A stretch of 64,000 nucleotides of DNA from Flavobacterium pisciphilum (GTDB lineage Bacteria > Bacteroidota > Bacteroidia > Flavobacteriales > Flavobacteriaceae), in contig NZ_JAJJMO010000001.1 of the NCBI RefSeq assembly GCF_020905345.1, forward strand, positions 2,914,001 to 2,978,000, written 5' to 3'. Below, piece by piece: positions 1 to 64,000 of the stretch. Made by a program: the position numbers and the translations under genes. The notes beneath the pieces are model-generated. The model searched no databases and was not told the DNA's origin. It was given only the letters and a program-made list of their open reading frames with translations. Position 1 is the first letter of the stretch. Each line of letters opens with the position of its first letter.

Positions 1-287
1 CCAACTCCTATCCCTTGATTTTCTCTAAATCTTCCCGAATAACTAAACAAATAAGTTTGCGGTGCATTATCAAATTGTACCCATTGACGCTTGTTATAAA
101 AACTCGCATATGTATTTTGTTCTCTAACGAAACTAAAAGCAGGGTTAATTAAATATCTATTAAATTTTAATGAATTTCTGATAGGTATAGAAAATGGAAC
201 AACTCCATCCCCTTTGACATTGTCTTGAGAATAGAGTACTTGTGTTGAGCCGTAAAGAAAAGTAATGAATAGTAAAATTTTCTTCAT
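1..287 (-). CDS. PorP/SprF-family T9SS outer-membrane protein (N-terminal part, cut by window edge)
   Basis: Reads leftward off the window edge, so only about 95 residues are visible. It begins with a signal peptide (MKKILLFITF..., ending in SQ near residue 21). Then come LKFNRYLINPAF and YNKRQWVQFDNAPQTY, which resemble the start of PorP/SprF beta-barrel proteins. In Flavobacterium, SprF-like proteins are outer-membrane partners needed to secrete or anchor specific T9SS cargo with type B C-terminal domains. The ATG at 287 lies one base beyond the stop codon of the preceding gene, whose product appears to carry such a domain, so the two are probably co-translated and functionally paired. The family call is fairly secure; the pairing is inferred from context. 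Confidence 0.8.
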   Translation of the reverse strand, partial: MKKILLFITFLYGSTQVLYSQDNVKGDGVVPFSIPIRNSLKFNRYLINPAFSFVREQNTYASFYNKRQWVQFDNAPQTYLFSYSGRFRENQGIGV

Positions 288-288
288 A

Positions 289-1755
289 TTATTTAATTAC
301 AGTTATAGATCCCTTTTTTTCATCACTACCTTTTTTTATAATGTAATAATAAACTGGATTTATATTTTTAAAATCTTTTATTTCCCATTTAGAAGGATCA
401 TAATCCACACCATTGAACATGACCTCTCCTTGTGAACTAACAATCATAACATTTGTTTCTGCATTTTTATAATCTGTTGGTAAATCCCAAGTATTAAATG
501 CACTACTTAGACTCACTATATTTGGAATATTTTTAAGGTTTGAATCGGAAACTTGAAAATCAAATTCTTTCGTAGAACTACAGCCTGTAGTTTGCGTAAC
601 AGCTACTTTATAATTACCAAGAGTCTTAATCAAATAACTATCAGTAATTGCATCAGTAATAAGCGTCCCATTTAAATACCACTTATAAGAAGGATTTACC
701 GCATCTGTAGTTACAGTTACATTCAATGTTTCTCCAGTTTCTACGTTGATTGGATTACTGCTTGGTACATTTAGGCTTCCAGTGAAAGATCCTTCACTTT
801 GTAAATTAATTGAACCATTCCCTGTACACCCGCCAAAATCGATTTTAACAGTATATAATCCACTAACGTTTGTATCGTAGGTTTGCTTATCTGAGACTAA
901 AACATCTTTACCAGAACCATCTCTTTTAAACCACTCGTATTTTACACCTCCCGAAACACTTAAAGTAGTACTTCCTCCGTTAGGACAAAATGGATTCCCA
1001 AGACTAGAAGTTATTGTAGTACTCGCATCTGTTGTTGATTCACTAACGGTAACTTGATTAGAATAAGAATTTGAGCTTAATATACAAGCTCCATAATTAG
1101 TTCTAGCATAATACACTCCTGGTTGCGTTACAGTATAAGTACCATTAGTAGCAGTAGCAACTAATGTTTCTGGCAAAACAAGTCCATTGTTTTTATACCA
1201 ATTATACGTTAAATCAGGATGCTTTAAAGGGGAGTCATTAAGTGGTCCTCCAGGATTATCGATAGATAAAACATAATTCCCACCAGCACAATATGTAGCA
1301 GTAGGAATAAAGTTATTTATAGTATACTGTGAGTTATGGACTCTATAGTATGCTGGAAATTCAATCGAAGGTTGACCAGTAGCAGCAGGAGCTGTTCCTT
1401 TTATTCTAAGCCTATATTTTTCTCCTCCAGTATTTGTTGGAAATGCAAGTGTAATTTTGCCTGGTGATGTTACAATTTCACCAACAGCCGAGGTATAAAT
1501 TACCGTTGCTTTAGTAAAACTTCCATCTGGTGCAGATAACTCTACTATAAACTGATTCGTCGCTAATAATCCAGTAACTGGTGAAAAATTAAAATTCACA
1601 TCATAGCTATTAAATCCAGGACTAGCACAAACAGGACTAAAATTAAATGTAGGTTGCCCAATAGTTATCTGTGCAAATACATTCGTATTTGCAAAAAAAA
1701 ACACACATAAAAAAAGAAAACTTATGCGAAGATTAGTAGGTAAATCTTTTATCAT
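289..1755 (-). CDS. Secreted Ig-like protein with type B (gliding-associated) C-terminal sorting domain
   Basis: This 488-residue protein has a hydrophobic signal peptide ending near residue 28 (VFA). The N-terminal domain of roughly 160 residues contains a QFIVELSAPDGSF strand. About three Ig/PKD-like units follow, each with an aromatic core (YNWYKN, YEWFKR, YKWYLN) and cysteines. The last 80 residues (IPNIVSLSSAFNTWDLP ... PVYYYIIKKG ... KGSITVIK) look like a diverged gliding-motility-associated, type B T9SS sorting domain. It is therefore probably exported by T9SS and surface-exposed or released. It overlaps the upstream gene by 4 bp and is followed at once by a PorP/SprF gene, the usual arrangement for type B cargo. 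Its ligand or role is unknown. Confidence 0.75.
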   Translation of the reverse strand: MIKDLPTNLRISFLFLCVFFFANTNVFAQITIGQPTFNFSPVCASPGFNSYDVNFNFSPVTGLLATNQFIVELSAPDGSFTKATVIYTSAVGEIVTSPGKITLAFPTNTGGEKYRLRIKGTAPAATGQPSIEFPAYYRVHNSQYTINNFIPTATYCAGGNYVLSIDNPGGPLNDSPLKHPDLTYNWYKNNGLVLPETLVATATNGTYTVTQPGVYYARTNYGACILSSNSYSNQVTVSESTTDASTTITSSLGNPFCPNGGSTTLSVSGGVKYEWFKRDGSGKDVLVSDKQTYDTNVSGLYTVKIDFGGCTGNGSINLQSEGSFTGSLNVPSSNPINVETGETLNVTVTTDAVNPSYKWYLNGTLITDAITDSYLIKTLGNYKVAVTQTTGCSSTKEFDFQVSDSNLKNIPNIVSLSSAFNTWDLPTDYKNAETNVMIVSSQGEVMFNGVDYDPSKWEIKDFKNINPVYYYIIKKGSDEKKGSITVIK

Positions 1756-2159
1756 ATTATTCGTTCTTTAATTACATCGATATCAAAAAACAATAAACTA
1801 TCTATAAAAGTTTCAGAGAAATCATACTTGCAGTTTACATCAAGTGTATTTACAGGATTATTCCATGAAGCAAACGACGATTGAGTATCGCCATTTATAT
1901 CATAAGAATTATTTACCACATCTGAATTTATAGCAAAGCTACCCATGGGGACAGACAACTCTACTATAGACTCATTTGTAGTACTTAATTCTAAAATTGA
2001 TGAAGAGCAAATATTCTCTCCAACAGCTGTGCAAATCGAGGAAACAGGTACTTCTATTGGTTGTACTGTAGTTGCCTCTTGAGCAAATGTATAATTAGTT
2101 GTTATAAGTAATCCAAATAACAACATATATGGTATTTTTTTACAAAGTGGGGCTGCCAT
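1752..2159 (-). CDS. Small secreted protein, first gene of the T9SS module
   Basis: A 135-residue product with a signal peptide ending near residue 26 (YTFA-QE). No family is recognised. The segment SICTAVGENIC ... ESIVELSVPMGSF resembles PVCASPGFNSY ... QFIVELSAPDGSF at the start of the mature protein encoded next, so this may be a shortened or degenerate relative of that N-terminal domain. The stop overlaps the next start by 4 bp, so the two are translationally coupled. No promoter matching TAnnTTTG was noticed just upstream. Possible readings are a real small partner protein or the remnant of a duplication. Confidence 0.6.
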   Translation of the reverse strand: MAAPLCKKIPYMLLFGLLITTNYTFAQEATTVQPIEVPVSSICTAVGENICSSSILELSTTNESIVELSVPMGSFAINSDVVNNSYDINGDTQSSFASWNNPVNTLDVNCKYDFSETFIDSLLFFDIDVIKERII

Positions 2160-2254
2160 TCTTTTATATCTTATATGTTTCCAATTAAAAACTGTGACTC
2201 TTTTTTCGACTAAATCGTTAAAAAAAATTAAGTATCAAACAATAGGTAGGTATA

Positions 2255-3544
2255 CTATTTGTTTGATGCCGTAATTTTACCGATATTAAGTCTGTAGTCC
2301 GGTCTTTTTGGATTCGAGATATCTATAAAAGTTTCGTTATTATTACTTTGTGAATACACGTTAAAGAAGATACTGTTACCATACCAATTCTCTAAATCTT
2401 CATTGTTAGAGTTAAACTCTGTGAAAATATTTCCTTTACATAAATTGAAATACATTTCCTCAAATTTGATTTTTTTCAAATTAGCATCGTTGATCTCTAT
2501 TTTGCTATCTAATACAACCGCAGGGTTAAATCCTGAGATTACACTTCTTTTAAGTTCTAAAGCTGCATTGCTTCCAACGTAAATAGCTTCTTTTACCAAT
2601 CCAGATTGTATATCTGCACTAATGTTATCACTATCATTTAACATTGTAATATTTGCTGCTGTAACCAATGTTTGTTTTTTAGTAAAATCTGTTTCTTCTT
2701 TTTTATCATAAGAAACAACTTCCATACAACGAGAACCTTCTTTATTACTAGTTAAGTAAGAAGATCTAACTGCTAATGAATTGTATATTTTACATTGTGT
2801 TCCTTGAGTAAATTTGAAATCATTGTTGATAGACTTATAAGAAACAAATTTTGTAATATTTAAATCACCACCAATCATATCAAATGAATCACCTCCTGAG
2901 AAGCTAGCCATCACGTTTTCTAAAACAGTTTTGTTTCCAACACCCGCTAATGTTAAGGCATTAAGACTTCCAGCGCCTCTTACTTTTTTTCCTGCAAATT
3001 CAATTCTAACATATCTTAATATACCAGAATTTGCTGCTGCATTTTCTCCTCCATAAGTTGTTAATGCTGGATCTAGATCATAATTAAAAGATGAAATATT
3101 ACCAAACTTATTTATCGGAGCATCGCCTAGAATTACAATTCCACCCCAGTCTCCCGCTTTTTTAACTCCTTTGTTTGAAGTAAAAACGATAGGATCAGTT
3201 TCTAAACCATCGGCTATAATTGAAGCACCTTTTGTTATAACAAGAGTTCCTTTTGATTCATAGTCACCAATAATTAATGTACCTGGTTCTATAGTAAGAA
3301 CTGCATTATTTGTTACGTAAACATTACCTTGAAGAACATAAATATTCCTCTTCAATAATTTTGTGTTTACAGATATCTTTCCTGCTAAAATTTGATTTGC
3401 TTCTCCGTAATCAACTTTGTTCGGTTTAAATTCTGTCCAATTGTTTAACCAGTTGCTATAACCCATTATTCCTTTTTCTTGTTGTGCATTTACGCTGCAC
3501 ACCGCAAAAAGGGCAATCCAAATAATTTGTAATGTTTTTTTCAT
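2255..3544 (-). CDS. Secreted right-handed beta-helix-like protein
   Basis: The likely start is the ATG at 3544, which gives a clean signal peptide (MKKTLQIIWIALFAVCSVNA). An upstream in-frame ATG at 3568 would add eight residues before it and is less likely. The mature protein of about 410 residues has turn-rich strands typical of Bacteroidota parallel beta-helix surface proteins: NVYVTNNAVLTIEPGTLI, GTLVITKGASIIADG, DPIVFTS, AGDWGGIVILGDAPIN, and a later segment LRYVRIEFAG. No catalytic motif is evident and no C-terminal sorting domain is recognised. Relatives are often given uninformative or wrong names. It is separated from the upstream gene by a terminator, so it is probably transcribed alone. 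Confidence 0.75.
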   Translation of the reverse strand: MKKTLQIIWIALFAVCSVNAQQEKGIMGYSNWLNNWTEFKPNKVDYGEANQILAGKISVNTKLLKRNIYVLQGNVYVTNNAVLTIEPGTLIIGDYESKGTLVITKGASIIADGLETDPIVFTSNKGVKKAGDWGGIVILGDAPINKFGNISSFNYDLDPALTTYGGENAAANSGILRYVRIEFAGKKVRGAGSLNALTLAGVGNKTVLENVMASFSGGDSFDMIGGDLNITKFVSYKSINNDFKFTQGTQCKIYNSLAVRSSYLTSNKEGSRCMEVVSYDKKEETDFTKKQTLVTAANITMLNDSDNISADIQSGLVKEAIYVGSNAALELKRSVISGFNPAVVLDSKIEINDANLKKIKFEEMYFNLCKGNIFTEFNSNNEDLENWYGNSIFFNVYSQSNNNETFIDISNPKRPDYRLNIGKITASNK

Positions 3545-3593
3545 GGTAGTAGGTTTTAATATTAACACTAAATAATATTTTGAGTTAATGAAA

Positions 3594-3653
3594 ATTAAAA
3601 AAACTCATTTCGGTATTTTCCTGATAAATCAAAGAAAACACCGAAAACGAGTT
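3594..3653 (-). terminator. Rho-independent terminator downstream of the 3719-4168 gene
   Basis: An imperfect inverted repeat of about 20 bp (3602-3620 with 3634-3653) surrounds a 13-base loop. On the minus strand it is followed by a run of seven T and further T-rich DNA, so it should end leftward transcription of the small secreted gene before the beta-helix gene. Confidence 0.75.
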
Positions 3654-3718
3654 GAATATATCCTGCATCTCATTCAACAAAGCTCTTTATCATTGATGAG
3701 AATAAATTAGGCACTTAA

Positions 3719-4168
3719 TTATTCGTTGCTCTCGTTAAAAAGATGCAACGTTTTTAAAGTGTTTTCATAAAACAAAATCGCTGCGACTAAATTATCTTTA
3801 TCAGAGTAAGGCATCATTTTTCTTTGAAATTCAACTGTTACATCAAGGAATGAATTAGTTGATGCTACTTGGGCGTCTTGGATTTTTTTGTTTTCATTAT
3901 CCATTGGAATACCAAGATCAGCCATCGTAACTCCAGGTTTAGTAGCCAAAGCTATATAAGGTAATGTTTTTACCAAAACTTTGATACGCTCGATGTATAA
4001 TTCTAACAGTTCACCTTTTTGCATCGCTTTTAATTCTTTTTGATCATGGTATTTTCTGATCAGTGCAGTTGTGCTAATAATGCTTTGGGGAGCATTTTTC
4101 GCTTGAGACGATACCATCTCTGTTGACAACATTAAAAAGATGCTTAAAAAAATAATTTTCCCTTTCAT
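3719..4168 (-). CDS. Small secreted protein of unknown function
   Basis: A 149-residue product with a signal peptide (MKGKIIFLSIFLMLSTEMVSS-QA). The rest looks mainly alpha-helical and charged (RKYHDQKELKAMQKGELLELYIERIKVL is amphipathic), with no cysteines and no motif I recognise. It is monocistronic: a TAnnTTTG promoter lies upstream at 4200-4207 and a terminator lies downstream at 3594-3653. It is probably periplasmic or secreted. I cannot suggest a function. Confidence 0.65.
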   Translation of the reverse strand: MKGKIIFLSIFLMLSTEMVSSQAKNAPQSIISTTALIRKYHDQKELKAMQKGELLELYIERIKVLVKTLPYIALATKPGVTMADLGIPMDNENKKIQDAQVASTNSFLDVTVEFQRKMMPYSDKDNLVAAILFYENTLKTLHLFNESNE

Positions 4169-4199
4169 AAATTCTGATTTAAAAATTCAATTATAAAAA

Positions 4200-4207
4200 C
4201 AAAAATA
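4200..4207 (-). promoter_or_regulatory. Bacteroidota -7 element for the 3719-4168 gene
   Basis: The minus strand reads TATTTTTG (TAnnTTTG), with a TTG at 4227-4229 about 19 bases further upstream, matching the Bacteroidota -33/-7 layout. The start codon is 32 bases downstream. Confidence 0.55.
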
Positions 4208-4661
4208 TGTAAATAAAGTTAACTCGCAATCTTTATTGTCCTTTTTTTAATCAAAAAGAGCCAAAATAAGACAAAAAAAGTGCCGTATAACGACTAAACA
4301 CATTCTTTTATCGGTTTTTTTTTGAACAATTAAAAAAAACCATTATGTAAGACTCTAATTGCATTTACATAACTAAACACCAATACTTTAATACTTTTTA
4401 TAATAAAAAAAACATTCTCTTTTCAATTATGTTAAAAATAATATTAACAAGAAAATGTTAACATTATTTTTAATAATCATCACAACAGAACATCTGTTTT
4501 TAATTTTTTTATTTTGACAGAAAAAAAATGGCGAAAGGAGATAAAAAAGATTAAAATCATGTTTTCTGTCCAAAAAAAATTTTAAAATAAACAGATATAA
4601 TTAGCATATTAAGACGTAATAAACTTTATATATGAAAATTTTCGACTAAATCATTTTCTAC
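4208..4661. other. AT-rich intergenic region without a gene
   Basis: About 450 bases between divergent genes. It is very AT-rich with long A and T runs. I found no convincing ORF, RNA gene or repeat in it apart from the promoters at its two ends. Confidence 0.5.
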
Positions 4662-4669
4662 TATCTTTG
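4662..4669 (+). promoter_or_regulatory. -7 element for holB, almost abutting its start codon
   Basis: TATCTTTG matches TAnnTTTG exactly. It ends only four bases before the ATG at 4674, so a transcript starting at the usual distance would have little or no leader. A -33 TTTG is not obvious. Confidence 0.55.
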
Positions 4670-4673
4670 CTTC

Positions 4674-5822
4674 ATGCAATTTTCTGAAATTTTAGGGCAA
4701 GACCACATCAAAAACCACTTAATAAAAACTGCTTCTACAGGTAGAATACCTCATGCACAATTATTTATAGGTTCTGAAGGTTCTGGAACCTTACCCACTG
4801 CCATCGCATACGCGCAATATATACTGTGTGGAAATTCTGGTCCTGATAATGAAAACGGGAACACATCCTGTAATTTAAAGTTCCAGTCCATATCACATCC
4901 TGACCTACATTTTATATATCCAACTGTAACTACCGAAGATGTAAAAACCAAACCTAAAAGTCTGGATTTCATACAAGATTGGCGCAACTTCATTCAAGAA
5001 ATGCCATATGGAGGTTTATTCGATTGGTATAAAATCCTTGGTGTACAAAACAAACAAGGTGAAATTCGGGTAGAAGATGCTCAGGAAGTTTTAAAATCAC
5101 TCGCCTTAAAGTCTTATGAAGGTGGTTATAAAATTATGATTATCTGGATGGCTGATAAAATGAATATCGCAGCATCTAACAAACTTCTGAAATTACTAGA
5201 AGAACCATCCGATAAAACTATTTTCATTTTAATATCCGAAAACGAAGAATCTATTATTCAAACTATCCGTTCGCGTTGTCAAGTATTACACTTTAATGGG
5301 CTAAGTGAACAAGTAATTGCCAATGCACTCGTTTCTAAAGAAAACTTAGAACCCAATTCGGCATTAAAAATTGCACACCAAGCACAAGGTAATTATAACA
5401 AAGCTTTACATCTGATAAAAAATGATGATGACGAATATCCATTTGAACAATGGTTTGTAACATGGGTACGTGCCGCTTTTAAAGCCAAAGGAAATGCAGC
5501 TGCTATCCAAGATTTGATTACTTGGAGTGAGCAAATTGCAGCTTTGGGTCGAGAAAGTCAAAAAAAATTCTTAGAGTTCTGTATAGAAATGTTCCGTCAA
5601 GCACTTTTGCTTAATTATCAAGCACCAAACTTGGTATATATGGAGCCTAAAGTAGAGAAATTTAAACTAGAAAATTTTGCTCCATTTGTTAATGGAAATA
5701 ACATAAATGACATATTCAAAGAGCTTTCTGATGCGATGTATCACATTGAGCGCAACGGAAATGCAAAAATTATTTTAACCGATTTATCCATAAAACTAAC
5801 CCGTTTAATTCATAAAAAATAA
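4674..5822 (+). CDS. holB: DNA polymerase III subunit delta prime
   Basis: This 382-residue AAA+ family protein of the clamp-loader complex helps load the sliding clamp onto primed DNA during replication. The N-terminus (FSEILGQDHIKNHLIKTASTG, then IPHAQLFIGSEGSG) is typical of delta prime. The phosphate-binding loop is degenerate (GSEGSGTLPTA, no Lys-Thr), as expected for this non-hydrolysing subunit. Sensor-like sequences follow: KIMIIWMADKMN, NKLLKLLEEPS, TIFILISENEESI and IRSRCQ (the SRC motif). The gene is close to a leaderless promoter and is followed 4 bp later by a DoxX-family gene, so the two are probably co-transcribed. Confidence 0.9.
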   Translation: MQFSEILGQDHIKNHLIKTASTGRIPHAQLFIGSEGSGTLPTAIAYAQYILCGNSGPDNENGNTSCNLKFQSISHPDLHFIYPTVTTEDVKTKPKSLDFIQDWRNFIQEMPYGGLFDWYKILGVQNKQGEIRVEDAQEVLKSLALKSYEGGYKIMIIWMADKMNIAASNKLLKLLEEPSDKTIFILISENEESIIQTIRSRCQVLHFNGLSEQVIANALVSKENLEPNSALKIAHQAQGNYNKALHLIKNDDDEYPFEQWFVTWVRAAFKAKGNAAAIQDLITWSEQIAALGRESQKKFLEFCIEMFRQALLLNYQAPNLVYMEPKVEKFKLENFAPFVNGNNINDIFKELSDAMYHIERNGNAKIILTDLSIKLTRLIHKK

Positions 5823-5826
5823 AAAG

Positions 5827-6210
5827 ATGAACAATATTGCCTCAATCCTAATTTTAATATTCTTAGCTGTAACATTCCTTCAATCTGGTTACGACAAAAT
5901 TTTCTATTGGAAAGATAATGTGAGCTGGCTAAAAGAACATTTTGCCAAAACACAACTTAAAAACCAAGTACCACTTGCCTTATTTAATGTTCTTATTTTA
6001 GAATTAATATCGGGTATATTATGCGTTGTAGGTTCAATTCAATTGTTTTTAAATAGCGGAAGAGAATATGGATTATATGGAGCAATATTTTCTTGTATTA
6101 CCCTAATAATGTTACTATTTGGACAACGATTAGCTAAAGATTATGATGGAGCAAGAACAATTGCTATTTATTTCATACCTGCAGTTGTAGCGGTCTACTG
6201 GTTAAATTAA
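5827..6210 (+). CDS. DoxX-like inner-membrane protein
   Basis: A 127-residue protein with four predicted membrane helices, near residues 4-20, 46-67, 80-100 and 108-126. The N-terminal sequence FLQSGYDKIFYW and the short hydrophobic layout fit the DoxX/DoxD-like membrane family. The biochemical role of the family is poorly defined (redox or quinone-linked functions have been proposed). It begins 4 bp after holB ends, so it is probably in the same transcript; that link looks positional rather than functional. Confidence 0.75.
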   Translation: MNNIASILILIFLAVTFLQSGYDKIFYWKDNVSWLKEHFAKTQLKNQVPLALFNVLILELISGILCVVGSIQLFLNSGREYGLYGAIFSCITLIMLLFGQRLAKDYDGARTIAIYFIPAVVAVYWLN

Positions 6211-6294
6211 CCAAAACACTTAAGTAAAATAATATAGATGCCCATAAACAGCGCTATTAAAATTTACAAGTGTCTATTTTTATCCATATAAAAC

Positions 6295-7368
6295 ATGAAA
6301 ACCTTAAATTTAGAAAAATTGCTTTTTTTCATTTTTCTTCTTTTATCATTATCTTCAGAAATAACTTCTCAGGAATTTTATATCGAAGATTGGAAATTTG
6401 GACTAAAAGACGCTAACGGAAAGATTCTTATTGCAGCAAAATATGACACAATGGAGTTCATTGAAAATGACTTGATTGTAGTTTCTTTAAATGATAAAAT
6501 AGGCCTACTAACCCAAAAGGGAGTAGAAATTGTCACGCCTAAATACGACTATATTTCAGATTTTAAAGACGGATTTGCATTTGTAAAACAAAACAAAAAG
6601 ATGGGTTATATAAACTCATCAGGATTAGAAATTACTCCAATAAAATATAATTCTGTTATAAGTGAATTTTATAATGGATTTGCTGTCATGCGTTTAGATA
6701 AAAAATGTACCTTAATTGACACGACAGGAAAAGAAATTCTTTCGAATAAATATGAATCAATCGGAAAATTTGAAGAAGGGTTTGCCTCAGTATTTACCAA
6801 TAATAAATTCGGTTTCATAAACGAAAAAGGAAATGAAATTACACATCTAAAATATGATACTGTATATGATTTTAAAGATGGAAATGCTGTAGTTAAAATT
6901 GGTGGGAAGTTAGGGTTAATTGATAAGTCAGGAAATGAAATTACACCATTAAAATATGACAGTATATACCCAATTAATGATCTTTTCGTAGTAGATATAG
7001 ACTCCAAAAGAGGCTTAATAGACAAAACTGGAGCAGAAATTACCGCATTAAAATATGATGCCCTTTATCCTGCAGAAACTACCAATAACAGAAAAATAAT
7101 TCAAGTAGAAATTGGCAATAAAAAAGGATTATTAGACGAAAAAGGAATAGAAATTACTCCTATAAAATACGACAAAATAGGAGCTTTCAACAATTATACT
7201 ATAGTTGAAATAAATGAAAAATATGGATTTATCAATCAATTAGGACAAGAAATTGTAGCTCCAAAATATAACTACATCGCTCCATTTAATGGAGAAAAAA
7301 CAGAGGCAATCCTTAACGGTAAAACACTATATATTAACACCAAAGGCGAAGAAACACTTAAAAAATAA
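6295..7368 (+). CDS. Exported WG-repeat protein A
   Basis: A 357-residue protein with a signal peptide (MKTLNLEKLLFFIFLLLSLS..., ending TSQ near residue 26). The remainder is a chain of about nine WG-type repeats of some 35 residues, each with a core such as GLIDKSGNEITPLKYDSI or GFINEKGNEITHLKYDTV, plus a degenerate last unit. WG repeats build beta-rich modules that usually bind other molecules. One unit (KKCTLIDTTGK) lacks the usual Gly. There is no enzyme motif. A second WG gene follows after only 12 bases and is clearly a paralogue, so this is a tandem duplication, probably an operon. It is likely periplasmic or surface-located. Confidence 0.8.
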   Translation: MKTLNLEKLLFFIFLLLSLSSEITSQEFYIEDWKFGLKDANGKILIAAKYDTMEFIENDLIVVSLNDKIGLLTQKGVEIVTPKYDYISDFKDGFAFVKQNKKMGYINSSGLEITPIKYNSVISEFYNGFAVMRLDKKCTLIDTTGKEILSNKYESIGKFEEGFASVFTNNKFGFINEKGNEITHLKYDTVYDFKDGNAVVKIGGKLGLIDKSGNEITPLKYDSIYPINDLFVVDIDSKRGLIDKTGAEITALKYDALYPAETTNNRKIIQVEIGNKKGLLDEKGIEITPIKYDKIGAFNNYTIVEINEKYGFINQLGQEIVAPKYNYIAPFNGEKTEAILNGKTLYINTKGEETLKK

Positions 7369-7380
7369 AACCTATATTTT

Positions 7381-8340
7381 ATGAATCTTTTAAAATTAAA
7401 CCAGCACATTCTTTTGCTTTTAATAGCATTCGTATTTCAAACAAAAACAATCGCACAAGAAGCATATTTAGATCCAGAAACTGAAAAATGGGGATTAATA
7501 GATGAGAATAGTAACTATATCATCAAACCAAAATATGATAAAATGTTTATCCCGGAAGGTGGATTTTTCATAGTTGTTACAGACAATAAATATGGAGTTA
7601 TTGACTTAACAGGAAAGGAAATTATTGTACCTAAATACGATGAGATTTTAACATCGGAAGATGGTTTTTTTGTTATGCGAATGGGCAAAAAACAAGGTGT
7701 TATAGACCATAATGGAAAAGAAATTGTAGCTCCAAAATATGATGAAGTTTATGTTTATCAAGAAGGTTTGGCAGTCGTTATTTTAAAAGATAAATGGGGA
7801 TTAATCGATACTAAAGGAAAAGAAATTACCCCATTGAAGTATGACAAAATATATGGCGTTAAAGATGGCTTTTCAATGGTTGTACTTAACAACAAAACTG
7901 GATTTGTAGATCGAAGCGGAAAAGAAGTTGTTGTACCAAAATATGATGATGCATTTGGCTTTGACAAAGGAGTATCTATTGTTGGAAATAAAGATAAATG
8001 GGGGCTAATTAACACCAAAGGAAAGGAAATTACTCTATTAAAATATGACAAAATATATGGCCTAGAAGAAAATATCTCACAAGTCACACTAAACGGAAAA
8101 TCAGGATATCTAGACACAACTGGAAAAGAAGTTATTCCATTAAAATATGATGTTATTTATGCTTTCGAGGGAGAATATGCACCAGCAAGCATAGGAAATA
8201 AATGGGGATTGATTAACCGAAAAGGAGAAGTAATGATTCCATTTAAATACGATTCAATGACATGTTTTTGTGGAGAAAGAACAGAAGTAGAACTTGACGG
8301 AGAAACATTTTCAATCAACATCAAGGGAGAACGTATTTAA
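7381..8340 (+). CDS. Exported WG-repeat protein B
   Basis: A 319-residue paralogue of the preceding gene. It has a signal peptide (MNLLKLNQHILLLLIAFVFQ..., ending IAQ near residue 26) and about eight WG repeats that keep the consensus better (EKWGLIDENSN, DKWGLIDTKGKEITPLKYD, NKWGLINRKGE), followed by a degenerate unit. Two near-identical units (DKWGLIDTKGKEITPLKYD and DKWGLINTKGKEITLLKYD) suggest recent internal duplication. The next gene, a lipoprotein, starts 37 bp after its stop. It is probably exported and used for binding; the ligand is unknown. Confidence 0.8.
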   Translation: MNLLKLNQHILLLLIAFVFQTKTIAQEAYLDPETEKWGLIDENSNYIIKPKYDKMFIPEGGFFIVVTDNKYGVIDLTGKEIIVPKYDEILTSEDGFFVMRMGKKQGVIDHNGKEIVAPKYDEVYVYQEGLAVVILKDKWGLIDTKGKEITPLKYDKIYGVKDGFSMVVLNNKTGFVDRSGKEVVVPKYDDAFGFDKGVSIVGNKDKWGLINTKGKEITLLKYDKIYGLEENISQVTLNGKSGYLDTTGKEVIPLKYDVIYAFEGEYAPASIGNKWGLINRKGEVMIPFKYDSMTCFCGERTEVELDGETFSINIKGERI

Positions 8341-8377
8341 ACATTATAAGCTTATTAATGAGTTTCATATTACAATT

Positions 8378-9310
8378 ATGAAAAAAAGAGTTTTATTATT
8401 ATCACTGTTATGCATGTTAATTGGTTGCAAAGCTAAAAAAACAACAAAACTAACCGGATTAGAATCAAAAACTTCAAATTCAGAATTTTATGGTGCTATT
8501 AAAAAAGTGGTTTTAACTCATTACAACATACATGATTCTTCTGAAATTATAAGGGATAAAAAACCTCTTTTTGTTCAAATTCAAACATTTGACGTATCGG
8601 GAAATTTAACTGGAAATAAAGTTACTGAGCAGGATAAATCGAAAAATTTAGATGCTGAATATCTTTTTGATGCAAACAATAAAATCACATCTTCAAAATT
8701 TTCATATAATACTTTGCAAAGTAATTCAATATATAAATACCAGTATAACGAAAAAAAACTAATCAATTGTGAAGAGTATGATGAGGATACAAATGACCTG
8801 AAAGCTGTTACAAAATATAACTATGATGCAGAAAATTTAAAATCTATAGGCTCCTTTATCACAGAAAAAAACTCTTTACAATTGGCAAAGAATACGTTTT
8901 TAAATAGTTCAGGAACAATAACTGAAGAAATTAAATATGATAATTCAAAAATTTCTGAACGAAACCTTTATGATTCAATTGGTCGAATTATGATTTCATA
9001 TTCAGGATTTTATCTGGATAATTCAAATCCAACAAATACTGTCTTATACACCTATGATAAACAGGGAAATATTTCTACTAAAAAAGACAATGCCTATTCT
9101 TTCAAGTATGAATATGACTCCTATGGAAATGAATCTACACGGTATCTTTTTGATAGTGACTTATTTTTCTGCCCAACTGAAGATTGTATAATCGGAATCA
9201 GATATTATATTTATGAATATGATAAAAATAAGAATTGGATAAAGAAAATAGAATTCGATAGGCAATGTATTCCAAAAACCATTGAAATTCGCACTTTCGA
9301 CTATTATTAA
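8378..9310 (+). CDS. Lipoprotein with YD-like (RHS-type) repeats
   Basis: The start is set at the ATG at 8378, which gives a lipoprotein signal (MKKRVLLLSLLCMLIGCKAK, lipobox LIGC). Upstream in-frame starts would overlap the previous gene and hide the signal. The 310-residue product has repeated tyrosine-aspartate motifs (YNYDAENL, YTYDKQGN, YEYDSYGN, YEYDKNKN) spaced along the C-terminal half, resembling YD/RHS-like beta-strand repeats. It lacks a full RHS core, a protease motif and a toxin domain. It is probably anchored in a membrane by its lipidated cysteine. It follows two WG-repeat genes, so the three exported repeat proteins may form one functional set. Confidence 0.65.
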   Translation: MKKRVLLLSLLCMLIGCKAKKTTKLTGLESKTSNSEFYGAIKKVVLTHYNIHDSSEIIRDKKPLFVQIQTFDVSGNLTGNKVTEQDKSKNLDAEYLFDANNKITSSKFSYNTLQSNSIYKYQYNEKKLINCEEYDEDTNDLKAVTKYNYDAENLKSIGSFITEKNSLQLAKNTFLNSSGTITEEIKYDNSKISERNLYDSIGRIMISYSGFYLDNSNPTNTVLYTYDKQGNISTKKDNAYSFKYEYDSYGNESTRYLFDSDLFFCPTEDCIIGIRYYIYEYDKNKNWIKKIEFDRQCIPKTIEIRTFDYY

Positions 9311-9426
9311 GCAACAATAGCTGAGCAGAATAGCTTATTCTTAATTAATGTAACTAAAATAGTAAACTTAACCTACGCTTTGAGCAATACAAATAAAAAA
9401 GTGCCTTTATAATTTTAAATTTTAAT

Positions 9427-9434
9427 TACATTTG
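9427..9434 (+). promoter_or_regulatory. -7 element for the acyl-CoA thioesterase gene
   Basis: TACATTTG matches TAnnTTTG, 65 bases before the start at 9500. The -33 element is unclear. Confidence 0.4.
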
Positions 9435-9499
9435 ACCCAAATAATAAATTTTAATGTTTAACAATTAAAACATTAAAAATCAACAACATAATAATTACA

Positions 9500-10009
9500 A
9501 TGAAACCAAAACATCCTTTAGAATCTTTAACAATATTAACCGATTTGGTTTTACCGAGCGAAACTAATCCTTTAAACAACCTTTTTGGTGGCGAATTATT
9601 AGCCAGAATGGATCGTGCTGCAAGTATTGCTGCCCGAAGACATTCACGCCGAATTGTGGTTACAGCATCTGTAAATCACGTGGCTTTTAATAGAGCTATT
9701 TCATTAGGAAGTGTAGTAACTGTTGAGGCAAAAGTATCAAGATCGTTCAAAAGTTCGATGGAAGTTTTTATAGATGTTTGGGTAGAAGATCGTGAATCAG
9801 GAAATAGAACAAAAGCCAATGAAGCAATTTATACTTTTGTTGCCGTGGATGATACTGGAAGACCTGTTGAAGTACCGCCAATTGACCCAGAAACAGATCT
9901 TGAAAAACAACGTTACGAAGCAGCTTTACGCCGTAAGCAATTGAGTTTACTATTGGCAGGGAAAATAAAGCCGGAAGAAGCTACCGAACTTAGAGCTTTA
10001 TTTTTATAA
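9500..10009 (+). CDS. Acyl-CoA thioesterase (hotdog fold)
   Basis: A 169-residue cytosolic enzyme expected to hydrolyse acyl-CoA to free acid and CoA. The sequence ETNPLNNLFGGELLARMD, with the Asn-Leu-Phe-Gly-Gly segment before the active-site helix and the later Asp, is typical of the YciA/BACH group. The strand VTASVNHVAFNRAISLGSVVTVEAKV completes the hotdog core. The C-terminal tail (about residues 130-169, basic and helical) is common in this group. It lies alone between an upstream promoter and recA. Chain-length preference cannot be read from sequence. Confidence 0.85.
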   Translation: MKPKHPLESLTILTDLVLPSETNPLNNLFGGELLARMDRAASIAARRHSRRIVVTASVNHVAFNRAISLGSVVTVEAKVSRSFKSSMEVFIDVWVEDRESGNRTKANEAIYTFVAVDDTGRPVEVPPIDPETDLEKQRYEAALRRKQLSLLLAGKIKPEEATELRALFL

Positions 10010-10164
10010 AAAATAATCTCGAAAAAGAGAAAATAAATCCCGTTGCAACTTCAGAAAAAAGAAGTATTTTTACGTCGATTACATGCCAAAACAAATAAAA
10101 TCAAGAAGTTAAAACTTCATTGATTTAATATAAAAGAATTATAACAATTTAGATGAAAGAAAAG

Positions 10165-11172
10165 ATGAGTTCAGAGAAAGAAGCCAAATTAAAAGCGCTA
10201 CAACTTACGCTTGACAAACTTGATAAGACTTACGGAAAAGGAACCGTGATGAAAATGGGCGATAAAGCCATTGTAGAAGTAGAAACAATTTCATCAGGTT
10301 CATTAGGTGTAGATTTAGCCTTAGGGGTAAACGGATATCCAAAAGGAAGAATTATCGAAATATACGGACCAGAATCTTCTGGAAAAACAACGCTAACATT
10401 ACATGCTATTGCCGAAGCTCAAAAAGCAGGTGGAATTGCAGCTTTTATAGATGCTGAGCATGCTTTTGATAGAAATTATGCTGAGAAATTAGGAATTGAT
10501 ATTGAGAATTTAATTATTTCTCAACCAGATAACGGAGAACAAGCACTTGAAATTGCTGAGAACTTAATTCGTTCAGGAGCAATTGATATTGTTGTAATTG
10601 ACTCGGTTGCTGCATTAACTCCAAAAAGTGAAATCGAAGGAGAAATGGGAGATTCAAAAATGGGACTTCATGCTCGTTTAATGTCACAAGCTCTTCGTAA
10701 ACTTACAGGAACGATTAGTAAAACAAACTGTACTGTATTCTTCATTAACCAGTTAAGAGAAAAAATTGGTGTAATGTTTGGAAACCCAGAAACAACAACG
10801 GGTGGTAACGCCTTAAAATTCTATGCTTCGGTACGTTTAGATATTCGTCGTTCATCTCAAATTAAAGACGGAGACAATGTTATTGGTAACAGAACTAAAG
10901 TAAAAATCGTTAAAAACAAAGTGGCTCCACCATTTAAAACTGCTGAATTCGACATTATGTACGGAGAGGGAGTTTCTAAAACAGGAGAGATCTTAGACTT
11001 AGCTGTTGAATTTGAAATCGTTAAGAAAGCAGGTTCATGGTTTAGCTACGGTGATACTAAATTAGGCCAAGGTCGTGATGCAGTAAAATCGCTAATTAAA
11101 GATAATCCAGAATTAGCAGATGAGCTAGAAGTTAAGATTAAAGCACATATCAAAGAATTGGCAAGCGCCTAA
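10165..11172 (+). CDS. recA: RecA recombinase
   Basis: The central ATP-dependent strand-exchange protein of homologous recombination, and activator of SOS autocleavage where that response exists. The P-loop GPESSGKTT, Walker B-like [12 protein letters not shown] and the signature [14 protein letters not shown] are all present. The start is taken at 10165 ([12 protein letters not shown], 335 residues), which fits the usual RecA N-terminus. An ATG at 10153 would add MKEK and cannot be excluded. A strong terminator follows directly. No SOS-box palindrome was recognised upstream. Confidence 0.95.
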
Positions 11173-11175
11173 AAT

Positions 11176-11207
11176 AAAAAAACCCGAAAATATTTTCGGG
11201 TTTTTTT
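11176..11207 (+). terminator. recA terminator
   Basis: AAAACCCGAAAA pairs with the TTTTCGGG arm and is followed by seven T, starting three bases after the recA stop codon. The A-run on the other side would also allow function on the minus strand. Confidence 0.9.
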
Positions 11208-11426
11208 ATGCTTTTTACGCAACCTTTTTCAATAAATGGTATCTACATAAGGAATCGCTAGTTTTAAGCCTTAAAAAAGCTTATTTGTATCAATTTTTAA
11301 ACATAAAAGATGAAAAAGAAGCTGGAAACGTTATTCCAAAAACGCTGGATATCAAAAAGAAAATTAAGAGTTGTAATGAATTTTATTTCACAAAAAATAA
11401 TTCATCGATAAGATAAAATTTACTTA

Positions 11427-12224
11427 TTAAGACTTAATGCTAGATTGTTCATTCTGTAAAACAACATCTTCCTGAAAGGTTTTGGCTTTGCTGAAGATTA
11501 ACAATTGCTTATAAATCAACTGTCTTACCTGATCTCGAAGGTCTTTTCTATCTTCGGGATGTAGCGTCGCTGTTTCTATAAACGAATGTATTTTTACCCT
11601 CATTTTTCCAGGACTACCGCTGAAGAAAGTATATGAAAATCGTTTTTTATTGTCGGCATAAGTAATTGGAACAATTGGAATGTGGTGTTCAACTGCCAAA
11701 CGAAAAGCACCGTCCTTGAATTCATCCAAAATAATTGATTCATCATCAGGAACTCCTCCTTCAGGAAAAATACAAATACTCAACCCTTGATTCAAACGTT
11801 TTTGAGCTCTGTTAAAAACGTCCATTTTACTTTTTGAAGATTTTCTATCCACCAAAATGCAAGTTCTTTTATAGAAAAAACCAAACAAAGGAATCTTAGA
11901 AAGTTCTTTCTTTCCAACAAAAACAAATGGGTTTTTAATAATAGCCAATGTCAACATGATGTCAGTCATCGAAGTATGATTGGCAACTATCATATAACTT
12001 TTTTTAGGATCAAGTTCTTGCTCCTGCTCTATTTTGTAGTAAAATCCCATTCCAAAAAGAATGAATTTGGCCCAAATTCTGGCCATTCTAAAAAAATACG
12101 GATACCCGCTTTCAGTAAGAATTGATAACACTAAAAACGGAAACATTACCAATATTGGGATGGCCATTAAAACATAAAACCAAACACGCCAAATAGCCCA
12201 AAAAACAATTTTTACTCCTTTCAT
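11427..12224 (-). CDS. 1-acyl-sn-glycerol-3-phosphate acyltransferase (PlsC-like)
   Basis: This membrane-associated enzyme should acylate lysophosphatidate to phosphatidate in phospholipid synthesis. The start is set at the ATG at 12224 (MKGVKIVFWAIWRVW), just before the membrane segment at about residues 10-35. The longer frame to 12353 runs through low-complexity repeat DNA and adds implausible sequence. The 265-residue product shows the NHTSMTD (HX4D) catalytic motif, a GKKELSKIPLFGFF block and the FPEGG substrate-binding motif. It is transcribed divergently from trpS. Acyl-chain or head-group specificity is not evident. Confidence 0.85.
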   Translation of the reverse strand: MKGVKIVFWAIWRVWFYVLMAIPILVMFPFLVLSILTESGYPYFFRMARIWAKFILFGMGFYYKIEQEQELDPKKSYMIVANHTSMTDIMLTLAIIKNPFVFVGKKELSKIPLFGFFYKRTCILVDRKSSKSKMDVFNRAQKRLNQGLSICIFPEGGVPDDESIILDEFKDGAFRLAVEHHIPIVPITYADNKKRFSYTFFSGSPGKMRVKIHSFIETATLHPEDRKDLRDQVRQLIYKQLLIFSKAKTFQEDVVLQNEQSSIKS

Positions 12225-12282
12225 AAATCCAAAAGTAACAAATTGAATGTGATTTTTATTAAAAGAATTTACATTCGGAAAA

Positions 12283-12354
12283 ACTTTGCGAACTTTACCG
12301 TTAAGAAAAAATAAAATTTGTAGACTTTGCGAAAAACTTTGCGAACTTTGCAAA
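12283..12354. repeat. Short ACTTTGC(G/A)AA direct repeats between plsC and trpS
   Basis: Four copies of ACTTTGCGAA or ACTTTGCAAA occur within 72 bases (12283, 12324, 12336, 12345), the last two overlapping by one base. They occupy the space between divergent genes. They could be a dispersed intergenic repeat of this lineage or could overlap promoter elements, since each contains TTTG. Confidence 0.6.
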
Positions 12355-12370
12355 TAAGAAAAAATTTAGC

Positions 12371-13345
12371 ATGGCAAAAATACTTACAGGCGTACAAAGT
12401 ACCGGAACGCCGCACTTAGGCAACTTATTGGGAGCAATTATTCCTGCAATCGAATTATCTAACAAACCCGAAAACAAATCATTTTTGTTTATCGCCGATT
12501 TACATTCGATTACACAAATAAAAGATGGTAAAACTCTAAGCGAGAATACCTATAGCGTTGCTTCTGCTTGGCTTGCTTTTGGTTTGGATATTGACCGTGT
12601 TACTTTTTACAGACAGTCAGATGTTACACAAACAACTGAGTTAAGTTGGTATTTAAGTTGCTTTTTTCCATTTCAAAGATTAACATTAGCCCATTCATTC
12701 AAAGATAAAGCTGATCGTCTTGATGACGTAAACGCAGGTTTATTCTCTTATCCAATGTTAATGGCTGCCGATATTTTGCTTTATGATGCTGAGTTTGTTC
12801 CAGTAGGAAAAGACCAATTGCAGCATTTAGAAATTACTCGTGATGTAGCTTCTCGTTTTAACCATCAAATGGGAGAAACATTTGTAATTCCTGAAGCTAA
12901 AATTCAAGAAGACAGTATGTTGATTCCTGGAACAAATGGAGGAAAAATGAGTAAATCAGCAAATAATTTTATCAATATATTTCTAGATGATAAAACATTA
13001 CGCAAGCAAGTAATGAGTATCGAGACGGATAGTACACCACTTGAAGAACCAAAAAACCCTGATACTTGTAATGCGTTTGCTATTTATTCTTTAATGGCAG
13101 ATGAGAATCAAATTGCTGAAATGAGAGCCAATTACTTAGGTGGAAATTATGGTTATGGTCATGCCAAACAAGCTTTGTTTGAATTGATTACTGAAAAATT
13201 TAAAACTGAAAGAGAAAAATACAACTACTACATCAATAACCTTGACGAAGTAGATGCTTTACTTAAAAAAGGAGCCGAAAAAGCAGCTGTTATTGCTGAT
13301 GAAGTTCTTGGAAGAGTACGAGTGAAACTTGGATTTGGAAAATAA
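12371..13345 (+). CDS. trpS: Tryptophan--tRNA ligase
   Basis: A class I aminoacyl-tRNA synthetase that charges tRNA-Trp. The 324 residues match the short bacterial TrpRS. The HIGH-type motif is TGTPHLGNLLGA near residue 12, and the KMSKS loop is GGKMSKSANNF near residue 195. The segment LADLHSIT and the block LMAADILLYDAEFVPVGKDQ, which binds tryptophan and ATP, are also present. It starts 17 bp after a cluster of ACTTTGCGAA repeats and is followed 14 bp later by a small unknown gene, likely in the same transcript. Confidence 0.95.
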   Translation: MAKILTGVQSTGTPHLGNLLGAIIPAIELSNKPENKSFLFIADLHSITQIKDGKTLSENTYSVASAWLAFGLDIDRVTFYRQSDVTQTTELSWYLSCFFPFQRLTLAHSFKDKADRLDDVNAGLFSYPMLMAADILLYDAEFVPVGKDQLQHLEITRDVASRFNHQMGETFVIPEAKIQEDSMLIPGTNGGKMSKSANNFINIFLDDKTLRKQVMSIETDSTPLEEPKNPDTCNAFAIYSLMADENQIAEMRANYLGGNYGYGHAKQALFELITEKFKTEREKYNYYINNLDEVDALLKKGAEKAAVIADEVLGRVRVKLGFGK

Positions 13346-13359
13346 ATATTTGCCAAAAA

Positions 13360-13788
13360 ATGACTGTTCAAGAAGCAATAGAAGAATTACAATATCAAAG
13401 TGGAAACCACGAAAATATTGAAAGCGAAAGATGGGAAAATGGCTTTTTAGGTCAATTACGTCCTTACAAAGGCGTATTACATGAAAAAAACTACCATTTA
13501 ATTATTCAAGCTTTGAAAGTACTTGCACCAGAATTGGAGAAGGATTTTATTGATAAAAATATTATTAACTCAATATGGGGAATTTGTCATTTGGGTAGAA
13601 TGTGGGCCATTCATCCTGATGGAATGTTACAGAGTAACAAACTAATAAACAAGCAACAAGCATCACAAATTGATAATTGGTTAATTGATGTTTCTTATGT
13701 CGCATTCTGTTTACTCAGTGGTACTGGTTCAGATGAAGCATTTGCGGATTATGATAAAGAGCAACTTGAGAAGTTCAGGTTAGAATAA
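13360..13788 (+). CDS. Uncharacterised 142-residue cytosolic protein
   Basis: No family was recognised. The product is soluble, with no signal peptide or membrane segment, acidic and mostly helical by appearance. It has a well-conserved-looking centre (INSIWGICHLGRMWAIHPDGML). It starts 14 bp after trpS and ends before a bidirectional terminator, so it probably shares the trpS transcript. Coding character and spacing support a real gene; function is unknown. Confidence 0.7.
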   Translation: MTVQEAIEELQYQSGNHENIESERWENGFLGQLRPYKGVLHEKNYHLIIQALKVLAPELEKDFIDKNIINSIWGICHLGRMWAIHPDGMLQSNKLINKQQASQIDNWLIDVSYVAFCLLSGTGSDEAFADYDKEQLEKFRLE

Positions 13789-13810
13789 AAATACTATGTT
13801 ACATAGAATC

Positions 13811-13844
13811 AACTCCTTTCAAATTATATTTGAAGGGAGTTTTC
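13811..13844. terminator. Bidirectional terminator between convergent genes
   Basis: AACTCCTTTCAAA pairs with TTTGAAGGGAGTT (one G-U) around a 5-base loop, followed by TTTTCATTTT on the plus strand. It sits between the trpS transcript and dprA, which converge. Confidence 0.75.
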
Positions 13845-13847
13845 ATT

Positions 13848-14948
13848 TTAAATAGCCTCAAATAGTTTTCCTGGCAAAGGACGAATTACTCCTTTAAGCT
13901 CCATATTCAATAGCAATCCAGAAATTTTATAAATCGGAAAATCACATCTCAAAGCAATAATATCCATCAGGTCTTTTCCAGATTTTTGCAAATAATCATA
14001 TACTTTTTGCTCGTCTGGTTCTAGATCAACAAACAACTGTTTCTGAACCGTTTTAACCTGATTATCAAGATCCCAATTGAGCATATAAATCAAATCGGCA
14101 GCACTAGATAATACATTCGCTTTTTGGGTTTTAATTAAATTATTACAACCTTGACTGTACTTATCAGTTGTACGGCCAGGAACTGCAAAAACATCACGAT
14201 TGTAGTCATTTGCCATGTTGGCAGTAATAAGCGAACCTCCTTTATCAGCAGATTCAATTACAATAGTAGCTTCACTCAAACCAGCGACGATACGATTTCG
14301 GCGCACAAAATTTTCTTTATCAGGGTTTGAAGAACTCCAAAACTCAGTCATTAAACCTCCATTTTGTTCTACTCTAGCAACATACTTTTTATGAGTTTTA
14401 GGATATATTTGATTTAAACCGTGTGCAACAACACCAACTGTCTGCAAATTGTTATCAATTGCAAATTGATGTGCAACAATATCCACACCATAAGCAAAAC
14501 CACTTACTATAACAGGATCCAAAGGAGCTAAATCTTCAATTAGTTTTTTGCAAAATTCTACTCCATAAGACGTAATTTGTCGCGTTCCTACGATACTTAT
14601 GACCTTTTTATTACTCAAATCAATGTTTCCAGAGCTAAATAACAAAACTGGTGCATCGATGCAATGTTTTAATCGCTCAGGATAGTTTTTTTCATCAAAA
14701 AACGTTACATTAATGTCATTTGACTTGATAAAGTTCAGTTCTTTTTGTGCTTTATCAAAAATTGATTTTTCTTGAATATTCTTTAATAAAACTGACCCAA
14801 TACCTTCAATTAAAGCAAGTTGTGATTGCTTAGTTTTAAAAATATCTTCGGCAGTTCCACAATGTAATAATAATCTTTTTGCCATTATATCTCCCACTCC
14901 TTCAACACTTTGTAAAGCCAATAAATAAAATAAATCTTGCTCAGACAT
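13848..14948 (-). CDS. dprA: DNA-processing protein DprA
   Basis: DprA loads RecA onto incoming single-stranded DNA during natural transformation and is also widespread in bacteria not known to be competent. The 366-residue protein has an N-terminal helix-hairpin-helix/SAM-like part (LQSVEGVGDIMAKRLL), then a Rossmann-like DprA fold with KVISIVGTRQITSYG, VSGFAYGVDIVAHQFA and ENFVRRNRIVAGLS. A C-terminal winged-helix-like tail of about 70 residues completes it. It converges with the trpS transcript and shares a terminator. Confidence 0.92.
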   Translation of the reverse strand: MSEQDLFYLLALQSVEGVGDIMAKRLLLHCGTAEDIFKTKQSQLALIEGIGSVLLKNIQEKSIFDKAQKELNFIKSNDINVTFFDEKNYPERLKHCIDAPVLLFSSGNIDLSNKKVISIVGTRQITSYGVEFCKKLIEDLAPLDPVIVSGFAYGVDIVAHQFAIDNNLQTVGVVAHGLNQIYPKTHKKYVARVEQNGGLMTEFWSSSNPDKENFVRRNRIVAGLSEATIVIESADKGGSLITANMANDYNRDVFAVPGRTTDKYSQGCNNLIKTQKANVLSSAADLIYMLNWDLDNQVKTVQKQLFVDLEPDEQKVYDYLQKSGKDLMDIIALRCDFPIYKISGLLLNMELKGVIRPLPGKLFEAI

Positions 14949-15150
14949 TTGTTACTATAATTTGGTTATTCAAATAAATTATAAATCATATTTCTTGATT
15001 ACAAAGATGATAATTTTAAGTAAATTCTTCCCAAAATAAACAAATTAAAAAACTGCACTAAAAAAAGCTAAAAAAACATTAAATTATAAATAACTGAATT
15101 GTAACTGTTTAAATAAAAAAGAGAATTGTTAATAAAAATTGTGAATAAAA

Positions 15151-15181
15151 TTTTGATAACTATTTTCCTTGCCTAACTTTG
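15151..15181 (+). promoter_or_regulatory. -33/-7 promoter of the HU/SPOR gene, apparently leaderless
   Basis: TTTTG at 15151-15155 and TAACTTTG at 15174-15181 are separated by 18 bases, a good Bacteroidota promoter. The ATG at 15187 is five bases past the -7 box, so the transcript probably starts at or next to the start codon. This also argues against the upstream in-frame start at 15169, which would lie inside the promoter. Confidence 0.65.
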
Positions 15182-15186
15182 TTACT

Positions 15187-16149
15187 ATGAAAATCGAAAC
15201 TTACATCGCGCAGTTATTGTATCGTTATCAGTGTGTAACGATTCCTGGGTTTGGAGCTTTTTTAACCGAAATTCAATCGGCCCAACTTAATGAAAGTTCA
15301 AATTCATTTTTTCCACCAAAAAAATTAATTTCTTTCAACCCACATATCAAAAACAACGATGGTTTGTTAGCAAATCATATTGCTCTAACCGAAAAAACAT
15401 CGTACAAATTTGCTGTTAGTGCAGTTCATTTTGAAGTTTTATCTTGGAAAAAAGAATTAGAAGACAACGGTTTTCTAGCTATAAAAAATGTTGGTGAAAT
15501 TCGAATGAATGCTGATAGAAATCTTGTGTTTACTCCAAATGATCAAAAAAATTATTTGGCTACTTCATTTGGTTTAAGCCCATTTGTTTCTCCAATGGTT
15601 AAAAGACAATCTTTTGAAAATCAATTAGAAGCTTTAGAACTAGAAACAGCTCAAGAAAAAGAAGCAATTGAATTACATACAGAATACAAAGGAGCTAATT
15701 CTTATTTAAAATATGCTGCTATTTTTGTGCTTGCATTAGGAGTTACAGGAAGTATTGGTTACCCTATGTACCAAAATCAAATTGCTAACCAAACTGTACT
15801 AGTAGAAACTGCTGTACAAAAACAGGTTCAGAATAAAATTCAAGAAGCTACATTTTTCATAAAAAATCCAATGCCGGCAGTAACAGTAACTCTTTCTGTA
15901 AAAGAAGAAAAGTTACCAATGCCTTATCATATCATGGCAGGCGCTTTTAGAAGTGAAAAAAATGCTCAAAAAGCATACAACAGATTAAAAAAAGCAGGAT
16001 TTGATGCCAAAATTATTCCTGCAAATAGACATGGACTTTTCCCTGTTTTGTATGGTAGTTATGCCACAATGCGTGAAGCAGAAAAAGCACAAAGAGAGAT
16101 TCAAAATACTATAAATCCAGAAGCTTGGATTTTAATAGAAACACTATAA
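15187..16149 (+). CDS. HU-CCDC81-like and SPOR domain membrane protein
   Basis: A 320-residue protein of a kind typical of Bacteroidota. Residues 1-130 form two HU-like domains of the CCDC81 prokaryotic type (MKIETYIAQLLYRYQ, VTIPGFGAFLTE, FNPHIKNNDGLLANHI, then WKKELEDNGFLAIKNVGEI). A membrane helix follows at about residues 177-195 (KYAAIFVLALGVTGSIGY). The C-terminal SPOR domain (about residues 240-320, PYHIMAGAFRSEKNAQKAY ... PVLYGSYATMREAEKA) normally binds denuded peptidoglycan glycan strands at division sites. The likely topology puts HU in the cytoplasm and SPOR in the periplasm. The start is chosen at 15187 from the promoter position. Confidence 0.85.
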   Translation: MKIETYIAQLLYRYQCVTIPGFGAFLTEIQSAQLNESSNSFFPPKKLISFNPHIKNNDGLLANHIALTEKTSYKFAVSAVHFEVLSWKKELEDNGFLAIKNVGEIRMNADRNLVFTPNDQKNYLATSFGLSPFVSPMVKRQSFENQLEALELETAQEKEAIELHTEYKGANSYLKYAAIFVLALGVTGSIGYPMYQNQIANQTVLVETAVQKQVQNKIQEATFFIKNPMPAVTVTLSVKEEKLPMPYHIMAGAFRSEKNAQKAYNRLKKAGFDAKIIPANRHGLFPVLYGSYATMREAEKAQREIQNTINPEAWILIETL

Positions 16150-16203
16150 ATTCTAGAAGTAAAGAATACATTATCTTCACTAAAACAGAATACTATATAC
16201 TAC

Positions 16204-16244
16204 AAAACACCATTTTATTTAAATTATAAAATGGTGTTTTTTTT
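16204..16244 (+). terminator. Terminator after the HU/SPOR gene
   Basis: AAAACACCATTTTAT and ATAAAATGGTGTTTT are perfect complementary arms around a 7-base loop, followed by a T run. Confidence 0.85.
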
Positions 16245-16340
16245 ATAATAAAATGATTCTATATAAAGCCAATCCAAGTTATTTTTAAAACTTTGGAATA
16301 GTGTTTGTAAGACTATTACAAATATTAAAATTAAAATAGT

Positions 16341-16784
16341 ATGAGAATAGTACGAAATTTAGGATTTGCAATTTGCCTTTTTGTTACATCACAATCATTT
16401 TATGGTCAAGAAACAAATGCAACTAGTTTAAATCAAGAAATCTTATTAAACAAGGAAAAGGAGCACGCGAAGAAAACACTAGAAAATCAAAAAGAATTAC
16501 AAAAGAGACAAGATCTTTTAAAACAAGACCAAGACAAGGCTCTAAAACGTCAAAGGAAAATTGAGTCAGCTCAAAATAAAGTAGAGAGAACAAAAAAGGA
16601 CATTAAGAAAACAGAGGATAGAAATCAAAAAATTCAAGACGAATTAAAACTTAATAAACTTACTGAAAACAAAGTTCATCAAAAGAAAATAAAATCTAAA
16701 GAGTATGAGCTTCAAATCTTAAAACTCCAGTCTAAGCTAACTGAGCAACAACTAAGTCTAAGTAAAATATTAGATTCTAAATAA
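16341..16784 (+). CDS. Small secreted coiled-coil protein
   Basis: A 147-residue product with a signal peptide (MRIVRNLGFAICLFVTSQSF-YGQ). The rest is almost entirely Lys/Glu/Gln-rich helix with heptad character (for example KRQRKIESAQNKVERTKKDI), so it should be a periplasmic coiled coil. No domain is recognised. It is flanked by its own terminator, and a 7-bp inverted repeat (TTTGTAA ... TTACAAA, 16304-16322) lies just upstream and could be an operator. Similar proteins are common hypotheticals in Flavobacterium. Confidence 0.65.
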   Translation: MRIVRNLGFAICLFVTSQSFYGQETNATSLNQEILLNKEKEHAKKTLENQKELQKRQDLLKQDQDKALKRQRKIESAQNKVERTKKDIKKTEDRNQKIQDELKLNKLTENKVHQKKIKSKEYELQILKLQSKLTEQQLSLSKILDSK

Positions 16785-16799
16785 AATTAATCATTACAA

Positions 16800-16834
16800 A
16801 AAAACCTATTCTTTACGAATAGGTTTTTCTTTTT
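16800..16834. terminator. Terminator between convergent genes
   Basis: AAAACCTATTC pairs with GAATAGGTTTT around five bases, with T-rich DNA on the plus side and A-rich DNA on the other. It should serve the coiled-coil gene and possibly the helicase gene. Confidence 0.8.
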
Positions 16835-16846
16835 TAATCTATTTAT

Positions 16847-19114
16847 TTAATTCAAACTTGCTTTGAACATTCTCAGTTCATCCCAAGTAAATTTTTCTCC
16901 ATGTTGTTCTTTCAATCCACTAAGCGATTCCTCTTGATAAAACTGGAAAGCTTCTGTTAATGCTGCAATTTTATCAGCTGGTAAAACATCTGTAATGGTA
17001 ATCTTTTTGTCTTGAATAAGTTTTACCAAATGAGACTCAATAGTTTGGGTAGTGAGTTTTCGAATACTAGCAATTTCCTTAATCGAAATTTTTTCAAGCC
17101 ATAATTCATACGTTTCTTGTACTGTGGATTTTTTAACGGGTTTTTCTTTTGTTTCCTTACCACTGTAACGTCTAATAGGTTCATCATCTTCGATTAAGTC
17201 ACCATTTTTACTTTTAAAATTATCTTGAATAATCGTTGTTTTCTTCGATCTGTAACTTTTGATCTCTGGCGACGTTAATTTCTCTTTTGATATAGTATCA
17301 CCAGCGACAACTGTTTCGATCAGTAAACGGGCTTTCATTAGGCGCAAAACGGCTTTGGTTTGAAATTCCTCAAGCGAATTTAATTCATCGTAAAACGCTT
17401 TCATTTTTTTGGCACGCTGAATTTCTTCCATTTTATACAAAAGCTCATAAACCAATTCATCCATAGGCTTCATAAAATAACCATAAGCAGCTTCTATCCG
17501 CTCAGATACATGCATTAAATCAACCGTTTCATTATTGAAAATTCTATTTAACTGAACAATAAACTTTTTAGCAGGATCAACAAGCGATTCTACAATCAAA
17601 GCTTGCTTCTTAGCCCACTCTGCATGCTTGCCTTTTTGAGAGTTTTCAGATTTATCATTGTAACTGTATTGATGATTGCGCCATTCTTGAGCCAAATCAG
17701 CCCAATCAAAACTGTTAGCCAAATACTTATGAATAAAATTCTTTGTTTCAAAATGCAACGAATTCTTTAATAATTCCTCTGATGCTTTATTCAAAGCGTA
17801 ATCCATCACATCTTGATCATTAGAAATACCATTCATGCGCAACGGAGAAAGTAAAATAAGCCCATTTAAGGAACGTAAACGTGATAATGCTACATACGCC
17901 TGCCCAGGAAGAAAAACTTGCGATACGTCGAGCGCAGCTTTGTCAAAAGTCAAACCCTGGCTTTTATGAACGGTAATTGCCCAAGCAAGCTTAATCGGAT
18001 ATTGTACAAAAGTCCCCAAAACCTCCTCTTCTATTTCTTGAGTCATTTCATCGACTTTGTAACGAATATTCTGCCATTCGTATTTTTCAACTTCGATAGT
18101 TTTGTCTTCCTCTGGAAAATGAACCATAATCTCTTGGCTCGAAAGCGATTTAATCACCCCCATTTTTCCGTTGAAATAATTTTTATCAAATGACAAATCA
18201 TTCTTAACAAACATGATCTGTGCCCCGACCTTGAGTTGAAGATTTGGATCAAGTGGGTATATCTTTTCTGGGAAATCACCAACAATATCCGGAAAATAAT
18301 TATTCATTTTACCTTTTAAATCATTGATTGCCTGATTATTAATAGCATCAGCTTTAGCATTATGCGTTGTAAGCGTAATATATCCTGGATTGTTTTTTAA
18401 ATCAAAATCAGGTTGAACATACTGATTTAAACTCTCAATATCTTGCTGTGTAATTTGATTATTTCTCAGATTGTTTAAAACCGAAATGAAAGAATCATCC
18501 GTTTGTCTGAAAATTTTAGATAATTCTATGTACAAAGGGGGATTTTGTTGAATTACATGCGAGTGAAAAAAGAATTTTCCACGGTAATAAGTTCTTAAGG
18601 TCCTCCACTCTTCATCACGAATAACAGGAGGCAATTGCAATAAATCACCAATAAATAAAACCTGAACTCCACCAAAAGGATAACTGTTTTTACGAACCGT
18701 CTGCATCATAAAGTCCATTGCATCAAGCAAATCAGCACGAAGCATACTGACTTCATCTATAATCAAAAGCTCCATATTTCTGATGACAGCACGCTTTACA
18801 TTATTCATTTTAAAGTGCCTGCGTAAAGTTGCCTTTGTTTCAAACTTAGTAGTTTCAGAAAATTGCGGTGATGAATTATCTGGAATAAATCCAGCAAAAG
18901 GCAACTGAAACATAGAGTGAATCGTAACACCTCCAGCATTAAGCGCAGCAATACCAGTAGGCGCAACTACGACAGTATTTTTATGAGTAGTTTCAATAAT
19001 TTCGCGCAACAAAGTAGTCTTTCCTGTTCCTGCTTTTCCAGTAAGAAAAACGGAACGTTGTGTCTGATTAATAAACTGTAACGTGTAAGATGCGGCTTCA
19101 GAAATGTTTTGCAT
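16847..19114 (-). CDS. PIF1-like ATP-dependent helicase with C-terminal HTH
   Basis: This 755-residue superfamily 1 helicase has Walker A FLTGKAGTGKTTLL near residue 25, Walker B LLIIDEVSML near residue 115, a QLPPV motif after the next strand, and HKSQGLTFD plus YVALSRL in the C-terminal helicase half. The last roughly 80 residues, after a charged linker, look like a RecQ-type helicase helix-turn-helix tail (ETYELWLEKISIKEIASIRK, then TTQTIESHLVKLI). PIF1-type enzymes unwind DNA, G-quadruplexes and RNA-DNA hybrids during replication and repair. It is transcribed alone from a minus-strand promoter at 19171-19178. Confidence 0.85.
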   Translation of the reverse strand: MQNISEAASYTLQFINQTQRSVFLTGKAGTGKTTLLREIIETTHKNTVVVAPTGIAALNAGGVTIHSMFQLPFAGFIPDNSSPQFSETTKFETKATLRRHFKMNNVKRAVIRNMELLIIDEVSMLRADLLDAMDFMMQTVRKNSYPFGGVQVLFIGDLLQLPPVIRDEEWRTLRTYYRGKFFFHSHVIQQNPPLYIELSKIFRQTDDSFISVLNNLRNNQITQQDIESLNQYVQPDFDLKNNPGYITLTTHNAKADAINNQAINDLKGKMNNYFPDIVGDFPEKIYPLDPNLQLKVGAQIMFVKNDLSFDKNYFNGKMGVIKSLSSQEIMVHFPEEDKTIEVEKYEWQNIRYKVDEMTQEIEEEVLGTFVQYPIKLAWAITVHKSQGLTFDKAALDVSQVFLPGQAYVALSRLRSLNGLILLSPLRMNGISNDQDVMDYALNKASEELLKNSLHFETKNFIHKYLANSFDWADLAQEWRNHQYSYNDKSENSQKGKHAEWAKKQALIVESLVDPAKKFIVQLNRIFNNETVDLMHVSERIEAAYGYFMKPMDELVYELLYKMEEIQRAKKMKAFYDELNSLEEFQTKAVLRLMKARLLIETVVAGDTISKEKLTSPEIKSYRSKKTTIIQDNFKSKNGDLIEDDEPIRRYSGKETKEKPVKKSTVQETYELWLEKISIKEIASIRKLTTQTIESHLVKLIQDKKITITDVLPADKIAALTEAFQFYQEESLSGLKEQHGEKFTWDELRMFKASLN

Positions 19115-19170
19115 TAGGCTTGTATTTTAGAACTAAAAAGAATCGAAATTCATATCAGAAAATCATTTTA

Positions 19171-19178
19171 CAAAAATA
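19171..19178 (-). promoter_or_regulatory. -7 element for the PIF1-like helicase
   Basis: The minus strand reads TATTTTTG (TAnnTTTG), 57 bases upstream of the start at 19114. Confidence 0.45.
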
Positions 19179-19223
19179 GAAGAACATATTGAGTAAAAAG
19201 CCTACTTGCAAATATTTTATAAT

Positions 19224-19257
19224 AAAAAAAGCCTATATCTTTTGGATATAGGCTTTA
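19224..19257 (-). terminator. Terminator of the OmpH-like lipoprotein gene
   Basis: On the minus strand AAAGCCTATATC and GATATAGGCTTT pair around a short loop and are followed by seven T. It lies 18 bases past the stop codon at 19275. Confidence 0.88.
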
Positions 19258-19274
19258 AAAATAGTTTGATTGTA

Positions 19275-19862
19275 TTATTTTTTTACTGCAGCTGAGTCTT
19301 TTGCTTTAGCATCAGTTTTAGTATCCAATTTTGTTCCTGCTTTGTAATTGTCATTCAAAGCTTTAACAATCTCTTTTGTAATATCATATTTATCTTCTGC
19401 ATACAAAATCGATGCAGCATCTCCAGTACCATAAATGTATGAATACCCTTTTTCTTTACCGTAATTCTTGATGAATTTTTTAACTCCTGTAACTAAAGTG
19501 TCCATTTCTGCACCACTTTCTTGTTGCAATTGTTGAGCAAGAGCTTGTTGAGCATACCCTAATTGTTGTTCTCTTTTTTGTAACTCAGCACCTCTTTGTT
19601 GAGCCCATGCTTGACCATTAGCTTGTGCTTGACTTTGAAAATTAGCAGCATCTTGTTTGAAACGAGTAATCTCTGCTTGAAGCTGTCTTCCTTTTTCCTC
19701 TGCTTGTGCTTTGTATTTAGCTTCAAGATCTTTTGCTTCTGTGTACTCTTTCATTAAAACTGAAGTGTCAACGTAAGCTGTTTTTACTTCCTTAACTTCT
19801 GCTGTTTTATTACAAGCAACAACTGAAATCGAAAGTGCGATAATTACTAATGCTTTTTTCAT
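19275..19862 (-). CDS. OmpH/Skp-family periplasmic chaperone-like lipoprotein
   Basis: The start is at the ATG at 19862 (MKKALVIIALSISVVACNKT), which gives a lipoprotein signal with a VVAC lipobox; the longer frame to 19976 has no plausible leader. The 195-residue product has a Skp-like layout: a beta segment (VKTAYVDTSVLMKEYTEA), a long Lys/Gln-rich helical hairpin (about residues 45-115) and a C-terminal block (FIKNYGKEKGYSYIYGTG ... ILYAEDKYDITKEIVKALN) typical of OmpH. Skp proteins hold unfolded outer-membrane proteins in the periplasm. The lipid anchor distinguishes this one from soluble Skp. A -7 element TATTTTTG lies at 19897-19904. Confidence 0.85.
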   Translation of the reverse strand: MKKALVIIALSISVVACNKTAEVKEVKTAYVDTSVLMKEYTEAKDLEAKYKAQAEEKGRQLQAEITRFKQDAANFQSQAQANGQAWAQQRGAELQKREQQLGYAQQALAQQLQQESGAEMDTLVTGVKKFIKNYGKEKGYSYIYGTGDAASILYAEDKYDITKEIVKALNDNYKAGTKLDTKTDAKAKDSAAVKK

Positions 19863-20108
19863 TTTATTAATTTCTATTTTTTTAAAGTATGAAAGACAAA
19901 AATATAAAAAAATCAATAGCATCGACATAAAGTTTAAAAAATGCTCCATTTTTCTAGTATCAATTTTTGTTATCAAACCAAGATTATTTATAATTTACTG
20001 TTATTAATAGTGGATTCACCAGCCTTTATTTAAGCAATTTTCTAAAAAAAGGAATACAAACACATGTTTATTACCTAAAAAGCGCTTAAAAACAACTTAA
20101 AATGCGTT

Positions 20109-20957
20109 TTACTTGTTTTTTAAGACATAAATGTGCGATGAATATTCCAAAGTTCGTTTTGCTTTCCAATTTGATTTTAATCCAATAAAAAATGCAGATA
20201 GGTAATTCATTTTTCCTGTTTTGTATTTTTCAGAAAGTAGGCTCACATAAAATGAATCAAATTTCATTGGAAGAATTTTTTCCAGACGCATATCTACTTT
20301 TTCAAAAAGGGACTGAATTGCTTTTTTAGAGAAATGCCAAAAATGAATTGGCACATCATAAGCAGCCCAAAAAGTTTTATAATGATTTGCATCGAAAGAT
20401 TTAAAATTTGGAACTGCTACAATTAACGTTCCAGTTGGTTTTAATAATCGCTTCAATTCTTGAATTTGTAATTCTAAATTTGGAACATGTTCCAAAACGT
20501 GCCACATCGTAATTACGTCAAAAGAATTATTTTCTAGATCGGCTATTTTATCAACAAAAGAAATTCCTTTTTTTGTAGCAATTGACTTTGCTCTGTCGCT
20601 CGGTTCTACTCCAACAGTCTCCCAACCATTTTCTTTTGCGGTTAATAAAAAATCACCTGTACCTGCTCCAATATCTAAAATTTTTCCTTTTTGAGGATTC
20701 TGAGAATTAATCAAATTTAATTTATTCTTCAGTGCAATATTTTTGACTATGTGATATGCTTTTTCAAATAACGAACGTTTGTTGTCTGTGTGCGAAATAT
20801 AATCTTCGCTTTCGTAATATTTCCCCAAATCATTTTCGTTGGGTTGCGGAGATGTAATTAACATGTCTAGCGTTTCATCATAATACAATTCAAAAATTTC
20901 TTTTGAAACCGAATGATCTTTTACAGTAAGAAAATGTTTTTTGTTTAAAACGTCCAT
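20109..20957 (-). CDS. Class I SAM-dependent methyltransferase
   Basis: A 282-residue soluble protein. The SAM-binding motif is KILDIGAGTGDFLLTAKENG near residue 92, followed by an acidic residue at the end of strand 2 (VGVEPSDRAK) and the motif VITMWHVLEHVPN, typical of the Methyltransf_23 group. The N-terminal 80 residues are an extension (YYDETLDMLITSPQP ... YYESEDYISH) that, with the C-terminal block, is common in O-methyltransferases near cell-surface genes. The substrate is not evident. It lies between a GNAT gene and the OmpH gene, all leftward. The family call is strong; the specific function is unknown. Confidence 0.85.
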   Translation of the reverse strand: MDVLNKKHFLTVKDHSVSKEIFELYYDETLDMLITSPQPNENDLGKYYESEDYISHTDNKRSLFEKAYHIVKNIALKNKLNLINSQNPQKGKILDIGAGTGDFLLTAKENGWETVGVEPSDRAKSIATKKGISFVDKIADLENNSFDVITMWHVLEHVPNLELQIQELKRLLKPTGTLIVAVPNFKSFDANHYKTFWAAYDVPIHFWHFSKKAIQSLFEKVDMRLEKILPMKFDSFYVSLLSEKYKTGKMNYLSAFFIGLKSNWKAKRTLEYSSHIYVLKNK

Positions 20958-20992
20958 TTTATAATTATTGGTATTTTGGTTTATTTTTATAG

Positions 20993-21034
20993 CAAACCCT
21001 AAAAACGATTTTTTTCATTTTTAGGGTTTTTTAT
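20993..21034. terminator. Inverted repeat between GNAT and methyltransferase genes
   Basis: AAACCCTAAAAA and TTTTTAGGGTTT pair around an A/T-rich loop. The T run is better on the plus strand, although the gene it should terminate (GNAT) reads on the minus strand, so it may act bidirectionally or poorly. Confidence 0.55.
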
Positions 21035-21056
21035 TCTTATTATTCTACTTTTCTCT

Positions 21057-21521
21057 TTAACGCTTCCAGTTTATTTTAACAGCCGATATTTTTTCGTTTT
21101 CAATTCTGGCTTCTGTACAAACAGTAAACCCGTTTTTCAAGTAAAACAATACTGGCGATTTATAAGGCTCTTTATTCAGTTTTATTTCTTTGTCGTGATC
21201 AATAACCCAACCATTCAAATGATGATGATTATTTTTTAATTCTGTAATCAATAATGAACCGTTACCACTTCCTTGAATTTGATTATCTATTAGTATTGCA
21301 AACCAATCTTCATTATCTCTCAAAAAAGCAAACGCCCAGCCTTTGATTTTAGTTTCGTCATCAATAAGCAAATAATGCTTTAAATCAGACAATCCATTTA
21401 AATACAAATCAAAATCATGAATTTCTCCATAATTTAAATTCACAGGATATTCAGTATTCCAAAGTTGCATTAAGGATTTCTTATCTTCAAATGATAAAAC
21501 TTCTTTCTGAATAATCTTCAT
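21057..21521 (-). CDS. GNAT-like N-acetyltransferase
   Basis: A 154-residue soluble protein. The central strand-turn (GWAFAFLRDNEDWFAILID, then IQGSGNGSLLITELK) resembles the GNAT acetyl-CoA binding segment, with Q-G-S-G-N-G in place of the usual R/Q-x-x-G-x-G/A. The C-terminal SPVLFYLKNGFTV fits the strand after it. The acceptor is unknown. A parS-like site and a tandem-repeat array lie just upstream, between this gene and mnmG. Confidence 0.7.
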   Translation of the reverse strand: MKIIQKEVLSFEDKKSLMQLWNTEYPVNLNYGEIHDFDLYLNGLSDLKHYLLIDDETKIKGWAFAFLRDNEDWFAILIDNQIQGSGNGSLLITELKNNHHHLNGWVIDHDKEIKLNKEPYKSPVLFYLKNGFTVCTEARIENEKISAVKINWKR

Positions 21522-21575
21522 ACTTAAAAAATTTAAAACTCAAACTCTTCAACGAAACCAAGGCTTCACAAAATA

Positions 21576-21589
21576 GTTTCACGTGGAAC
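21576..21589. promoter_or_regulatory. parS-like site 1
   Basis: GTTTCACGTGGAAC is a palindrome with one mismatch and matches the bacterial parS core (GTTnCACGTGnAAC) bound by ParB. It is the most distant of five such sites around mnmG. Confidence 0.7.
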
Positions 21590-21603
21590 AATTTTTAGTT
21601 TTC

Positions 21604-21822
21604 AGTTTGCAGTCTTAGTTTGCAGTCTTAGTTTGCAGTCTTAGTTTGCAGTCTTAGTTTGCAGTCTTAGTTTGCAGTCTCAGTTTACAGTCTCAGTTTA
21701 CAATGTTCAGTTTACAATGTTCAGTTTACAATGTTCAGTGTTCAATCTCAGTGTTCAATCTCAGTGTTCAATCTCAGTGTTCAATCTCAGTGTTCAGTTT
21801 ACAGTGTTCAGTTTGCAGATTC
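21604..21822. repeat. Decaying 13/14-bp tandem repeat array
   Basis: About 17 end-to-end units. Five are perfect AGTTTGCAGTCTT copies (21604-21668), followed by variants ending CTC, three copies of AGTTTACAATGTTC, four copies of AGTGTTCAATCTC, then mixed units. Neighbouring copies are more alike than distant ones, as expected from slippage or unequal exchange. Frames across it give only repetitive peptides, so it is treated as non-coding. There are no spacers, so it is not CRISPR. Confidence 0.9.
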
Positions 21823-21893
21823 AATTTACATCTCATCTTTCACATTTCACTCCTTACATCTCACACTTTACATTTTACAATCTAAAAACAAAA

Positions 21894-23765
21894 CTACCTT
21901 CCCATATAAATTAACAATACCGAAATATCACTTGGAGAAACTCCGCTAATTCTTGAAGCTTGAGAAATTGTCACAGGACGAATTTTCCCTAGTTTTTGCT
22001 TTGCTTCAATCGACATTGATTTTATTTTATTATAATCGAAATTTTCTGGAATTTTCACTTCTTCTAATCTCGTTAGCTTATCAGCGTTGTTTCTTTCTTT
22101 TTCGATATAACCTGAATATTTGACTTGAATTTCGGCTTGCTCTAAAATTTCCTGATCCAAATCATTTTCTGCAATATATTCTTTTACTTTTTCAAATTTC
22201 ACAATATCCTCCAAATCTATTTGTGGACGAGAGAAAACCTTAAACATTTTGTCTCCTTGTGAAATTAGTGCTGTTCCCTTAGATTCCAAAATTGGATTGG
22301 CTTCTGCTACAGAAACACTCGTTTCTTTGAAAAAAGCAACCATTTTTTCAGATTCTTTCAATTTATGCTCCATTCTTCTCAAACGTTGCTCCGAAGCCAA
22401 ACCAATTTCATACGCCATTGGTGTTAATCTGAAGTCGGCATTATCTTGACGCAACAATGTTCTGTATTCTGCACGAGACGTAAACATACGATAAGGCTCT
22501 TCAGTTCCTTTCGTAATTAGGTCATCAATTAAAACACCAATATACGCTTCATCGCGTTTTAAGATTAATGGTGCTTTTTCTTTTACTTTTAGATGCGCAT
22601 TTATTCCAGCCATCAAACCTTGTGAAGCCGCTTCTTCATATCCTGTCGTTCCATTAATTTGTCCCGCAAAATACAATCCTTCGACTAATTTAGTTTCAAG
22701 TGTATGCTTTAATTGAGTTGGTGGAAAATAATCATATTCTATCGCATAACCAGGACGGAAAAATTTCACGTTCTCAAAACCTACAACAGTACGCAATGCT
22801 TTAAATTGAATATCCTCTGGCAGAGAAGTAGAAAATCCGTTTACATAAACCTCACAAGTATTCCAGCCTTCAGGCTCAACAAATAACTGGTGGCGTTCTT
22901 TATCAGCAAAACGATTAATCTTATCTTCGATAGAAGGACAATATCTCGGACCGATACTTTTTATACGACCGTTGAACATTGGTGAACGATCAAAACCAGA
23001 TCTCAAAATATCATGTACATCTAAAGACGTATAGGTCATGTGGCAAGATCTCTGATGAACAAGAGGCGAAGTCACATCTGAATATGAAAACTTATCCGGC
23101 TTAGCATCTCCCTTCTCTTCATTCATTTTAGAATAATCCAAAGAACGACCATCAACTCGTGGCGGTGTTCCTGTTTTCATTCTTCCTGCTTCAAAACCTG
23201 CCTGAATTAAATCTTCGGTGATTCCGTATGCAGCACTTTCTCCTGCTCTTCCTCCACCGAATTGTTTGTCTCCAATATGAATCAAACCATTCAAGAAAGT
23301 TCCATTTGTCAAGACAACAGATTTGGAACGGATTTCAATTCCAAGAGAAGTTCGAACTCCTTTTATCTTTCCATTTTCAATTATCAAACCTTTTACCATT
23401 TCTTGGTAAAAGTCAAGATTAGGCGTTCCCTCGAGCATCATTCTCCACTCTTCTGCAAAACGCATTCTGTCGCTTTGAACTCTTGGCGACCACATTGCTG
23501 GTCCTTTTGATTTGTTCAACATTTTAAATTGAATTGCCGTGCGGTCGGAAACAATTCCTGAGTACCCACCAAGCGCATCAATCTCACGCACAATTTGTCC
23601 TTTTGCAATTCCTCCCATCGCTGGATTACATGACATCTGTGCGATGTTTTGCAAGCTCATTGTAATAAGCAACGTTTTAGATCCAAGATTTGCGGCCGCT
23701 GCCGCGGCCTCTGAGCCGGCGTGTCCTGCGCCAACAACAATAACATCGTATTCTTCTAAAAACAT
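21894..23765 (-). CDS. mnmG: tRNA uridine-5-carboxymethylaminomethyl(34) synthesis enzyme MnmG (GidA)
   Basis: This 623-residue FAD enzyme works with MnmE to modify the wobble uridine of several tRNAs, using methylene-tetrahydrofolate and glycine or ammonium. The FAD-binding GAGHAGSEAA motif is near residue 12. Conserved blocks include MSCNPAMGGIAKGQIVREIDALGG, here read in parts (SCNPAMGG, KGQIVREIDALGG), GTFLNGLIHIG, RYCPSIEDK and TGYEEAASQGL. The C-terminal MnmE/tRNA-binding domain ends the protein (ASRISGVSPSDISVLLIYM). It is flanked on both sides by parS-like palindromes. Confidence 0.95.
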   Translation of the reverse strand: MFLEEYDVIVVGAGHAGSEAAAAAANLGSKTLLITMSLQNIAQMSCNPAMGGIAKGQIVREIDALGGYSGIVSDRTAIQFKMLNKSKGPAMWSPRVQSDRMRFAEEWRMMLEGTPNLDFYQEMVKGLIIENGKIKGVRTSLGIEIRSKSVVLTNGTFLNGLIHIGDKQFGGGRAGESAAYGITEDLIQAGFEAGRMKTGTPPRVDGRSLDYSKMNEEKGDAKPDKFSYSDVTSPLVHQRSCHMTYTSLDVHDILRSGFDRSPMFNGRIKSIGPRYCPSIEDKINRFADKERHQLFVEPEGWNTCEVYVNGFSTSLPEDIQFKALRTVVGFENVKFFRPGYAIEYDYFPPTQLKHTLETKLVEGLYFAGQINGTTGYEEAASQGLMAGINAHLKVKEKAPLILKRDEAYIGVLIDDLITKGTEEPYRMFTSRAEYRTLLRQDNADFRLTPMAYEIGLASEQRLRRMEHKLKESEKMVAFFKETSVSVAEANPILESKGTALISQGDKMFKVFSRPQIDLEDIVKFEKVKEYIAENDLDQEILEQAEIQVKYSGYIEKERNNADKLTRLEEVKIPENFDYNKIKSMSIEAKQKLGKIRPVTISQASRISGVSPSDISVLLIYMGR

Positions 23766-23786
23766 TTTTTTGTTTTATTATTCTCT

Positions 23787-23810
23787 AGAAACCACCTAAA
23801 GGCGGTTTCT
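23787..23810. other. Hairpin just upstream of mnmG
   Basis: AGAAACCACC pairs with GGCGGTTTCT (one mismatch) around four bases, 22 bases before the mnmG start. There is no T run on the minus strand, so it could be a leader hairpin of mnmG or a weak terminator after ybeY. Confidence 0.5.
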
Positions 23811-23830
23811 AAAATTAACTTCATCTATTT

Positions 23831-23844
23831 GTTCCACGTGGAAC
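23831..23844. promoter_or_regulatory. parS-like site 2
   Basis: GTTCCACGTGGAAC, a perfect 14-bp palindrome matching the parS core, in the gap between mnmG and ybeY. Confidence 0.75.
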
Positions 23845-23868
23845 GCTTTAAAAATTCTACTCATTAAA

Positions 23869-23884
23869 TGTTCCACGTGAAACA
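23869..23884. promoter_or_regulatory. parS-like site 3
   Basis: TGTTCCACGTGAAACA matches the 16-bp consensus TGTTnCACGTGAAACA, with a single asymmetry between its half-sites. Confidence 0.78.
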
Positions 23885-23913
23885 TTCTATGTTCTACTGA
23901 ACAAAAAACAACA

Positions 23914-23933
23914 CATGTTCCACGTGGAACATG
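23914..23933. promoter_or_regulatory. parS-like site 4 (20-bp perfect palindrome)
   Basis: CATGTTCCACGTGGAACATG is perfectly palindromic over 20 bp and contains the 16-bp parS core. It is the most symmetrical of the five sites. Confidence 0.8.
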
Positions 23934-23955
23934 CTTATAAAAAGAGGTAGTCTAA

Positions 23956-24375
23956 TTATAGTTCCACGTGGAACATAGCAATTTTCTCTTCTTCTTTAGC
24001 TCTCATTAAAGCAGCGTCAGCATCTGATTTGTCTTTATAACCACAGTAATGTAATATACCGTGAGCTAAAACACGCTTTAATTCATTCTCAAAAGTAACA
24101 TTAAAATCAAGAGCGTTGTCGCGAACTCTTTCAACAGAAACAAATATATCTCCGTTTAGTTCGTTACCTACTGTATAATCAAAACTGATAATATCAGTAA
24201 GTGTATCATGATTAAGATACTCTACATTGATTTTATGAAGGTATTCATCATCACAAAATATATAACTTATCTCACCTTCTTTTTTATTCTCCGAAAGAAT
24301 CACAGCTGAAAGCCACTCTTCAAACGCTTCTTCATTATCTAAAACGAAGTCTGTTTCGTAATTAAAATTGATCAT
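23956..24375 (-). CDS. ybeY: rRNA maturation endoribonuclease YbeY
   Basis: A 139-residue metal-dependent RNase implicated in 16S rRNA 3'-end processing and ribosome quality control. The motif HGILHYCGYKD near residue 108 matches the family zinc site HGxLHLxGYDH, except that the third ligand position is Asp rather than His. The core SYIFCDDEYLHKINVEYLNHDTLTDIISF, here in parts (YLHKINVEYLNHD, TDIISFDY), is typical. The last codons (MFHVEL) are formed by a parS-like palindrome. Its start overlaps the stop of the upstream DUF4175 gene by 4 bp (ATGA), so the two are coupled. Confidence 0.92.
   Translation of the reverse strand: MINFNYETDFVLDNEEAFEEWLSAVILSENKKEGEISYIFCDDEYLHKINVEYLNHDTLTDIISFDYTVGNELNGDIFVSVERVRDNALDFNVTFENELKRVLAHGILHYCGYKDKSDADAALMRAKEEEKIAMFHVEL
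23961..23974. promoter_or_regulatory. parS-like site 5, inside the ybeY coding end
   Basis: GTTCCACGTGGAAC, a perfect palindrome. On the minus strand it supplies the codons for FHVEL just before the ybeY stop codon. Confidence 0.75.
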
Positions 24376-27300
24376 TTTTTTTTAAAATATTCTTGAACCT
24401 TTTGATTAAAATTCGAGCGCAAAGGTAATGATTGTCTATTTAAAATCTCTATGCTATTTAAATAATCTGATAATGACGTTGGCAACGCATTCGATTGATT
24501 ATTAAATTCTTTCCTATTTGTTTCAGATTGTCGCTTGTTCTCTTGACCTTGTTCTTGAACAGCCGTATTCAACTTTAATAATTCTTGCTGAATATTTAAT
24601 ATACGCTGTAAATTTTCATTCTTAAATCCCTTATTCAAAAGTTGTTTTTCCAACTGTTTCATTTGTTCTAAAGTCTTTTGACCATTCGGACCAAGTCCTT
24701 GTTTTTCTAATTCCTTTTGTAAAGCTTCCCTAAGACGAACCTGCTCTTTATAAATTTCCATTATTTCTTGAGCGTTACCTTCACCATCATCACCGCTCTC
24801 GCCAGAAGTTCCTTTACCACCAGACTTAGAATCTTTACCATCTTTACCGTTTTTACCTTGACCCGGCTCCTGCCCTTTCTGCATTCCTTCCTTCATTTTC
24901 TTCCCTAATCCTTCTTGCTTTTTCATAATATCGGGTAATTGCATACCTTCACCTTGACCTGGTTTAGGTTCGCCCGAACTAGGATTGGCCATAGCCATTT
25001 GCATATTACTTAACAAGTCGCTTAAAAAATCAGCTAGTTTGTTTGCAGAAGAAACAGCATATTGCTGGTGAGAAACTCCTTTACGAATCTGAACATCAGT
25101 CAAAGTCTCAAGGGCTTTGTCCATATTATATTGAATATTTCCAATTTCTTTAGTAACATCTTCAGCAACTTTAGGGTTACGTAGCGACAAAGCAAACAAG
25201 CTATCATCAATATGTTTGAACTGTAATTTTAAGTTTTGCTGAATCTTTATATTCTTATTGAATACAGAAGAACCTAGTTTCATAGATTTAAACTGTAACA
25301 TAACCGCTTCTTCTGATAATGAAAAAGCCAACAGATTATCTAAAATCTGACGTAACATCTTTACATCTTCTTCTAGTTGCTCCTGCTCTGAAGACTGCAT
25401 TCCTTCTTTCATCTTATCAGCCATCTCTTTCATTTTCTTAGCAGCATTCTTCTGCTTTGGTTTAGCACCAGCACTGTTATTTTTCTTTAATTCATCAGAT
25501 GCTTTCTTTAAATCACTATCAATGTCCTTCTCTTTATTTGAGTCAGTTGGAATTTCCATTGGTGCTTTTAGTGTCTTATTCTCTTCTTTCAAATCCTTTA
25601 AATCCTCTTGAAGTTTATCAAAAGCTTTATTGATTTCATCTTGTTTGTCTGCAGTGTTTTCTTTTTCTTTATTAGAAAGCTGCTCCTGTTTATCGGCTAA
25701 CTTATCTAGTTTATCTTTTAATTGTTCTGCCTTTTTAGCTACATAAAACCTCTTAGTAAGCTCAACTAATTGTTCCAAATTCTTAGATTGGTTCTTTGAA
25801 ATTTGCTTGAACTTATCAATCTTCTCAAACAATTCATCACTCTTGATTTTATCATTTAAGTCTTTAAGTTCATCTAAGAGCTTTTGATTTTTCTCTAAAT
25901 CTTTATCAGCATTATCTAAACGCTTTTGTAGATCATCTATTTTTTGATCTTTCTTTTCTGTCTTGAATTTATCTAAATTCTGATTCATCTTCTCAGCAAA
26001 TTCTTTCATCATTTGGTCTTGTTGTTTCTGACGCTTGATAAAATCATTTACTTTTTGCTGGTCTTTAAATTCTAAATTATTCTTTTCCTTACCTACTTTT
26101 TGAAGCTTTTCTAATTCAGAAATTTGCTTATCCTGACTTTTTAATGACTTAGATAAAGCATTAATATTACTATTTTGTTGTTCTAAATCTTGCTCATGCA
26201 ACTCTTCATTGGTAGCAACTCTATCTGAAAAAACTGAAGACTTTGCACTCTTAAAATTATGTGGTGCATCATTATCAAAAACTTCAAAATAATATTCATA
26301 AGATACTCCTTGCTCTACTGGAAGATTACTTGGGAAAGAAAAAACAAATTGATCGAAAACATTATTCTTAACAGCAATTGTTCCACGTTTGGCAGTGTTA
26401 GGTTTGTTGCGTTCGTAATAGACAATTTGCAATTTTGACAAACCATAATCATCAGACAATTGGCCCAACATATAGTCCTTACCAAGCTTTAAACTATCAG
26501 GCGCTACACTTACATTGATTGTAGGGAACTGATCTTTGATGACAGATAGCTGATAATTGAGTTTTTCGTAGTTTTTAACCTTATTATTAGATGTAAGGAT
26601 TTGATATTCTGTATTTTGACTTATATTTTTTGATAAAACAAAGCTATTATCAGCTTTAACAAAAGGAATTAACGAATTAGCTTCTTTCCAATCTACATTT
26701 TGAGTAGATTTTGTATTCATTTTCCATGTTACTCGAGTTCCTTCAGGTAAGATTGCATTACCTGTTCCATTAATAGTTTCACTTTTTTTATTTAAATAAG
26801 AAGGAAAGTTTAATTGCATTTCAAAATTTGCAATCGATGGAACTGTAATAACTTTCAATTCATAAGTAGGAGATGTAACTTGATTACCCTCTACATAGAA
26901 TTCAATATTTGAAATAGGCTTTTCTATCTTGAATTCAAACACACCTGGTTTAGTCGATTCCATAAAATAACTTTCGTTTTCAATATGAATCATAACATTC
27001 TCAGGAATCACTTTACCCTCTGATTCTACTTGAAGGATGAAGTCTTTATTTTGTTCCGTTTGTAAATTAGAATTTATGACAACAAATTTAAAAGGAGCTG
27101 GTGGTAAAAAAGCAGCATTAAAATGCACTACCCTATTTAAACTTTGAGAAAGAATATTAGTGTTTCCAGAGATATAAAAAACTAAAAAGAACAAAATAGG
27201 AATTAAAGCTAAAGGCAAATATTTCTTATTTGCACCAAAGTTAATGGCATTACTAAATGGAATTGGTTGCAGTGAATTTGCTTTTTGCTCAATAGAAGCC

Positions 27301-27683
27301 AACATTAATTCAGAGTTTTCTATGGTAGAAGCTGTAGCAGAGAGCTGCAAAAAGTTAGTTAGTTTATCATTTACTTCCGTGAAATGATTCCCAATAATAG
27401 CCGAAGCCTCATTGTAATCTATCCCCTTTTGAAGTTTGAATAACTTAAAAAGCGGAAACATAATAAAACGAAACAACAAGAATACTTCCACACAAACAAA
27501 AGCACAGAATAAAAGTGTTCTTCCTAATGGCTTCAACCAAAGAAAATATTCAATGAAGATGGTAAATAAAAAATACAACAATCCAAATCCAGTGAAAAGA
27601 AGCAAGCCTCTTATCAATTCATTGGTGTAATATTTCTTTATAAAATCTTCTAACTTTTGATATATGAATGGAACTGTTTTCAA
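24372..27683 (-). CDS. Large membrane-anchored coiled-coil protein (DUF4175 family)
   Basis: A 1103-residue protein. The N-terminal part has two membrane helices (about residues 25-70) and another near 155-170 (LPLALIPILFFLVFYISG). A beta-rich extracytoplasmic-looking region follows (about 190-490). Then comes a very long Lys/Glu/Gln coiled coil (about 500-750), a helical block (about 755-890), a Gly/Lys/Gln-rich low-complexity stretch (about 900-970) and a C-terminal helical region. The architecture matches the DUF4175 family of Bacteroidota, whose role is not established. It overlaps ybeY by 4 bp. Its start lies 165 bp from gltX, which is divergent. Confidence 0.75.
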   Translation of the reverse strand: MKTVPFIYQKLEDFIKKYYTNELIRGLLLFTGFGLLYFLFTIFIEYFLWLKPLGRTLLFCAFVCVEVFLLFRFIMFPLFKLFKLQKGIDYNEASAIIGNHFTEVNDKLTNFLQLSATASTIENSELMLASIEQKANSLQPIPFSNAINFGANKKYLPLALIPILFFLVFYISGNTNILSQSLNRVVHFNAAFLPPAPFKFVVINSNLQTEQNKDFILQVESEGKVIPENVMIHIENESYFMESTKPGVFEFKIEKPISNIEFYVEGNQVTSPTYELKVITVPSIANFEMQLNFPSYLNKKSETINGTGNAILPEGTRVTWKMNTKSTQNVDWKEANSLIPFVKADNSFVLSKNISQNTEYQILTSNNKVKNYEKLNYQLSVIKDQFPTINVSVAPDSLKLGKDYMLGQLSDDYGLSKLQIVYYERNKPNTAKRGTIAVKNNVFDQFVFSFPSNLPVEQGVSYEYYFEVFDNDAPHNFKSAKSSVFSDRVATNEELHEQDLEQQNSNINALSKSLKSQDKQISELEKLQKVGKEKNNLEFKDQQKVNDFIKRQKQQDQMMKEFAEKMNQNLDKFKTEKKDQKIDDLQKRLDNADKDLEKNQKLLDELKDLNDKIKSDELFEKIDKFKQISKNQSKNLEQLVELTKRFYVAKKAEQLKDKLDKLADKQEQLSNKEKENTADKQDEINKAFDKLQEDLKDLKEENKTLKAPMEIPTDSNKEKDIDSDLKKASDELKKNNSAGAKPKQKNAAKKMKEMADKMKEGMQSSEQEQLEEDVKMLRQILDNLLAFSLSEEAVMLQFKSMKLGSSVFNKNIKIQQNLKLQFKHIDDSLFALSLRNPKVAEDVTKEIGNIQYNMDKALETLTDVQIRKGVSHQQYAVSSANKLADFLSDLLSNMQMAMANPSSGEPKPGQGEGMQLPDIMKKQEGLGKKMKEGMQKGQEPGQGKNGKDGKDSKSGGKGTSGESGDDGEGNAQEIMEIYKEQVRLREALQKELEKQGLGPNGQKTLEQMKQLEKQLLNKGFKNENLQRILNIQQELLKLNTAVQEQGQENKRQSETNRKEFNNQSNALPTSLSDYLNSIEILNRQSLPLRSNFNQKVQEYFKKK

Positions 27684-27822
27684 AATAGTAATCTGTTTTA
27701 CTTATAACCCATAAAAGTACTAATTTTAATTAGAAAATGAATAATTAGAAAATTGGCCAAATAAGCTATAAACAACACATTATCCCTATAGCTATCCTAT
27801 TCTAACTTTATAATTAGAGTTG

Positions 27823-27830
27823 TATCTTTG
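27823..27830 (+). promoter_or_regulatory. -7 element for gltX
   Basis: TATCTTTG matches TAnnTTTG, 18 bases before the ATG at 27848. Confidence 0.55.
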
Positions 27831-27847
27831 CATCAAAATTTATAAAA

Positions 27848-29353
27848 ATGTCAAAACAAGTTCGTGTGCGTTTTGCACCAAGTCCAACTGGACCTTTACA
27901 TATAGGCGGTGTTCGTACTGCATTATTTAATTATTTGTTTGCCAAAAAAAACAATGGAGTTTTTTACTTGCGTATTGAAGATACCGACCAAACTCGTTTT
28001 GTTCCTGGTGCCGAAGAATATATAATGGAAGCATTAGAATGGTTGGGAATTGCTCCTGAAGAAACAGTAGGTAAAAACGAAAAGTTTGGTCCTTACCGTC
28101 AAAGTGATCGTGCAGCATTATACCAACAATATGCTGATCAATTAATAAATTCTGGATGGGCATATTATGCTTTTGATACTCCTGAATCATTAGATGCACA
28201 TAGAAAACAACACGAAGCTGAAGGAAAAACATTTATATACAACCATCACAACCGTGAAAAATTAGATACTTCGTTAGTAATTTCTTCTGAAGAAACTGCT
28301 AAAAGAATTGCAAATGGTGAACATTATGTAATACGTTTTAAAACTCCAGTTAATGAAACGTTGCATTTACAAGATATCATTCGTGGTGAAGTTAAGTTTG
28401 AAACAAACTTATTAGATGATAAAGTTTTATTTAAAAGTGACGGAATGCCAACATACCATTTGGCAAACATTGTAGATGATCATTTGATGGAAACATCACA
28501 TGTAATTCGAGGTGAAGAATGGTTACCATCTATGCCATTACATGTTTTATTATATAGAGCTTTTGGTTGGGATGCACCTGAATTTGCACATTTACCATTA
28601 ATTCTAAAACCTATTGGTAACGGAAAACTATCTAAAAGAGATGGTGATAAACTAGGATTCCCAGTATTCCCATTAGAATGGAAAACTGAAGAAGGTGTTT
28701 CATCTGGTTATAGAGAAAAAGGATTTTTCCCAGAAGCAGTAATTAACTTCCTTGCATTACTTGGTTGGAATGACGGAACGGATAAAGAAATATTTTCATT
28801 AGAAGAATTAGTAGCTGCATTTGATCTGAACAGAGTTCACAAATCAGGAGCTAAATTTGATCCTGAGAAAAACAAATGGTTCAATCACCAACATTTGATA
28901 AAAAGAAGTAACGAAGATTTAGCTAAAGACTTCTCACCTATTCTTGAAGAAAAAGGGATTACAGTTTCTAAAATTGATCTAGTAAAAATCGTTTCGTTAA
29001 TAAAAGAACGTGCACATTTTGTATCGGAATTTTGGGAACTAAGTGATTTCTTTTTTCAAGCACCAACATCTTACGATGAGAAAGCTACCAAAAACTGGAA
29101 AGAAGAAACTCCTGCTTTAATGCAAGAACTAACTTCTGTTCTAGAAAATATTGAAGATTTTACCTCTTTGAATATAGAAACTATAGTGAAAGATTGGATG
29201 ACAAAAAATGAAATAGGAATGGGTAAAGTAATGCAACCTTTCCGATTGAGTTTAGTTGGAGCTTTAAAAGGTCCTCACCTATTTGATATAGTTGAGATGA
29301 TTGGAAAAGAAGAAACAATCTCTAGAATTCAAAAAGCAATAGTAGCTTTATAA
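27848..29353 (+). CDS. gltX: Glutamate--tRNA ligase
   Basis: A class I aminoacyl-tRNA synthetase, 501 residues. The HIGH motif is APSPTGPLHIGGVRTALFN near residue 10, and the KMSKS motif is KLSKRDGDKLG near residue 260. The block RIEDTDQTRFVPG is characteristic of GluRS. A separate GlnRS is encoded at 33550-35667, so this enzyme need not be a non-discriminating GluRS, though a GatCAB route elsewhere cannot be excluded. It is monocistronic, with its own promoter and a strong terminator. Confidence 0.96.
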   Translation: MSKQVRVRFAPSPTGPLHIGGVRTALFNYLFAKKNNGVFYLRIEDTDQTRFVPGAEEYIMEALEWLGIAPEETVGKNEKFGPYRQSDRAALYQQYADQLINSGWAYYAFDTPESLDAHRKQHEAEGKTFIYNHHNREKLDTSLVISSEETAKRIANGEHYVIRFKTPVNETLHLQDIIRGEVKFETNLLDDKVLFKSDGMPTYHLANIVDDHLMETSHVIRGEEWLPSMPLHVLLYRAFGWDAPEFAHLPLILKPIGNGKLSKRDGDKLGFPVFPLEWKTEEGVSSGYREKGFFPEAVINFLALLGWNDGTDKEIFSLEELVAAFDLNRVHKSGAKFDPEKNKWFNHQHLIKRSNEDLAKDFSPILEEKGITVSKIDLVKIVSLIKERAHFVSEFWELSDFFFQAPTSYDEKATKNWKEETPALMQELTSVLENIEDFTSLNIETIVKDWMTKNEIGMGKVMQPFRLSLVGALKGPHLFDIVEMIGKEETISRIQKAIVAL

Positions 29354-29376
29354 ACAAATAAAGACAGCAATCAATA

Positions 29377-29418
29377 AAAGCGTTAAGAACACCTACACAA
29401 GGTATTCTTAACGCTTTT
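29377..29418 (+). terminator. gltX terminator
   Basis: Arms AAAAGCGTTAAGAACACC and GGTATTCTTAACGCTTTT (one mismatch) surround a 6-base loop and are followed by CTATTTT. Confidence 0.85.
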
Positions 29419-29500
29419 CTATTTTAATGAAAACATAACGTATTAAAATGGAAGAAATTTCGTAATTTGACCCTTAATATTTAAACTAAATTTATCAGTT

Positions 29501-30478
29501 ATGAACATTCCAATTATTATTCTTTTAATCTTCGGATTATTTATTTTCCTATCCTCATTCTTTACAGTAAAACAACAGACATCTGTAATTATAGAACGTT
29601 TTGGAAAATTTCTTAGTGTAAGAACTTCAGGTTTACAATTAAAAATACCAATGATTGATAGAATTGCTGGACGAGTAAATCTTAAAATTCAACAGCTTGA
29701 TGTAATCATTGAAACAAAAACTAAAGACAACGTTTTTGTAAAACTTAAAGTATCTGTTCAATTTATGGTCATCAAAGAAACTGTTTATGATGCCTTTTAC
29801 AAATTAGAATACCCACATGATCAAATCACATCTTATGTATTTGATGTAGTTCGTGCAGAAGTTCCAAAATTAAAATTGGATGATGTTTTTGAAAGAAAAG
29901 ATGATATTGCAATTGCAGTAAAAAGAGAATTGAATGAAGCAATGACTACTTATGGATATACAATTATCAATACATTGGTAACTGATATTGATCCAGATAT
30001 CCAAGTTAAAAATGCAATGAACAGAATTAATGCTGCAGATAGAGAAAAAACAGTTGCAGAATTTGAAGCTGAAGCATCTAGAATTAGAATTGTTGCTAAA
30101 GCAAAAGCTGAAGCAGAAAGCAAGAGATTACAAGGTCAAGGTATCGCTGATCAAAGAAGAGAAATTGCGAGAGGTCTTGTAGAAAGTGTTGATGTTTTGA
30201 ATAAAGTTGGTATTAATTCACAAGAAGCCTCTGCTTTAATTGTAGTTACTCAACATTATGATACATTACAAGCTATTGGTGCAGATGCAAATTCTAACTT
30301 AATTTTATTACCAAATTCACCACAAGCGGGAAGTGATATGTTAAACAATATGGTAGCTTCTTTTAGTGCATCAAACCAAGTTGGTGAAATGATGAAGAAA
30401 ACTAATAAAAAAGTTAAACCTGTAATTGAAACAAAACCAGATTATGAAGCACCTGAAGATTCAGAAATAGCACAATAA
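29501..30478 (+). CDS. SPFH/band 7 membrane protein
   Basis: A 325-residue protein with one N-terminal membrane helix (residues 3-22), then an SPFH domain starting TVKQQTSVIIERFGKFLSV and containing GLQLKIPMIDRI and DAFYKLEYPHDQITSYVFD. A helical region with repeated EAEA/KAEAE segments follows (about residues 185-215). Such stomatin/HflC-like proteins oligomerise in membranes and often organise microdomains or proteases. The closest type by eye is the HIR/stomatin-like group rather than FtsH-linked HflC. It stands alone, converging on a small envelope cluster with which it shares a terminator. Confidence 0.85.
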   Translation: MNIPIIILLIFGLFIFLSSFFTVKQQTSVIIERFGKFLSVRTSGLQLKIPMIDRIAGRVNLKIQQLDVIIETKTKDNVFVKLKVSVQFMVIKETVYDAFYKLEYPHDQITSYVFDVVRAEVPKLKLDDVFERKDDIAIAVKRELNEAMTTYGYTIINTLVTDIDPDIQVKNAMNRINAADREKTVAEFEAEASRIRIVAKAKAEAESKRLQGQGIADQRREIARGLVESVDVLNKVGINSQEASALIVVTQHYDTLQAIGADANSNLILLPNSPQAGSDMLNNMVASFSASNQVGEMMKKTNKKVKPVIETKPDYEAPEDSEIAQ

Positions 30479-30494
30479 TAAGAATATAGAAAAT

Positions 30495-30523
30495 AAAAAA
30501 GAGGCTTAATTGCCTCTTTTTTT
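30495..30523. terminator. Bidirectional terminator shared by convergent genes
   Basis: AAAAAAGAGGC and GCCTCTTTTTTT form the stem. It overlaps the stop codon (30506-30508) of the leftward 84-residue gene and serves the SPFH gene on the plus strand. Confidence 0.85.
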
Positions 30524-30760
30524 GTTCATAAACCATCCTATCAAATAAGGGATGGCAGCCTGAATAATTTTTATATAAGAATTTGAAAGTATCGTTTTGT
30601 ATGATCCTAAGAAACCATTTATAATATTTTGTGGTTCTAAAGATTCTTTGGTTTGTTGAACACTTAATACTAACTTTTGATAATTGATCTGTTTTTCTAA
30701 TTTCAGAATTTCTAATTCTCTTTCGATTTCAGCGTAAGATGAGTATTTTTTAGTTTCCAT
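30506..30760 (-). CDS. Small protein of the YtxH/holin-like envelope cluster (possibly DUF6327)
   Basis: An 84-residue product. The N-terminal half is a charged helix (YSSYAEIERELEILKLEKQIN) and the C-terminus is a probable membrane-associated helix (IIQAAIPYLIGWFMN). It resembles small Flavobacterium proteins grouped as DUF6327; this is from memory, not a search. It starts 3 bp after the holin-like gene ends, so the two are one operon. Function is unknown; related clusters are often stress-associated envelope genes. Confidence 0.7.
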   Translation of the reverse strand: METKKYSSYAEIERELEILKLEKQINYQKLVLSVQQTKESLEPQNIINGFLGSYKTILSNSYIKIIQAAIPYLIGWFMNKKRGN

Positions 30761-30763
30761 AAT

Positions 30764-31114
30764 TTAGTCGTTAAAAAAGATTTCTGAAAATTTTTCTAAA
30801 ATTGGTCCTTCTACCATTTTATCTTTTATAAAGAAAATAAGTATCGTTGCTAACAAATACGCCCCTCCTACTATAAGAAAACCAAAAGTATAACTACCCA
30901 AAGCAGCACTAATTGCAAAGGCAGCAGCAACAGATCCAAATAGCATAACCATACTAAAACACAGTAAAATCAAAATAAATTTAAATATTACTGTAGTAGA
31001 TTTCATTGCTACTTTAAAACCCCAAAGTTTATAATAAGCAAGGTGACTATCAACATAAGCTTTAGCCTGATCTTGAATATTCTCGGTATGTTCTTTAAAC
31101 TCTTCAAAAGCCAT
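30764..31114 (-). CDS. Holin-superfamily-III-like membrane protein
   Basis: A 116-residue protein with a helical N-terminus (EEFKEHTENIQDQAKAYVDS) and two membrane helices (about residues 42-69 and 76-97). The layout matches the chromosomal phage-holin-family/Holin-X type proteins of Bacteroidota, which are not tied to a prophage. It is the second gene of a leftward set with a YtxH protein upstream and an 84-residue protein downstream. The holin label reflects fold similarity, and lytic function should not be assumed. Confidence 0.75.
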   Translation of the reverse strand: MAFEEFKEHTENIQDQAKAYVDSHLAYYKLWGFKVAMKSTTVIFKFILILLCFSMVMLFGSVAAAFAISAALGSYTFGFLIVGGAYLLATILIFFIKDKMVEGPILEKFSEIFFND

Positions 31115-31261
31115 AAATAACTATTTTAATTGATTTTGGTAAAAAATACAAAGTACACAATGAGACTAATGTATTGTAATTCTTAAAATTAAATAAATTT
31201 TTTGAAACAATAACTATTAAAGTTCAATGTGTACTTTGGTGATGCCTTAAAAAAAGGCTAT

Positions 31262-31591
31262 TTATTTCTGAAGTTTAGCGTTTTGAGTTTTCAAATCTGC
31301 TAATTTATTTTCAAGAAAAGAAATTACTTCTTCCGTTTTATAACTCATATTTGAAAGTAAGTTTTCATAAGTTCCATCTAAATCTTCTTTGGCATTCAAA
31401 AACTTATCACGTAATTCTTCTGTTGAAGTTTCAAATTTATGCTTTAAATTATGTTTAGCATCGTCGATTCCATGTTTAATACGTCCTCTTGTTTTTGAAC
31501 CTTTATCTGGTGCAAACAAAATTCCAATTCCTGCTCCTATCGCTGCTCCAGTAAGAAGTGCCAATATTGTGTTTCCTGTGTTGTTTGACAT
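31262..31591 (-). CDS. YtxH domain protein
   Basis: A 109-residue protein. The N-terminal glycine-zipper membrane segment (ILALLTGAAIGAGIGILFAP) followed by DKGSKTRGRIKHG is the YtxH signature. The remainder is an amphipathic coiled coil. YtxH proteins are small envelope or general-stress proteins of undefined mechanism. It precedes the holin-like gene with a 147-bp gap, so co-transcription is likely but not certain. Confidence 0.85.
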   Translation of the reverse strand: MSNNTGNTILALLTGAAIGAGIGILFAPDKGSKTRGRIKHGIDDAKHNLKHKFETSTEELRDKFLNAKEDLDGTYENLLSNMSYKTEEVISFLENKLADLKTQNAKLQK

Positions 31592-31673
31592 AACTATAAA
31601 TTTTAAAAGTTGATAATAAAGATAATCAATTTTATATAGATAAAATTCTTATAAATTAATGTTTAATATAATT

Positions 31674-32153
31674 TTAATATACATATGCTATTGCATGATA
31701 CTTTCCATCCGGTTTTTCTACAATGGAAACAAATGGATAACCATTATCAGCAGACTTGGTTTTAATACGTCTTTCTGTATGCTCTTTTAAAGCCAAAGGA
31801 GACTCCCCTTTTGTTTTAGTAGATAAGCCAGTAAAACTTTCAACCTCTTTGAGTCCAATAGTTTGGCTAGGTTTTAAAACCCTTACCGAGCTATAATCCT
31901 TTTTATCAGCAACTACAATTTTTGGAGAAATAGATTCAGATTTAGAACTAGCTTTTTCAGTAAGAGATGAAACCGCATATTTACTAATTGCTAATTGTTC
32001 CTGACTACCATTCAATGAATAGTAAAGAAGATTATTATCTTGCTTTATATAATTAACATCTAATTTTTCTCCATTATGTTTTATAATTTGATGAGTTTGT
32101 GAAAAAGCAAAACTCGTAAATAATAACCCTAATATTAAAAATTTGATTTTCAT
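31674..32153 (-). CDS. Small secreted protein of unknown function
   Basis: A 159-residue product with a signal peptide (MKIKFLILGLLFTSFAFS-QT). The first 45 mature residues look like a small beta-rich module (HQIIKHNGEKLDVNYIKQD, LLYYSLNGSQEQLAISKY). The middle is polar and probably disordered, and the C-terminus is YPFVSIVEKPDGKYHAIAYVY. No family was recognised. It lies at the edge of a long non-coding repeat region, on its promoter side. Confidence 0.6.
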   Translation of the reverse strand: MKIKFLILGLLFTSFAFSQTHQIIKHNGEKLDVNYIKQDNNLLYYSLNGSQEQLAISKYAVSSLTEKASSKSESISPKIVVADKKDYSSVRVLKPSQTIGLKEVESFTGLSTKTKGESPLALKEHTERRIKTKSADNGYPFVSIVEKPDGKYHAIAYVY

Positions 32154-32511
32154 AATTTCTGATTTTAAGTTTAACTTAATAATTAAACCTTCTTAAGCAG
32201 ATTTTAAAAATGAAATAAACAATTTGAAAATAATCAAAAAATCAATTTAGGTGATTTTGGTACTTATGAAGTAAAATTGAAAAACACTTAAATAAAAGTA
32301 TTATCAAAACTAAATCACAATCAAAATACAAACGATAAATTAATATTTAAAATTCCATCTAAAACTATTCAAAAACTAAAATTTGCATAAAATCAAATTT
32401 TAAGATTTAAGAAATAATTTTATAATCATAGCCCACTCCATTTTTATTCCAAAATGAATAAATTCATTTTTTAAAAATTTGCTAAATTGGCTTTTCATAA
32501 AAATAATACAT
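32154..32511. other. AT-rich non-coding region upstream of the repeat units
   Basis: About 360 bases with stops in all frames. It presumably holds the promoter of the leftward 159-residue gene. Weak resemblance to the second half of the downstream 394-bp unit suggests a further, badly decayed copy, but this is not secure. Confidence 0.4.
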
Positions 32512-33503
32512 TTATAAAGATTTTTGTGTTAACAACGCGTTAAACCACCCTAAATTTTACTAAAAATTAAAATAAAGCGTTTTGTTAGACCATCTTTATA
32601 AAACCAACAATAGAGTTATCTCTTTTTAAATATTGTCTTAAAATTAAGATATGAAAGCTGTTTTTAATCTATAAAAGCTATAATTTTTAATATAATAATA
32701 GTTATTATAAATAATAAAATAAAACATAGTTAATCAAAATTATAATAATTTAAATTGATACTTAATTGCTATTGATTTTTATCAAGAATATGCTCTTCAT
32801 AATAAAATTGAAGAAAGCGAAATAGCCCAATAATAAAAATTGATATAATTTTTCAACTTGGATTAATTTTATCAATTTGATTGATAAAACAACTGAAAAG
32901 CTATACTTATAAACATTTCAGTGTTGACAAGCACAAAAAAGGGATAGAATCAGGCTAAAAATCAAAATAAAGAGTTCTATTGAATTATATTTATAAAACT
33001 AATAAAGTAGTCATCTTAATTTAAATAACTTCTTAAAATCAATATATGAAAACCTTTTTTAATCTATAAAAACTATAATGTTTTAAATATTAATAGTTTT
33101 TATAAATAATAGAATAAAACTTAATTAATAAGTATTTAAATAATTTAAATTTATACTTATTATTATCCATTTTTATGAAGAATATCTTCTTCGTAATAAA
33201 AGTGAAAAAGGCAAAATCCTTAAGTAATAAAATTGGTAGAATTTTTTAACTTAAATTAATTTAATCAATCAAATTAATAAAAATGGTTATGAAACTGTAC
33301 TTATAAACATTTCAATGTTGACAACAGCAAAAAGGATATCAAATCAGGTCAAAACTAAAATAAAGATCGCTAATCAACCATTTAATTAAAAACATAAATT
33401 ATATCGTCTGATTTTAAAAAACACCTTAAAATCAATTTATGAAAGCTGATTTTAATATATTAAAACTATTGTTTTTAATATATTAATAGAAAATTTAAAT
33501 AAT
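32512..33503. repeat. Two full and one partial diverged copies of a ~394-bp non-coding unit
   Basis: Unit 1 is 32512-32906, unit 2 is 32907-33300 and a partial unit 3 is 33301-33503. Anchors recur with a constant period: TTATAAACATTTCAxTGTTGACAA-like sequence at 32512, 32907 and 33301, and a block reading AAAAT(C/T)AA..TATGAAA...TTTTTAAT at 32641, 33036 and 33429. Most other positions also align by eye. All frames are closed. An inverted repeat ATAAAAACTAT/ATAGTTTTTAT in unit 2 is partly retained in unit 1. Function is unknown. Confidence 0.8.
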
Positions 33504-33531
33504 AAAAAAAGCGCTTTTTATAAGCGCTTTT
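33504..33531 (-). terminator. glnS terminator
   Basis: On the minus strand AAAAGCGCTTA pairs with AAGCGCTTTT and is followed by a T run. It lies just past the glnS stop at 33550 and forms the right-hand edge of the repeat region. Confidence 0.85.
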
Positions 33532-33549
33532 CGATAATTAAAATTGATG

Positions 33550-35667
33550 TTATTTATTAAGTACTTCTAGTAAAATTTCCTTTTCTCTATCAGTACTGTT
33601 TTTTGGAGGATTTGAATTTAATTTTTGAATTTCTTCTTCAAACTGATTTTTAAAATCAATACTTTCAAGATCTCTTAAATTTAAAAGTGCTTTTGAACGA
33701 ACAAAAGATGATTCACTTCTTAGAGACATAGTATATAATTTTTTTATATCCTCTTCTTCAAAATCTGAAGATTTCAAACTTGAATATTTAAGAATAAATT
33801 GAGCAAATAACAATGAACTCTTATTATTGTTAATATTCTTCTTCAATGAATTTTGCAATAATGAAAAACTTGAAATAGTTGCGATGTTCTCCCCTATTGC
33901 ATTTTCAATTGCTAAACGTTCTGGCTTAGTTTCAACTTTAAAATATTTATTGATATCTTTTAAAGAATTATTGATACTGTTTTCTTCTTTTTTACCTTTT
34001 TCTTCCCAAGCATCTTTTAATCCAACAGTCTTATTAAATACTAATTTTGAAGTAGTTGAGTCTTTATCAACAGTAAAATAACCCAAACGTTGAAACTGAA
34101 ATTTATCTTCATTTACAGCTGTAGCTAAACTTGGTTCTACAAATCCAGTAACGATTTCTAATGAATTTGGATTCACAAAATCTAAGAAATTTTTATCTTT
34201 ATAACTGTCAGGAGCTTCATCTGTAAACAAACGATCGTATAAACGAACTTCTGCTTCTACTGCATGAGGAATAGAAACCCAATGCAATGTTCCAGATACT
34301 TTACGTTGACTTGCTTCGGTCCCACTTCCGCTTAAAGAATCAGTATCATAAGTAACGTGAATTTCTGTAATATTACCTTCTGAATCTTTTATAACGCTTT
34401 CTCCTTTAATGATATATGCATTTTTAAGACGTACTTCTTTTCCTAACGTCAAACGGAAAAATTTAGCTGGAGCTTCTTCTAAAAAGTCTTCTCTTTCAAT
34501 ATATAATTCACGAGAAAAAGGAACTTTTCTGAATCCTGCACTTTCGTCTTCTTGGTTATTTTCGGCTTCTAGCCATTCTTCTTTTCCTTCTGGATAATTG
34601 TTAATAACCAACTTTACTGGATCTAAAACAGCCATTACTCGCGGAGCAATTTTGTTCAAATCTTCACGAATACAAAACTCTAAAACTGATACACTAATTA
34701 AATTATCACGTTTTGCAATACCAATTGTATTAGCAAAATTACGCAATGAAGCTGCAGTATATCCTCTTCTTCTTAATCCTGAAATAGTTGACATTCTAGG
34801 ATCATCCCAACCATTAACATGTTGTTCTTTAACTAATTGTTGTAATTTTCTTTTACTTACAACTGTATGTGAAAGATTACGTCTTGCAAATTCTCTTTGC
34901 TTAGGACGTAACTTATTATCATCTATAATTTGATCCAAAAACCAATCGTATAATTCACGGTGTGGTAAAAATTCTAGTGTACAAAATGAATGTGAAATTT
35001 CTTCTAAATAATCACTTTGTCCATGTGCCCAATCATACATTGGATAAATCTTCCAGGTATCACCTGTTCTATGGTGATCTCTGTGCAAAATTCTATACAT
35101 AATAGGATCACGCATCAACATATTTGTTGATTTCATGTCAATTTTTGCACGTAAAATATGTGTTCCAGCTTCAAATTCTCCCTTTCTCATTCTTTCAAAT
35201 AAGTCAAGATTTTCTTCAACTGAACGATTTCTATATGGACTATCTGTACCAGTAGTTGATGGGGTTCCTTTTTGAATAGCCATATCTTCAGAAGATTGAC
35301 TATCAACATAAGCTTTATCTTTTTTAATTAATAAAACTGCCCAATCATATAATTGCTGAAAATAATCTGATGCATAACGTTCTTCTGACCAAGTATAACC
35401 TAGCCATTCAACATCTTTTTTTATTGCATCAACAAATTCTTGTTCTTCTTTTTCTGGATTGGTATCATCAAAACGTAAATTCACAGGCGATTGATAATCA
35501 AGTCCTAATCCAAAATTTAAAGCAATAGAACTTGCATGACCAATGTGTAAATAGCCATTTGGTTCTGGTGGAAAACGAAAATGAAGCCTATCTTTTGATA
35601 ATCCTGATTTTAAATCTTCTTCTATGATTTGTTCAATAAAATTGAGTGATTTTTCTTCTGATGCCAT
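33550..35667 (-). CDS. glnS: Glutamine--tRNA ligase with C-terminal extension
   Basis: A class I synthetase charging tRNA-Gln. The HIGH motif is FPPEPNGYLHIGHASSIALN near residue 31. The KMSKS-type loop is VVSKRKLQQLV near residue 270. The block YDWAHGQSDYLEEISHSFCTLEF, given in parts as YPMYDWAHGQSD and SHSFCTLEF, is typical of GlnRS. At 705 residues it exceeds the roughly 550-residue enzyme; about 140 extra C-terminal residues follow the end of the anticodon-binding domain (after VGLKDAWEEKG). The position fits the GlnRS/YqeY-type fusions of other bacteria, but I do not recognise YqeY motifs here. Confidence 0.95.
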   Translation of the reverse strand: MASEEKSLNFIEQIIEEDLKSGLSKDRLHFRFPPEPNGYLHIGHASSIALNFGLGLDYQSPVNLRFDDTNPEKEEQEFVDAIKKDVEWLGYTWSEERYASDYFQQLYDWAVLLIKKDKAYVDSQSSEDMAIQKGTPSTTGTDSPYRNRSVEENLDLFERMRKGEFEAGTHILRAKIDMKSTNMLMRDPIMYRILHRDHHRTGDTWKIYPMYDWAHGQSDYLEEISHSFCTLEFLPHRELYDWFLDQIIDDNKLRPKQREFARRNLSHTVVSKRKLQQLVKEQHVNGWDDPRMSTISGLRRRGYTAASLRNFANTIGIAKRDNLISVSVLEFCIREDLNKIAPRVMAVLDPVKLVINNYPEGKEEWLEAENNQEDESAGFRKVPFSRELYIEREDFLEEAPAKFFRLTLGKEVRLKNAYIIKGESVIKDSEGNITEIHVTYDTDSLSGSGTEASQRKVSGTLHWVSIPHAVEAEVRLYDRLFTDEAPDSYKDKNFLDFVNPNSLEIVTGFVEPSLATAVNEDKFQFQRLGYFTVDKDSTTSKLVFNKTVGLKDAWEEKGKKEENSINNSLKDINKYFKVETKPERLAIENAIGENIATISSFSLLQNSLKKNINNNKSSLLFAQFILKYSSLKSSDFEEEDIKKLYTMSLRSESSFVRSKALLNLRDLESIDFKNQFEEEIQKLNSNPPKNSTDREKEILLEVLNK

Positions 35668-35685
35668 TATTTATAGTAATTTTAG

Positions 35686-35693
35686 CAAAGATA
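35686..35693 (-). promoter_or_regulatory. -7 element for glnS
   Basis: The minus strand reads TATCTTTG (TAnnTTTG), 18 bases upstream of the glnS start at 35667. Confidence 0.55.
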
Positions 35694-35699
35694 AAAAAG

Positions 35700-35727
35700 T
35701 TTACAGTTTTAGGTTTACAGTTTACAG
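35700..35727. repeat. Short TTTACAG heptamer cluster
   Basis: Three TTTACAG copies (35700, 35714, 35721), the last two tandem, between divergent glnS and folB. The same heptamer forms a nine-copy array at 58801-58863. Confidence 0.65.
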
Positions 35728-35785
35728 TTTTCTTTAGAAACTTCTCAGTAAATCTGAAACTTAGAACAAGAAATTAAAACAAAAA

Positions 35786-36148
35786 ATGGGAATTATTAAA
35801 CTAAAAAATATCCGTACTTTTTCTTACCACGGATGTTTAATTGAAGAAGGAAAAATAGGATCAGAATATGTAGTGAATTTAGAAATTCATGCCAATTTAA
35901 GAAAATCTGCTGAATCAGATCACCTTGCTGATACTGTTGATTACGTACATTTGAACAAAATTGTTGCCGAAGAAATGGCTATTAGATCCAAATTATTGGA
36001 ACATGTTGCCAAAAGAATCAATACTAGGGTACTTGAAGAGATTCCAATGATAACAAAAACAATCGTTGAAGTTTCTAAAGTCAACCCTCCTATTGGTGGT
36101 GATGTTGAGACGGTTACAATTAGAATGAAAGATACTAGAAAGAAATAA
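35786..36148 (+). CDS. folB: Dihydroneopterin aldolase
   Basis: A 120-residue cytosolic enzyme of folate synthesis that converts dihydroneopterin to 6-hydroxymethyl-dihydropterin and glycolaldehyde. The N-terminus IKLKNIRTFSYHGCLIEEGKIG contains the family signature (FSYHG with the catalytic-region Tyr and His), followed by the Glu-rich EEGKIGSEY. The end, NPPIGGDVETVTIRM, is the usual C-terminal strand. It is a single gene upstream of tRNA-Cys and divergent from glnS. Confidence 0.9.
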   Translation: MGIIKLKNIRTFSYHGCLIEEGKIGSEYVVNLEIHANLRKSAESDHLADTVDYVHLNKIVAEEMAIRSKLLEHVAKRINTRVLEEIPMITKTIVEVSKVNPPIGGDVETVTIRMKDTRKK

Positions 36149-36225
36149 TTTAAATTCAAATTTATAAAAAGAAATAAATTTGAAAAATAGTTGGCTTTAA
36201 GTTTTTAAAATTTAAAGATTATGGT

Positions 36226-36233
36226 TACTTTTG
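36226..36233 (+). promoter_or_regulatory. -7 element for tRNA-Cys
   Basis: TACTTTTG matches TAnnTTTG, 17 bases before the tRNA 5' end. Confidence 0.5.
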
Positions 36234-36250
36234 CCATCCGTTCAATTAAT

Positions 36251-36321
36251 GGCGTCGTGGCCGAGCGGCTAGGCTGGGCTCTGCAAAAGCTCCTACTCCG
36301 GTTCGAATCCGGACGATGCCT
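36251..36321 (+). tRNA. tRNA-Cys (anticodon GCA)
   Basis: A 71-base cloverleaf. Acceptor arms GGCGTCG and CGATGCC pair with one G-U. The anticodon loop CTGCAAA carries GCA, and the T arm is TCCGG-TTCGAAT-CCGGA. The discriminator base is U, as expected for tRNA-Cys. CCA is not encoded. A terminator follows at once. Confidence 0.95.
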
Positions 36322-36323
36322 CT

Positions 36324-36354
36324 AAAAGAGATACAGAAATGTGTCTCTTTTTTT
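36324..36354 (+). terminator. tRNA-Cys terminator
   Basis: AAAAGAGATACA pairs with TGTGTCTCTTTT (one G-U) around GAAA, with a continuing T run. Confidence 0.88.
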
Positions 36355-36472
36355 TGTGCTTTATTTTTCCATACAATTGTCATTTCTACCCAAAGAGAAA
36401 TCGTACTGAAATTACTTCTATTACTTATGTAATTTCTCGTCCCACAAAATGAAAAACATCAGTTATGAACAT

Positions 36473-36499
36473 AAAAAAACCTCTCGTTATGAGAGGTTT
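36473..36499 (-). terminator. Terminator of the rnr-GIN-lysE operon
   Basis: On the minus strand AAACCTCTC pairs with GAGAGGTTT around a 5-base loop and is followed by T residues, 28 bases past the lysE-family stop. Confidence 0.85.
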
Positions 36500-36526
36500 A
36501 TATTTTAATTTTGCAGTTATTAACAA

Positions 36527-37204
36527 CTACTTATCTATCTTTTCAAAAGCATGTTTTACCATTTCTTTTTCTTTTGGAAACCATCCTTGAACGATTAAAA
36601 CAAATCCAAAAATCATTAAAACTACACTTATTCCTTTTTTAATTTTAAGAATATTTGATGGTGTCATTTTAGATTTTAATTGCTTAGCTAAAACAATTTT
36701 TATACAGTCAATAATTAAATAAGTTAATACAACTGTTACAAAAAATGTCATCATTCTAGAAGTTTGCATTTCTAATTTTGGTCCAATAGAAATAATTATT
36801 GCAACCCAAAAACCTAGTACTCCGATATTTATAACATTCAGGAAAAAACCTTTTACAAAAAGGCTTCCATAATTTCTTTTTATGATATCACGATCTATTT
36901 CTTCATCGTTTATTTTCGCTTCTTTCTTAAGTTGTACAAAAGAAATAATACCATAAGCTAACATGATTATACCACCAAAAATAAATAGAGCTGGTTTATC
37001 TTGTAAACTTTTAATTAATCTATAACTTCCTAAATAAGCAATAGCTATAAAGAAAATGTCTCCAAGAATTACACCGAGATCAAAAACCAATGCAGCTCTA
37101 AACCCTTTGGTAATACTAGTTTCTAGTAATATAAAAAATACCGGGCCAACCATAAAGCTTAAAAATACTCCCCATGGAATCCCTGCTAAAATATCGTTTA
37201 TCAT
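36527..37204 (-). CDS. LysE/RhtB-family transporter
   Basis: A 225-residue inner-membrane protein with about six helices. The N-terminus GIPWGVFLSFMVGPVFFILLE and the motif TKGFRAALVFDLGVILGD are typical of LysE-type amino-acid or small-metabolite exporters. The substrate is not predictable from sequence. It is the last gene of a leftward operon with a GIN-domain protein 17 bp upstream and rnr before that; a terminator follows. Confidence 0.85.
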   Translation of the reverse strand: MINDILAGIPWGVFLSFMVGPVFFILLETSITKGFRAALVFDLGVILGDIFFIAIAYLGSYRLIKSLQDKPALFIFGGIIMLAYGIISFVQLKKEAKINDEEIDRDIIKRNYGSLFVKGFFLNVINIGVLGFWVAIIISIGPKLEMQTSRMMTFFVTVVLTYLIIDCIKIVLAKQLKSKMTPSNILKIKKGISVVLMIFGFVLIVQGWFPKEKEMVKHAFEKIDK

Positions 37205-37221
37205 TAAAATACAATTTCGTT

Positions 37222-37890
37222 TTATTCTTTTTCTTCAATCCTACCGCCTAGAACAGTTTTTTGGTTAATTTGTTTTGGTTTACCATAGATGTAAATATAG
37301 CCTCCAGCGTTTACTTTTGCATCAACTAAGGTAGTAGCATGGATTTCGGCATTTCCTCCCGCAGAAACGCTTATTGTCGTTTGTGAGGTATGTAATCCCT
37401 TTGCTCTTAAAATTCCTCCTGAACCTAAACTAGCTACTTGATTTTTTGCTTCTCCAGATATTTTTATAGTTCCACCAGAAACAGCTCTAACTTTAGCGTT
37501 ATCAACATCTAAAATTACATTGATTTCTCCTCCTTCTTTAGAGTTTAAGTCAATTGTAGTTTGTTTGAATGTTTCTTTGCTTGAAACGATACTTCCTTCG
37601 CTTACATCAATGCTTTCAATACGTTTGTAATACAACTGTATTGAAACATCATCTCCTGATAAAAGTTTTGGAAATGGCATTCTTAGTTTCAATTCTCCAT
37701 TTTTATTAACAACTTCTACTTCACTCTCTCTGCTTCCTTTTATAACTATCTTATTTTCTGAAGCATGAATTAGAGTAATACTCAATTTATCGAATACTTT
37801 AACTTTATCAAAATCTCCTAAATTCTTCGTTATCTGACCGAATGATACTTGTACAAATAAAATTGCAACTCCTATTAATAACTTTTTCAT
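37222..37890 (-). CDS. Secreted head-GIN (DUF2807) domain protein
   Basis: A 222-residue protein with a signal peptide (MKKLLIGVAILFVQVSFG-QI). The mature part is a putative auto-transporter-like adhesin head-GIN domain: NLGDFDKVKVFDKLSITLIH, then IDVSEGSIVSS and a chain of Gly-rich strands (VSAGGNAEIHATTLVDAKVNAGG, here in parts as SVSAGGNAEIHA and DAKVNAGGYIYIYG). It is probably periplasmic or surface-exposed; family function is not established. It lies between rnr (25 bp) and lysE (17 bp) in one transcript. Confidence 0.85.
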   Translation of the reverse strand: MKKLLIGVAILFVQVSFGQITKNLGDFDKVKVFDKLSITLIHASENKIVIKGSRESEVEVVNKNGELKLRMPFPKLLSGDDVSIQLYYKRIESIDVSEGSIVSSKETFKQTTIDLNSKEGGEINVILDVDNAKVRAVSGGTIKISGEAKNQVASLGSGGILRAKGLHTSQTTISVSAGGNAEIHATTLVDAKVNAGGYIYIYGKPKQINQKTVLGGRIEEKE

Positions 37891-37915
37891 GTTTTCTTTT
37901 TTAAATTTTTACTAC

Positions 37916-40096
37916 TTATTCTGCTCTTCTTAAAAAATGAAAATCCAATTGTTTTTTAACTAAATCGGCATTTTTTACTTTAACGTAAATCTCATCGCCT
38001 AATTGTAATATCTTATCTGATGTAGCACCAACTAGTGCGTATTGTTTTTCATCAAAGGTGTAATAATCATCTTTTATCTCTCTGATTCTTACCATTCCTT
38101 CACATTTATTAGATACAATTTCTACATAAATTCCCCATTCAGTAACTCCTGAAATAACTCCCAAGAACTCTTCATCTTTATGATCCTGCATGTATTTAAC
38201 CTGCATGTATTTAATACTATCTCGTTCTGCATTGGTAGCTAAACCTTCCATATTCGAACAATGTAAACACTTTGTTTCGTATGTTTCTTCATCTACCGAT
38301 TTTCCACCATCTAGATAATATTGCAGTAATCGATGTACCATTACATCGGGATAACGACGTATTGGTGAAGTAAAATGGCTGTAATAATCAAAAGCTAAAC
38401 CATAATGCCCAATGTTATCAGTTGAATATTTGGCTTTACTCATACTTCTAATAGCAAGAGTATCAATTAAGTTTTGTTCTTTTTTACCATTAACTTCTTC
38501 CATTAAAGCGTTTAATGATTTAGATATATCTCCTTTATTACGGAAATCTATCTTATAACCAAACTTAGCAATTACAGATTGCATTGCAATTAATTTATCT
38601 TCATTTGGCTCATCATGAATTCTATAAACAAACGTTTTCTTTTGTTTACCAATGTATTCAGCAACTTTTCTATTTGCTAAAAGCATGAATTCTTCAATCA
38701 AATGATTCGCATCTTTTGATACTTTAAAATAAACTCCTTCTGGTTCTCCTTCAGCATTCAAATCAAATTTAACTTCCACTTTATCAAAAGAAATAGCTCC
38801 ATTAGCCATTCTTTTCTTTCTTAAAATCTTAGCTAATTCATCTAATTTTAAAGTTGCATTTGTAATTTCATCTGAAACAACATAAGAGCTTCCTGTAATT
38901 GAAGTTTCTGCAGGAATTGTATTGTCTTTTGTTTCAATGATATATTGCGCTTCTTCATAGGCAAATCGTTGATCTGAATAAATTACAGTTCTACCAAACC
39001 ATTGGTTAATAACTTGTGCATTCTCTGATACTTCAAAAACAGCCGAGAAGGTATATTTTTCTTCATTAGGTCGTAATGAACATGCAAAGTTAGATAACAC
39101 TTCTGGAAGCATTGGTACTACTCTATCCACTAAATAAACAGATGTTGCACGTTGATAAGCTTCATCATCTAAGATTGTTCCTTCTTCTAGATAATAAGAA
39201 ACATCGGCAATATGAATTCCAATTTCGTAATTTCCATTCTCTAATTTCTTAAAAGACAATGCATCATCAAAATCTTTTGCATCTTTTGGATCTATCGTAA
39301 ATGTAAGCGTATCTCGCATATCGCGACGCTTAGCAATTTCACTTGCTTGTATAGAAGTATCTATCTTTTGTGCATATGCTTCTACTTCTACTGGAAAATC
39401 TGATGGTAAACCATATTCAGCCAAAATAGCATGAATTTCAGTATCATGTTCTCCTGGTTTTCCTAAAACTTTTACTACTGAACCAAATGGACTATCTGCT
39501 CTCTTTGGCCAATCTTCTATCGTAACTAAAACTACATCACCATTTTGCGCCTCTCCTATTTTATCCTTTGGAATAAAAATATCAGTATACATTTTAGGAT
39601 TTGCAGTAGAAACGAAAGCAAAATTGTTTTGAATATCAATAACACCAACAAAGTCAGTTTTATTTCTTTCTACAACTTCAATAACTTCACCTTCAGGACG
39701 TTTACCTTTTCTTCTGTTATAAACGTAAACTTTTACTTTATCTTTATCTAGTGCACGATTTAAATTGTTAGTAGGAATAAATACATCCTCTGTAAAGTCT
39801 GGACAAATAAAATAAGCCGTTTTACGACTTGTCATATCTATCGTACCTTCATAATAATCCTGACTAATTGCTTTGATTAAATATTTACCTGGTTCTGATT
39901 CTACAATCTTATTTTGAGATGCAAGAATCTTTAAATCTTTTATAATTTGGTTACGACTTTTAGTATCGTCTAGTTCGAGCTTTGCTCCTATTTGTTTGTA
40001 ATTAAATGGTTTATTAGCATGTTGCGATAAAATTTTTATAATCTTACTTGAGAAATCTTTCTCATTCTTTATCGGTTTTCTAATTTTCTTACTCAT
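37916..40096 (-). CDS. rnr: Ribonuclease R
   Basis: A 726-residue 3'-to-5' exoribonuclease that degrades structured RNA. An N-terminal winged-helix-like part (about residues 1-80), cold-shock domains, the RNB catalytic domain with DPKDAKDFDDALSF near residue 267, HFTSPIRRYPDVMVHRLL near residue 580, and a C-terminal S1 domain (LGVISGVTEWGIYVEIVS) are all visible. It is the first gene of a leftward operon, with a candidate TACTTTTG promoter at 40181-40188. Confidence 0.94.
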   Translation of the reverse strand: MSKKIRKPIKNEKDFSSKIIKILSQHANKPFNYKQIGAKLELDDTKSRNQIIKDLKILASQNKIVESEPGKYLIKAISQDYYEGTIDMTSRKTAYFICPDFTEDVFIPTNNLNRALDKDKVKVYVYNRRKGKRPEGEVIEVVERNKTDFVGVIDIQNNFAFVSTANPKMYTDIFIPKDKIGEAQNGDVVLVTIEDWPKRADSPFGSVVKVLGKPGEHDTEIHAILAEYGLPSDFPVEVEAYAQKIDTSIQASEIAKRRDMRDTLTFTIDPKDAKDFDDALSFKKLENGNYEIGIHIADVSYYLEEGTILDDEAYQRATSVYLVDRVVPMLPEVLSNFACSLRPNEEKYTFSAVFEVSENAQVINQWFGRTVIYSDQRFAYEEAQYIIETKDNTIPAETSITGSSYVVSDEITNATLKLDELAKILRKKRMANGAISFDKVEVKFDLNAEGEPEGVYFKVSKDANHLIEEFMLLANRKVAEYIGKQKKTFVYRIHDEPNEDKLIAMQSVIAKFGYKIDFRNKGDISKSLNALMEEVNGKKEQNLIDTLAIRSMSKAKYSTDNIGHYGLAFDYYSHFTSPIRRYPDVMVHRLLQYYLDGGKSVDEETYETKCLHCSNMEGLATNAERDSIKYMQVKYMQDHKDEEFLGVISGVTEWGIYVEIVSNKCEGMVRIREIKDDYYTFDEKQYALVGATSDKILQLGDEIYVKVKNADLVKKQLDFHFLRRAE

Positions 40097-40180
40097 ATAT
40101 CTTTTCTTATAAGGTTTAAAATTACAAAGAAGATATCAGATAATAGTTTTTAGGCCTCACTTTATTAAAAATATAACTTT

Positions 40181-40188
40181 CAAAAGTA
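40181..40188 (-). promoter_or_regulatory. -7 element for the rnr operon
   Basis: The minus strand reads TACTTTTG (TAnnTTTG), 84 bases upstream of the rnr start. Confidence 0.4.
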
Positions 40189-40279
40189 GCTATTTATTGA
40201 TTTTCAAAGGGCATTTGCAATTCACATACTTAAACAAATTTAAGTAATACTCATTTCGTATCTTTACAAAAAGACCTCT

Positions 40280-40513
40280 ATGCAAAGCTTTAAAACCATT
40301 GCTATATTCAATTATCTACACGAAACTGTTGTTCTAAAACATTTATTAGAACAAGAGGAAATTCCATATTATCTCGAAAATGAAATGACCCTTTCGGTTG
40401 TTCCCTTTTATTCGACAGCTTTGGGCGGAATCAAACTTAACGTTCATCCTGAGGATTTCGAAAGGGTTCAGGAAATCCTTGACAATCTCAATAATCCTCT
40501 TTCAATCGTTTAG
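40280..40513 (+). CDS. DUF2007-type small protein
   Basis: A 77-residue soluble protein: FKTIAIFNYLHETVVLKHLLEQEEIPYYLEN, given in parts as FKTIAIFNYLHE and LLEQEEIPYYLEN, then GGIKLNVHPEDFERVQEIL. This matches the DUF2007 putative signal-transducing fold (a small beta-alpha domain for which no clear function is known). A near-consensus -7 box (TATCTTTA, 40259-40266) lies 13 bases before the ATG. It is divergent from rnr and followed by a long non-coding gap. Confidence 0.8.
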   Translation: MQSFKTIAIFNYLHETVVLKHLLEQEEIPYYLENEMTLSVVPFYSTALGGIKLNVHPEDFERVQEILDNLNNPLSIV

Positions 40514-41216
40514 CTTCTTTTTCTAATTTTTTTTCTTTTTAAAATTTTAATAGTTGTTAACATATATTATATAATACAAAAGAAAAAATTTAAATTTAAT
40601 TAATTTTTGGTTGTTATTATAGTGTGTTAATATGTCATATAAATTTATTTTTAAATGTATTGAAATGAAGTTTGTCTTAGTTATATTGAGTTATCAACAT
40701 ACTTATATTTCGTTAAAGGATTAATTCATAAGACTTTTTAGATTTTAATTAACATTGGTTAACAACCTAAAATGAATTCATTTTGTAGATAACTTCATAT
40801 GTTGATTTTTGTTGAAAATGTACTTTTTGATATTGATAACTTTTCTAAAAATTCTCCAAACTTTATTAGGTTTTTAAATTCCAGTTTTGGATTAGGTTTT
40901 TTAATGACACAACCAAAAAAAACTTCTAATTTTCTTTCTATACTTATTAACAAAAGATGTTAATTTAAAGTTAACTGAATATCAAGCAATTGCGTTTTGC
41001 TATTAACAATATAAAAAATTAACAAAATCATTAAATAATTATAACTGATTATCAATTATTTATGTAATATGTAAATCGTTAATAACTCTGTAATGTCCTG
41101 TTAAAATGAGAGTTATAATTCAGTTAGCTTTTATGCTTTAAATACAAAATAAGAATAACATTCTACAGCAATGTAAATAAACAAATGTTAGTAAAGTATA
41201 TCTAAAATTCTTTGGT
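40514..41216. other. Long AT-rich intergenic region
   Basis: About 700 bases with no plausible ORF. It is T-rich and contains many TTAAC/GTTAA words and one near-match to a DnaA box (TTATCAACA, 40691-40699). It lies where gene orientation changes from mainly leftward to mainly rightward. It could be regulatory or an origin candidate; the DnaA-box evidence alone is weak. Confidence 0.45.
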
Positions 41217-41224
41217 TAAATTTG
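41217..41224 (+). promoter_or_regulatory. -7 element for rpiB
   Basis: TAAATTTG matches TAnnTTTG, 26 bases before the ATG at 41251. This supports 41251, not 41212, as the start. Confidence 0.5.
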
Positions 41225-41250
41225 CGCTACACAACTTAAATATACTTAAA

Positions 41251-41682
41251 ATGAAAATTTCAATAGGAAACGATCACGCAGGACCTGATTATAAAAAAGC
41301 AATTGTTGCTATGCTTAAAGCAAAAGGACATGAGGTAACTAATTATGGTACTGATTCTGAGGACTCTGTAGATTATCCAGATTTTGGTCATCCAGTTGCT
41401 ACAGATATTACTGAAGGTAAGGCTGATTTTGGAATTGTTATTTGCGGAAGCGGAAACGGAATAGCAATGACTGTTAATAAACATCCAAAAGTAAGAGCTG
41501 GACTATGTTGGACAAAAGAAATAGCTGTTTTAACTCGTTTACACAATGATGCTAACATTATTAGTATTCCAGCACGTTTTACATCGATTCCTCAAGCTGT
41601 AGAAATGGTTGAAGCTTTTTTAAATACCGAATTTGAAGGAGGAAGACACCAAAATAGAGTGAATAAGATTGCTTGTCAATAA
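41251..41682 (+). CDS. rpiB: Ribose 5-phosphate isomerase B
   Basis: A 143-residue cytosolic enzyme of the pentose phosphate pathway that interconverts ribose 5-phosphate and ribulose 5-phosphate. It begins with MKISIGNDHAGPDYK, the RpiB/LacA signature, and has the catalytic-cysteine loop GIVICGSGNGIAMTVNK and NDANIISIPARF. The upstream in-frame start at 41212 would add 13 residues and overlap the promoter, so it is rejected. Confidence 0.92.
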   Translation: MKISIGNDHAGPDYKKAIVAMLKAKGHEVTNYGTDSEDSVDYPDFGHPVATDITEGKADFGIVICGSGNGIAMTVNKHPKVRAGLCWTKEIAVLTRLHNDANIISIPARFTSIPQAVEMVEAFLNTEFEGGRHQNRVNKIACQ

Positions 41683-41687
41683 AAAGT

Positions 41688-41710
41688 AAAAAAAACGGGT
41701 GCTTCGCACC
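41688..41710 (-). terminator. Terminator of the DUF1294 gene
   Basis: On the minus strand GGTGC-GAA-GCACC is followed by CG and a run of seven T. It lies between the convergent rpiB and DUF1294 genes. Confidence 0.7.
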
Positions 41711-41720
41711 AAAGATAATT

Positions 41721-41760
41721 AATAAGCCAGACGGATTTTTATAATTCATCTGGCTTATTA
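41721..41760. terminator. Inverted repeat after rpiB
   Basis: AATAAGCCAGA and TCTGGCTTATT are perfect arms around a 17-base loop. The following T run is weak. It probably contributes to termination between convergent genes. Confidence 0.6.
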
Positions 41761-41826
41761 TAGTTTTATATAGTTTATATTCAGGGTGTTAAAACGTATT
41801 TTTAGAGTTATTAACATTGTTAATAT

Positions 41827-42096
41827 CTATCTTTTATAATTTAATATTGAAATTACAAACAGGATTTGAACAAATATAATTCCACCAAATTTTACAATAA
41901 AAGAAGATTTACTCGTTTTATGTTTAAACAATACCATTGCTATTAACAAACCTAAAGAACCACCCAAAAGACCTATTGTAAAGAGTGTTTTTTCTGGTAT
42001 TCGATGCTTGTTTTTGATAGCCAGGTATTTATCATATCCAGTAAGGATAAAACTAAGAACATTTACAACTAAAATATATATTAATAAAACTTCCAT
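41827..42096 (-). CDS. DUF1294 membrane protein
   Basis: An 89-residue protein with three hydrophobic segments (about residues 3-18, 40-58 and 67-85). The motif SFILTGYDKYLAIKNKHRIPEKTLFTIGLLGGSLG, given in parts as LTGYDKYLAIKNKHRIPE and TLFTIGLLGGSLG, followed by FKHKTSK, is the DUF1294 signature. Function is unknown; the domain is sometimes fused to cold-shock domains elsewhere. A TATCTTTG -7 box lies upstream on the minus strand. Confidence 0.85.
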   Translation of the reverse strand: MEVLLIYILVVNVLSFILTGYDKYLAIKNKHRIPEKTLFTIGLLGGSLGLLIAMVLFKHKTSKSSFIVKFGGIIFVQILFVISILNYKR

Positions 42097-42113
42097 AGGC
42101 TTAAAATTATAAA

Positions 42114-42121
42114 CAAAGATA
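42114..42121 (-). promoter_or_regulatory. -7 element for the DUF1294 gene
   Basis: The minus strand reads TATCTTTG (TAnnTTTG), 17 bases upstream of the start at 42096. Confidence 0.5.
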
Positions 42122-42213
42122 TTATTTTAGCCGAGTGATTGTTTAATTTGCAACAATGGTTCTAATAAGCAAATTATCTCATTTTCTAATCAAGAAATTA
42201 TTTCGTTAAAAAT

Positions 42214-44337
42214 ATGACTAATATTCAATTCATTGCCAAGTCTGTTCAAACAGCAGCGATTAACATTCAAAACACAGTTAAATTATTAGAGGAAGATTGT
42301 ACAATTCCGTTTATTTCAAGATACCGAAAAGATACAACAGGAAATCTTGATGAAGTAGTAATTGAACAAATTGCAAAACTTCAAAAAGAATATGAAGTTA
42401 TTGTAAAACGTAAAGAAGCAGTTTTAAAATCAATAGATGAACAAAAACTACTTACACCAGAATTAAAACAAAAAATCGAACAAAGTTTTGATTTACAAGA
42501 GATAGAGGATTTTTATCTTCCTTTTAAAAAGAAAAAGAAAACTAAAGCCGATGTCGCACGTGAGAATGGGTTAGAGCCTTTGGCAAAAATAATAATGTCG
42601 CAAGGAAATGATGATGTTGATTTTATTTCTACTCGATATATTAATGACAATGTTATTAACGAAGAAGCTGCATTACAAGGAGCTCGCGATATCATTGCTG
42701 AATGGATTAACGAAAATATTTATGTACGTAAACAATTACGTAGATTATACCAACGTAAATCGACTATTGCAACTAAGGTTGTAAAAACGAAAAAAGACGA
42801 TGAAAACGCACAAAAATTTAGTCAGTATTTTGATTGGGCAGAACCATTAACAAAAGCACCTTCACACCGATTATTAGCAATGCTTCGTGCTGAAAACGAA
42901 GGATTTGTAAAAATGAAAGTTGAAGTTGATATTGATGAAGCTTATGATGTTATTGATGAACTGGTTATTAAAGGTCAAAATAATACAACGCCACATATAC
43001 AATTAGCAATTGAAGATAGTTATAAACGGTTGTTGAATCCTGCTATTGGAAACGAAACACTTCAGGAAGCTAAAGCTAAAGCTGATGCCAATTCTATTCA
43101 GGTTTTTGCAAATAATCTAGGACAGTTGTTGCTTGCGCCGCCATTAGGAGAAAAGCGTATTCTAGCAATTGATCCAGGATTCAGAAGTGGATGTAAAGTA
43201 GTTTGTCTGGATGAAAAAGGAGATTTGTTATACAATGAAACCATTTATCCACATGCACCACAACATGAAGATGCTATGGCGATGAAAAAAATCCGCTCGA
43301 TGGTGAACTCTTATAAAATTGATGCTATTTCAATAGGAAATGGAACTGCATCTAGAGAAACGGAGTTTTTCATAAAAAAAATCGCGTTTGACAAACCAGT
43401 TCAGGTATTTATTGTTTCTGAGGCTGGAGCTTCGGTATATTCAGCATCCAAAATCGCTCGTGAAGAGTTCCCAAGTTATGATGTAACAGTTCGTGGATCG
43501 GTTTCTATTGGGAGACGACTTTCTGATCCATTGGCTGAATTGGTAAAAATTGATCCAAAAGCGATTGGAGTAGGACAATATCAACATGATGTTGACCAGT
43601 CAAAATTAAAAGAAGAGCTGGATAATACTGTAATCCGTTGTGTAAATTCGGTAGGTATTAACATTAATACAGCAAGTAAACATTTATTGAGTTATGTGAG
43701 TGGAATAGGAGAGAAGCTTGCTGAAAATATTGTGCAATATCGTTCAGAAAATGGTCCGTTTGAAGATCGTAAACAGTTGAAAAAAGTACCTCGTTTAGGT
43801 GATAAAGCATACCAACAAGGAGCTGCTTTTATTCGAATTACTAATGCAAAAAACCCGTTGGATAATTCGGCTGTACATCCTGAAGCATACGGAATTGTTG
43901 AAAAAATGGCTAAAGATTTAAAACTAACTGTTAATGATCTTATTGCTAATAAAGAACGTACAGCTTTAATAAAACCAGAGAATTATATTACGCCAGAAAT
44001 AGGGTTATTAACATTAAAGGATATCATTAAAGAATTAGAAAAACCAGGTTTAGATCCTAGAAAATCAGCTAAGGTTTTTGAATTTGATCCGAATGTAAAA
44101 AGTATAAAAGATGTAAAAACCGGAATGATATTACCAGGGATTGTTAATAACATCACCAATTTTGGTTGTTTTGTTGATATCGGTGTTAAAGAAAGTGGAT
44201 TGGTTCACATTTCTCAACTTAAAGCTGGTTTTGTAAGTGACGTAAATGAAGTGGTAAAATTACACCAACACGTTGATGTAAAAGTAACTGAGGTTGATGA
44301 AGATAGAAAGCGTATTCAGTTGACAATGATATTATAA
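42214..44337 (+). CDS. tex: Tex-family RNA-binding transcription accessory protein
   Basis: A 707-residue cytosolic nucleic-acid-binding protein. In order there is a helical N-terminal Tex domain (LLEEDCTIPFISRYRKDTTG; DFYLPFKKKKKTKADVARENGLEP, in parts), a YqgF/RNase H-like domain (RILAIDPGFRSGCKVVCLD near residue 324), a helix-hairpin-helix region (NTASKHLLSYVSGIGEKLAENI) and a C-terminal S1 domain (GMILPGIVNNITNFGCFVDIG). Tex affects transcription and tolerance of stress or toxin expression in other bacteria. It is monocistronic with a strong terminator. Confidence 0.93.
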   Translation: MTNIQFIAKSVQTAAINIQNTVKLLEEDCTIPFISRYRKDTTGNLDEVVIEQIAKLQKEYEVIVKRKEAVLKSIDEQKLLTPELKQKIEQSFDLQEIEDFYLPFKKKKKTKADVARENGLEPLAKIIMSQGNDDVDFISTRYINDNVINEEAALQGARDIIAEWINENIYVRKQLRRLYQRKSTIATKVVKTKKDDENAQKFSQYFDWAEPLTKAPSHRLLAMLRAENEGFVKMKVEVDIDEAYDVIDELVIKGQNNTTPHIQLAIEDSYKRLLNPAIGNETLQEAKAKADANSIQVFANNLGQLLLAPPLGEKRILAIDPGFRSGCKVVCLDEKGDLLYNETIYPHAPQHEDAMAMKKIRSMVNSYKIDAISIGNGTASRETEFFIKKIAFDKPVQVFIVSEAGASVYSASKIAREEFPSYDVTVRGSVSIGRRLSDPLAELVKIDPKAIGVGQYQHDVDQSKLKEELDNTVIRCVNSVGININTASKHLLSYVSGIGEKLAENIVQYRSENGPFEDRKQLKKVPRLGDKAYQQGAAFIRITNAKNPLDNSAVHPEAYGIVEKMAKDLKLTVNDLIANKERTALIKPENYITPEIGLLTLKDIIKELEKPGLDPRKSAKVFEFDPNVKSIKDVKTGMILPGIVNNITNFGCFVDIGVKESGLVHISQLKAGFVSDVNEVVKLHQHVDVKVTEVDEDRKRIQLTMIL

Positions 44338-44346
44338 AACAAGAAA

Positions 44347-44382
44347 TTCCAAATCCCAATAATGTTTTATTGGGATTTGGAA
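44347..44382. terminator. Terminator between tex and tatA
   Basis: TTCCAAATCCCAATAA and TTATTGGGATTTGGAA are perfect 16-bp arms around TGTT. The genes on either side converge. Confidence 0.8.
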
Positions 44383-44411
44383 CTTATAACAGCATTACTT
44401 TATTTAATAAA

Positions 44412-44597
44412 TTAAGCTGGTTTATCTTCTTCTTTTTCTTTCTTATCAGCTGGCTGATCATTGTCTTTAGCAGCGTTTTTGAATTCTTTAATTCCACTAC
44501 CTAAACCTTTCATTAATTCTGGAATTTTTTTACCTCCAAAAAGTAATAAAACAACTGCTAATATAACAAGGATTTCTGTAACACCTAATCTTCCCAT
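44412..44597 (-). CDS. tatA: Twin-arginine translocase subunit TatA
   Basis: A 61-residue protein with one N-terminal membrane helix ([32 protein letters not shown], in parts: [20 protein letters not shown]), the conserved FGGKKIPEL hinge, an amphipathic helix and a charged tail. TatA oligomers form the pore through which folded, twin-arginine-signal proteins cross the inner membrane. No tatC is visible here. A TACCTTTG -7 box lies upstream on the minus strand (44642-44649). Confidence 0.9.
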
Positions 44598-44641
44598 GAT
44601 TGAATAGTTAATTGCCGGAGCAAATTTGTATATAATAAAGA

Positions 44642-44649
44642 CAAAGGTA
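44642..44649 (-). promoter_or_regulatory. -7 element for tatA
   Basis: The minus strand reads TACCTTTG (TAnnTTTG), 44 bases upstream of the tatA start. Confidence 0.45.
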
Positions 44650-44780
44650 TACAGAATTAGTTAATATGAATTAGTTTTACTATAAAATATTTTTTTCTAG
44701 ACGAGTTAAATATTTTATAAAATGCTATTTTAAAGGCTATCGGATTCTCTTTTGTCCGTTTTATCAACACTATTAATTAT

Positions 44781-44788
44781 TATATTTG
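44781..44788 (+). promoter_or_regulatory. -7 element for the 44806 gene and GH3 operon
   Basis: TATATTTG matches TAnnTTTG, 17 bases before the ATG at 44806. TTTG at 44751-44754 is slightly far for a -33 element. Confidence 0.5.
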
Positions 44789-44805
44789 TCAATTAAAGTA
44801 CCACA

Positions 44806-45324
44806 ATGACAGAAAAAAGATTAAAACGGATTAAATTCAGAAACAGATTATTTGTTAAAAACAGATTAGTTATTTTGAATGAGAATACTTTTGAAGAGAT
44901 CTTCTCTTTTAAGTTAAATCTTATGAATGTTTTTGTAGTTGCAACATTAGGGGCAATTTTTTTAATATTAATTACCACATTTATAATTGCATTTACACCA
45001 TTACGCGAATTTATACCGGGGTATTCATCGACTGAATTGAAAAAAAATGCAACGGAATTGGCTTTAAAATCGGATTCATTAACGGTTGCATTAAAGAAAA
45101 ATGAAGCTTACATTAAATCTATTCAAAAAGTGTTAACAGGTCAATTAGAATATGCTAAATTTAACAAAGATTCTATTTTAGCAAGTGTTGATGAAAAAGA
45201 GGAAGAAATAAATTTAGCACCATCTAAAGAGGAATTAGAATTGCGTGAAGAAGTGGCTAAAGAAGATGAAAAAGTAAACACTAATTCTGTAAAAAAGAAT
45301 AAAAGTGATAAAAAACAAAAATAA
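44806..45324 (+). CDS. Membrane protein resembling the N-terminal part of flavobacterial M23 peptidases
   Basis: A 172-residue protein. A basic cytoplasmic N-terminus (about 35 residues) is followed by RLVILNENTFEEIFSFKL, a membrane helix (about residues 43-64, VFVVATLGAIFLILITTFII) and AFTPLREFIPGYSS, then a helical, Lys/Glu-rich tail. The block up to about residue 130 resembles the anchor region of longer flavobacterial LytM/M23 peptidases as I remember them, but no zinc-site peptidase domain is present. It ends 3 bp before the GH3 gene. Function is unknown; a role in the envelope is likely. Confidence 0.65.
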   Translation: MTEKRLKRIKFRNRLFVKNRLVILNENTFEEIFSFKLNLMNVFVVATLGAIFLILITTFIIAFTPLREFIPGYSSTELKKNATELALKSDSLTVALKKNEAYIKSIQKVLTGQLEYAKFNKDSILASVDEKEEEINLAPSKEELELREEVAKEDEKVNTNSVKKNKSDKKQK

Positions 45325-45327
45325 GGA

Positions 45328-46815
45328 ATGTCTATAAAATCAGTCGCTGCAAGATTATTTGCAAGCAAAATTTATAATAATACGCAGACTTGGGCCAAAA
45401 AACCTGTTGAAACTCAACAGAAAGTTTTTAAGAGTTTGATAAAAGCTGCAAAAGATACTGAGTTTGGAAAAGACCACCATTTTGATAAAATAAAGACGTT
45501 TCAAGATTTTAAAAAGCAAGTACCTGTAAGAGATTATGAAGATTTAAAATCATATATAGCTAAAGTACAATTGGGTGAGAGCGATATCTTATGGAAAGGT
45601 AAGCCTCTTTATTTTGCCAAAACCTCTGGAACAACTTCAGGAGCCAAATATATTCCGCTTACCAAAGAATCAATGCCTTATCATATTGAAGCTTCTCGAA
45701 ATGCAATTTTACATTATATACATGAAACTGGAAAAACAGATTTTGTAGATGGAAAAATGATTTTCTTACAAGGAAGCCCCGAATTGAGTGAAAAAAACGG
45801 GATAAAACTAGGAAGATTATCAGGAATTGCAGCTCATTTTGTACCTAAATATCTTCAGAAGAACCGTATGCCTTCTTGGGAAACCAATTGCATTGACGAT
45901 TGGGAAACTAAGATTAATGCCATTGTCGATGAAACGATAGACAAGAATATGACTATTATTTCTGGGATTCCGTCTTGGGTACAAATGTATTTTGAACGCT
46001 TAGAAGAAAGAAGTGGAAAGAAGGTAGGAGATTTATTTAAAAACTTCAATCTTTTTATATATGGTGGCGTTAATTATGAGCCTTATAGAGCAAAGTTTGA
46101 AAATCTGATAGGAAGAAAAGTAGATAGTATCGAGTTGTTTCCAGCTTCAGAAGGGTTCTTTGCTTACCAAGACTCTCAAAAATCTAAAGGAATGCTTTTG
46201 CTATTGAATTCCGGAATTTTTTATGAGTTTATAAAAGCGGATGAGTTTTTTAGTGAAAATCCACAACGATTAACAATTGGTGAAGTAGAATTAGGTGTGA
46301 ATTATGTTTTGATTATATCAACAAACGCTGGGCTTTGGGGGTATAATATTGGAGATACTGTACAGTTTACTTCTTTATTTCCACATCGAGTTATTGTTTC
46401 AGGTAGGATTAAACATTATATCTCAGCATTTGGAGAACATGTTATTGGGAATGAGGTTGAAAACGCAATGAAAGTGGCTATGGAAAATACCAATATTAGA
46501 ATTAATGAGTTTACTGTAGCACCACAAATTAACCCAGCTGAAGGGTTACCATATCACGAATGGCTTGTAGAATTTGAAAATGAACCAGAAAATATAGTAA
46601 CTTTCGCAGAAGCAATAGATGATGCGATGCGAAAACAAAACATTTATTATGACGATTTGATTACTGGAAACATTTTGCAAAAAGTGGTGGTAACCAAAGT
46701 TGCTAAAAATGGTTTTCAGGAGTATATGAAATCGCAAGGAAAATTAGGAGGACAAAATAAAATCCCGCGACTGTCTAATAATAGAGATATAGCAGACGCA
46801 TTAAATAAAGAATAA
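45328..46815 (+). CDS. GH3 auxin-responsive-promoter-family adenylate-forming enzyme
   Basis: A 495-residue soluble protein of the GH3 family, whose plant members adenylate carboxylic acids and join them to amino acids. Visible features are FAKTSGTTSGAKYIPLTKES (ATP/phosphate loop, near residue 97), FIYGGVNYEPY, ELFPASEGFFAYQD and TNAGLWGYNIGDTVQFTSL. In Bacteroidota this family is common and its substrate is unknown. It lies 3 bp after the membrane protein and 30 bp before the next gene, so all three are likely one transcript. Confidence 0.88.
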   Translation: MSIKSVAARLFASKIYNNTQTWAKKPVETQQKVFKSLIKAAKDTEFGKDHHFDKIKTFQDFKKQVPVRDYEDLKSYIAKVQLGESDILWKGKPLYFAKTSGTTSGAKYIPLTKESMPYHIEASRNAILHYIHETGKTDFVDGKMIFLQGSPELSEKNGIKLGRLSGIAAHFVPKYLQKNRMPSWETNCIDDWETKINAIVDETIDKNMTIISGIPSWVQMYFERLEERSGKKVGDLFKNFNLFIYGGVNYEPYRAKFENLIGRKVDSIELFPASEGFFAYQDSQKSKGMLLLLNSGIFYEFIKADEFFSENPQRLTIGEVELGVNYVLIISTNAGLWGYNIGDTVQFTSLFPHRVIVSGRIKHYISAFGEHVIGNEVENAMKVAMENTNIRINEFTVAPQINPAEGLPYHEWLVEFENEPENIVTFAEAIDDAMRKQNIYYDDLITGNILQKVVVTKVAKNGFQEYMKSQGKLGGQNKIPRLSNNRDIADALNKE

Positions 46816-46845
46816 AGCTTAAAAAGTTTAAAAAATATATTTAGA

Positions 46846-48522
46846 ATGAAAGAATCAAAAAACATTTCGAGATCAAGAGCGCAAGAATCGTCAGCAGCTA
46901 TTGAAAAAATGTACATTACAATGCGCCATTTGTTTAACAGAGGTTTTTATAAACCAATGGGAATTTCGGGCGATACATTACGTGAAGCGTTATTAGCCTT
47001 GCGACCAGAAATTTACGGAAATATTGCCGAAGAAAAAGTAGAACTTAACGGACTTTTATATGTTATAGAGAGACTTCCAATAGGAATTGAAGAATGCCGT
47101 TATATTAATCTAACTTCAGACGAAGGATATTCGAAATCACACTTTCAAGCAATTGTTCCTCCAAAAAGAAGAAGAAATTGTTATAGAATTGATGAAGAAC
47201 AAATGAATGTTGAAATCACTCGTGGACGTTCTGATATCTATGATATCTTGACCCATTTGACTTTTATTTTCATTGAATCACATAAAATCAGAAATAGAGT
47301 TTTATTAGATGATGGAGGCGAAGTTTCACGTGATTGGTTAAAATTGGAGTTAGCAGTAATGCAAACAAAAAAATTACCACTTATAGAGAAAGAAAAGGCA
47401 ATATCACATGTTGCAAATATCTTAGGAAGAACATTTGAAGAAGTTCTTAATATTTATGATGCTTTTGGTTCTGAAGCTGAACCAGACAGATTTTTACACA
47501 TTATTTATTGGTTAGGTAAACTAGCAATTGAAGAAGTTGTTGAAAATAATAAACGCACAATTACATTTAGTCCTATTTTACGTGAGCGTTTAGGACATCA
47601 TATTCACGGTGAAATCTGGGCAACAAACATCAAGGAGGTTTTAAAGGCAAATGGGCTTTTGGATCGCCCTATACACGTAATAAGTGCTAATATGCACAGT
47701 GTGATGAATTCTATCTTTGCAACACCTTTGTTGAAAACCAAGTTTAAAGATAAATCTGATTTCTTTATTTATGAAGAGCTAAGTAAATCGGGAGCAACAA
47801 TACGTAAAGACGTTGAAGCAGTTGCATTGAAAAATGGAATGATTTCATTACCGGATACTTCAGGAACTAATATAGATGTACAAATTTTTGATACTGCTAA
47901 AATTGATTGGGCCAAAAGTGCATTTCCTAATGCAGATTTAACGGATAAGAAACCAGTAATCATTGTTATGGATTACGCGTTTGGAGAGCAAGCTTATGAA
48001 ACAATTGATGAGTTGTTAAAACCTTATAAAAAGGAAACACTTCTTAATGTAAAATCGGTTTCGATAATGGGTAAAGCAGGGATTCTAGAAGGTGGAAAAG
48101 GAGATATTATGATTCCGACAGCACATATAAATGAAGGAACGGCTGACAACTATTATTTTGAAAATGAGTTAAGAGGAGCAATGTTTGAAGGAAATGATAT
48201 TGCTGTTTTTGAAGGTGCTATGGTTACTGTATTAGGTACTTCATTACAAAATCGTGATTTATTAAAATTTTTCCATGAATCTACTTGGGGAGTTATCGGT
48301 CTTGAAATGGAAGGGTCGTATTATCAAAAAGCGATTCAATCGGCTTCAAAAATTAGAAAAAGTGTTCCACATGATATAAAGGTTAGATACGCTTATTATG
48401 CATCAGATAACCCATTAGAAACTGGAAGTACATTAGCTTCGGGTGGATTAGGTACAACAGGAGTAAAGCCAACTTATTTGATTACAATTAAAATCCTTGA
48501 ACAGATTTTTAATATAAAATAA
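46846..48522 (+). CDS. Large conserved protein with possible nucleoside-phosphorylase-like C-terminal region
   Basis: A 558-residue soluble protein. The N-terminal 250 residues (MRHLFNRGFYKPMGISGDTLREAL; CYRIDEEQMNVEITRGRSDIYDILTHLTFIFIESHKIR, in parts) are a conserved block I cannot name. The C-terminal half has SVSIMGKAGILEGGKGDIMIP, VFEGAMVTVLGTSLQNRDLL and GVIGLEMEGSYYQKAI. The last of these resembles the Glu-Met-Glu substrate loop of purine-nucleoside-phosphorylase/MTAN proteins, which suggests a nucleoside- or nucleotide-cleaving fold. That is inference from short motifs. It follows the GH3 gene by 30 bp. Confidence 0.7.
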   Translation: MKESKNISRSRAQESSAAIEKMYITMRHLFNRGFYKPMGISGDTLREALLALRPEIYGNIAEEKVELNGLLYVIERLPIGIEECRYINLTSDEGYSKSHFQAIVPPKRRRNCYRIDEEQMNVEITRGRSDIYDILTHLTFIFIESHKIRNRVLLDDGGEVSRDWLKLELAVMQTKKLPLIEKEKAISHVANILGRTFEEVLNIYDAFGSEAEPDRFLHIIYWLGKLAIEEVVENNKRTITFSPILRERLGHHIHGEIWATNIKEVLKANGLLDRPIHVISANMHSVMNSIFATPLLKTKFKDKSDFFIYEELSKSGATIRKDVEAVALKNGMISLPDTSGTNIDVQIFDTAKIDWAKSAFPNADLTDKKPVIIVMDYAFGEQAYETIDELLKPYKKETLLNVKSVSIMGKAGILEGGKGDIMIPTAHINEGTADNYYFENELRGAMFEGNDIAVFEGAMVTVLGTSLQNRDLLKFFHESTWGVIGLEMEGSYYQKAIQSASKIRKSVPHDIKVRYAYYASDNPLETGSTLASGGLGTTGVKPTYLITIKILEQIFNIK

Positions 48523-48527
48523 TAATG

Positions 48528-48572
48528 AGTGCAAACGCACTCTAAATAAAATCACAAATTTGATTTGTGGTT
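48528..48572. other. Pair of small hairpins after the 46846 gene
   Basis: GAGTGC-AAAC-GCACTC (48528-48543) and ATCACAAAT-TTG-ATTTGTGGT (about 48551-48571, with two G-U pairs). Neither has a T run. They may slow or stabilise the transcript end. Confidence 0.45.
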
Positions 48573-48641
48573 AATGTTATCGCAAAAATTAGATTACAAT
48601 ATTTTAAAGAATGTGATTTATAAATTATTTTTTAAATCATT

Positions 48642-48649
48642 TACATTTG
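48642..48649 (+). promoter_or_regulatory. -7 element for the surface-glycan operon
   Basis: TACATTTG matches TAnnTTTG, 18 bases before the ATG at 48668. It overlaps the alternative TTG start at 48647, which is therefore unlikely. Confidence 0.55.
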
Positions 48650-48667
48650 TTACATAGAAAAGACACA

Positions 48668-49651
48668 ATGAAAAGAATACTTATTACAGGAGCTGCAGGA
48701 TTTTTAGGTTCACATCTTTGCGACCGTTTTATAAAGGAAGGGTACTATGTTATAGGAATGGATAATCTAATTACAGGAGATTTAAAAAATATAGAACATT
48801 TATTTAAACTTGAGAATTTTGAATTTTATCATCACGATATCACAAAGTTTGTACATGTTCCAGGGCAACTAGATTACATCTTGCATTTTGCTTCACCAGC
48901 AAGTCCAATTGATTATTTAAAAATTCCAATCCAAACATTAAAAGTTGGTTCATTGGGGACGCATAATTTATTAGGATTGGCGCGCGTAAAGCAAGCAAGA
49001 ATTTTAATTGCTTCAACATCTGAAGTTTATGGAGACCCTTTGGTACACCCTCAAACAGAAGAATATTATGGAAACGTAAATACTATTGGCCCACGTGGAG
49101 TGTATGATGAAGCCAAACGTTTCCAAGAATCTATCACAATGGCATATCATACTTTTCATGGTGTAGAAACTAGAATAGTACGTATTTTTAATACCTATGG
49201 ACCAAGAATGCGATTGAATGATGGCCGTGTAATTCCTGCTTTTATTGGACAAGCACTGCGTGGAGAAGATTTAACCATTTTTGGAGATGGTATGCAAACG
49301 CGTTCATTTTGTTATGTAGATGATCAAGTAGAAGGTATCTTCCGATTGTTGCATTCAGATTATGTTTATCCAGTTAATATTGGAAATCCAGATGAAATTA
49401 CTATCAAAGATTTTGCTGAGGAAATTATAAAACTTACAGGAACAAATCAAAAAGTAGTTTACCATCCATTACCAATTAATGATCCATTACAGCGCCAGCC
49501 AGATACAACTAAGGCAAAAGAATTGCTTGGTTGGGAGGCAAAAGTTGATAGGGCTGAAGGAATGAAAATTACGTACGATTATTTTAAGTCACTTTCTAAA
49601 GAAGAGTTATCGAAAGAAGAACATAAAGATTTTTCAAACTATATAAGGTAA
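48668..49651 (+). CDS. UDP-glucuronic acid decarboxylase-like SDR enzyme
   Basis: A 327-residue NAD-dependent extended short-chain dehydrogenase. [18 protein letters not shown] is the nucleotide-binding GxxGxxG motif, and YDEAKRFQE supplies the YxxxK catalytic pair. The sequence [26 protein letters not shown] (here [16 protein letters not shown]) and [20 protein letters not shown] match UDP-xylose synthase-type enzymes, which convert UDP-glucuronate to UDP-xylose; other sugar epimerase activities are possible. It starts an operon with no gap to the following sugar transferase, so its product is probably a surface-glycan precursor. Confidence 0.88.
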
Positions 49652-51004
49652 ATGCGAACAAAAACAGGAAGATATTCAGGTTATATTCGGCCTTTCTCAT
49701 ATTTGATAGATTTAATTATCATCAATGTATTTGCGGTTTACATAATTGATTTTCCTGTTAATAAAATTGTATTTCCTATAGCTTTGTGCTTTGCTTGGAT
49801 AGCTATTGCTGCCCATTTAGGTTTTTATGAGGTATATCGATATACTAAAGTAATTGCAATTTTAAATTGTGCTCTTAAGCAATATGTTTTGTTCAGTTTA
49901 GTTGTTTTTGCATTGGCTTTTTTTTATTCAAAAAGAATAAGTTTACTTTCTGTAGTTGTATTTATTAGCAGCTCTTTTTTGGTAATATTAGCCATTAAGT
50001 TTTCTATTTATTTTTTCCTAAAAAAATTCAGAGTACTATACGGAGGTAACTCTAGACGAGTTGTACTAATGGGGAATAACAAAAGTGTTGCTCCATTACA
50101 AAATTTTTTCACGGATAATTTAGATTATGGCTATAAGTTGATACATATATTTGATATTGGAAGTGATAAAAAATGTCAAATTAAGCAAATGCTCGATTTT
50201 GTTTTATTAAATAAAATTGATGAAATGTATTGTTCTATGGTTGATTTATCACAGCAACAAATGAGGGATCTTATTTATTTTGCGGATAACAATTTGAAAA
50301 CTATAAAATTTATTCCAGATGATAAACAAGTATTTTTTAGAAATTTCATGTTTGAATATTATGATTATATACCTGTTCTTAAGTTAAGGAATATTCGATT
50401 AGATGATAATTTTAATAAAGCCGTTAAGCGGGTTTTTGATGTTGTTTTTTCTAGTATAATTATAGTTGGAATACTTTCATGGTTAACACCAATTTTAGGA
50501 GTTCTAATAAAATTAGAAACAAAAGGGCCTATTTTTTTTAAACAAAAGAGGAATGGGCTAAATAATAAAGAGTTTTATTGTTATAAGTTTCGCTCCATGA
50601 GATTAAATGATGAAGCACATTTAAATTTGGCTTCTAAAAATGATGAAAGAATTACTAAAATAGGGACGTTTATTCGTAAAACGAGTATAGATGAACTACC
50701 ACAGTTTTTCAACGTTTTAAAGGGTAATATGTCAGTTGTAGGGCCAAGACCTCATATGTTGAGTGTAACAGAAGTTTATGCCCTTAAAATAAATAAATTT
50801 ATGGTACGGCATTTTGTCAAACCAGGCATTACAGGATTAGCTCAAACAAGCGGTTTCCGCGGTGAAGTAGAATCAGATAAAGATATTATCAATCGAGTTA
50901 AATATGATATTTTTTATATGGAAAACTGGTCTATTTTGCTAGATGTAAAAATAATTTTTGATACAATTCGCAATACGTTAAAAGGCGATGATAAAGCATA
51001 TTAA
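49652..51004 (+). CDS. Polyprenyl-phosphate sugar-1-phosphate transferase (WcaJ-like)
   Basis: A 450-residue inner-membrane enzyme that starts a glycan by moving a sugar phosphate from a UDP-sugar to undecaprenyl phosphate. Four N-terminal membrane helices (about residues 15-115) precede a central domain. A re-entrant membrane segment at about 258-280 leads to the catalytic C-terminal domain: FFKQKRNGLNNKEFYCYKFR, DELPQFFNVLKGNMSVVGPR and KPGITGLAQTSGFRG. Its ATG follows the previous stop with no gap. Its stop overlaps the next ATG by one base. Confidence 0.9.
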   Translation: MRTKTGRYSGYIRPFSYLIDLIIINVFAVYIIDFPVNKIVFPIALCFAWIAIAAHLGFYEVYRYTKVIAILNCALKQYVLFSLVVFALAFFYSKRISLLSVVVFISSSFLVILAIKFSIYFFLKKFRVLYGGNSRRVVLMGNNKSVAPLQNFFTDNLDYGYKLIHIFDIGSDKKCQIKQMLDFVLLNKIDEMYCSMVDLSQQQMRDLIYFADNNLKTIKFIPDDKQVFFRNFMFEYYDYIPVLKLRNIRLDDNFNKAVKRVFDVVFSSIIIVGILSWLTPILGVLIKLETKGPIFFKQKRNGLNNKEFYCYKFRSMRLNDEAHLNLASKNDERITKIGTFIRKTSIDELPQFFNVLKGNMSVVGPRPHMLSVTEVYALKINKFMVRHFVKPGITGLAQTSGFRGEVESDKDIINRVKYDIFYMENWSILLDVKIIFDTIRNTLKGDDKAY

Positions 51005-51768
51005 TGGATTTAGTTTCTATTATAATTCCTACGTACAATTGTGAAAAATTCATTGGTAAAACGTTACAGTCTGTATTGAATCAGAGTTATTCCAATTGGG
51101 AAATTATCTTGGTTGATGATGCTTCCATAGATAATACAGTAGCCATAATAAAAGAATTTACTCAAGATGATAATCGTATAAAACTAACGCGATTAGAAAA
51201 TAATTCAGGCAATGGCTTTGCAAGAAATATCGCTTTACAAAATGCAAGTGGTAGATACATTGCATTTCTTGATGCAGATGATTTATGGGCTCCTTTAAAA
51301 TTAGAAAAACAAATCAGCTTTCTACAAAGCCATAAATTACCATTTACTTTTAGTTTTTATGATTGTATTGATGAACAAGGAAACAATCTTAATAGAAGGG
51401 TAGAAGCGCCATTAAGTTTAAGTTACAATCAACTATTTTATTGTAATTATGTGGGTAATTTAACGGCAATCTATGATGTAGAATTTTTCGGAAAAATTAA
51501 AATTGAAGCCACTCAAAAAAGACAAGATTGGAGATTGTGGCTTACGATTTTAAAACAAATCAAAACAGCTCAACCTGTTCAAGAACCTTTAGCTTTTTAT
51601 AGAATTAGAAAAGATTCAATTTCATCGTCCAAATTCAAATTAATAAAACACAACTTTGGTGTTTACAGAGAATTTCACGGTTATAATTTTGTATTTTCAA
51701 TTTTGTTGATGACTCGTTTTCTGTTTACACAATTGGTTGTAAAGCCTCGTTATATAAAGAAATTATAA
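51004..51768 (+). CDS. Family 2 glycosyltransferase
   Basis: A 254-residue enzyme with the GT-A fold. SIIIPTYNCEKFIGKTLQSV, WEIILVDDASIDNT (nucleotide-sugar Asp pair) and GRYIAFLDADDLW (DxD motif) are present. The C-terminal part (about residues 190-254) is basic and amphipathic, probably membrane-associated. It is the last of three coupled glycan genes (stop/start TAATG overlap at 51004), so it probably adds the second sugar. No terminator is evident after it. Confidence 0.88.
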   Translation: MDLVSIIIPTYNCEKFIGKTLQSVLNQSYSNWEIILVDDASIDNTVAIIKEFTQDDNRIKLTRLENNSGNGFARNIALQNASGRYIAFLDADDLWAPLKLEKQISFLQSHKLPFTFSFYDCIDEQGNNLNRRVEAPLSLSYNQLFYCNYVGNLTAIYDVEFFGKIKIEATQKRQDWRLWLTILKQIKTAQPVQEPLAFYRIRKDSISSSKFKLIKHNFGVYREFHGYNFVFSILLMTRFLFTQLVVKPRYIKKL

Positions 51769-51805
51769 TAATAGCAGGAGTTGAATATTTAAAATCTTTA
51801 AGAAA

Positions 51806-52333
51806 TTATTTTTTGTACCCAATTTTTATTCTCTCAGTAGCAGTTTCTTTTTTCTCTGTTAGTTCATCTAAATAAGAGAAAACCAATTCTATATTTTTAT
51901 CATGATTTTCTAACTTCTTTTGAATTTGAAGAATGTCTATTTTTATTTCTGTAGTATCCAAAAGCATTTCTCTGACCTTTGTAAAAATACGCATGATCTG
52001 AATATTCGTTTGAATTGCTTTATCACTCTTAAGAACGCTTGATAACATAAGAACTCCATGTTCCGTAAATGCCATTGGACTATGACGTAAACCCATTTTG
52101 TCAGAATTGGAGGTCACAATTTGTGACCTCCAATTTTTAAACTCTGATTTATTGAGCTCAAACATAAAATCTTCAGGAAATCTTGAGATATTTCTTCTTA
52201 CTGCTTGTTTTAAAACCCTTGTTTCGATACCATAAAGTAAAGCTAAATCGCGATCAAGCATTACTTTTTGATTGCGAATTAAGTATATTTTGGTAGTAAT
52301 ATTTTCTTCTGAAAGTAAAGATTGATCAATCAT
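51806..52333 (-). CDS. ORF6N domain DNA-binding protein
   Basis: A 175-residue protein of the phage-derived ORF6N/KilA-N-related type, in which the N-terminal domain binds DNA: ITTKIYLIRNQKVMLDRDLA, LYGIETRVLKQAVRRNISRF, PEDFMFELNKSEFKNWRSQI, and MAFTEHGVLMLSSVLKSDKA. A C-terminal coiled coil (about residues 120-165) follows. There is no prophage around it, so it is probably a domesticated or stray gene. Codons for NWRSQIVTSN lie within a 31-bp palindrome. It has its own TACATTTG -7 box and sits between the glycan operon and a PaaK-like gene. Confidence 0.85.
   Translation of the reverse strand: MIDQSLLSEENITTKIYLIRNQKVMLDRDLALLYGIETRVLKQAVRRNISRFPEDFMFELNKSEFKNWRSQIVTSNSDKMGLRHSPMAFTEHGVLMLSSVLKSDKAIQTNIQIMRIFTKVREMLLDTTEIKIDILQIQKKLENHDKNIELVFSYLDELTEKKETATERIKIGYKK
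52105..52135. repeat. 31-bp palindrome inside the ORF6N gene
   Basis: Fifteen-base perfect arms (AATTGGAGGTCACAA and its complement) flank a single central base. It falls within the coding frame of the ORF6N protein. Confidence 0.9.
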
Positions 52334-52351
52334 AAGTTTTTAATTAAAAAC

Positions 52352-52359
52352 AAATGTAA
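52352..52359 (-). promoter_or_regulatory. -7 element for the ORF6N gene
   Basis: The minus strand reads TACATTTG (TAnnTTTG), 18 bases upstream of the start at 52333. Confidence 0.5.
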
Positions 52360-52372
52360 GATTTTATTTATA

Positions 52373-53692
52373 TTACAGATAAGATTTAAATTGTTTTAAC
52401 TTTCCACGATTGGTTCTTTCAAGACTAGTTTTTTGAGTGAAATGAAAGTTTAAATTAGGTTCTAAATACAAAGAAATAGCTTCTTTAATTTTTTGAATCT
52501 TATTTTTATCTAACTCAATATCACTTACATATTCAATGTAAAAAGTATCTAATTGAGTTTGTTTGATGATAAATTCTTTTACATTTCCATCGTCCTCAAT
52601 AATACTTTTAGTTATGTAATAAAATGTTAATCCAGGCGATTTTTTACCACTTGGTAAAATTGCAATATCATTGGTTCTGCCAATGAGTTTTTTAAGAATA
52701 GGTTTTTGTAAAGTACTTTTTTCATCTAGAACTCCAATATCGCCAATGTCGTATCGAATAAAAGGATGTGCTTTGTTGAACAATGAAGTAATTACAATTT
52801 TGCCTTCAGTTCCATTAGGAACAGGCTGATTGTCTTTATTCAAAATTTCGACAAAAAGTGTTTCAGAATTTATTTGCCATTCTCCTTTCGGGTTTTCGAA
52901 AGCTATTAAATCAAGTTCAGACGCACCATATTCATTAATAATCGGAATCCCAAATTGTTTTTTTAAGAGTTCTTTATCAGATTCAAAAAGCATTTCGGAA
53001 GTGACAAAACAAGCTTTTAAGGTCGGACAGGTATTTTTTAAGATGATATTTTTCTTTTCTAAAAACTTAGCAAATAAAACAATCGAACTTGTATAACCGT
53101 TGAGGTAATCAAATTTCTTCGTTCTAAATTTCTGCAAAAACTTTTCTAAAACAACATCAGATAAATTAAAAACAGGAAAACGCAAACGGTTGCTTAAAAA
53201 ATCTTTAAACCTTTCCTTTCTATTCCCAATAAAATCCATTGGAATACCATAAAATCGAGCTTGATAAGAAGTATTAAAATCGATTCCATACCAACCAAAA
53301 CGCATACTATTTGAAGCCCAAGTTAAAGCATGGCAATATTTATCTTTTGCAAAAATAAAAGGGGTTCCACTTGATCCAGAGGTCTTGTTGAGATAAATGT
53401 TTTTGGTGGTGTATCCTTTTGAAAGTCTTTCGGAAAGTGGTTTTTGTAAATTTTGTTTGTTTAAAACAGGTAAATCATTCCAGTTTTTGACATTTACAGA
53501 ATCAGCTAACGAAGCATAAAAAGAATTATTTTGCAAATGAAAAGCAACGATTTCTTCTTTTTTATCTTCAATGAATTGGATATGATCTTTTTCAGAAAGG
53601 CTAATAATTTTATGCAACTCGGCTTTTGCTTCCTTGATTGGAAATCCATTTATAAGAAGGGAAATATCAAAAAGTCGAAGCATTTGGAGCAT
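52373..53692 (-). CDS. PaaK/CapK-like adenylate-forming enzyme
   Basis: A roughly 439-residue protein of the phenylacetate-CoA-ligase superfamily. KTSGSSGTPFIFAKDKY is the ATP/phosphate loop near residue 110, ACFVTSEMLFESDKE and INEYGASELDLIAFE form the acyl-binding region, and FIRYDIGDIGVLDEK precedes the mobile C-terminal domain (LKKLIGRTNDIAILPSGKK). The family includes genuine CoA ligases and CapK-like capsule-locus proteins. Proximity to a glycan operon makes the second plausible. The start is set at the ATG at 53692, because a TAnnTTTG box at 53702-53709 overlaps the alternative TTG at 53704. Confidence 0.8.
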   Translation of the reverse strand: MLQMLRLFDISLLINGFPIKEAKAELHKIISLSEKDHIQFIEDKKEEIVAFHLQNNSFYASLADSVNVKNWNDLPVLNKQNLQKPLSERLSKGYTTKNIYLNKTSGSSGTPFIFAKDKYCHALTWASNSMRFGWYGIDFNTSYQARFYGIPMDFIGNRKERFKDFLSNRLRFPVFNLSDVVLEKFLQKFRTKKFDYLNGYTSSIVLFAKFLEKKNIILKNTCPTLKACFVTSEMLFESDKELLKKQFGIPIINEYGASELDLIAFENPKGEWQINSETLFVEILNKDNQPVPNGTEGKIVITSLFNKAHPFIRYDIGDIGVLDEKSTLQKPILKKLIGRTNDIAILPSGKKSPGLTFYYITKSIIEDDGNVKEFIIKQTQLDTFYIEYVSDIELDKNKIQKIKEAISLYLEPNLNFHFTQKTSLERTNRGKLKQFKSYL

Positions 53693-53701
53693 AAATTTCC
53701 T

Positions 53702-53709
53702 CAAAAATA
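53702..53709 (-). promoter_or_regulatory. -7 element for the PaaK/CapK-like gene
   Basis: The minus strand reads TATTTTTG (TAnnTTTG), nine bases before the ATG at 53692, so the leader would be very short. Confidence 0.45.
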
Positions 53710-53783
53710 ATACTTACTAACAACTAAAAATCATGAACCAACAACTTTTTAAAAATTAATTCTGTTTTAAGGTTAAAAGCAAT

Positions 53784-53791
53784 TATTTTTG
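53784..53791 (+). promoter_or_regulatory. -7 element for purD
   Basis: TATTTTTG matches TAnnTTTG, 25 bases before the purD ATG. Confidence 0.5.
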
Positions 53792-53816
53792 CACCACAAC
53801 TAAATACAACTATACA

Positions 53817-55091
53817 ATGACAATTTTACTATTGGGTTCAGGAGGAAGAGAGCATGCGTTTGCATGGAAAATGATTCAAAGTCCGCTATGCGATAAACTT
53901 TTTGTGGCACCAGGAAATGCCGGAACAGCTGGTATTGCTCACAATGTAAATATTAGTCCGACTGATTTTGAAGCTATAAAAACGTTGGTACTTCAAGAAA
54001 ATATAGGTATGGTTGTCGTTGGACCAGAAGATCCATTGGTAAAAGGGATTTACGATTATTTTAAAAATGACGAAAGTTTAAAACATATTCCGGTTATTGG
54101 ACCATCAAAATTAGGGGCTCAACTTGAAGGAAGTAAAGAGTTTGCTAAAGAATTCTTGATGAAACATAATATTCCAACAGCAGCTTATGATAGTTTTACT
54201 GCTGAAACAGTAGAAAAAGGATGTGATTTTCTAGAAACATTACAACCTCCATATGTTTTAAAAGCAGATGGTTTGGCAGCTGGTAAAGGAGTTTTGATTA
54301 TTCAAGATTTAGAAGAAGCAAAAGCTGAATTGAGAAACATGCTTGTGCATGAAAAATTTGGTGCAGCGAGTTCAAAGGTTGTAATTGAAGAATTCTTAGA
54401 TGGTATTGAATTAAGTTGTTTTGTATTAACAGATGGTAAGAGTTATAAAATTCTGCCAACTGCTAAAGATTACAAACGTATTGGAGAAGGCGATACAGGG
54501 TTAAATACAGGCGGAATGGGAGCAGTTTCTCCAGTTCCTTATGTTGATGCTGTTTTAATGGAAAAAATAGAAACACGCATTGTAAAACCAACAATCGAAG
54601 GTTTCCAAAAAGATGGTATAGAATACAAAGGTTTTGTATTTATTGGATTGATAAACGTAAAAAATGAACCAATCGTAATAGAATACAATGTGAGAATGGG
54701 TGATCCAGAAACTGAAGTTGTAGTTCCAAGATTAAAAACAGATTTAGTAGAATTGTTTTTGGCTGTTGCTAATGAAAAATTAGACACTATTTCTTTAGAG
54801 GTTGATCCAAGAAGCGCTACAACAATTATGGTTGTTTCGGGAGGTTACCCAGAAGATTTTGAAAAAGGAAAAGTAATTTCTGGATTAGAGAATATTTCAG
54901 ATTCTATTGTTTTCCATGCAGGTACAAAGCTAGACAATGATAATATCCTAAGTAATGGAGGAAGAGTTTTAGCAGTAACTTCATATGGAGACGATTTCCA
55001 AGAGGCCATAAAAAAATCTTATCAAAACATAGACAAGCTAAATTTTGATAAGATGTATTTTAGAAAAGATATCGGCTTTGACTTACTTTAA
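53817..55091 (+). CDS. purD: Phosphoribosylamine--glycine ligase
   Basis: The 424-residue ATP-grasp enzyme for the second step of purine synthesis, joining glycine to phosphoribosylamine. It begins ILLLGSGGREHAFAWKM, then has VVVGPEDPLVKGIYDYF, PPYVLKADGLAAGKGVLI, EEFLDGIELSCFVLTDG and NVRMGDPETEVVVPRL. The length and all family blocks are complete. Its last 9 bp overlap the end of the convergent small membrane-protein gene. A -7 box lies 25 bases upstream. Confidence 0.95.
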   Translation: MTILLLGSGGREHAFAWKMIQSPLCDKLFVAPGNAGTAGIAHNVNISPTDFEAIKTLVLQENIGMVVVGPEDPLVKGIYDYFKNDESLKHIPVIGPSKLGAQLEGSKEFAKEFLMKHNIPTAAYDSFTAETVEKGCDFLETLQPPYVLKADGLAAGKGVLIIQDLEEAKAELRNMLVHEKFGAASSKVVIEEFLDGIELSCFVLTDGKSYKILPTAKDYKRIGEGDTGLNTGGMGAVSPVPYVDAVLMEKIETRIVKPTIEGFQKDGIEYKGFVFIGLINVKNEPIVIEYNVRMGDPETEVVVPRLKTDLVELFLAVANEKLDTISLEVDPRSATTIMVVSGGYPEDFEKGKVISGLENISDSIVFHAGTKLDNDNILSNGGRVLAVTSYGDDFQEAIKKSYQNIDKLNFDKMYFRKDIGFDLL

Positions 55092-55313
55092 GAAAGAGTG
55101 AGCCGTTGTATCTTGATTTTCTGTTCCTTGAGCATCAAAAATGCGTAATTGTTTGATCCAATATACCATTGCAGCAGCACAAATGATCATGAAAATCCAG
55201 TTAATTGTATTAGCGCCAAACCATGATACAAGTTCTAATGAACGTAAAAAATCAAGTGGAGCAAATAAAATGTTTACGAATAAGTACTGTATTCCTTCAA
55301 AAAAAGTTGTCAT
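55083..55313 (-). CDS. Small membrane protein (possibly DUF6341)
   Basis: A 76-residue protein with two hydrophobic segments (about residues 5-22 and 34-52: INWIFMIICAAAMVYWIKQL). It resembles a flavobacterial family found next to purD and upp, recalled as DUF6341 without a search. Its stop overlaps purD by 9 bp, convergently. Function is unknown. The frame and hydrophobic design support a real gene. Confidence 0.7.
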   Translation of the reverse strand: MTTFFEGIQYLFVNILFAPLDFLRSLELVSWFGANTINWIFMIICAAAMVYWIKQLRIFDAQGTENQDTTAHSFLK

Positions 55314-55456
55314 AATTTATAAAATTATTTTGTTATTTATTGTTTTGTAACGCATTGAAGTTATAAACCCCGATATTCAGAATCTTTATTTCAAGTTGTT
55401 GGTTTCCTTTTTAAACAAGTATTATATTTACAGTCACAAAAGTATAAAATATCCTT

Positions 55457-56386
55457 ATGATAACAAGTGTTTTTAAAAAATCTACACCATTAAATTATTC
55501 TTTGGTTGTAATTTTAATGCTGGTTTTCTTTTTCATCTATCAATTTCAAGATATTTCTTGGGCAAAATCACTTATATCTATTTCAGAAAAAATAAGTTTA
55601 TTGATTGTTGCTTTAGGGTCAATGTTGATAACAAATTTTGTGGTCAAGAAAAACGGACTTAGCAAAGACAATGGTTACACGATATTTTTTTATTTATTAC
55701 TAACATTATTTTTCCCGTCAGCGCTTAATAACCCGGATATTTTGTTAGCCAACTTTTTTGTTCTATTGGCGCTTCGTAGATTGCTATCATTGCAGTCTCT
55801 AAAAGCTTCAAAAGAAAAAATATTCGATGCCTCATTATGGATACTACTAGCTTCATTGTTCCAATTTTGGAGTATTTTGTTTATGTTATTGGTATTTATA
55901 TCAATTATTTTTCACGTTGCAGGGGATTATAGAAACTGGATTTTACCATTTATAGCCCTTTTTACTATAGCTACACTTTTTTCATTAGTAGCTTTATTGT
56001 TTAATATTGATATAATCACATTTTTCCAGAACCGCATAGTTGTAGATTTTAGAATTAATTATTTTACCAATAATTACCAAAATGGAGCTTTATCTATATA
56101 TGTAGCAGTTGCTTTATTCTTTGTAGTTTCATTATTGTTGACATTATCAAATAGACCATTATTACTACATTCTTCTTATAAGAAAATTGTAGCCTATTTT
56201 TTTATAGGAGTTATTGTGTTTTTAATATCTCCTAATAAAAGTAATGATTTGTTGTTGTTTACGGTTGCACCTTTGGCCATTATGGGAACAAGTCATATTG
56301 AGTTTTCACAAAATAAACTAAACAATGAAATTGTTTTTGGAGTTTTAATTTTGTGTAGCCTTTTTACTTTTTTCTCTCAATTATAG
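55457..56386 (+). CDS. Polytopic membrane protein (DUF6427-like)
   Basis: A 309-residue inner-membrane protein with about nine hydrophobic helices, starting SLVVILMLVFFFIYQF and including LWILLASLFQFWSILFMLLV. It matches a family I recall as DUF6427, found upstream of upp in Flavobacterium. It has no catalytic motif; relatives have been discussed as flippase- or glycosyltransferase-like, but nothing here proves that. Its end overlaps the convergent upp gene by 6 bp. Confidence 0.75.
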   Translation: MITSVFKKSTPLNYSLVVILMLVFFFIYQFQDISWAKSLISISEKISLLIVALGSMLITNFVVKKNGLSKDNGYTIFFYLLLTLFFPSALNNPDILLANFFVLLALRRLLSLQSLKASKEKIFDASLWILLASLFQFWSILFMLLVFISIIFHVAGDYRNWILPFIALFTIATLFSLVALLFNIDIITFFQNRIVVDFRINYFTNNYQNGALSIYVAVALFFVVSLLLTLSNRPLLLHSSYKKIVAYFFIGVIVFLISPNKSNDLLLFTVAPLAIMGTSHIEFSQNKLNNEIVFGVLILCSLFTFFSQL

Positions 56387-57034
56387 CTTATTTCCATACG
56401 CTAAGTCGCCAGCATCACCTAATCCAGGAACAATATAATTTTTCTCATTTAAGTTGCTATCCAAAGCAGCAATCCATAAATGGCAAGAATCTGGAAGATG
56501 TTTTTCTAGATAAGCAACACCTTCAGGGGCAGCAATTACAACAGCTAGGTGCATTTCTTTAGGGGCACCATTTTGTATTAGTTTTTGATATACAGCTACG
56601 ATAGATTGCCCTGTTGCAAGCATAGGATCAATTAATAAAACGGTTTTATTATTGATGCTAGATAAGGCTTGGTATTCAACCAAAATAACAAATTCATCAT
56701 CATTGTTTGGATGATGCCTGCATGCTGAAACAAAACCATTTTCGGCTTCATCAAAGTAATTTAAAAAACCAATATGTAATGGTAAACCTGCACGTAAAAT
56801 AGAACACAAGATAAGTTTATCATCAATTTCAGTTGTACTTTTAATACCAAGTGGTGTTTCGATTTCGACATTTTTATAAGATAGATCTTTACTTATCTCG
56901 TATGCCATAATCTCACCAATTCGCTCAATATTTCTTCGAAAACGCATACTGTCGTTTTGAACTTTTATATTTCGTATTTGACCTAAAAAATGGTTTAATA
57001 CGCTATTGTTTTCGGATAAATAATGAATCTGCAT
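56381..57034 (-). CDS. upp: Uracil phosphoribosyltransferase
   Basis: A 217-residue pyrimidine-salvage enzyme that makes UMP from uracil and PRPP. The PRPP loop is KTVLLIDPMLATGQSI near residue 130. ILCSILRAGLPLHIGFLNYF lies upstream, and AALDSNLNEKNYIVPGLGDAGDLAYG forms the uracil-binding C-terminus (IVPGLGDAGDLAYG). It is convergent with the DUF6427-like gene and divergent from the DUF4254 gene. Confidence 0.93.
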   Translation of the reverse strand: MQIHYLSENNSVLNHFLGQIRNIKVQNDSMRFRRNIERIGEIMAYEISKDLSYKNVEIETPLGIKSTTEIDDKLILCSILRAGLPLHIGFLNYFDEAENGFVSACRHHPNNDDEFVILVEYQALSSINNKTVLLIDPMLATGQSIVAVYQKLIQNGAPKEMHLAVVIAAPEGVAYLEKHLPDSCHLWIAALDSNLNEKNYIVPGLGDAGDLAYGNKL

Positions 57035-57118
57035 GATGGTATTTTTTAATTTATTTTTAAATCTGATTTGTGATATATAGATTTATGATTTGATATTTTT
57101 TTATAAAAGTATAAAAAG

Positions 57119-57126
57119 TATCTTTG
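57119..57126 (+). promoter_or_regulatory. -7 element for the DUF4254-GT9 operon
   Basis: TATCTTTG matches TAnnTTTG, 20 bases before the ATG at 57147. The upstream in-frame ATG at 57090 lies before the promoter and is rejected. Confidence 0.55.
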
Positions 57127-57146
57127 TATCTATAAAAATTAAAGAC

Positions 57147-57752
57147 ATGTTTTCAAAATTAGCATATTCTGTATTCGAACAAAGCATCAAAGATTATCAT
57201 AAATTTGATAATGTTGATCAGCCAATAAACAATCCATATCCAAAAGATAAATTTGAACATTTATTATATCTAAAAAACTGGATAGATACCGTACAATGGC
57301 ATTTTGAAGATATTATTCGTGATCCGAATATCGACCCAGTAGCAGCACTTACTCTAAAAAGAAGAATTGATGCTTCTAATCAAGAGCGTACTGATATGGT
57401 GGAATATATTGATAGTTATTTTTTACAAAAATACAGCCATGTAAAAGTAAAAGATGGAGCTAAAATTAATTCTGAAAGTCCAGCATGGGCATTTGACAGA
57501 TTATCTATTTTGGCTTTAAAAATTTATCATATGAATGAAGAAGCTACTCGTGCAGAGGCTTCACAAGAACACAGAGATAAATGTCAGGAGAAATTAAATG
57601 TACTTTTGGAACAAAGAAGTGATTTGTCAACTGCAATTGACGATTTGTTAACTGACATTGAAAATGGAGATAAATTCATGAAAGTGTACAAACAAATGAA
57701 AATGTACAATGATGATGATTTGAATCCTGTTTTATACCAAAATAAAAAATAA
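57147..57752 (+). CDS. DUF4254 family protein
   Basis: A 201-residue soluble, largely helical protein. LYLKNWIDTVQWHFEDIIRD, ALTLKRRIDASNQERTDMVE and SPAWAFDRLSILALKIYHM are the DUF4254 hallmarks. Members are regularly found beside GT9 heptosyltransferase-like genes in Bacteroidota, as here, where the next gene begins at the base after the stop. A role linked to lipopolysaccharide or another surface glycan is therefore inferred. Confidence 0.88.
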   Translation: MFSKLAYSVFEQSIKDYHKFDNVDQPINNPYPKDKFEHLLYLKNWIDTVQWHFEDIIRDPNIDPVAALTLKRRIDASNQERTDMVEYIDSYFLQKYSHVKVKDGAKINSESPAWAFDRLSILALKIYHMNEEATRAEASQEHRDKCQEKLNVLLEQRSDLSTAIDDLLTDIENGDKFMKVYKQMKMYNDDDLNPVLYQNKK

Positions 57753-58799
57753 TTGGCAGAATTGTCCAATAAAATTAAGCATATAGCCGTCATGAGACTT
57801 TCCGCAATGGGAGATGTCGCTATGACGGTTCCTGTTTTACGCGCTTTTGTAAAACAGTATCCAGAGGTTCAATTAACCATTATTTCACGCCCATTTTTCA
57901 AACCATTTTTTGATGGAATTCCTAACTTGACTTTTTTTGTTTTTGATGATAAAGAGCGTCATAAAGGGTTTCTTGGATTAGTGCGTTTATATAAAGATTT
58001 AAAAAAGCTACATATTGATGCTTTTGCTGATTTACATAACGTTTTACGTTCTAAAGTTGTTCGTACTTTTTTCGCTTTAGGCGGTAAAAAGACTGCTTTT
58101 GTTGATAAAGCAAGAGAGGCAAAAAAGGCATTAATGCGTACAGAAAATAAAATCTTTAAGCAATTGCCAACTATGTTTGAACGACATGCAAAAGTGTTTG
58201 AAGAACTAGGATTTCCATTGGATTTATCTAACCCTGAGTTTCCTAAAAAAGCAATTTTAAGTGCAGAAATTACAAACTTGGTAGGAGAAAATTATCAAAA
58301 ATTAATTGGTATTGCTCCTTTTGCACAGTATGAGTCTAAAGTTTATCCTTTAGATTTGATGCAGGAAGTAATTGCAAAATTGGCTGAAAATAAAGATCAT
58401 ACCATCTTACTTTTTGGTGGAGGAAAGAAAGAAGTTGAAATTTTAGAATCGCTTTCTGAACCTTTTAAAAATGTAATAAATGTAGCAGGAAGGATAAAGT
58501 TTCAACAAGAGCTAAAACTAATTAGTAATCTTGATGTAATGCTTTCTATGGATTCTGGGAATGCCCATATTGCGGCTATGCTAGGAGTTAAAGTAATTAC
58601 ACTTTGGGGAGCTACACATCCGTATGCAGGATTTTTACCTTTTAATCAAAAGTTTGAAAATGCATTAGTATCTGATAGAATAAAATTTCCTTTATTGCCA
58701 ACATCAGTGTATGGAAATAAAATAGTTCCTGGTTATGAAGATGCAATGCGAACTATTTTGCCTGAACAAGTAGTAGATAAGATTCAATCTCTGTTATAA
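57753..58799 (+). CDS. GT9 family (heptosyltransferase-like) glycosyltransferase
   Basis: A 348-residue GT-B enzyme. KHIAVMRLSAMGDVAMTVPV is the family N-terminal Rossmann motif. ADLHNVLRSKVVRTFFAL, IGIAPFAQYESKVYP, ILLFGGGKKEVEIL, and SMDSGNAHIAAMLGVKVITLWG near the C-terminal nucleotide site follow. The TTG at 57753 is used as the start because an ATG at 57792 would remove the first strand (KHIAV). The start directly follows the DUF4254 stop. It probably adds a sugar to lipid A core or another surface glycan. Confidence 0.88.
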   Translation: MAELSNKIKHIAVMRLSAMGDVAMTVPVLRAFVKQYPEVQLTIISRPFFKPFFDGIPNLTFFVFDDKERHKGFLGLVRLYKDLKKLHIDAFADLHNVLRSKVVRTFFALGGKKTAFVDKAREAKKALMRTENKIFKQLPTMFERHAKVFEELGFPLDLSNPEFPKKAILSAEITNLVGENYQKLIGIAPFAQYESKVYPLDLMQEVIAKLAENKDHTILLFGGGKKEVEILESLSEPFKNVINVAGRIKFQQELKLISNLDVMLSMDSGNAHIAAMLGVKVITLWGATHPYAGFLPFNQKFENALVSDRIKFPLLPTSVYGNKIVPGYEDAMRTILPEQVVDKIQSLL

Positions 58800-58800
58800 G

Positions 58801-58863
58801 TTTACAGTTTACAGTTTACAGTTTACAGTTTACAGTTTACAGTTTACAGTTTACAGTTTACAG
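58801..58863. repeat. Nine perfect tandem copies of TTTACAG
   Basis: An uninterrupted 63-bp heptamer array starting one base after the GT9 stop codon and before its terminator. It is likely to vary in copy number by slippage. The same heptamer occurs at 35700-35727, and related words occur in the array at 21604-21822. Confidence 0.95.
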
Positions 58864-58875
58864 TTTGTGTTATAT

Positions 58876-58908
58876 AAAAAAAGAGTTTGCATTGCAAACT
58901 CTTTTTTT
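58876..58908. terminator. Terminator between GT9 and the ferredoxin reductase gene
   Basis: AAAAAGAGTTTGCA and TGCAAACTCTTTTT are perfect arms with a T run on one side and an A run on the other, so it can work for both convergent genes. Confidence 0.9.
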
Positions 58909-58940
58909 ATAGCTGTTAACTAACTGTGACTGAATACTTC

Positions 58941-59993
58941 TTATACGTCGTCGTAATCTACATAAATAGTCTCTGATGTAGGATGTGCTTGACAGGTAAG
59001 AATTAATCCATCTGCAATTTCTTTATCAGTTAAAATAGAGTTTTTTCTCATCTCTGCAGTTCCAGCGGTTACACGTGCAAGACAGCTGCTGCAAATTCCG
59101 CCTTGGCAAGAATATGGAGCATCAATTCCTTGTTTTAAAGCTGCATCAAGTATGGTTTGTTTTTGAGACATTTCAAAAGAAACTTCTTCATCATCAACAA
59201 GAACAGTAATTTTTGAATGTCCTTCTAATGAAGTATCAATTTTATTTTCTTGAGTAGAAGTAGTAAAAAGCTCAAATTTAATAGCTGATTCTTTTACATT
59301 TTTTTCTTTCAAAATTCCTGAAACGGTATTAATCATTTCTTCAGGACCACACAAAAAGAATTTATCAAATTCTAATTCTTTGTGCTTGTTATTCAATACA
59401 TAATTCACCGCTGATTTATCGATTCGGCCAAACAATGCATTTTCTGCTTTAGCTTGACTAAAAACATAATGTACGAAGAAACGACCTACATATTGTAATT
59501 GTAAATCGTGTAATTCTTGATAAAAAATTGTTTCATCGGGAGTTTTATTTCCATAAACCAATACAAATGAACTTTTTGGCTCACTTTTTAAAACTGATTT
59601 TAAGATAGAAAGTACTGGAGTTATTCCACTTCCAGCAACAAATGCTGTATAGTTTTTTTGTCTTTCAGGTTCAGGCTCAAATGTAAACTTACCCTCTGGT
59701 TTACCTACTTCAAGGACATCTCCAGCTTTTAGTTTTGTAGTTGCAAATTGAGAAAAGACGCCATTTTTTACCGCTTTTACCGCAATGCGTAGTTCACCAC
59801 TTTCTGGAGAAGAACAAATAGAATAAGCACGACGAAGTTCTTTGTTATCTAATGTTAATCGTAAATTGATATATTGACCTGCAATAAAAGTATAGTTTGA
59901 TTTTAGTTCTTCAGGAACATTAAAAAGTATCGAAACCGCAGCTGCAGTTTCACGTTTTACTTCTTTTATTATTAGTTTTAAGAATGAAGGCAT
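58941..59993 (-). CDS. Ferredoxin--NAD(P)H reductase-like protein with C-terminal 2Fe-2S domain (PaaE-like)
   Basis: A 350-residue electron-transfer protein. The N-terminal FAD domain has RRAYSICSSPESGELRIAVK (FAD-binding RxYS). The NAD(P)-binding domain has FVAGSGITPVLSILK and FFLCGPEEMI. The C-terminal ferredoxin domain has the cysteine cluster YSCQGGICSSCLARV plus a later Cys (LILTCQA). The architecture matches PaaE-type reductases, but no paa oxygenase genes are nearby, so the partner is unknown. The start is set at the ATG at 59993 with a TACTTTTG -7 box 16 bases upstream. Confidence 0.88.
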   Translation of the reverse strand: MPSFLKLIIKEVKRETAAAVSILFNVPEELKSNYTFIAGQYINLRLTLDNKELRRAYSICSSPESGELRIAVKAVKNGVFSQFATTKLKAGDVLEVGKPEGKFTFEPEPERQKNYTAFVAGSGITPVLSILKSVLKSEPKSSFVLVYGNKTPDETIFYQELHDLQLQYVGRFFVHYVFSQAKAENALFGRIDKSAVNYVLNNKHKELEFDKFFLCGPEEMINTVSGILKEKNVKESAIKFELFTTSTQENKIDTSLEGHSKITVLVDDEEVSFEMSQKQTILDAALKQGIDAPYSCQGGICSSCLARVTAGTAEMRKNSILTDKEIADGLILTCQAHPTSETIYVDYDDV

Positions 59994-60008
59994 GATATTA
60001 TTTTTTTG

Positions 60009-60016
60009 CAAAAGTA
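60009..60016 (-). promoter_or_regulatory. -7 element for the ferredoxin reductase gene
   Basis: The minus strand reads TACTTTTG (TAnnTTTG), 15 bases upstream of the ATG at 59993. It supports that start over the longer frame to 60020, which would overlap it. Confidence 0.5.
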
Positions 60017-60118
60017 GCAAACAGCTATTAAATGATTGGTATTAAACGGTAATATTTTATTTTGTTTGTAACGTTTTCTACATTTACATACTTACTCTAC
60101 AGACTAAACCAAAAAAAT

Positions 60119-61588
60119 ATGATTAAAAAATTTATTTATCTCGAATGGAAAGCCTTTTCAAGGTCGGCATCTTTTGGTGCTAATGTAGCATTGAAAATCA
60201 TAATAGGTTTTCTAGCAGTTTATTTCTCACTTATTTTCGTAGCAGCAGGAGCAGGAGCTTTTTATGTTCTTAAAAAGATGAATCTAGATCCTTTATTAAC
60301 TATAAATAAGTTTTTAGTTTATTATTTCTTGTTCGATTTGTCTATTAGACTTTTAATGCAAGCGATCCCTGTACTTAATATAAGACCTTTATTAACATTG
60401 CGAATTCAAAAGAAAACAATAGTTCATTTTTCACTTGGTAAAACAGCCTTATCATTTTTTAATATTGTTCATGCTTTCTTTTTTCTTCCTTTTACAATAG
60501 TTTTATTAATAGAAGGATATGATATCTTGGGTGTAATCTTTTGGCTTTTAGCTATAATAGCTTTAATTTATATTAATAACTATCTGAATATTTTATTAAG
60601 TAACATCGATAAATTGTTTGTCCTTTTTCTTGGAATAATAGCCCTTTTAGGGGGATTACAATATTATGGATTTTTTGATATTACAAATTATACTGTTTTG
60701 TTTTTTAATGGATTATATACAATAAAAGGACTTTTTGTTATTCCGGTTTTAATTTTGATAGGGTTATATTATGTAACTTTTAACTATTTTAAAAGTAATT
60801 TATATCTAGATGCAGGACTTTCGAATAAACATGATATTGCTAAAACTGAAAACCTAACATGGCTTAATCAATTTGGGACATTAGGAACGTTTCTTAAAAA
60901 TGATATTAAACTTATAAAGAGAAATAAAAGGTCGAAGATGACAATTATAATGAGTGTTCTTTTCTTATTTTATGGTTTCTTATTTTTTTCTGGAGGCGTC
61001 AAATCTTACAACAGTCCAGTTATGCACATTTTTGCTGGTATTTTTGTTTCGGGTGGTTTCCTGTTTACTTTCGGACAATTTGTACCAAGCTGGGATAGTT
61101 CGTATTACCAACTTATGATGACACAAAACATTCCATATAAAGGATATATTACCTCAAAATGGTGGTTAATAGTTATTGCAACTATTGTTTCGACGATAAT
61201 AGCTTCGTTTTACCTTTATTTTGGATGGCAAGTATATCTAACTATTGTTGTTGGAGCAATTTATAACATTGGTGTAAATTCACATTTAGTCCTTTTAGGA
61301 GGTGCATTTACCAAAACTCCAATTGATTTAACATCTACCAGTGGCGCTTTTGGAGATAAAAAAGCATTTAATGTAAATGCAATGCTTCTTACATTACCTA
61401 AATTATTATTACCAGTGGGATTATACTGGATTGGTTTTTCACTTGGAAATCCTAATATCGGATTAGCATTGGTTGCCTTAGCTGGAATAATTGGTTTTGT
61501 ACTTAAAGACAAGGTTTTTTTATTAATCGAAAAAAGATATAAAATCGAGAAATATAAAACGATAAGCGCCTATAAACAAAAGGCATAA
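60119..61588 (+). CDS. DUF5687 family ABC-type permease
   Basis: A 489-residue membrane protein with about eleven hydrophobic helices. It starts MIKKFIYLEWKAFSRSASFG, typical of the DUF5687 family. An amphipathic central block (FLKNDIKLIKRNKRSKMTI) separates two helix sets, a common layout for exporter permeases. It is followed 97 bp later by an ABC ATPase gene, so the two probably form an exporter of unknown substrate. The ATG at 60119 is used rather than the frame-extending start at 60062. Confidence 0.82.
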   Translation: MIKKFIYLEWKAFSRSASFGANVALKIIIGFLAVYFSLIFVAAGAGAFYVLKKMNLDPLLTINKFLVYYFLFDLSIRLLMQAIPVLNIRPLLTLRIQKKTIVHFSLGKTALSFFNIVHAFFFLPFTIVLLIEGYDILGVIFWLLAIIALIYINNYLNILLSNIDKLFVLFLGIIALLGGLQYYGFFDITNYTVLFFNGLYTIKGLFVIPVLILIGLYYVTFNYFKSNLYLDAGLSNKHDIAKTENLTWLNQFGTLGTFLKNDIKLIKRNKRSKMTIIMSVLFLFYGFLFFSGGVKSYNSPVMHIFAGIFVSGGFLFTFGQFVPSWDSSYYQLMMTQNIPYKGYITSKWWLIVIATIVSTIIASFYLYFGWQVYLTIVVGAIYNIGVNSHLVLLGGAFTKTPIDLTSTSGAFGDKKAFNVNAMLLTLPKLLLPVGLYWIGFSLGNPNIGLALVALAGIIGFVLKDKVFLLIEKRYKIEKYKTISAYKQKA

Positions 61589-61685
61589 TTAATTATAATA
61601 ATTACATAATGAGGTAATTATAAAATTATTTTGAATCAAAAATTAGATAAATAGACAAATAAAAAATCAAAAACATAAAATTATT

Positions 61686-62381
61686 ATGATACAAGTAAAC
61701 CAACTTTCAAAAACATATAATACAACAACAGTCTTAAAAATCGAAAACCTTGAAATTCCAAAAGGGCAAAGTTTTGGATTGGTAGGAAACAATGGAGCAG
61801 GGAAGACTACATTTTTTAGTTTATTATTGGATTTAATTCAACCATCTACAGGAAATATAATTAACAATAGTATACAAGTAAATAATGATGAGGGATGGAA
61901 ATCTTTTACAGGATCTTTTTTGGATGAAAGTTTCTTGATAGGATATTTAACTCCTGAAGAGTATTTTTATTTTGTAGGAGATTTACGCAATCAAAATAAA
62001 GCTGATGTTGATGCATTATTATCAAAACATGAAGAATTTTTTAATGGTGAAATCCTAAAAAATAAAAAATATTTGCGAGATTTATCCAAAGGGAATCAGA
62101 AAAAAGTAGGAATTATAGCGACACTTATTGGCAGCCCTGAAGTAATTATTTTAGATGAACCATTTGCCAACTTAGATCCAACAACAGTAAGTCGATTGAA
62201 AAAAATAATCAAGGAACTAGCAGATAATCCGAATGTTACAGTATTGGTTTCAAGCCATGATTTGCAACATACCGTTGAAGTTTGTGATAGAATTGTTGCT
62301 TTAAATAAGGGAGAAATTGTAAAAGATATTCAAACTTCAAGAGAAACACTTCAAGAGCTTGAGGCGTTTTTTGCCGTTTAA
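61686..62381 (+). CDS. ABC transporter ATP-binding protein
   Basis: A 231-residue ATPase. Walker A is GLVGNNGAGKTTFF near residue 33, the signature is LSKGNQKKVGI, and Walker B is EVIILDEPFANLDP with the D-loop and SSHDLQHTVEVCD carrying the switch His. It is small and lacks an added domain, as in DrrA/CcmA-type exporters. It pairs with the DUF5687 permease encoded just upstream. The ATP-binding role is certain; the substrate is unknown. Confidence 0.93.
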   Translation: MIQVNQLSKTYNTTTVLKIENLEIPKGQSFGLVGNNGAGKTTFFSLLLDLIQPSTGNIINNSIQVNNDEGWKSFTGSFLDESFLIGYLTPEEYFYFVGDLRNQNKADVDALLSKHEEFFNGEILKNKKYLRDLSKGNQKKVGIIATLIGSPEVIILDEPFANLDPTTVSRLKKIIKELADNPNVTVLVSSHDLQHTVEVCDRIVALNKGEIVKDIQTSRETLQELEAFFAV

Positions 62382-62468
62382 ATATAAATATTTCAAAAAG
62401 AAGCGTATTTTTACCAGTCATTATACTAAAAAACTTTTTTAGATGTTAAATGTTAAAAGTGTTTCCCA

Positions 62469-64000
62469 TTGAAAAACAATCGATTTAAATACATTTTTCT
62501 GTTCTTATTTATCTCCTTTTTGATAGCTTGTTCTACAAAAAGAGACACGTTTTTGGCAAGAAACTCTCATGCTTTAAGTACAAAGTATAATATTTTGTAT
62601 AATGGACAACTGGGTTTTGATAAAGGTATGAAAGCTATAGAGGCTAATTATACTGATAATTTTTGGAAATTACTGCCTATTGAAAGGATGCAAATTGATG
62701 AAGGTAATTCGGATGAAACTAAAGCAAAAAATCCGGATTTTCAACTTGCAGAGACAAAAGCAACCAAAGCCATCCAGAAACATTCGATGAATATTGGTGG
62801 ACGAGAAAAAAACAGTCAGATAGACGAAGCATATTTAATGCTTGGTCAGGCTCGTTATTATGATCAGAGATTCTTACCTGCTTTAGAAGCATTTAATTAT
62901 ATTTTATACAAATACCCAACAAGTAGCAATATCAATACAGCAAGAATTTGGCGTGAAAAAACCAATATGCGTTTAGGTAATGACGAGTTGGTTATAAAAA
63001 ACATCTATAAATTAATAAAAGGAGTTGCATTAAAAGAACAGGTATATGCAAATGCAAATGCTTTATTAGCAGAAGCTTTTATTAATTTGGAAGAAAAAGA
63101 TAGTGCAATTACAAAACTTAAAATTGCAGAGGAGTTTACTAAAAGAAATCCTGAAAGATCTAGATACCGTTTTATTTTAGGACAATTATATCAAGAAACA
63201 AATAAGAGAGATAGTGCCCTTTATTTTTATCAATCTGTAATTGATATGAACAGAAGAGCTGAGCGAAAGTATGTAATTCACGCTTATGCCAAAAAAGCTC
63301 AGTTATTTGATTATCAAAATGGGGATAGTGAACTTTTCCTCAAGACATACAATAAATTAGTTGACGATAGAGAAAACAGACCATTCTTAGATGTAATATA
63401 TTATGAGATGGGAGTCTTTTTTGATAAAAAGAAAGATGAAAAAGCGGCATTAGAATTTTATAATTATTCTTTAAAAAGAAAATCCAAAGATCCATATTTA
63501 GTAGCATCTACCTATCGTAATATTGGGAATATGTACTTTAAAAAAGCAAGTTATACATTGGCAGCAAAGTATTATGATAGTACTTTGGTAAAAATGGACC
63601 CTAAAACTAGAGAGTATGTCTATATCCAGAAAACTCGAAAAAATTTAGATGATGTAATAAAATATGAAGGTATTGCAAAACGCAATGATAGTATTATAAA
63701 TGTTGTTGGTCTTTCAGACTCAGCTAGAGTAAAATATTTTGGAGACTATATCGCCAAGTTAAAAACTGCTGATGAAGCAAAACGAATTCTTGAAGAGAAA
63801 CAAAAAGAAAAAATTGCTAATATAGAGCGAAACACAAACGGAGGAGGTTTAGAAACAATTACTGCAAAAGGGGCTCTACCAGGAAATCCTGAGAAAACAG
63901 GAGTTCCAAGTCCACCAACAGGAAATGAAGTAGCAAGTGTTTTTTATTTTTATAATCCTTCAACAGTAGCTTATGGAAAATTACAGTTCAAAAAACTGTG
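62469..64000 (+). CDS. sprE: Gliding motility/T9SS TPR lipoprotein SprE (PorW), N-terminal part
   Basis: Runs off the window edge; about 510 residues are visible. The frame has no ATG near its start, so TTG at 62469 is used. It is followed by a lipoprotein signal (KNNRFKYIFLFLFISFLIAC, lipobox LIAC). RDTFLARNSHALSTKYNILY and the following region with YTDNFWKLLPIERM closely resemble SprE, a TPR lipoprotein needed for type IX secretion and gliding. TPR-like helical repeats fill residues about 110-410 (DEAYLMLGQARYYDQRFLPA; ALEFYNYSLKRK; TYRNIGNMYFKKASYTLAAK). A short overlapping ORF precedes the start (stop TGA at 62470-62472), suggesting coupling. Confidence 0.82.
   Translation, partial: MKNNRFKYIFLFLFISFLIACSTKRDTFLARNSHALSTKYNILYNGQLGFDKGMKAIEANYTDNFWKLLPIERMQIDEGNSDETKAKNPDFQLAETKATKAIQKHSMNIGGREKNSQIDEAYLMLGQARYYDQRFLPALEAFNYILYKYPTSSNINTARIWREKTNMRLGNDELVIKNIYKLIKGVALKEQVYANANALLAEAFINLEEKDSAITKLKIAEEFTKRNPERSRYRFILGQLYQETNKRDSALYFYQSVIDMNRRAERKYVIHAYAKKAQLFDYQNGDSELFLKTYNKLVDDRENRPFLDVIYYEMGVFFDKKKDEKAALEFYNYSLKRKSKDPYLVASTYRNIGNMYFKKASYTLAAKYYDSTLVKMDPKTREYVYIQKTRKNLDDVIKYEGIAKRNDSIINVVGLSDSARVKYFGDYIAKLKTADEAKRILEEKQKEKIANIERNTNGGGLETITAKGALPGNPEKTGVPSPPTGNEVASVFYFYNPSTVAYGKLQFKKL

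Follow-up and report, generated by a model that had tools for sequence, protein, structure and literature searches.

In Flavobacterium pisciphilum, five parS-like palindromes gathered around mnmG can, with high confidence, be assigned as the putative parS centromere of the chromosome, a centromere being the place gripped by the cell to separate the two chromosome copies. This putative centromere appears to be ordinary in kind, and its placement beside mnmG and far from parAB is shared by most genomes in our phylum sample. The assignment maps at base resolution the probable segregation center of a Flavobacterium-type chromosome. The window analyzed is a stretch of 64,000 nucleotides (C1:2,914,001-2,978,000 of genome G000), and its relevant features, numbered from its first base, are as follows.

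21576..21589, no strand assigned: parS site 1, GTTTCACGTGGAAC, on the 3' side of mnmG, with a GNAT-like gene beyond it.
21894..23765, minus strand: mnmG (gidA), PF01134 at 1.3e-159, with parS sites on both flanks.
23831..23844, no strand assigned: parS site 2, GTTCCACGTGGAAC, upstream of mnmG, in the gap between mnmG and ybeY.
23870..23883, no strand assigned: parS site 3, GTTCCACGTGAAAC, in the mnmG-ybeY gap.
23914..23933, no strand assigned: parS site 4, CATGTTCCACGTGGAACATG, a perfect 20-bp palindrome whose 14-mer lies at 23917-23930, in the mnmG-ybeY gap.
23956..24375, minus strand: ybeY, PF02130 at 2.4e-29, whose 3' end holds parS site 5.
23961..23974, no strand assigned: parS site 5, GTTCCACGTGGAAC, within the last codons of ybeY.
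40500..41240, no strand assigned: candidate replication origin, an AT-rich gap that precedes rpiB and lies at the cumulative G-C minimum; it holds a few DnaA-box-like words.

The parS consensus GTTNCACGTGNAAC is matched exactly by five 14-mers in the window (starts at 21576, 23831, 23870, 23917, and 23961), and 100 dinucleotide shuffles gave a mean of 0.00 matches and a largest count of 0. Sites 2 to 5 together span 23831-23974 (144 bp), which bears out an earlier note on this DNA that had described five parS-like palindromes in 2.4 kb, four of them within 145 bp and one a perfect 20-bp palindrome. Among the starts listed in that note, 21576, 23831, and 23961 are those of the 14-mers, while 23869 and 23914 belong to the same sites but mark the beginning of a 16-mer and of the 20-bp palindrome, respectively. 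Site 5 overlaps the coding end of ybeY (C terminus ...MFHVEL) and is not intergenic. With the longer 16-mer TGTTNCACGTGNAACA, two of the five sites are perfect and three differ at one position; elsewhere in the window, no 16-mer comes closer than two mismatches (59067), so the claim that the window holds no further comparable site stands as well. The note had also proposed a count of matches over the whole genome (5,457,213 bases in two contigs), and this returned the same five exact GTTNCACGTGNAAC matches, all within 2.4 kb and none scattered elsewhere, against about 0.15 per genome expected from base composition; the reversed control pattern had no match genome-wide. Relaxing the search to three mismatches gave 342 matches in the genome versus 212 for the reversed control, an uninformative threshold.

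The position of the replication origin was approached through GC skew, which changes sign near 40-41 kb of the window. In a 464-kb stretch, the cumulative G-C minimum falls at window position 40,001, 16-18 kb from the parS cluster, and the local skew is weakly negative again at 3.00-3.06 Mb. Twenty 20-kb samples were also taken chromosome-wide. Between 0.28 and 2.82 Mb their skew is mostly negative, with two weakly positive values (1.40 and 2.52 Mb); between 3.08 and 5.34 Mb, as well as at 1-20 kb, it is mostly positive, with a single weakly negative value (3.36 Mb). The origin of this chromosome is thus likely near the cumulative G-C minimum, with the AT-rich gap at 40,500-41,240 as the best candidate. 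DnaA boxes (TTATCCACA, up to one mismatch) are not in excess in the window (24 found versus 20.3 expected), so the placement of the origin rests on skew. Set against cumulative skew and dnaA, as the earlier note suggested, the sites are close to the skew minimum, and DnaA is encoded 1.2 Mb from the cluster, at C1:4,149,815. Four relatives were sampled for skew: in two of them (G101 and G103) the samples flanking mnmG go from negative to positive, in G044 the sign changes between the 660- and 990-kb samples, before mnmG at 1,025 kb, and in G133 the skew is too weak to place an origin.

The only match to the ParB helix-turn-helix (HTH) model PF17762 in the genome lies at C1:2,050,364, immediately after a ParA that bears a KGGVGKTT motif, so the ParB gene expected of a centromere is present in single copy. 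This single parA-parB operon is 0.89 Mb from mnmG and the parS cluster, and the centromere therefore stands apart from both parAB and dnaA. The mention in the earlier note that mnmG often lies near parAB does not hold here; what holds in most of the phylum sample is the pairing of mnmG with parS. In 11 genomes, the roughly 1.5 kb around the ParB HTH match held no exact parS, and neither did the same distance around the dnaA of F. pisciphilum.

The ParB protein matches solved ParB/Spo0J structures (7bnk, 5.7e-52), and the GERRxRA motif is present in all 11 ParBs aligned (its own plus loci from 10 of the 35 genomes with a match). Residues were numbered by the conserved motif and not by aligning the Caulobacter protein; on this numbering, R173 and G201 occur in 11/11, as do Q162, N178, and R204. 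Among the other parS-contacting residues, S172 is replaced in all of them by K, N, or D (K in the F. pisciphilum protein), while G170 is changed in a single ParB and so is K171. R173 and G201 mark parS-specific ParBs, according to an excerpt of PMC7383237.

The genome thus brings together a canonical parS sequence, a cluster near the skew-inferred origin, no exact match outside it, and one ParA-ParB pair, encoded 0.89 Mb away, with parS-type recognition residues. From these sequence features, the suggestion in the earlier note that the cluster is a chromosomal segregation center appears well supported, with the sites unscattered and a ParB gene present.

We surveyed 118 Bacteroidota genomes (own included, completeness at least 90), an uneven sample in which family f29 contributes 26/118. 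Exact parS sites were present in 111/118 genomes (266 sites, with two as the commonest number per genome), and mnmG was found in all but one (117/118; G154 had no match). In 106 of the 111 site-bearing genomes, mnmG has a site no more than 3 kb away; such near sites make up 228/266, and the association was seen in 27 of 30 families, as tallied from the genome tables. Distances were taken from mnmG +/- 3 kb in 88 genomes of the same phylum with mnmG (G154 left out) and, for the closer genomes, from the listed positions of 26 with sites plus one locus (G041), the other two having no exact site. By these measures, a site within 3 kb occurs in 81/84, 24/26, and 1/1 (G041) site-bearing genomes, respectively. 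Many sites hug the gene: of the 161 near sites in the 88 genomes, 77 are no more than 20 bp, and 104 no more than 50 bp, from an end of the mnmG match; the match itself may begin a few residues into the open reading frame (ORF). Among the 81 genomes, sites are on both sides of mnmG in 32, only 3' in 34, and only 5' in 15; in family f35 they are only 3' in 13/13 site-bearing genomes. The exceptions to the linkage (5/111) are G102 and G075 (f19), G072 and G051 (f30), and G147 (f44). Both f19 genomes have a site inside thrC and none by mnmG. A second site in G102 is 2.8 kb from the first.

Two further collections of mnmG loci were compared. In a set of 40 genomes made of F. pisciphilum and 39 relatives, exact parS occurs in 37; 30 of the mnmG loci each have at least two exact sites within 1.5 kb, and seven of the remaining ten have sites within 3 kb, with none in G029, G034, and G039. 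The other set comprises 80 named loci, the best 80 of at least 587, and an exact site is found within 3 kb in 64/80 and an exact or one-mismatch site in 69/80. The 11 misses include five of Saprospirales type (Phaeodactylibacter, Neolewinella, and three Saprospiraceae metagenome-assembled genomes [MAGs]), a Capnocytophaga MAG, and Blattabacterium cuenoti; in two of the 11, the record ends at or just past the end of mnmG. The closest named mnmG among these best 80 of at least 587 is that of Flavobacterium sp. MC2016-06 (96% identity). Among the matches listed, there was no pointer in the literature to a parS-mnmG link in Bacteroidota; prior publication is possible, as the tables of Livny 2007 may list such parS sites. 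For most Bacteroidota in the sample, finding mnmG leads to the centromere, which helps to locate origins where dnaA offers no guidance.

Site sequence and number were compared in the same material. For sequence, mnmG was used to orient 401 exact sites, drawn from 88 loci of the phylum sample, 30 loci of relatives, and 80 named loci (species may repeat; L175-L184 left out), and in 399 of them position 4 is C or T and position 11 is A or G. Within the genus, larger genomes have more sites (Spearman 0.85, n = 30). Independent contrasts gave r = 0.70 (sign-flip p = 0.0008; 23 contrasts, 24 genomes), using an mnmG tree and rounded sizes and leaving out G014, which has a broken mnmG, and five genus members of the phylum sample.

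ParB was detected in 45 of the 47 genomes searched (sets of 36 and 11). The two in which it was not found, G039 (0.3 Mb) and Blattabacterium (0.6 Mb), both retain mnmG, and no site was seen beside it, with up to two mismatches within 3 kb in G039 and up to one mismatch in Blattabacterium. ParB is also present in G072, G051, and G147, which have their exact sites elsewhere than by mnmG, and in the Capnocytophaga MAG, Phaeodactylibacter, and Neolewinella, where no site with up to one mismatch was seen by mnmG, so the absence of an mnmG-linked site is not confined to genomes without ParB. Of eight genomes with ParB and mnmG and no exact site, seven have a one-mismatch site no more than 3 kb from mnmG, and the eighth (G129) has only a two-mismatch site there; shuffles of ten mnmG loci averaged 0 to 0.15 matches per locus at up to two mismatches.

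The palindromes could instead be operators of a local regulator of mnmG (or ybeY), and the large share of near sites within 20 or 50 bp of a match end, together with the 8/80 named loci that have an exact site within the mnmG ORF, would fit such a role. We nevertheless regard it as very improbable, as the sequence is the parS consensus and the genome encodes a ParB with R173 and G201, the sites are exclusively 3' of mnmG in 34/81 genomes (including every site-bearing member of f35), and the two f19 genomes have a site inside thrC and none by mnmG. The two genomes without detected ParB point the same way, in that they keep mnmG and have no site beside it, although some genomes with ParB also have none. 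An origin of the cluster in an integrated plasmid or mobile element with its own partition system has a negligible probability; partition sites are common on plasmids, but here core genes are among those on the flanks (mnmG and ybeY, rnr and rpiB, and a pair of aminoacyl-tRNA synthetase genes), the only ParB gene of the genome is 0.89 Mb distant, and such an insertion is contradicted by the conservation of the arrangement in most of the phylum sample.

Also very improbable is a function at the RNA level, in which the palindromes would act as terminator or attenuator hairpins in a ybeY-mnmG transcript. On the minus strand, site 4 does score as a terminator-like hairpin with a T-rich stretch after it, but it is the only one of the five to appear in the terminator scan, and some sites fall within ORFs. 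Among the 401 oriented sites, moreover, asymmetric forms that break the sense-strand stem are as frequent as those that keep it (71 versus 75, p = 0.80), and this equality on both strands favors a site that acts as DNA over a hairpin in RNA.

Taking the sites as a parS centromere, the question becomes why they accompany mnmG. The neighbors of this gene are varied: the nearest 5' neighbors fall in 35 clusters, the commonest with 21 of 97 genomes, and the nearest 3' neighbors in 26 clusters, the commonest with 41 of 97. mnmE is 5' of mnmG in 30/97, and a cluster containing rsmG is 3' in up to 42/97, an upper figure since the clusters are single-linkage and the Pfam check covered a single member from each of six clusters; direct blastp gave 31. 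parS is therefore the most constant companion of mnmG that we measured. As parA, parB, gidA, gidB, and dnaA are among origin genes that may once have made up an ancestral cluster (BMC Genomics 2007, PMC2099444, in an excerpt), we read the link as a probable relic of an ancestral origin cluster (mnmE-mnmG-rsmG-parAB-parS), which would have broken up in Bacteroidota, with parAB departing and parS remaining by mnmG. A parS-mnmG link that persists after the departure of parAB and most neighbors would be a clean example of a site outliving its operon.

The tight hugging of mnmG by many sites is something for which a relic alone gives no account. A further reading, which we put forward as doubtful, is that the link is kept by selection and not by descent alone: ParB loading at sites that hug the start and stop of mnmG would tie the expression of this tRNA-modifying enzyme to the replication and segregation state of the origin, with the Flavobacteriales centromere working without SMC-ScpAB. 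If this were true, the movement of origins by ParA would be separated from condensin loading in this order.

Loading of SMC condensin, the usual second job of parS, may be absent in Flavobacteriales, as neither of its markers was detected in those tested, F. pisciphilum among them. The SMC hinge (PF06470) was found in 0/10 genomes of the order (including F. pisciphilum and the 0.3-Mb G039) and ScpA (PF02616) in 0/9 (including F. pisciphilum), nor in Blattabacterium, with the same 14/14 other genomes positive for both. Two controls bear on these counts: the hinge model gave no match in Caulobacter, which has SMC, so the model can miss true members, and neither model matched in Bacteroides ihuae, so the same absence also occurs outside the order. 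For two gut Bacteroidetes, an excerpt of PMC10197239 (Microbiome 2023) reports that no known condensin is present and that dnaA does not have to lie at the origin. Should SMC and ScpA prove to be truly absent, Flavobacteriales would be a natural test of ParB-parS without that condensin.

Following established ParABS biology, ParB dimers would load at the five sites as CTP clamps and slide across the mnmG-ybeY region, and ParA would act on the ParB-parS complex to pull the newly copied origins apart. Noc binding sites (NBS) differ from parS at positions 1 and 6. Nucleoid occlusion sites of this kind are not supported, given the parS-type sequence together with R173 and G201 in the ParB found here, in place of the Noc-type Q173 and R201 (PMC7383237, in an excerpt). 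The chromosomal ParABS systems of Bacillus subtilis, Caulobacter, and Pseudomonas aeruginosa (see also PMC7333895) share with our case the site sequence, its clustering, the proximity to the origin, a ParA-ParB pair, and R173 and G201. Unlike them, the sites here bracket mnmG, with parAB at a distance of 0.89 Mb and dnaA at 1.2 Mb, in an order whose tested members have no detected SMC hinge or ScpA. Closer in phylogeny are the parS clusters of gut Bacteroidetes, which were also found by consensus near a skew-defined origin that does not have to contain dnaA; the excerpt of PMC10197239 names no gene beside parS, and here that gene is mnmG. Last, the origin-proximal gidA arrangement resembles ours in having gidA (mnmG) near the origin, but the sampled Bacteroidota usually keep mnmG and parS together, with parB about 169 kb or more from mnmG in 23/23 single-contig genomes.

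The number of parS sites rises with genome size across the genus, a trend that persists after correction for descent. In profile searches, the hinge domain of SMC (PF06470) was found in none of the 10 genomes of the window's order, Flavobacteriales, the window's own genome included, with a model that overlooks one or more of the controls known to have SMC, and ScpA (PF02616) was likewise found in none of 9 genomes of the order. Both the SMC hinge and ScpA were present in 14 of 14 other genomes.

The gap between the first parS site and the 3' end of mnmG (21602-21880) is filled with tandem repeats of 13/14 bp, and several Bacteroidales carry exact parS sites within the coding sequence of mnmG itself, at a nearly identical position:

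21602-21880 (window): 13/14-bp tandem repeat, unit AGTTTGCAGTCTT and variants
near 11,567-11,592 (fetched loci L298, L301, L304, L306, L309 and L312): parS inside the mnmG coding sequence

Two further repeats were seen in the window, a 393-bp unit in about 2.2 copies (32637-33507; 18-20% GC), which falls in the stretch separating the parS cluster from the inferred origin and has no ORF of at least 100 aa, and 9.7 copies of AGTTTAC with 100% matches (58799-58866).

Sites away from mnmG also occur. Two genomes of family f19 have no parS site by mnmG, and both carry one within the threonine synthase gene (loci L061 and L062, 1501-1514 in each). Of the nine parS sites in genome G063, five lie at the beginning of a contig (locus L073, 261-559), and mnmG is on a different one; this group of five may represent a second cluster or a break in the assembly.
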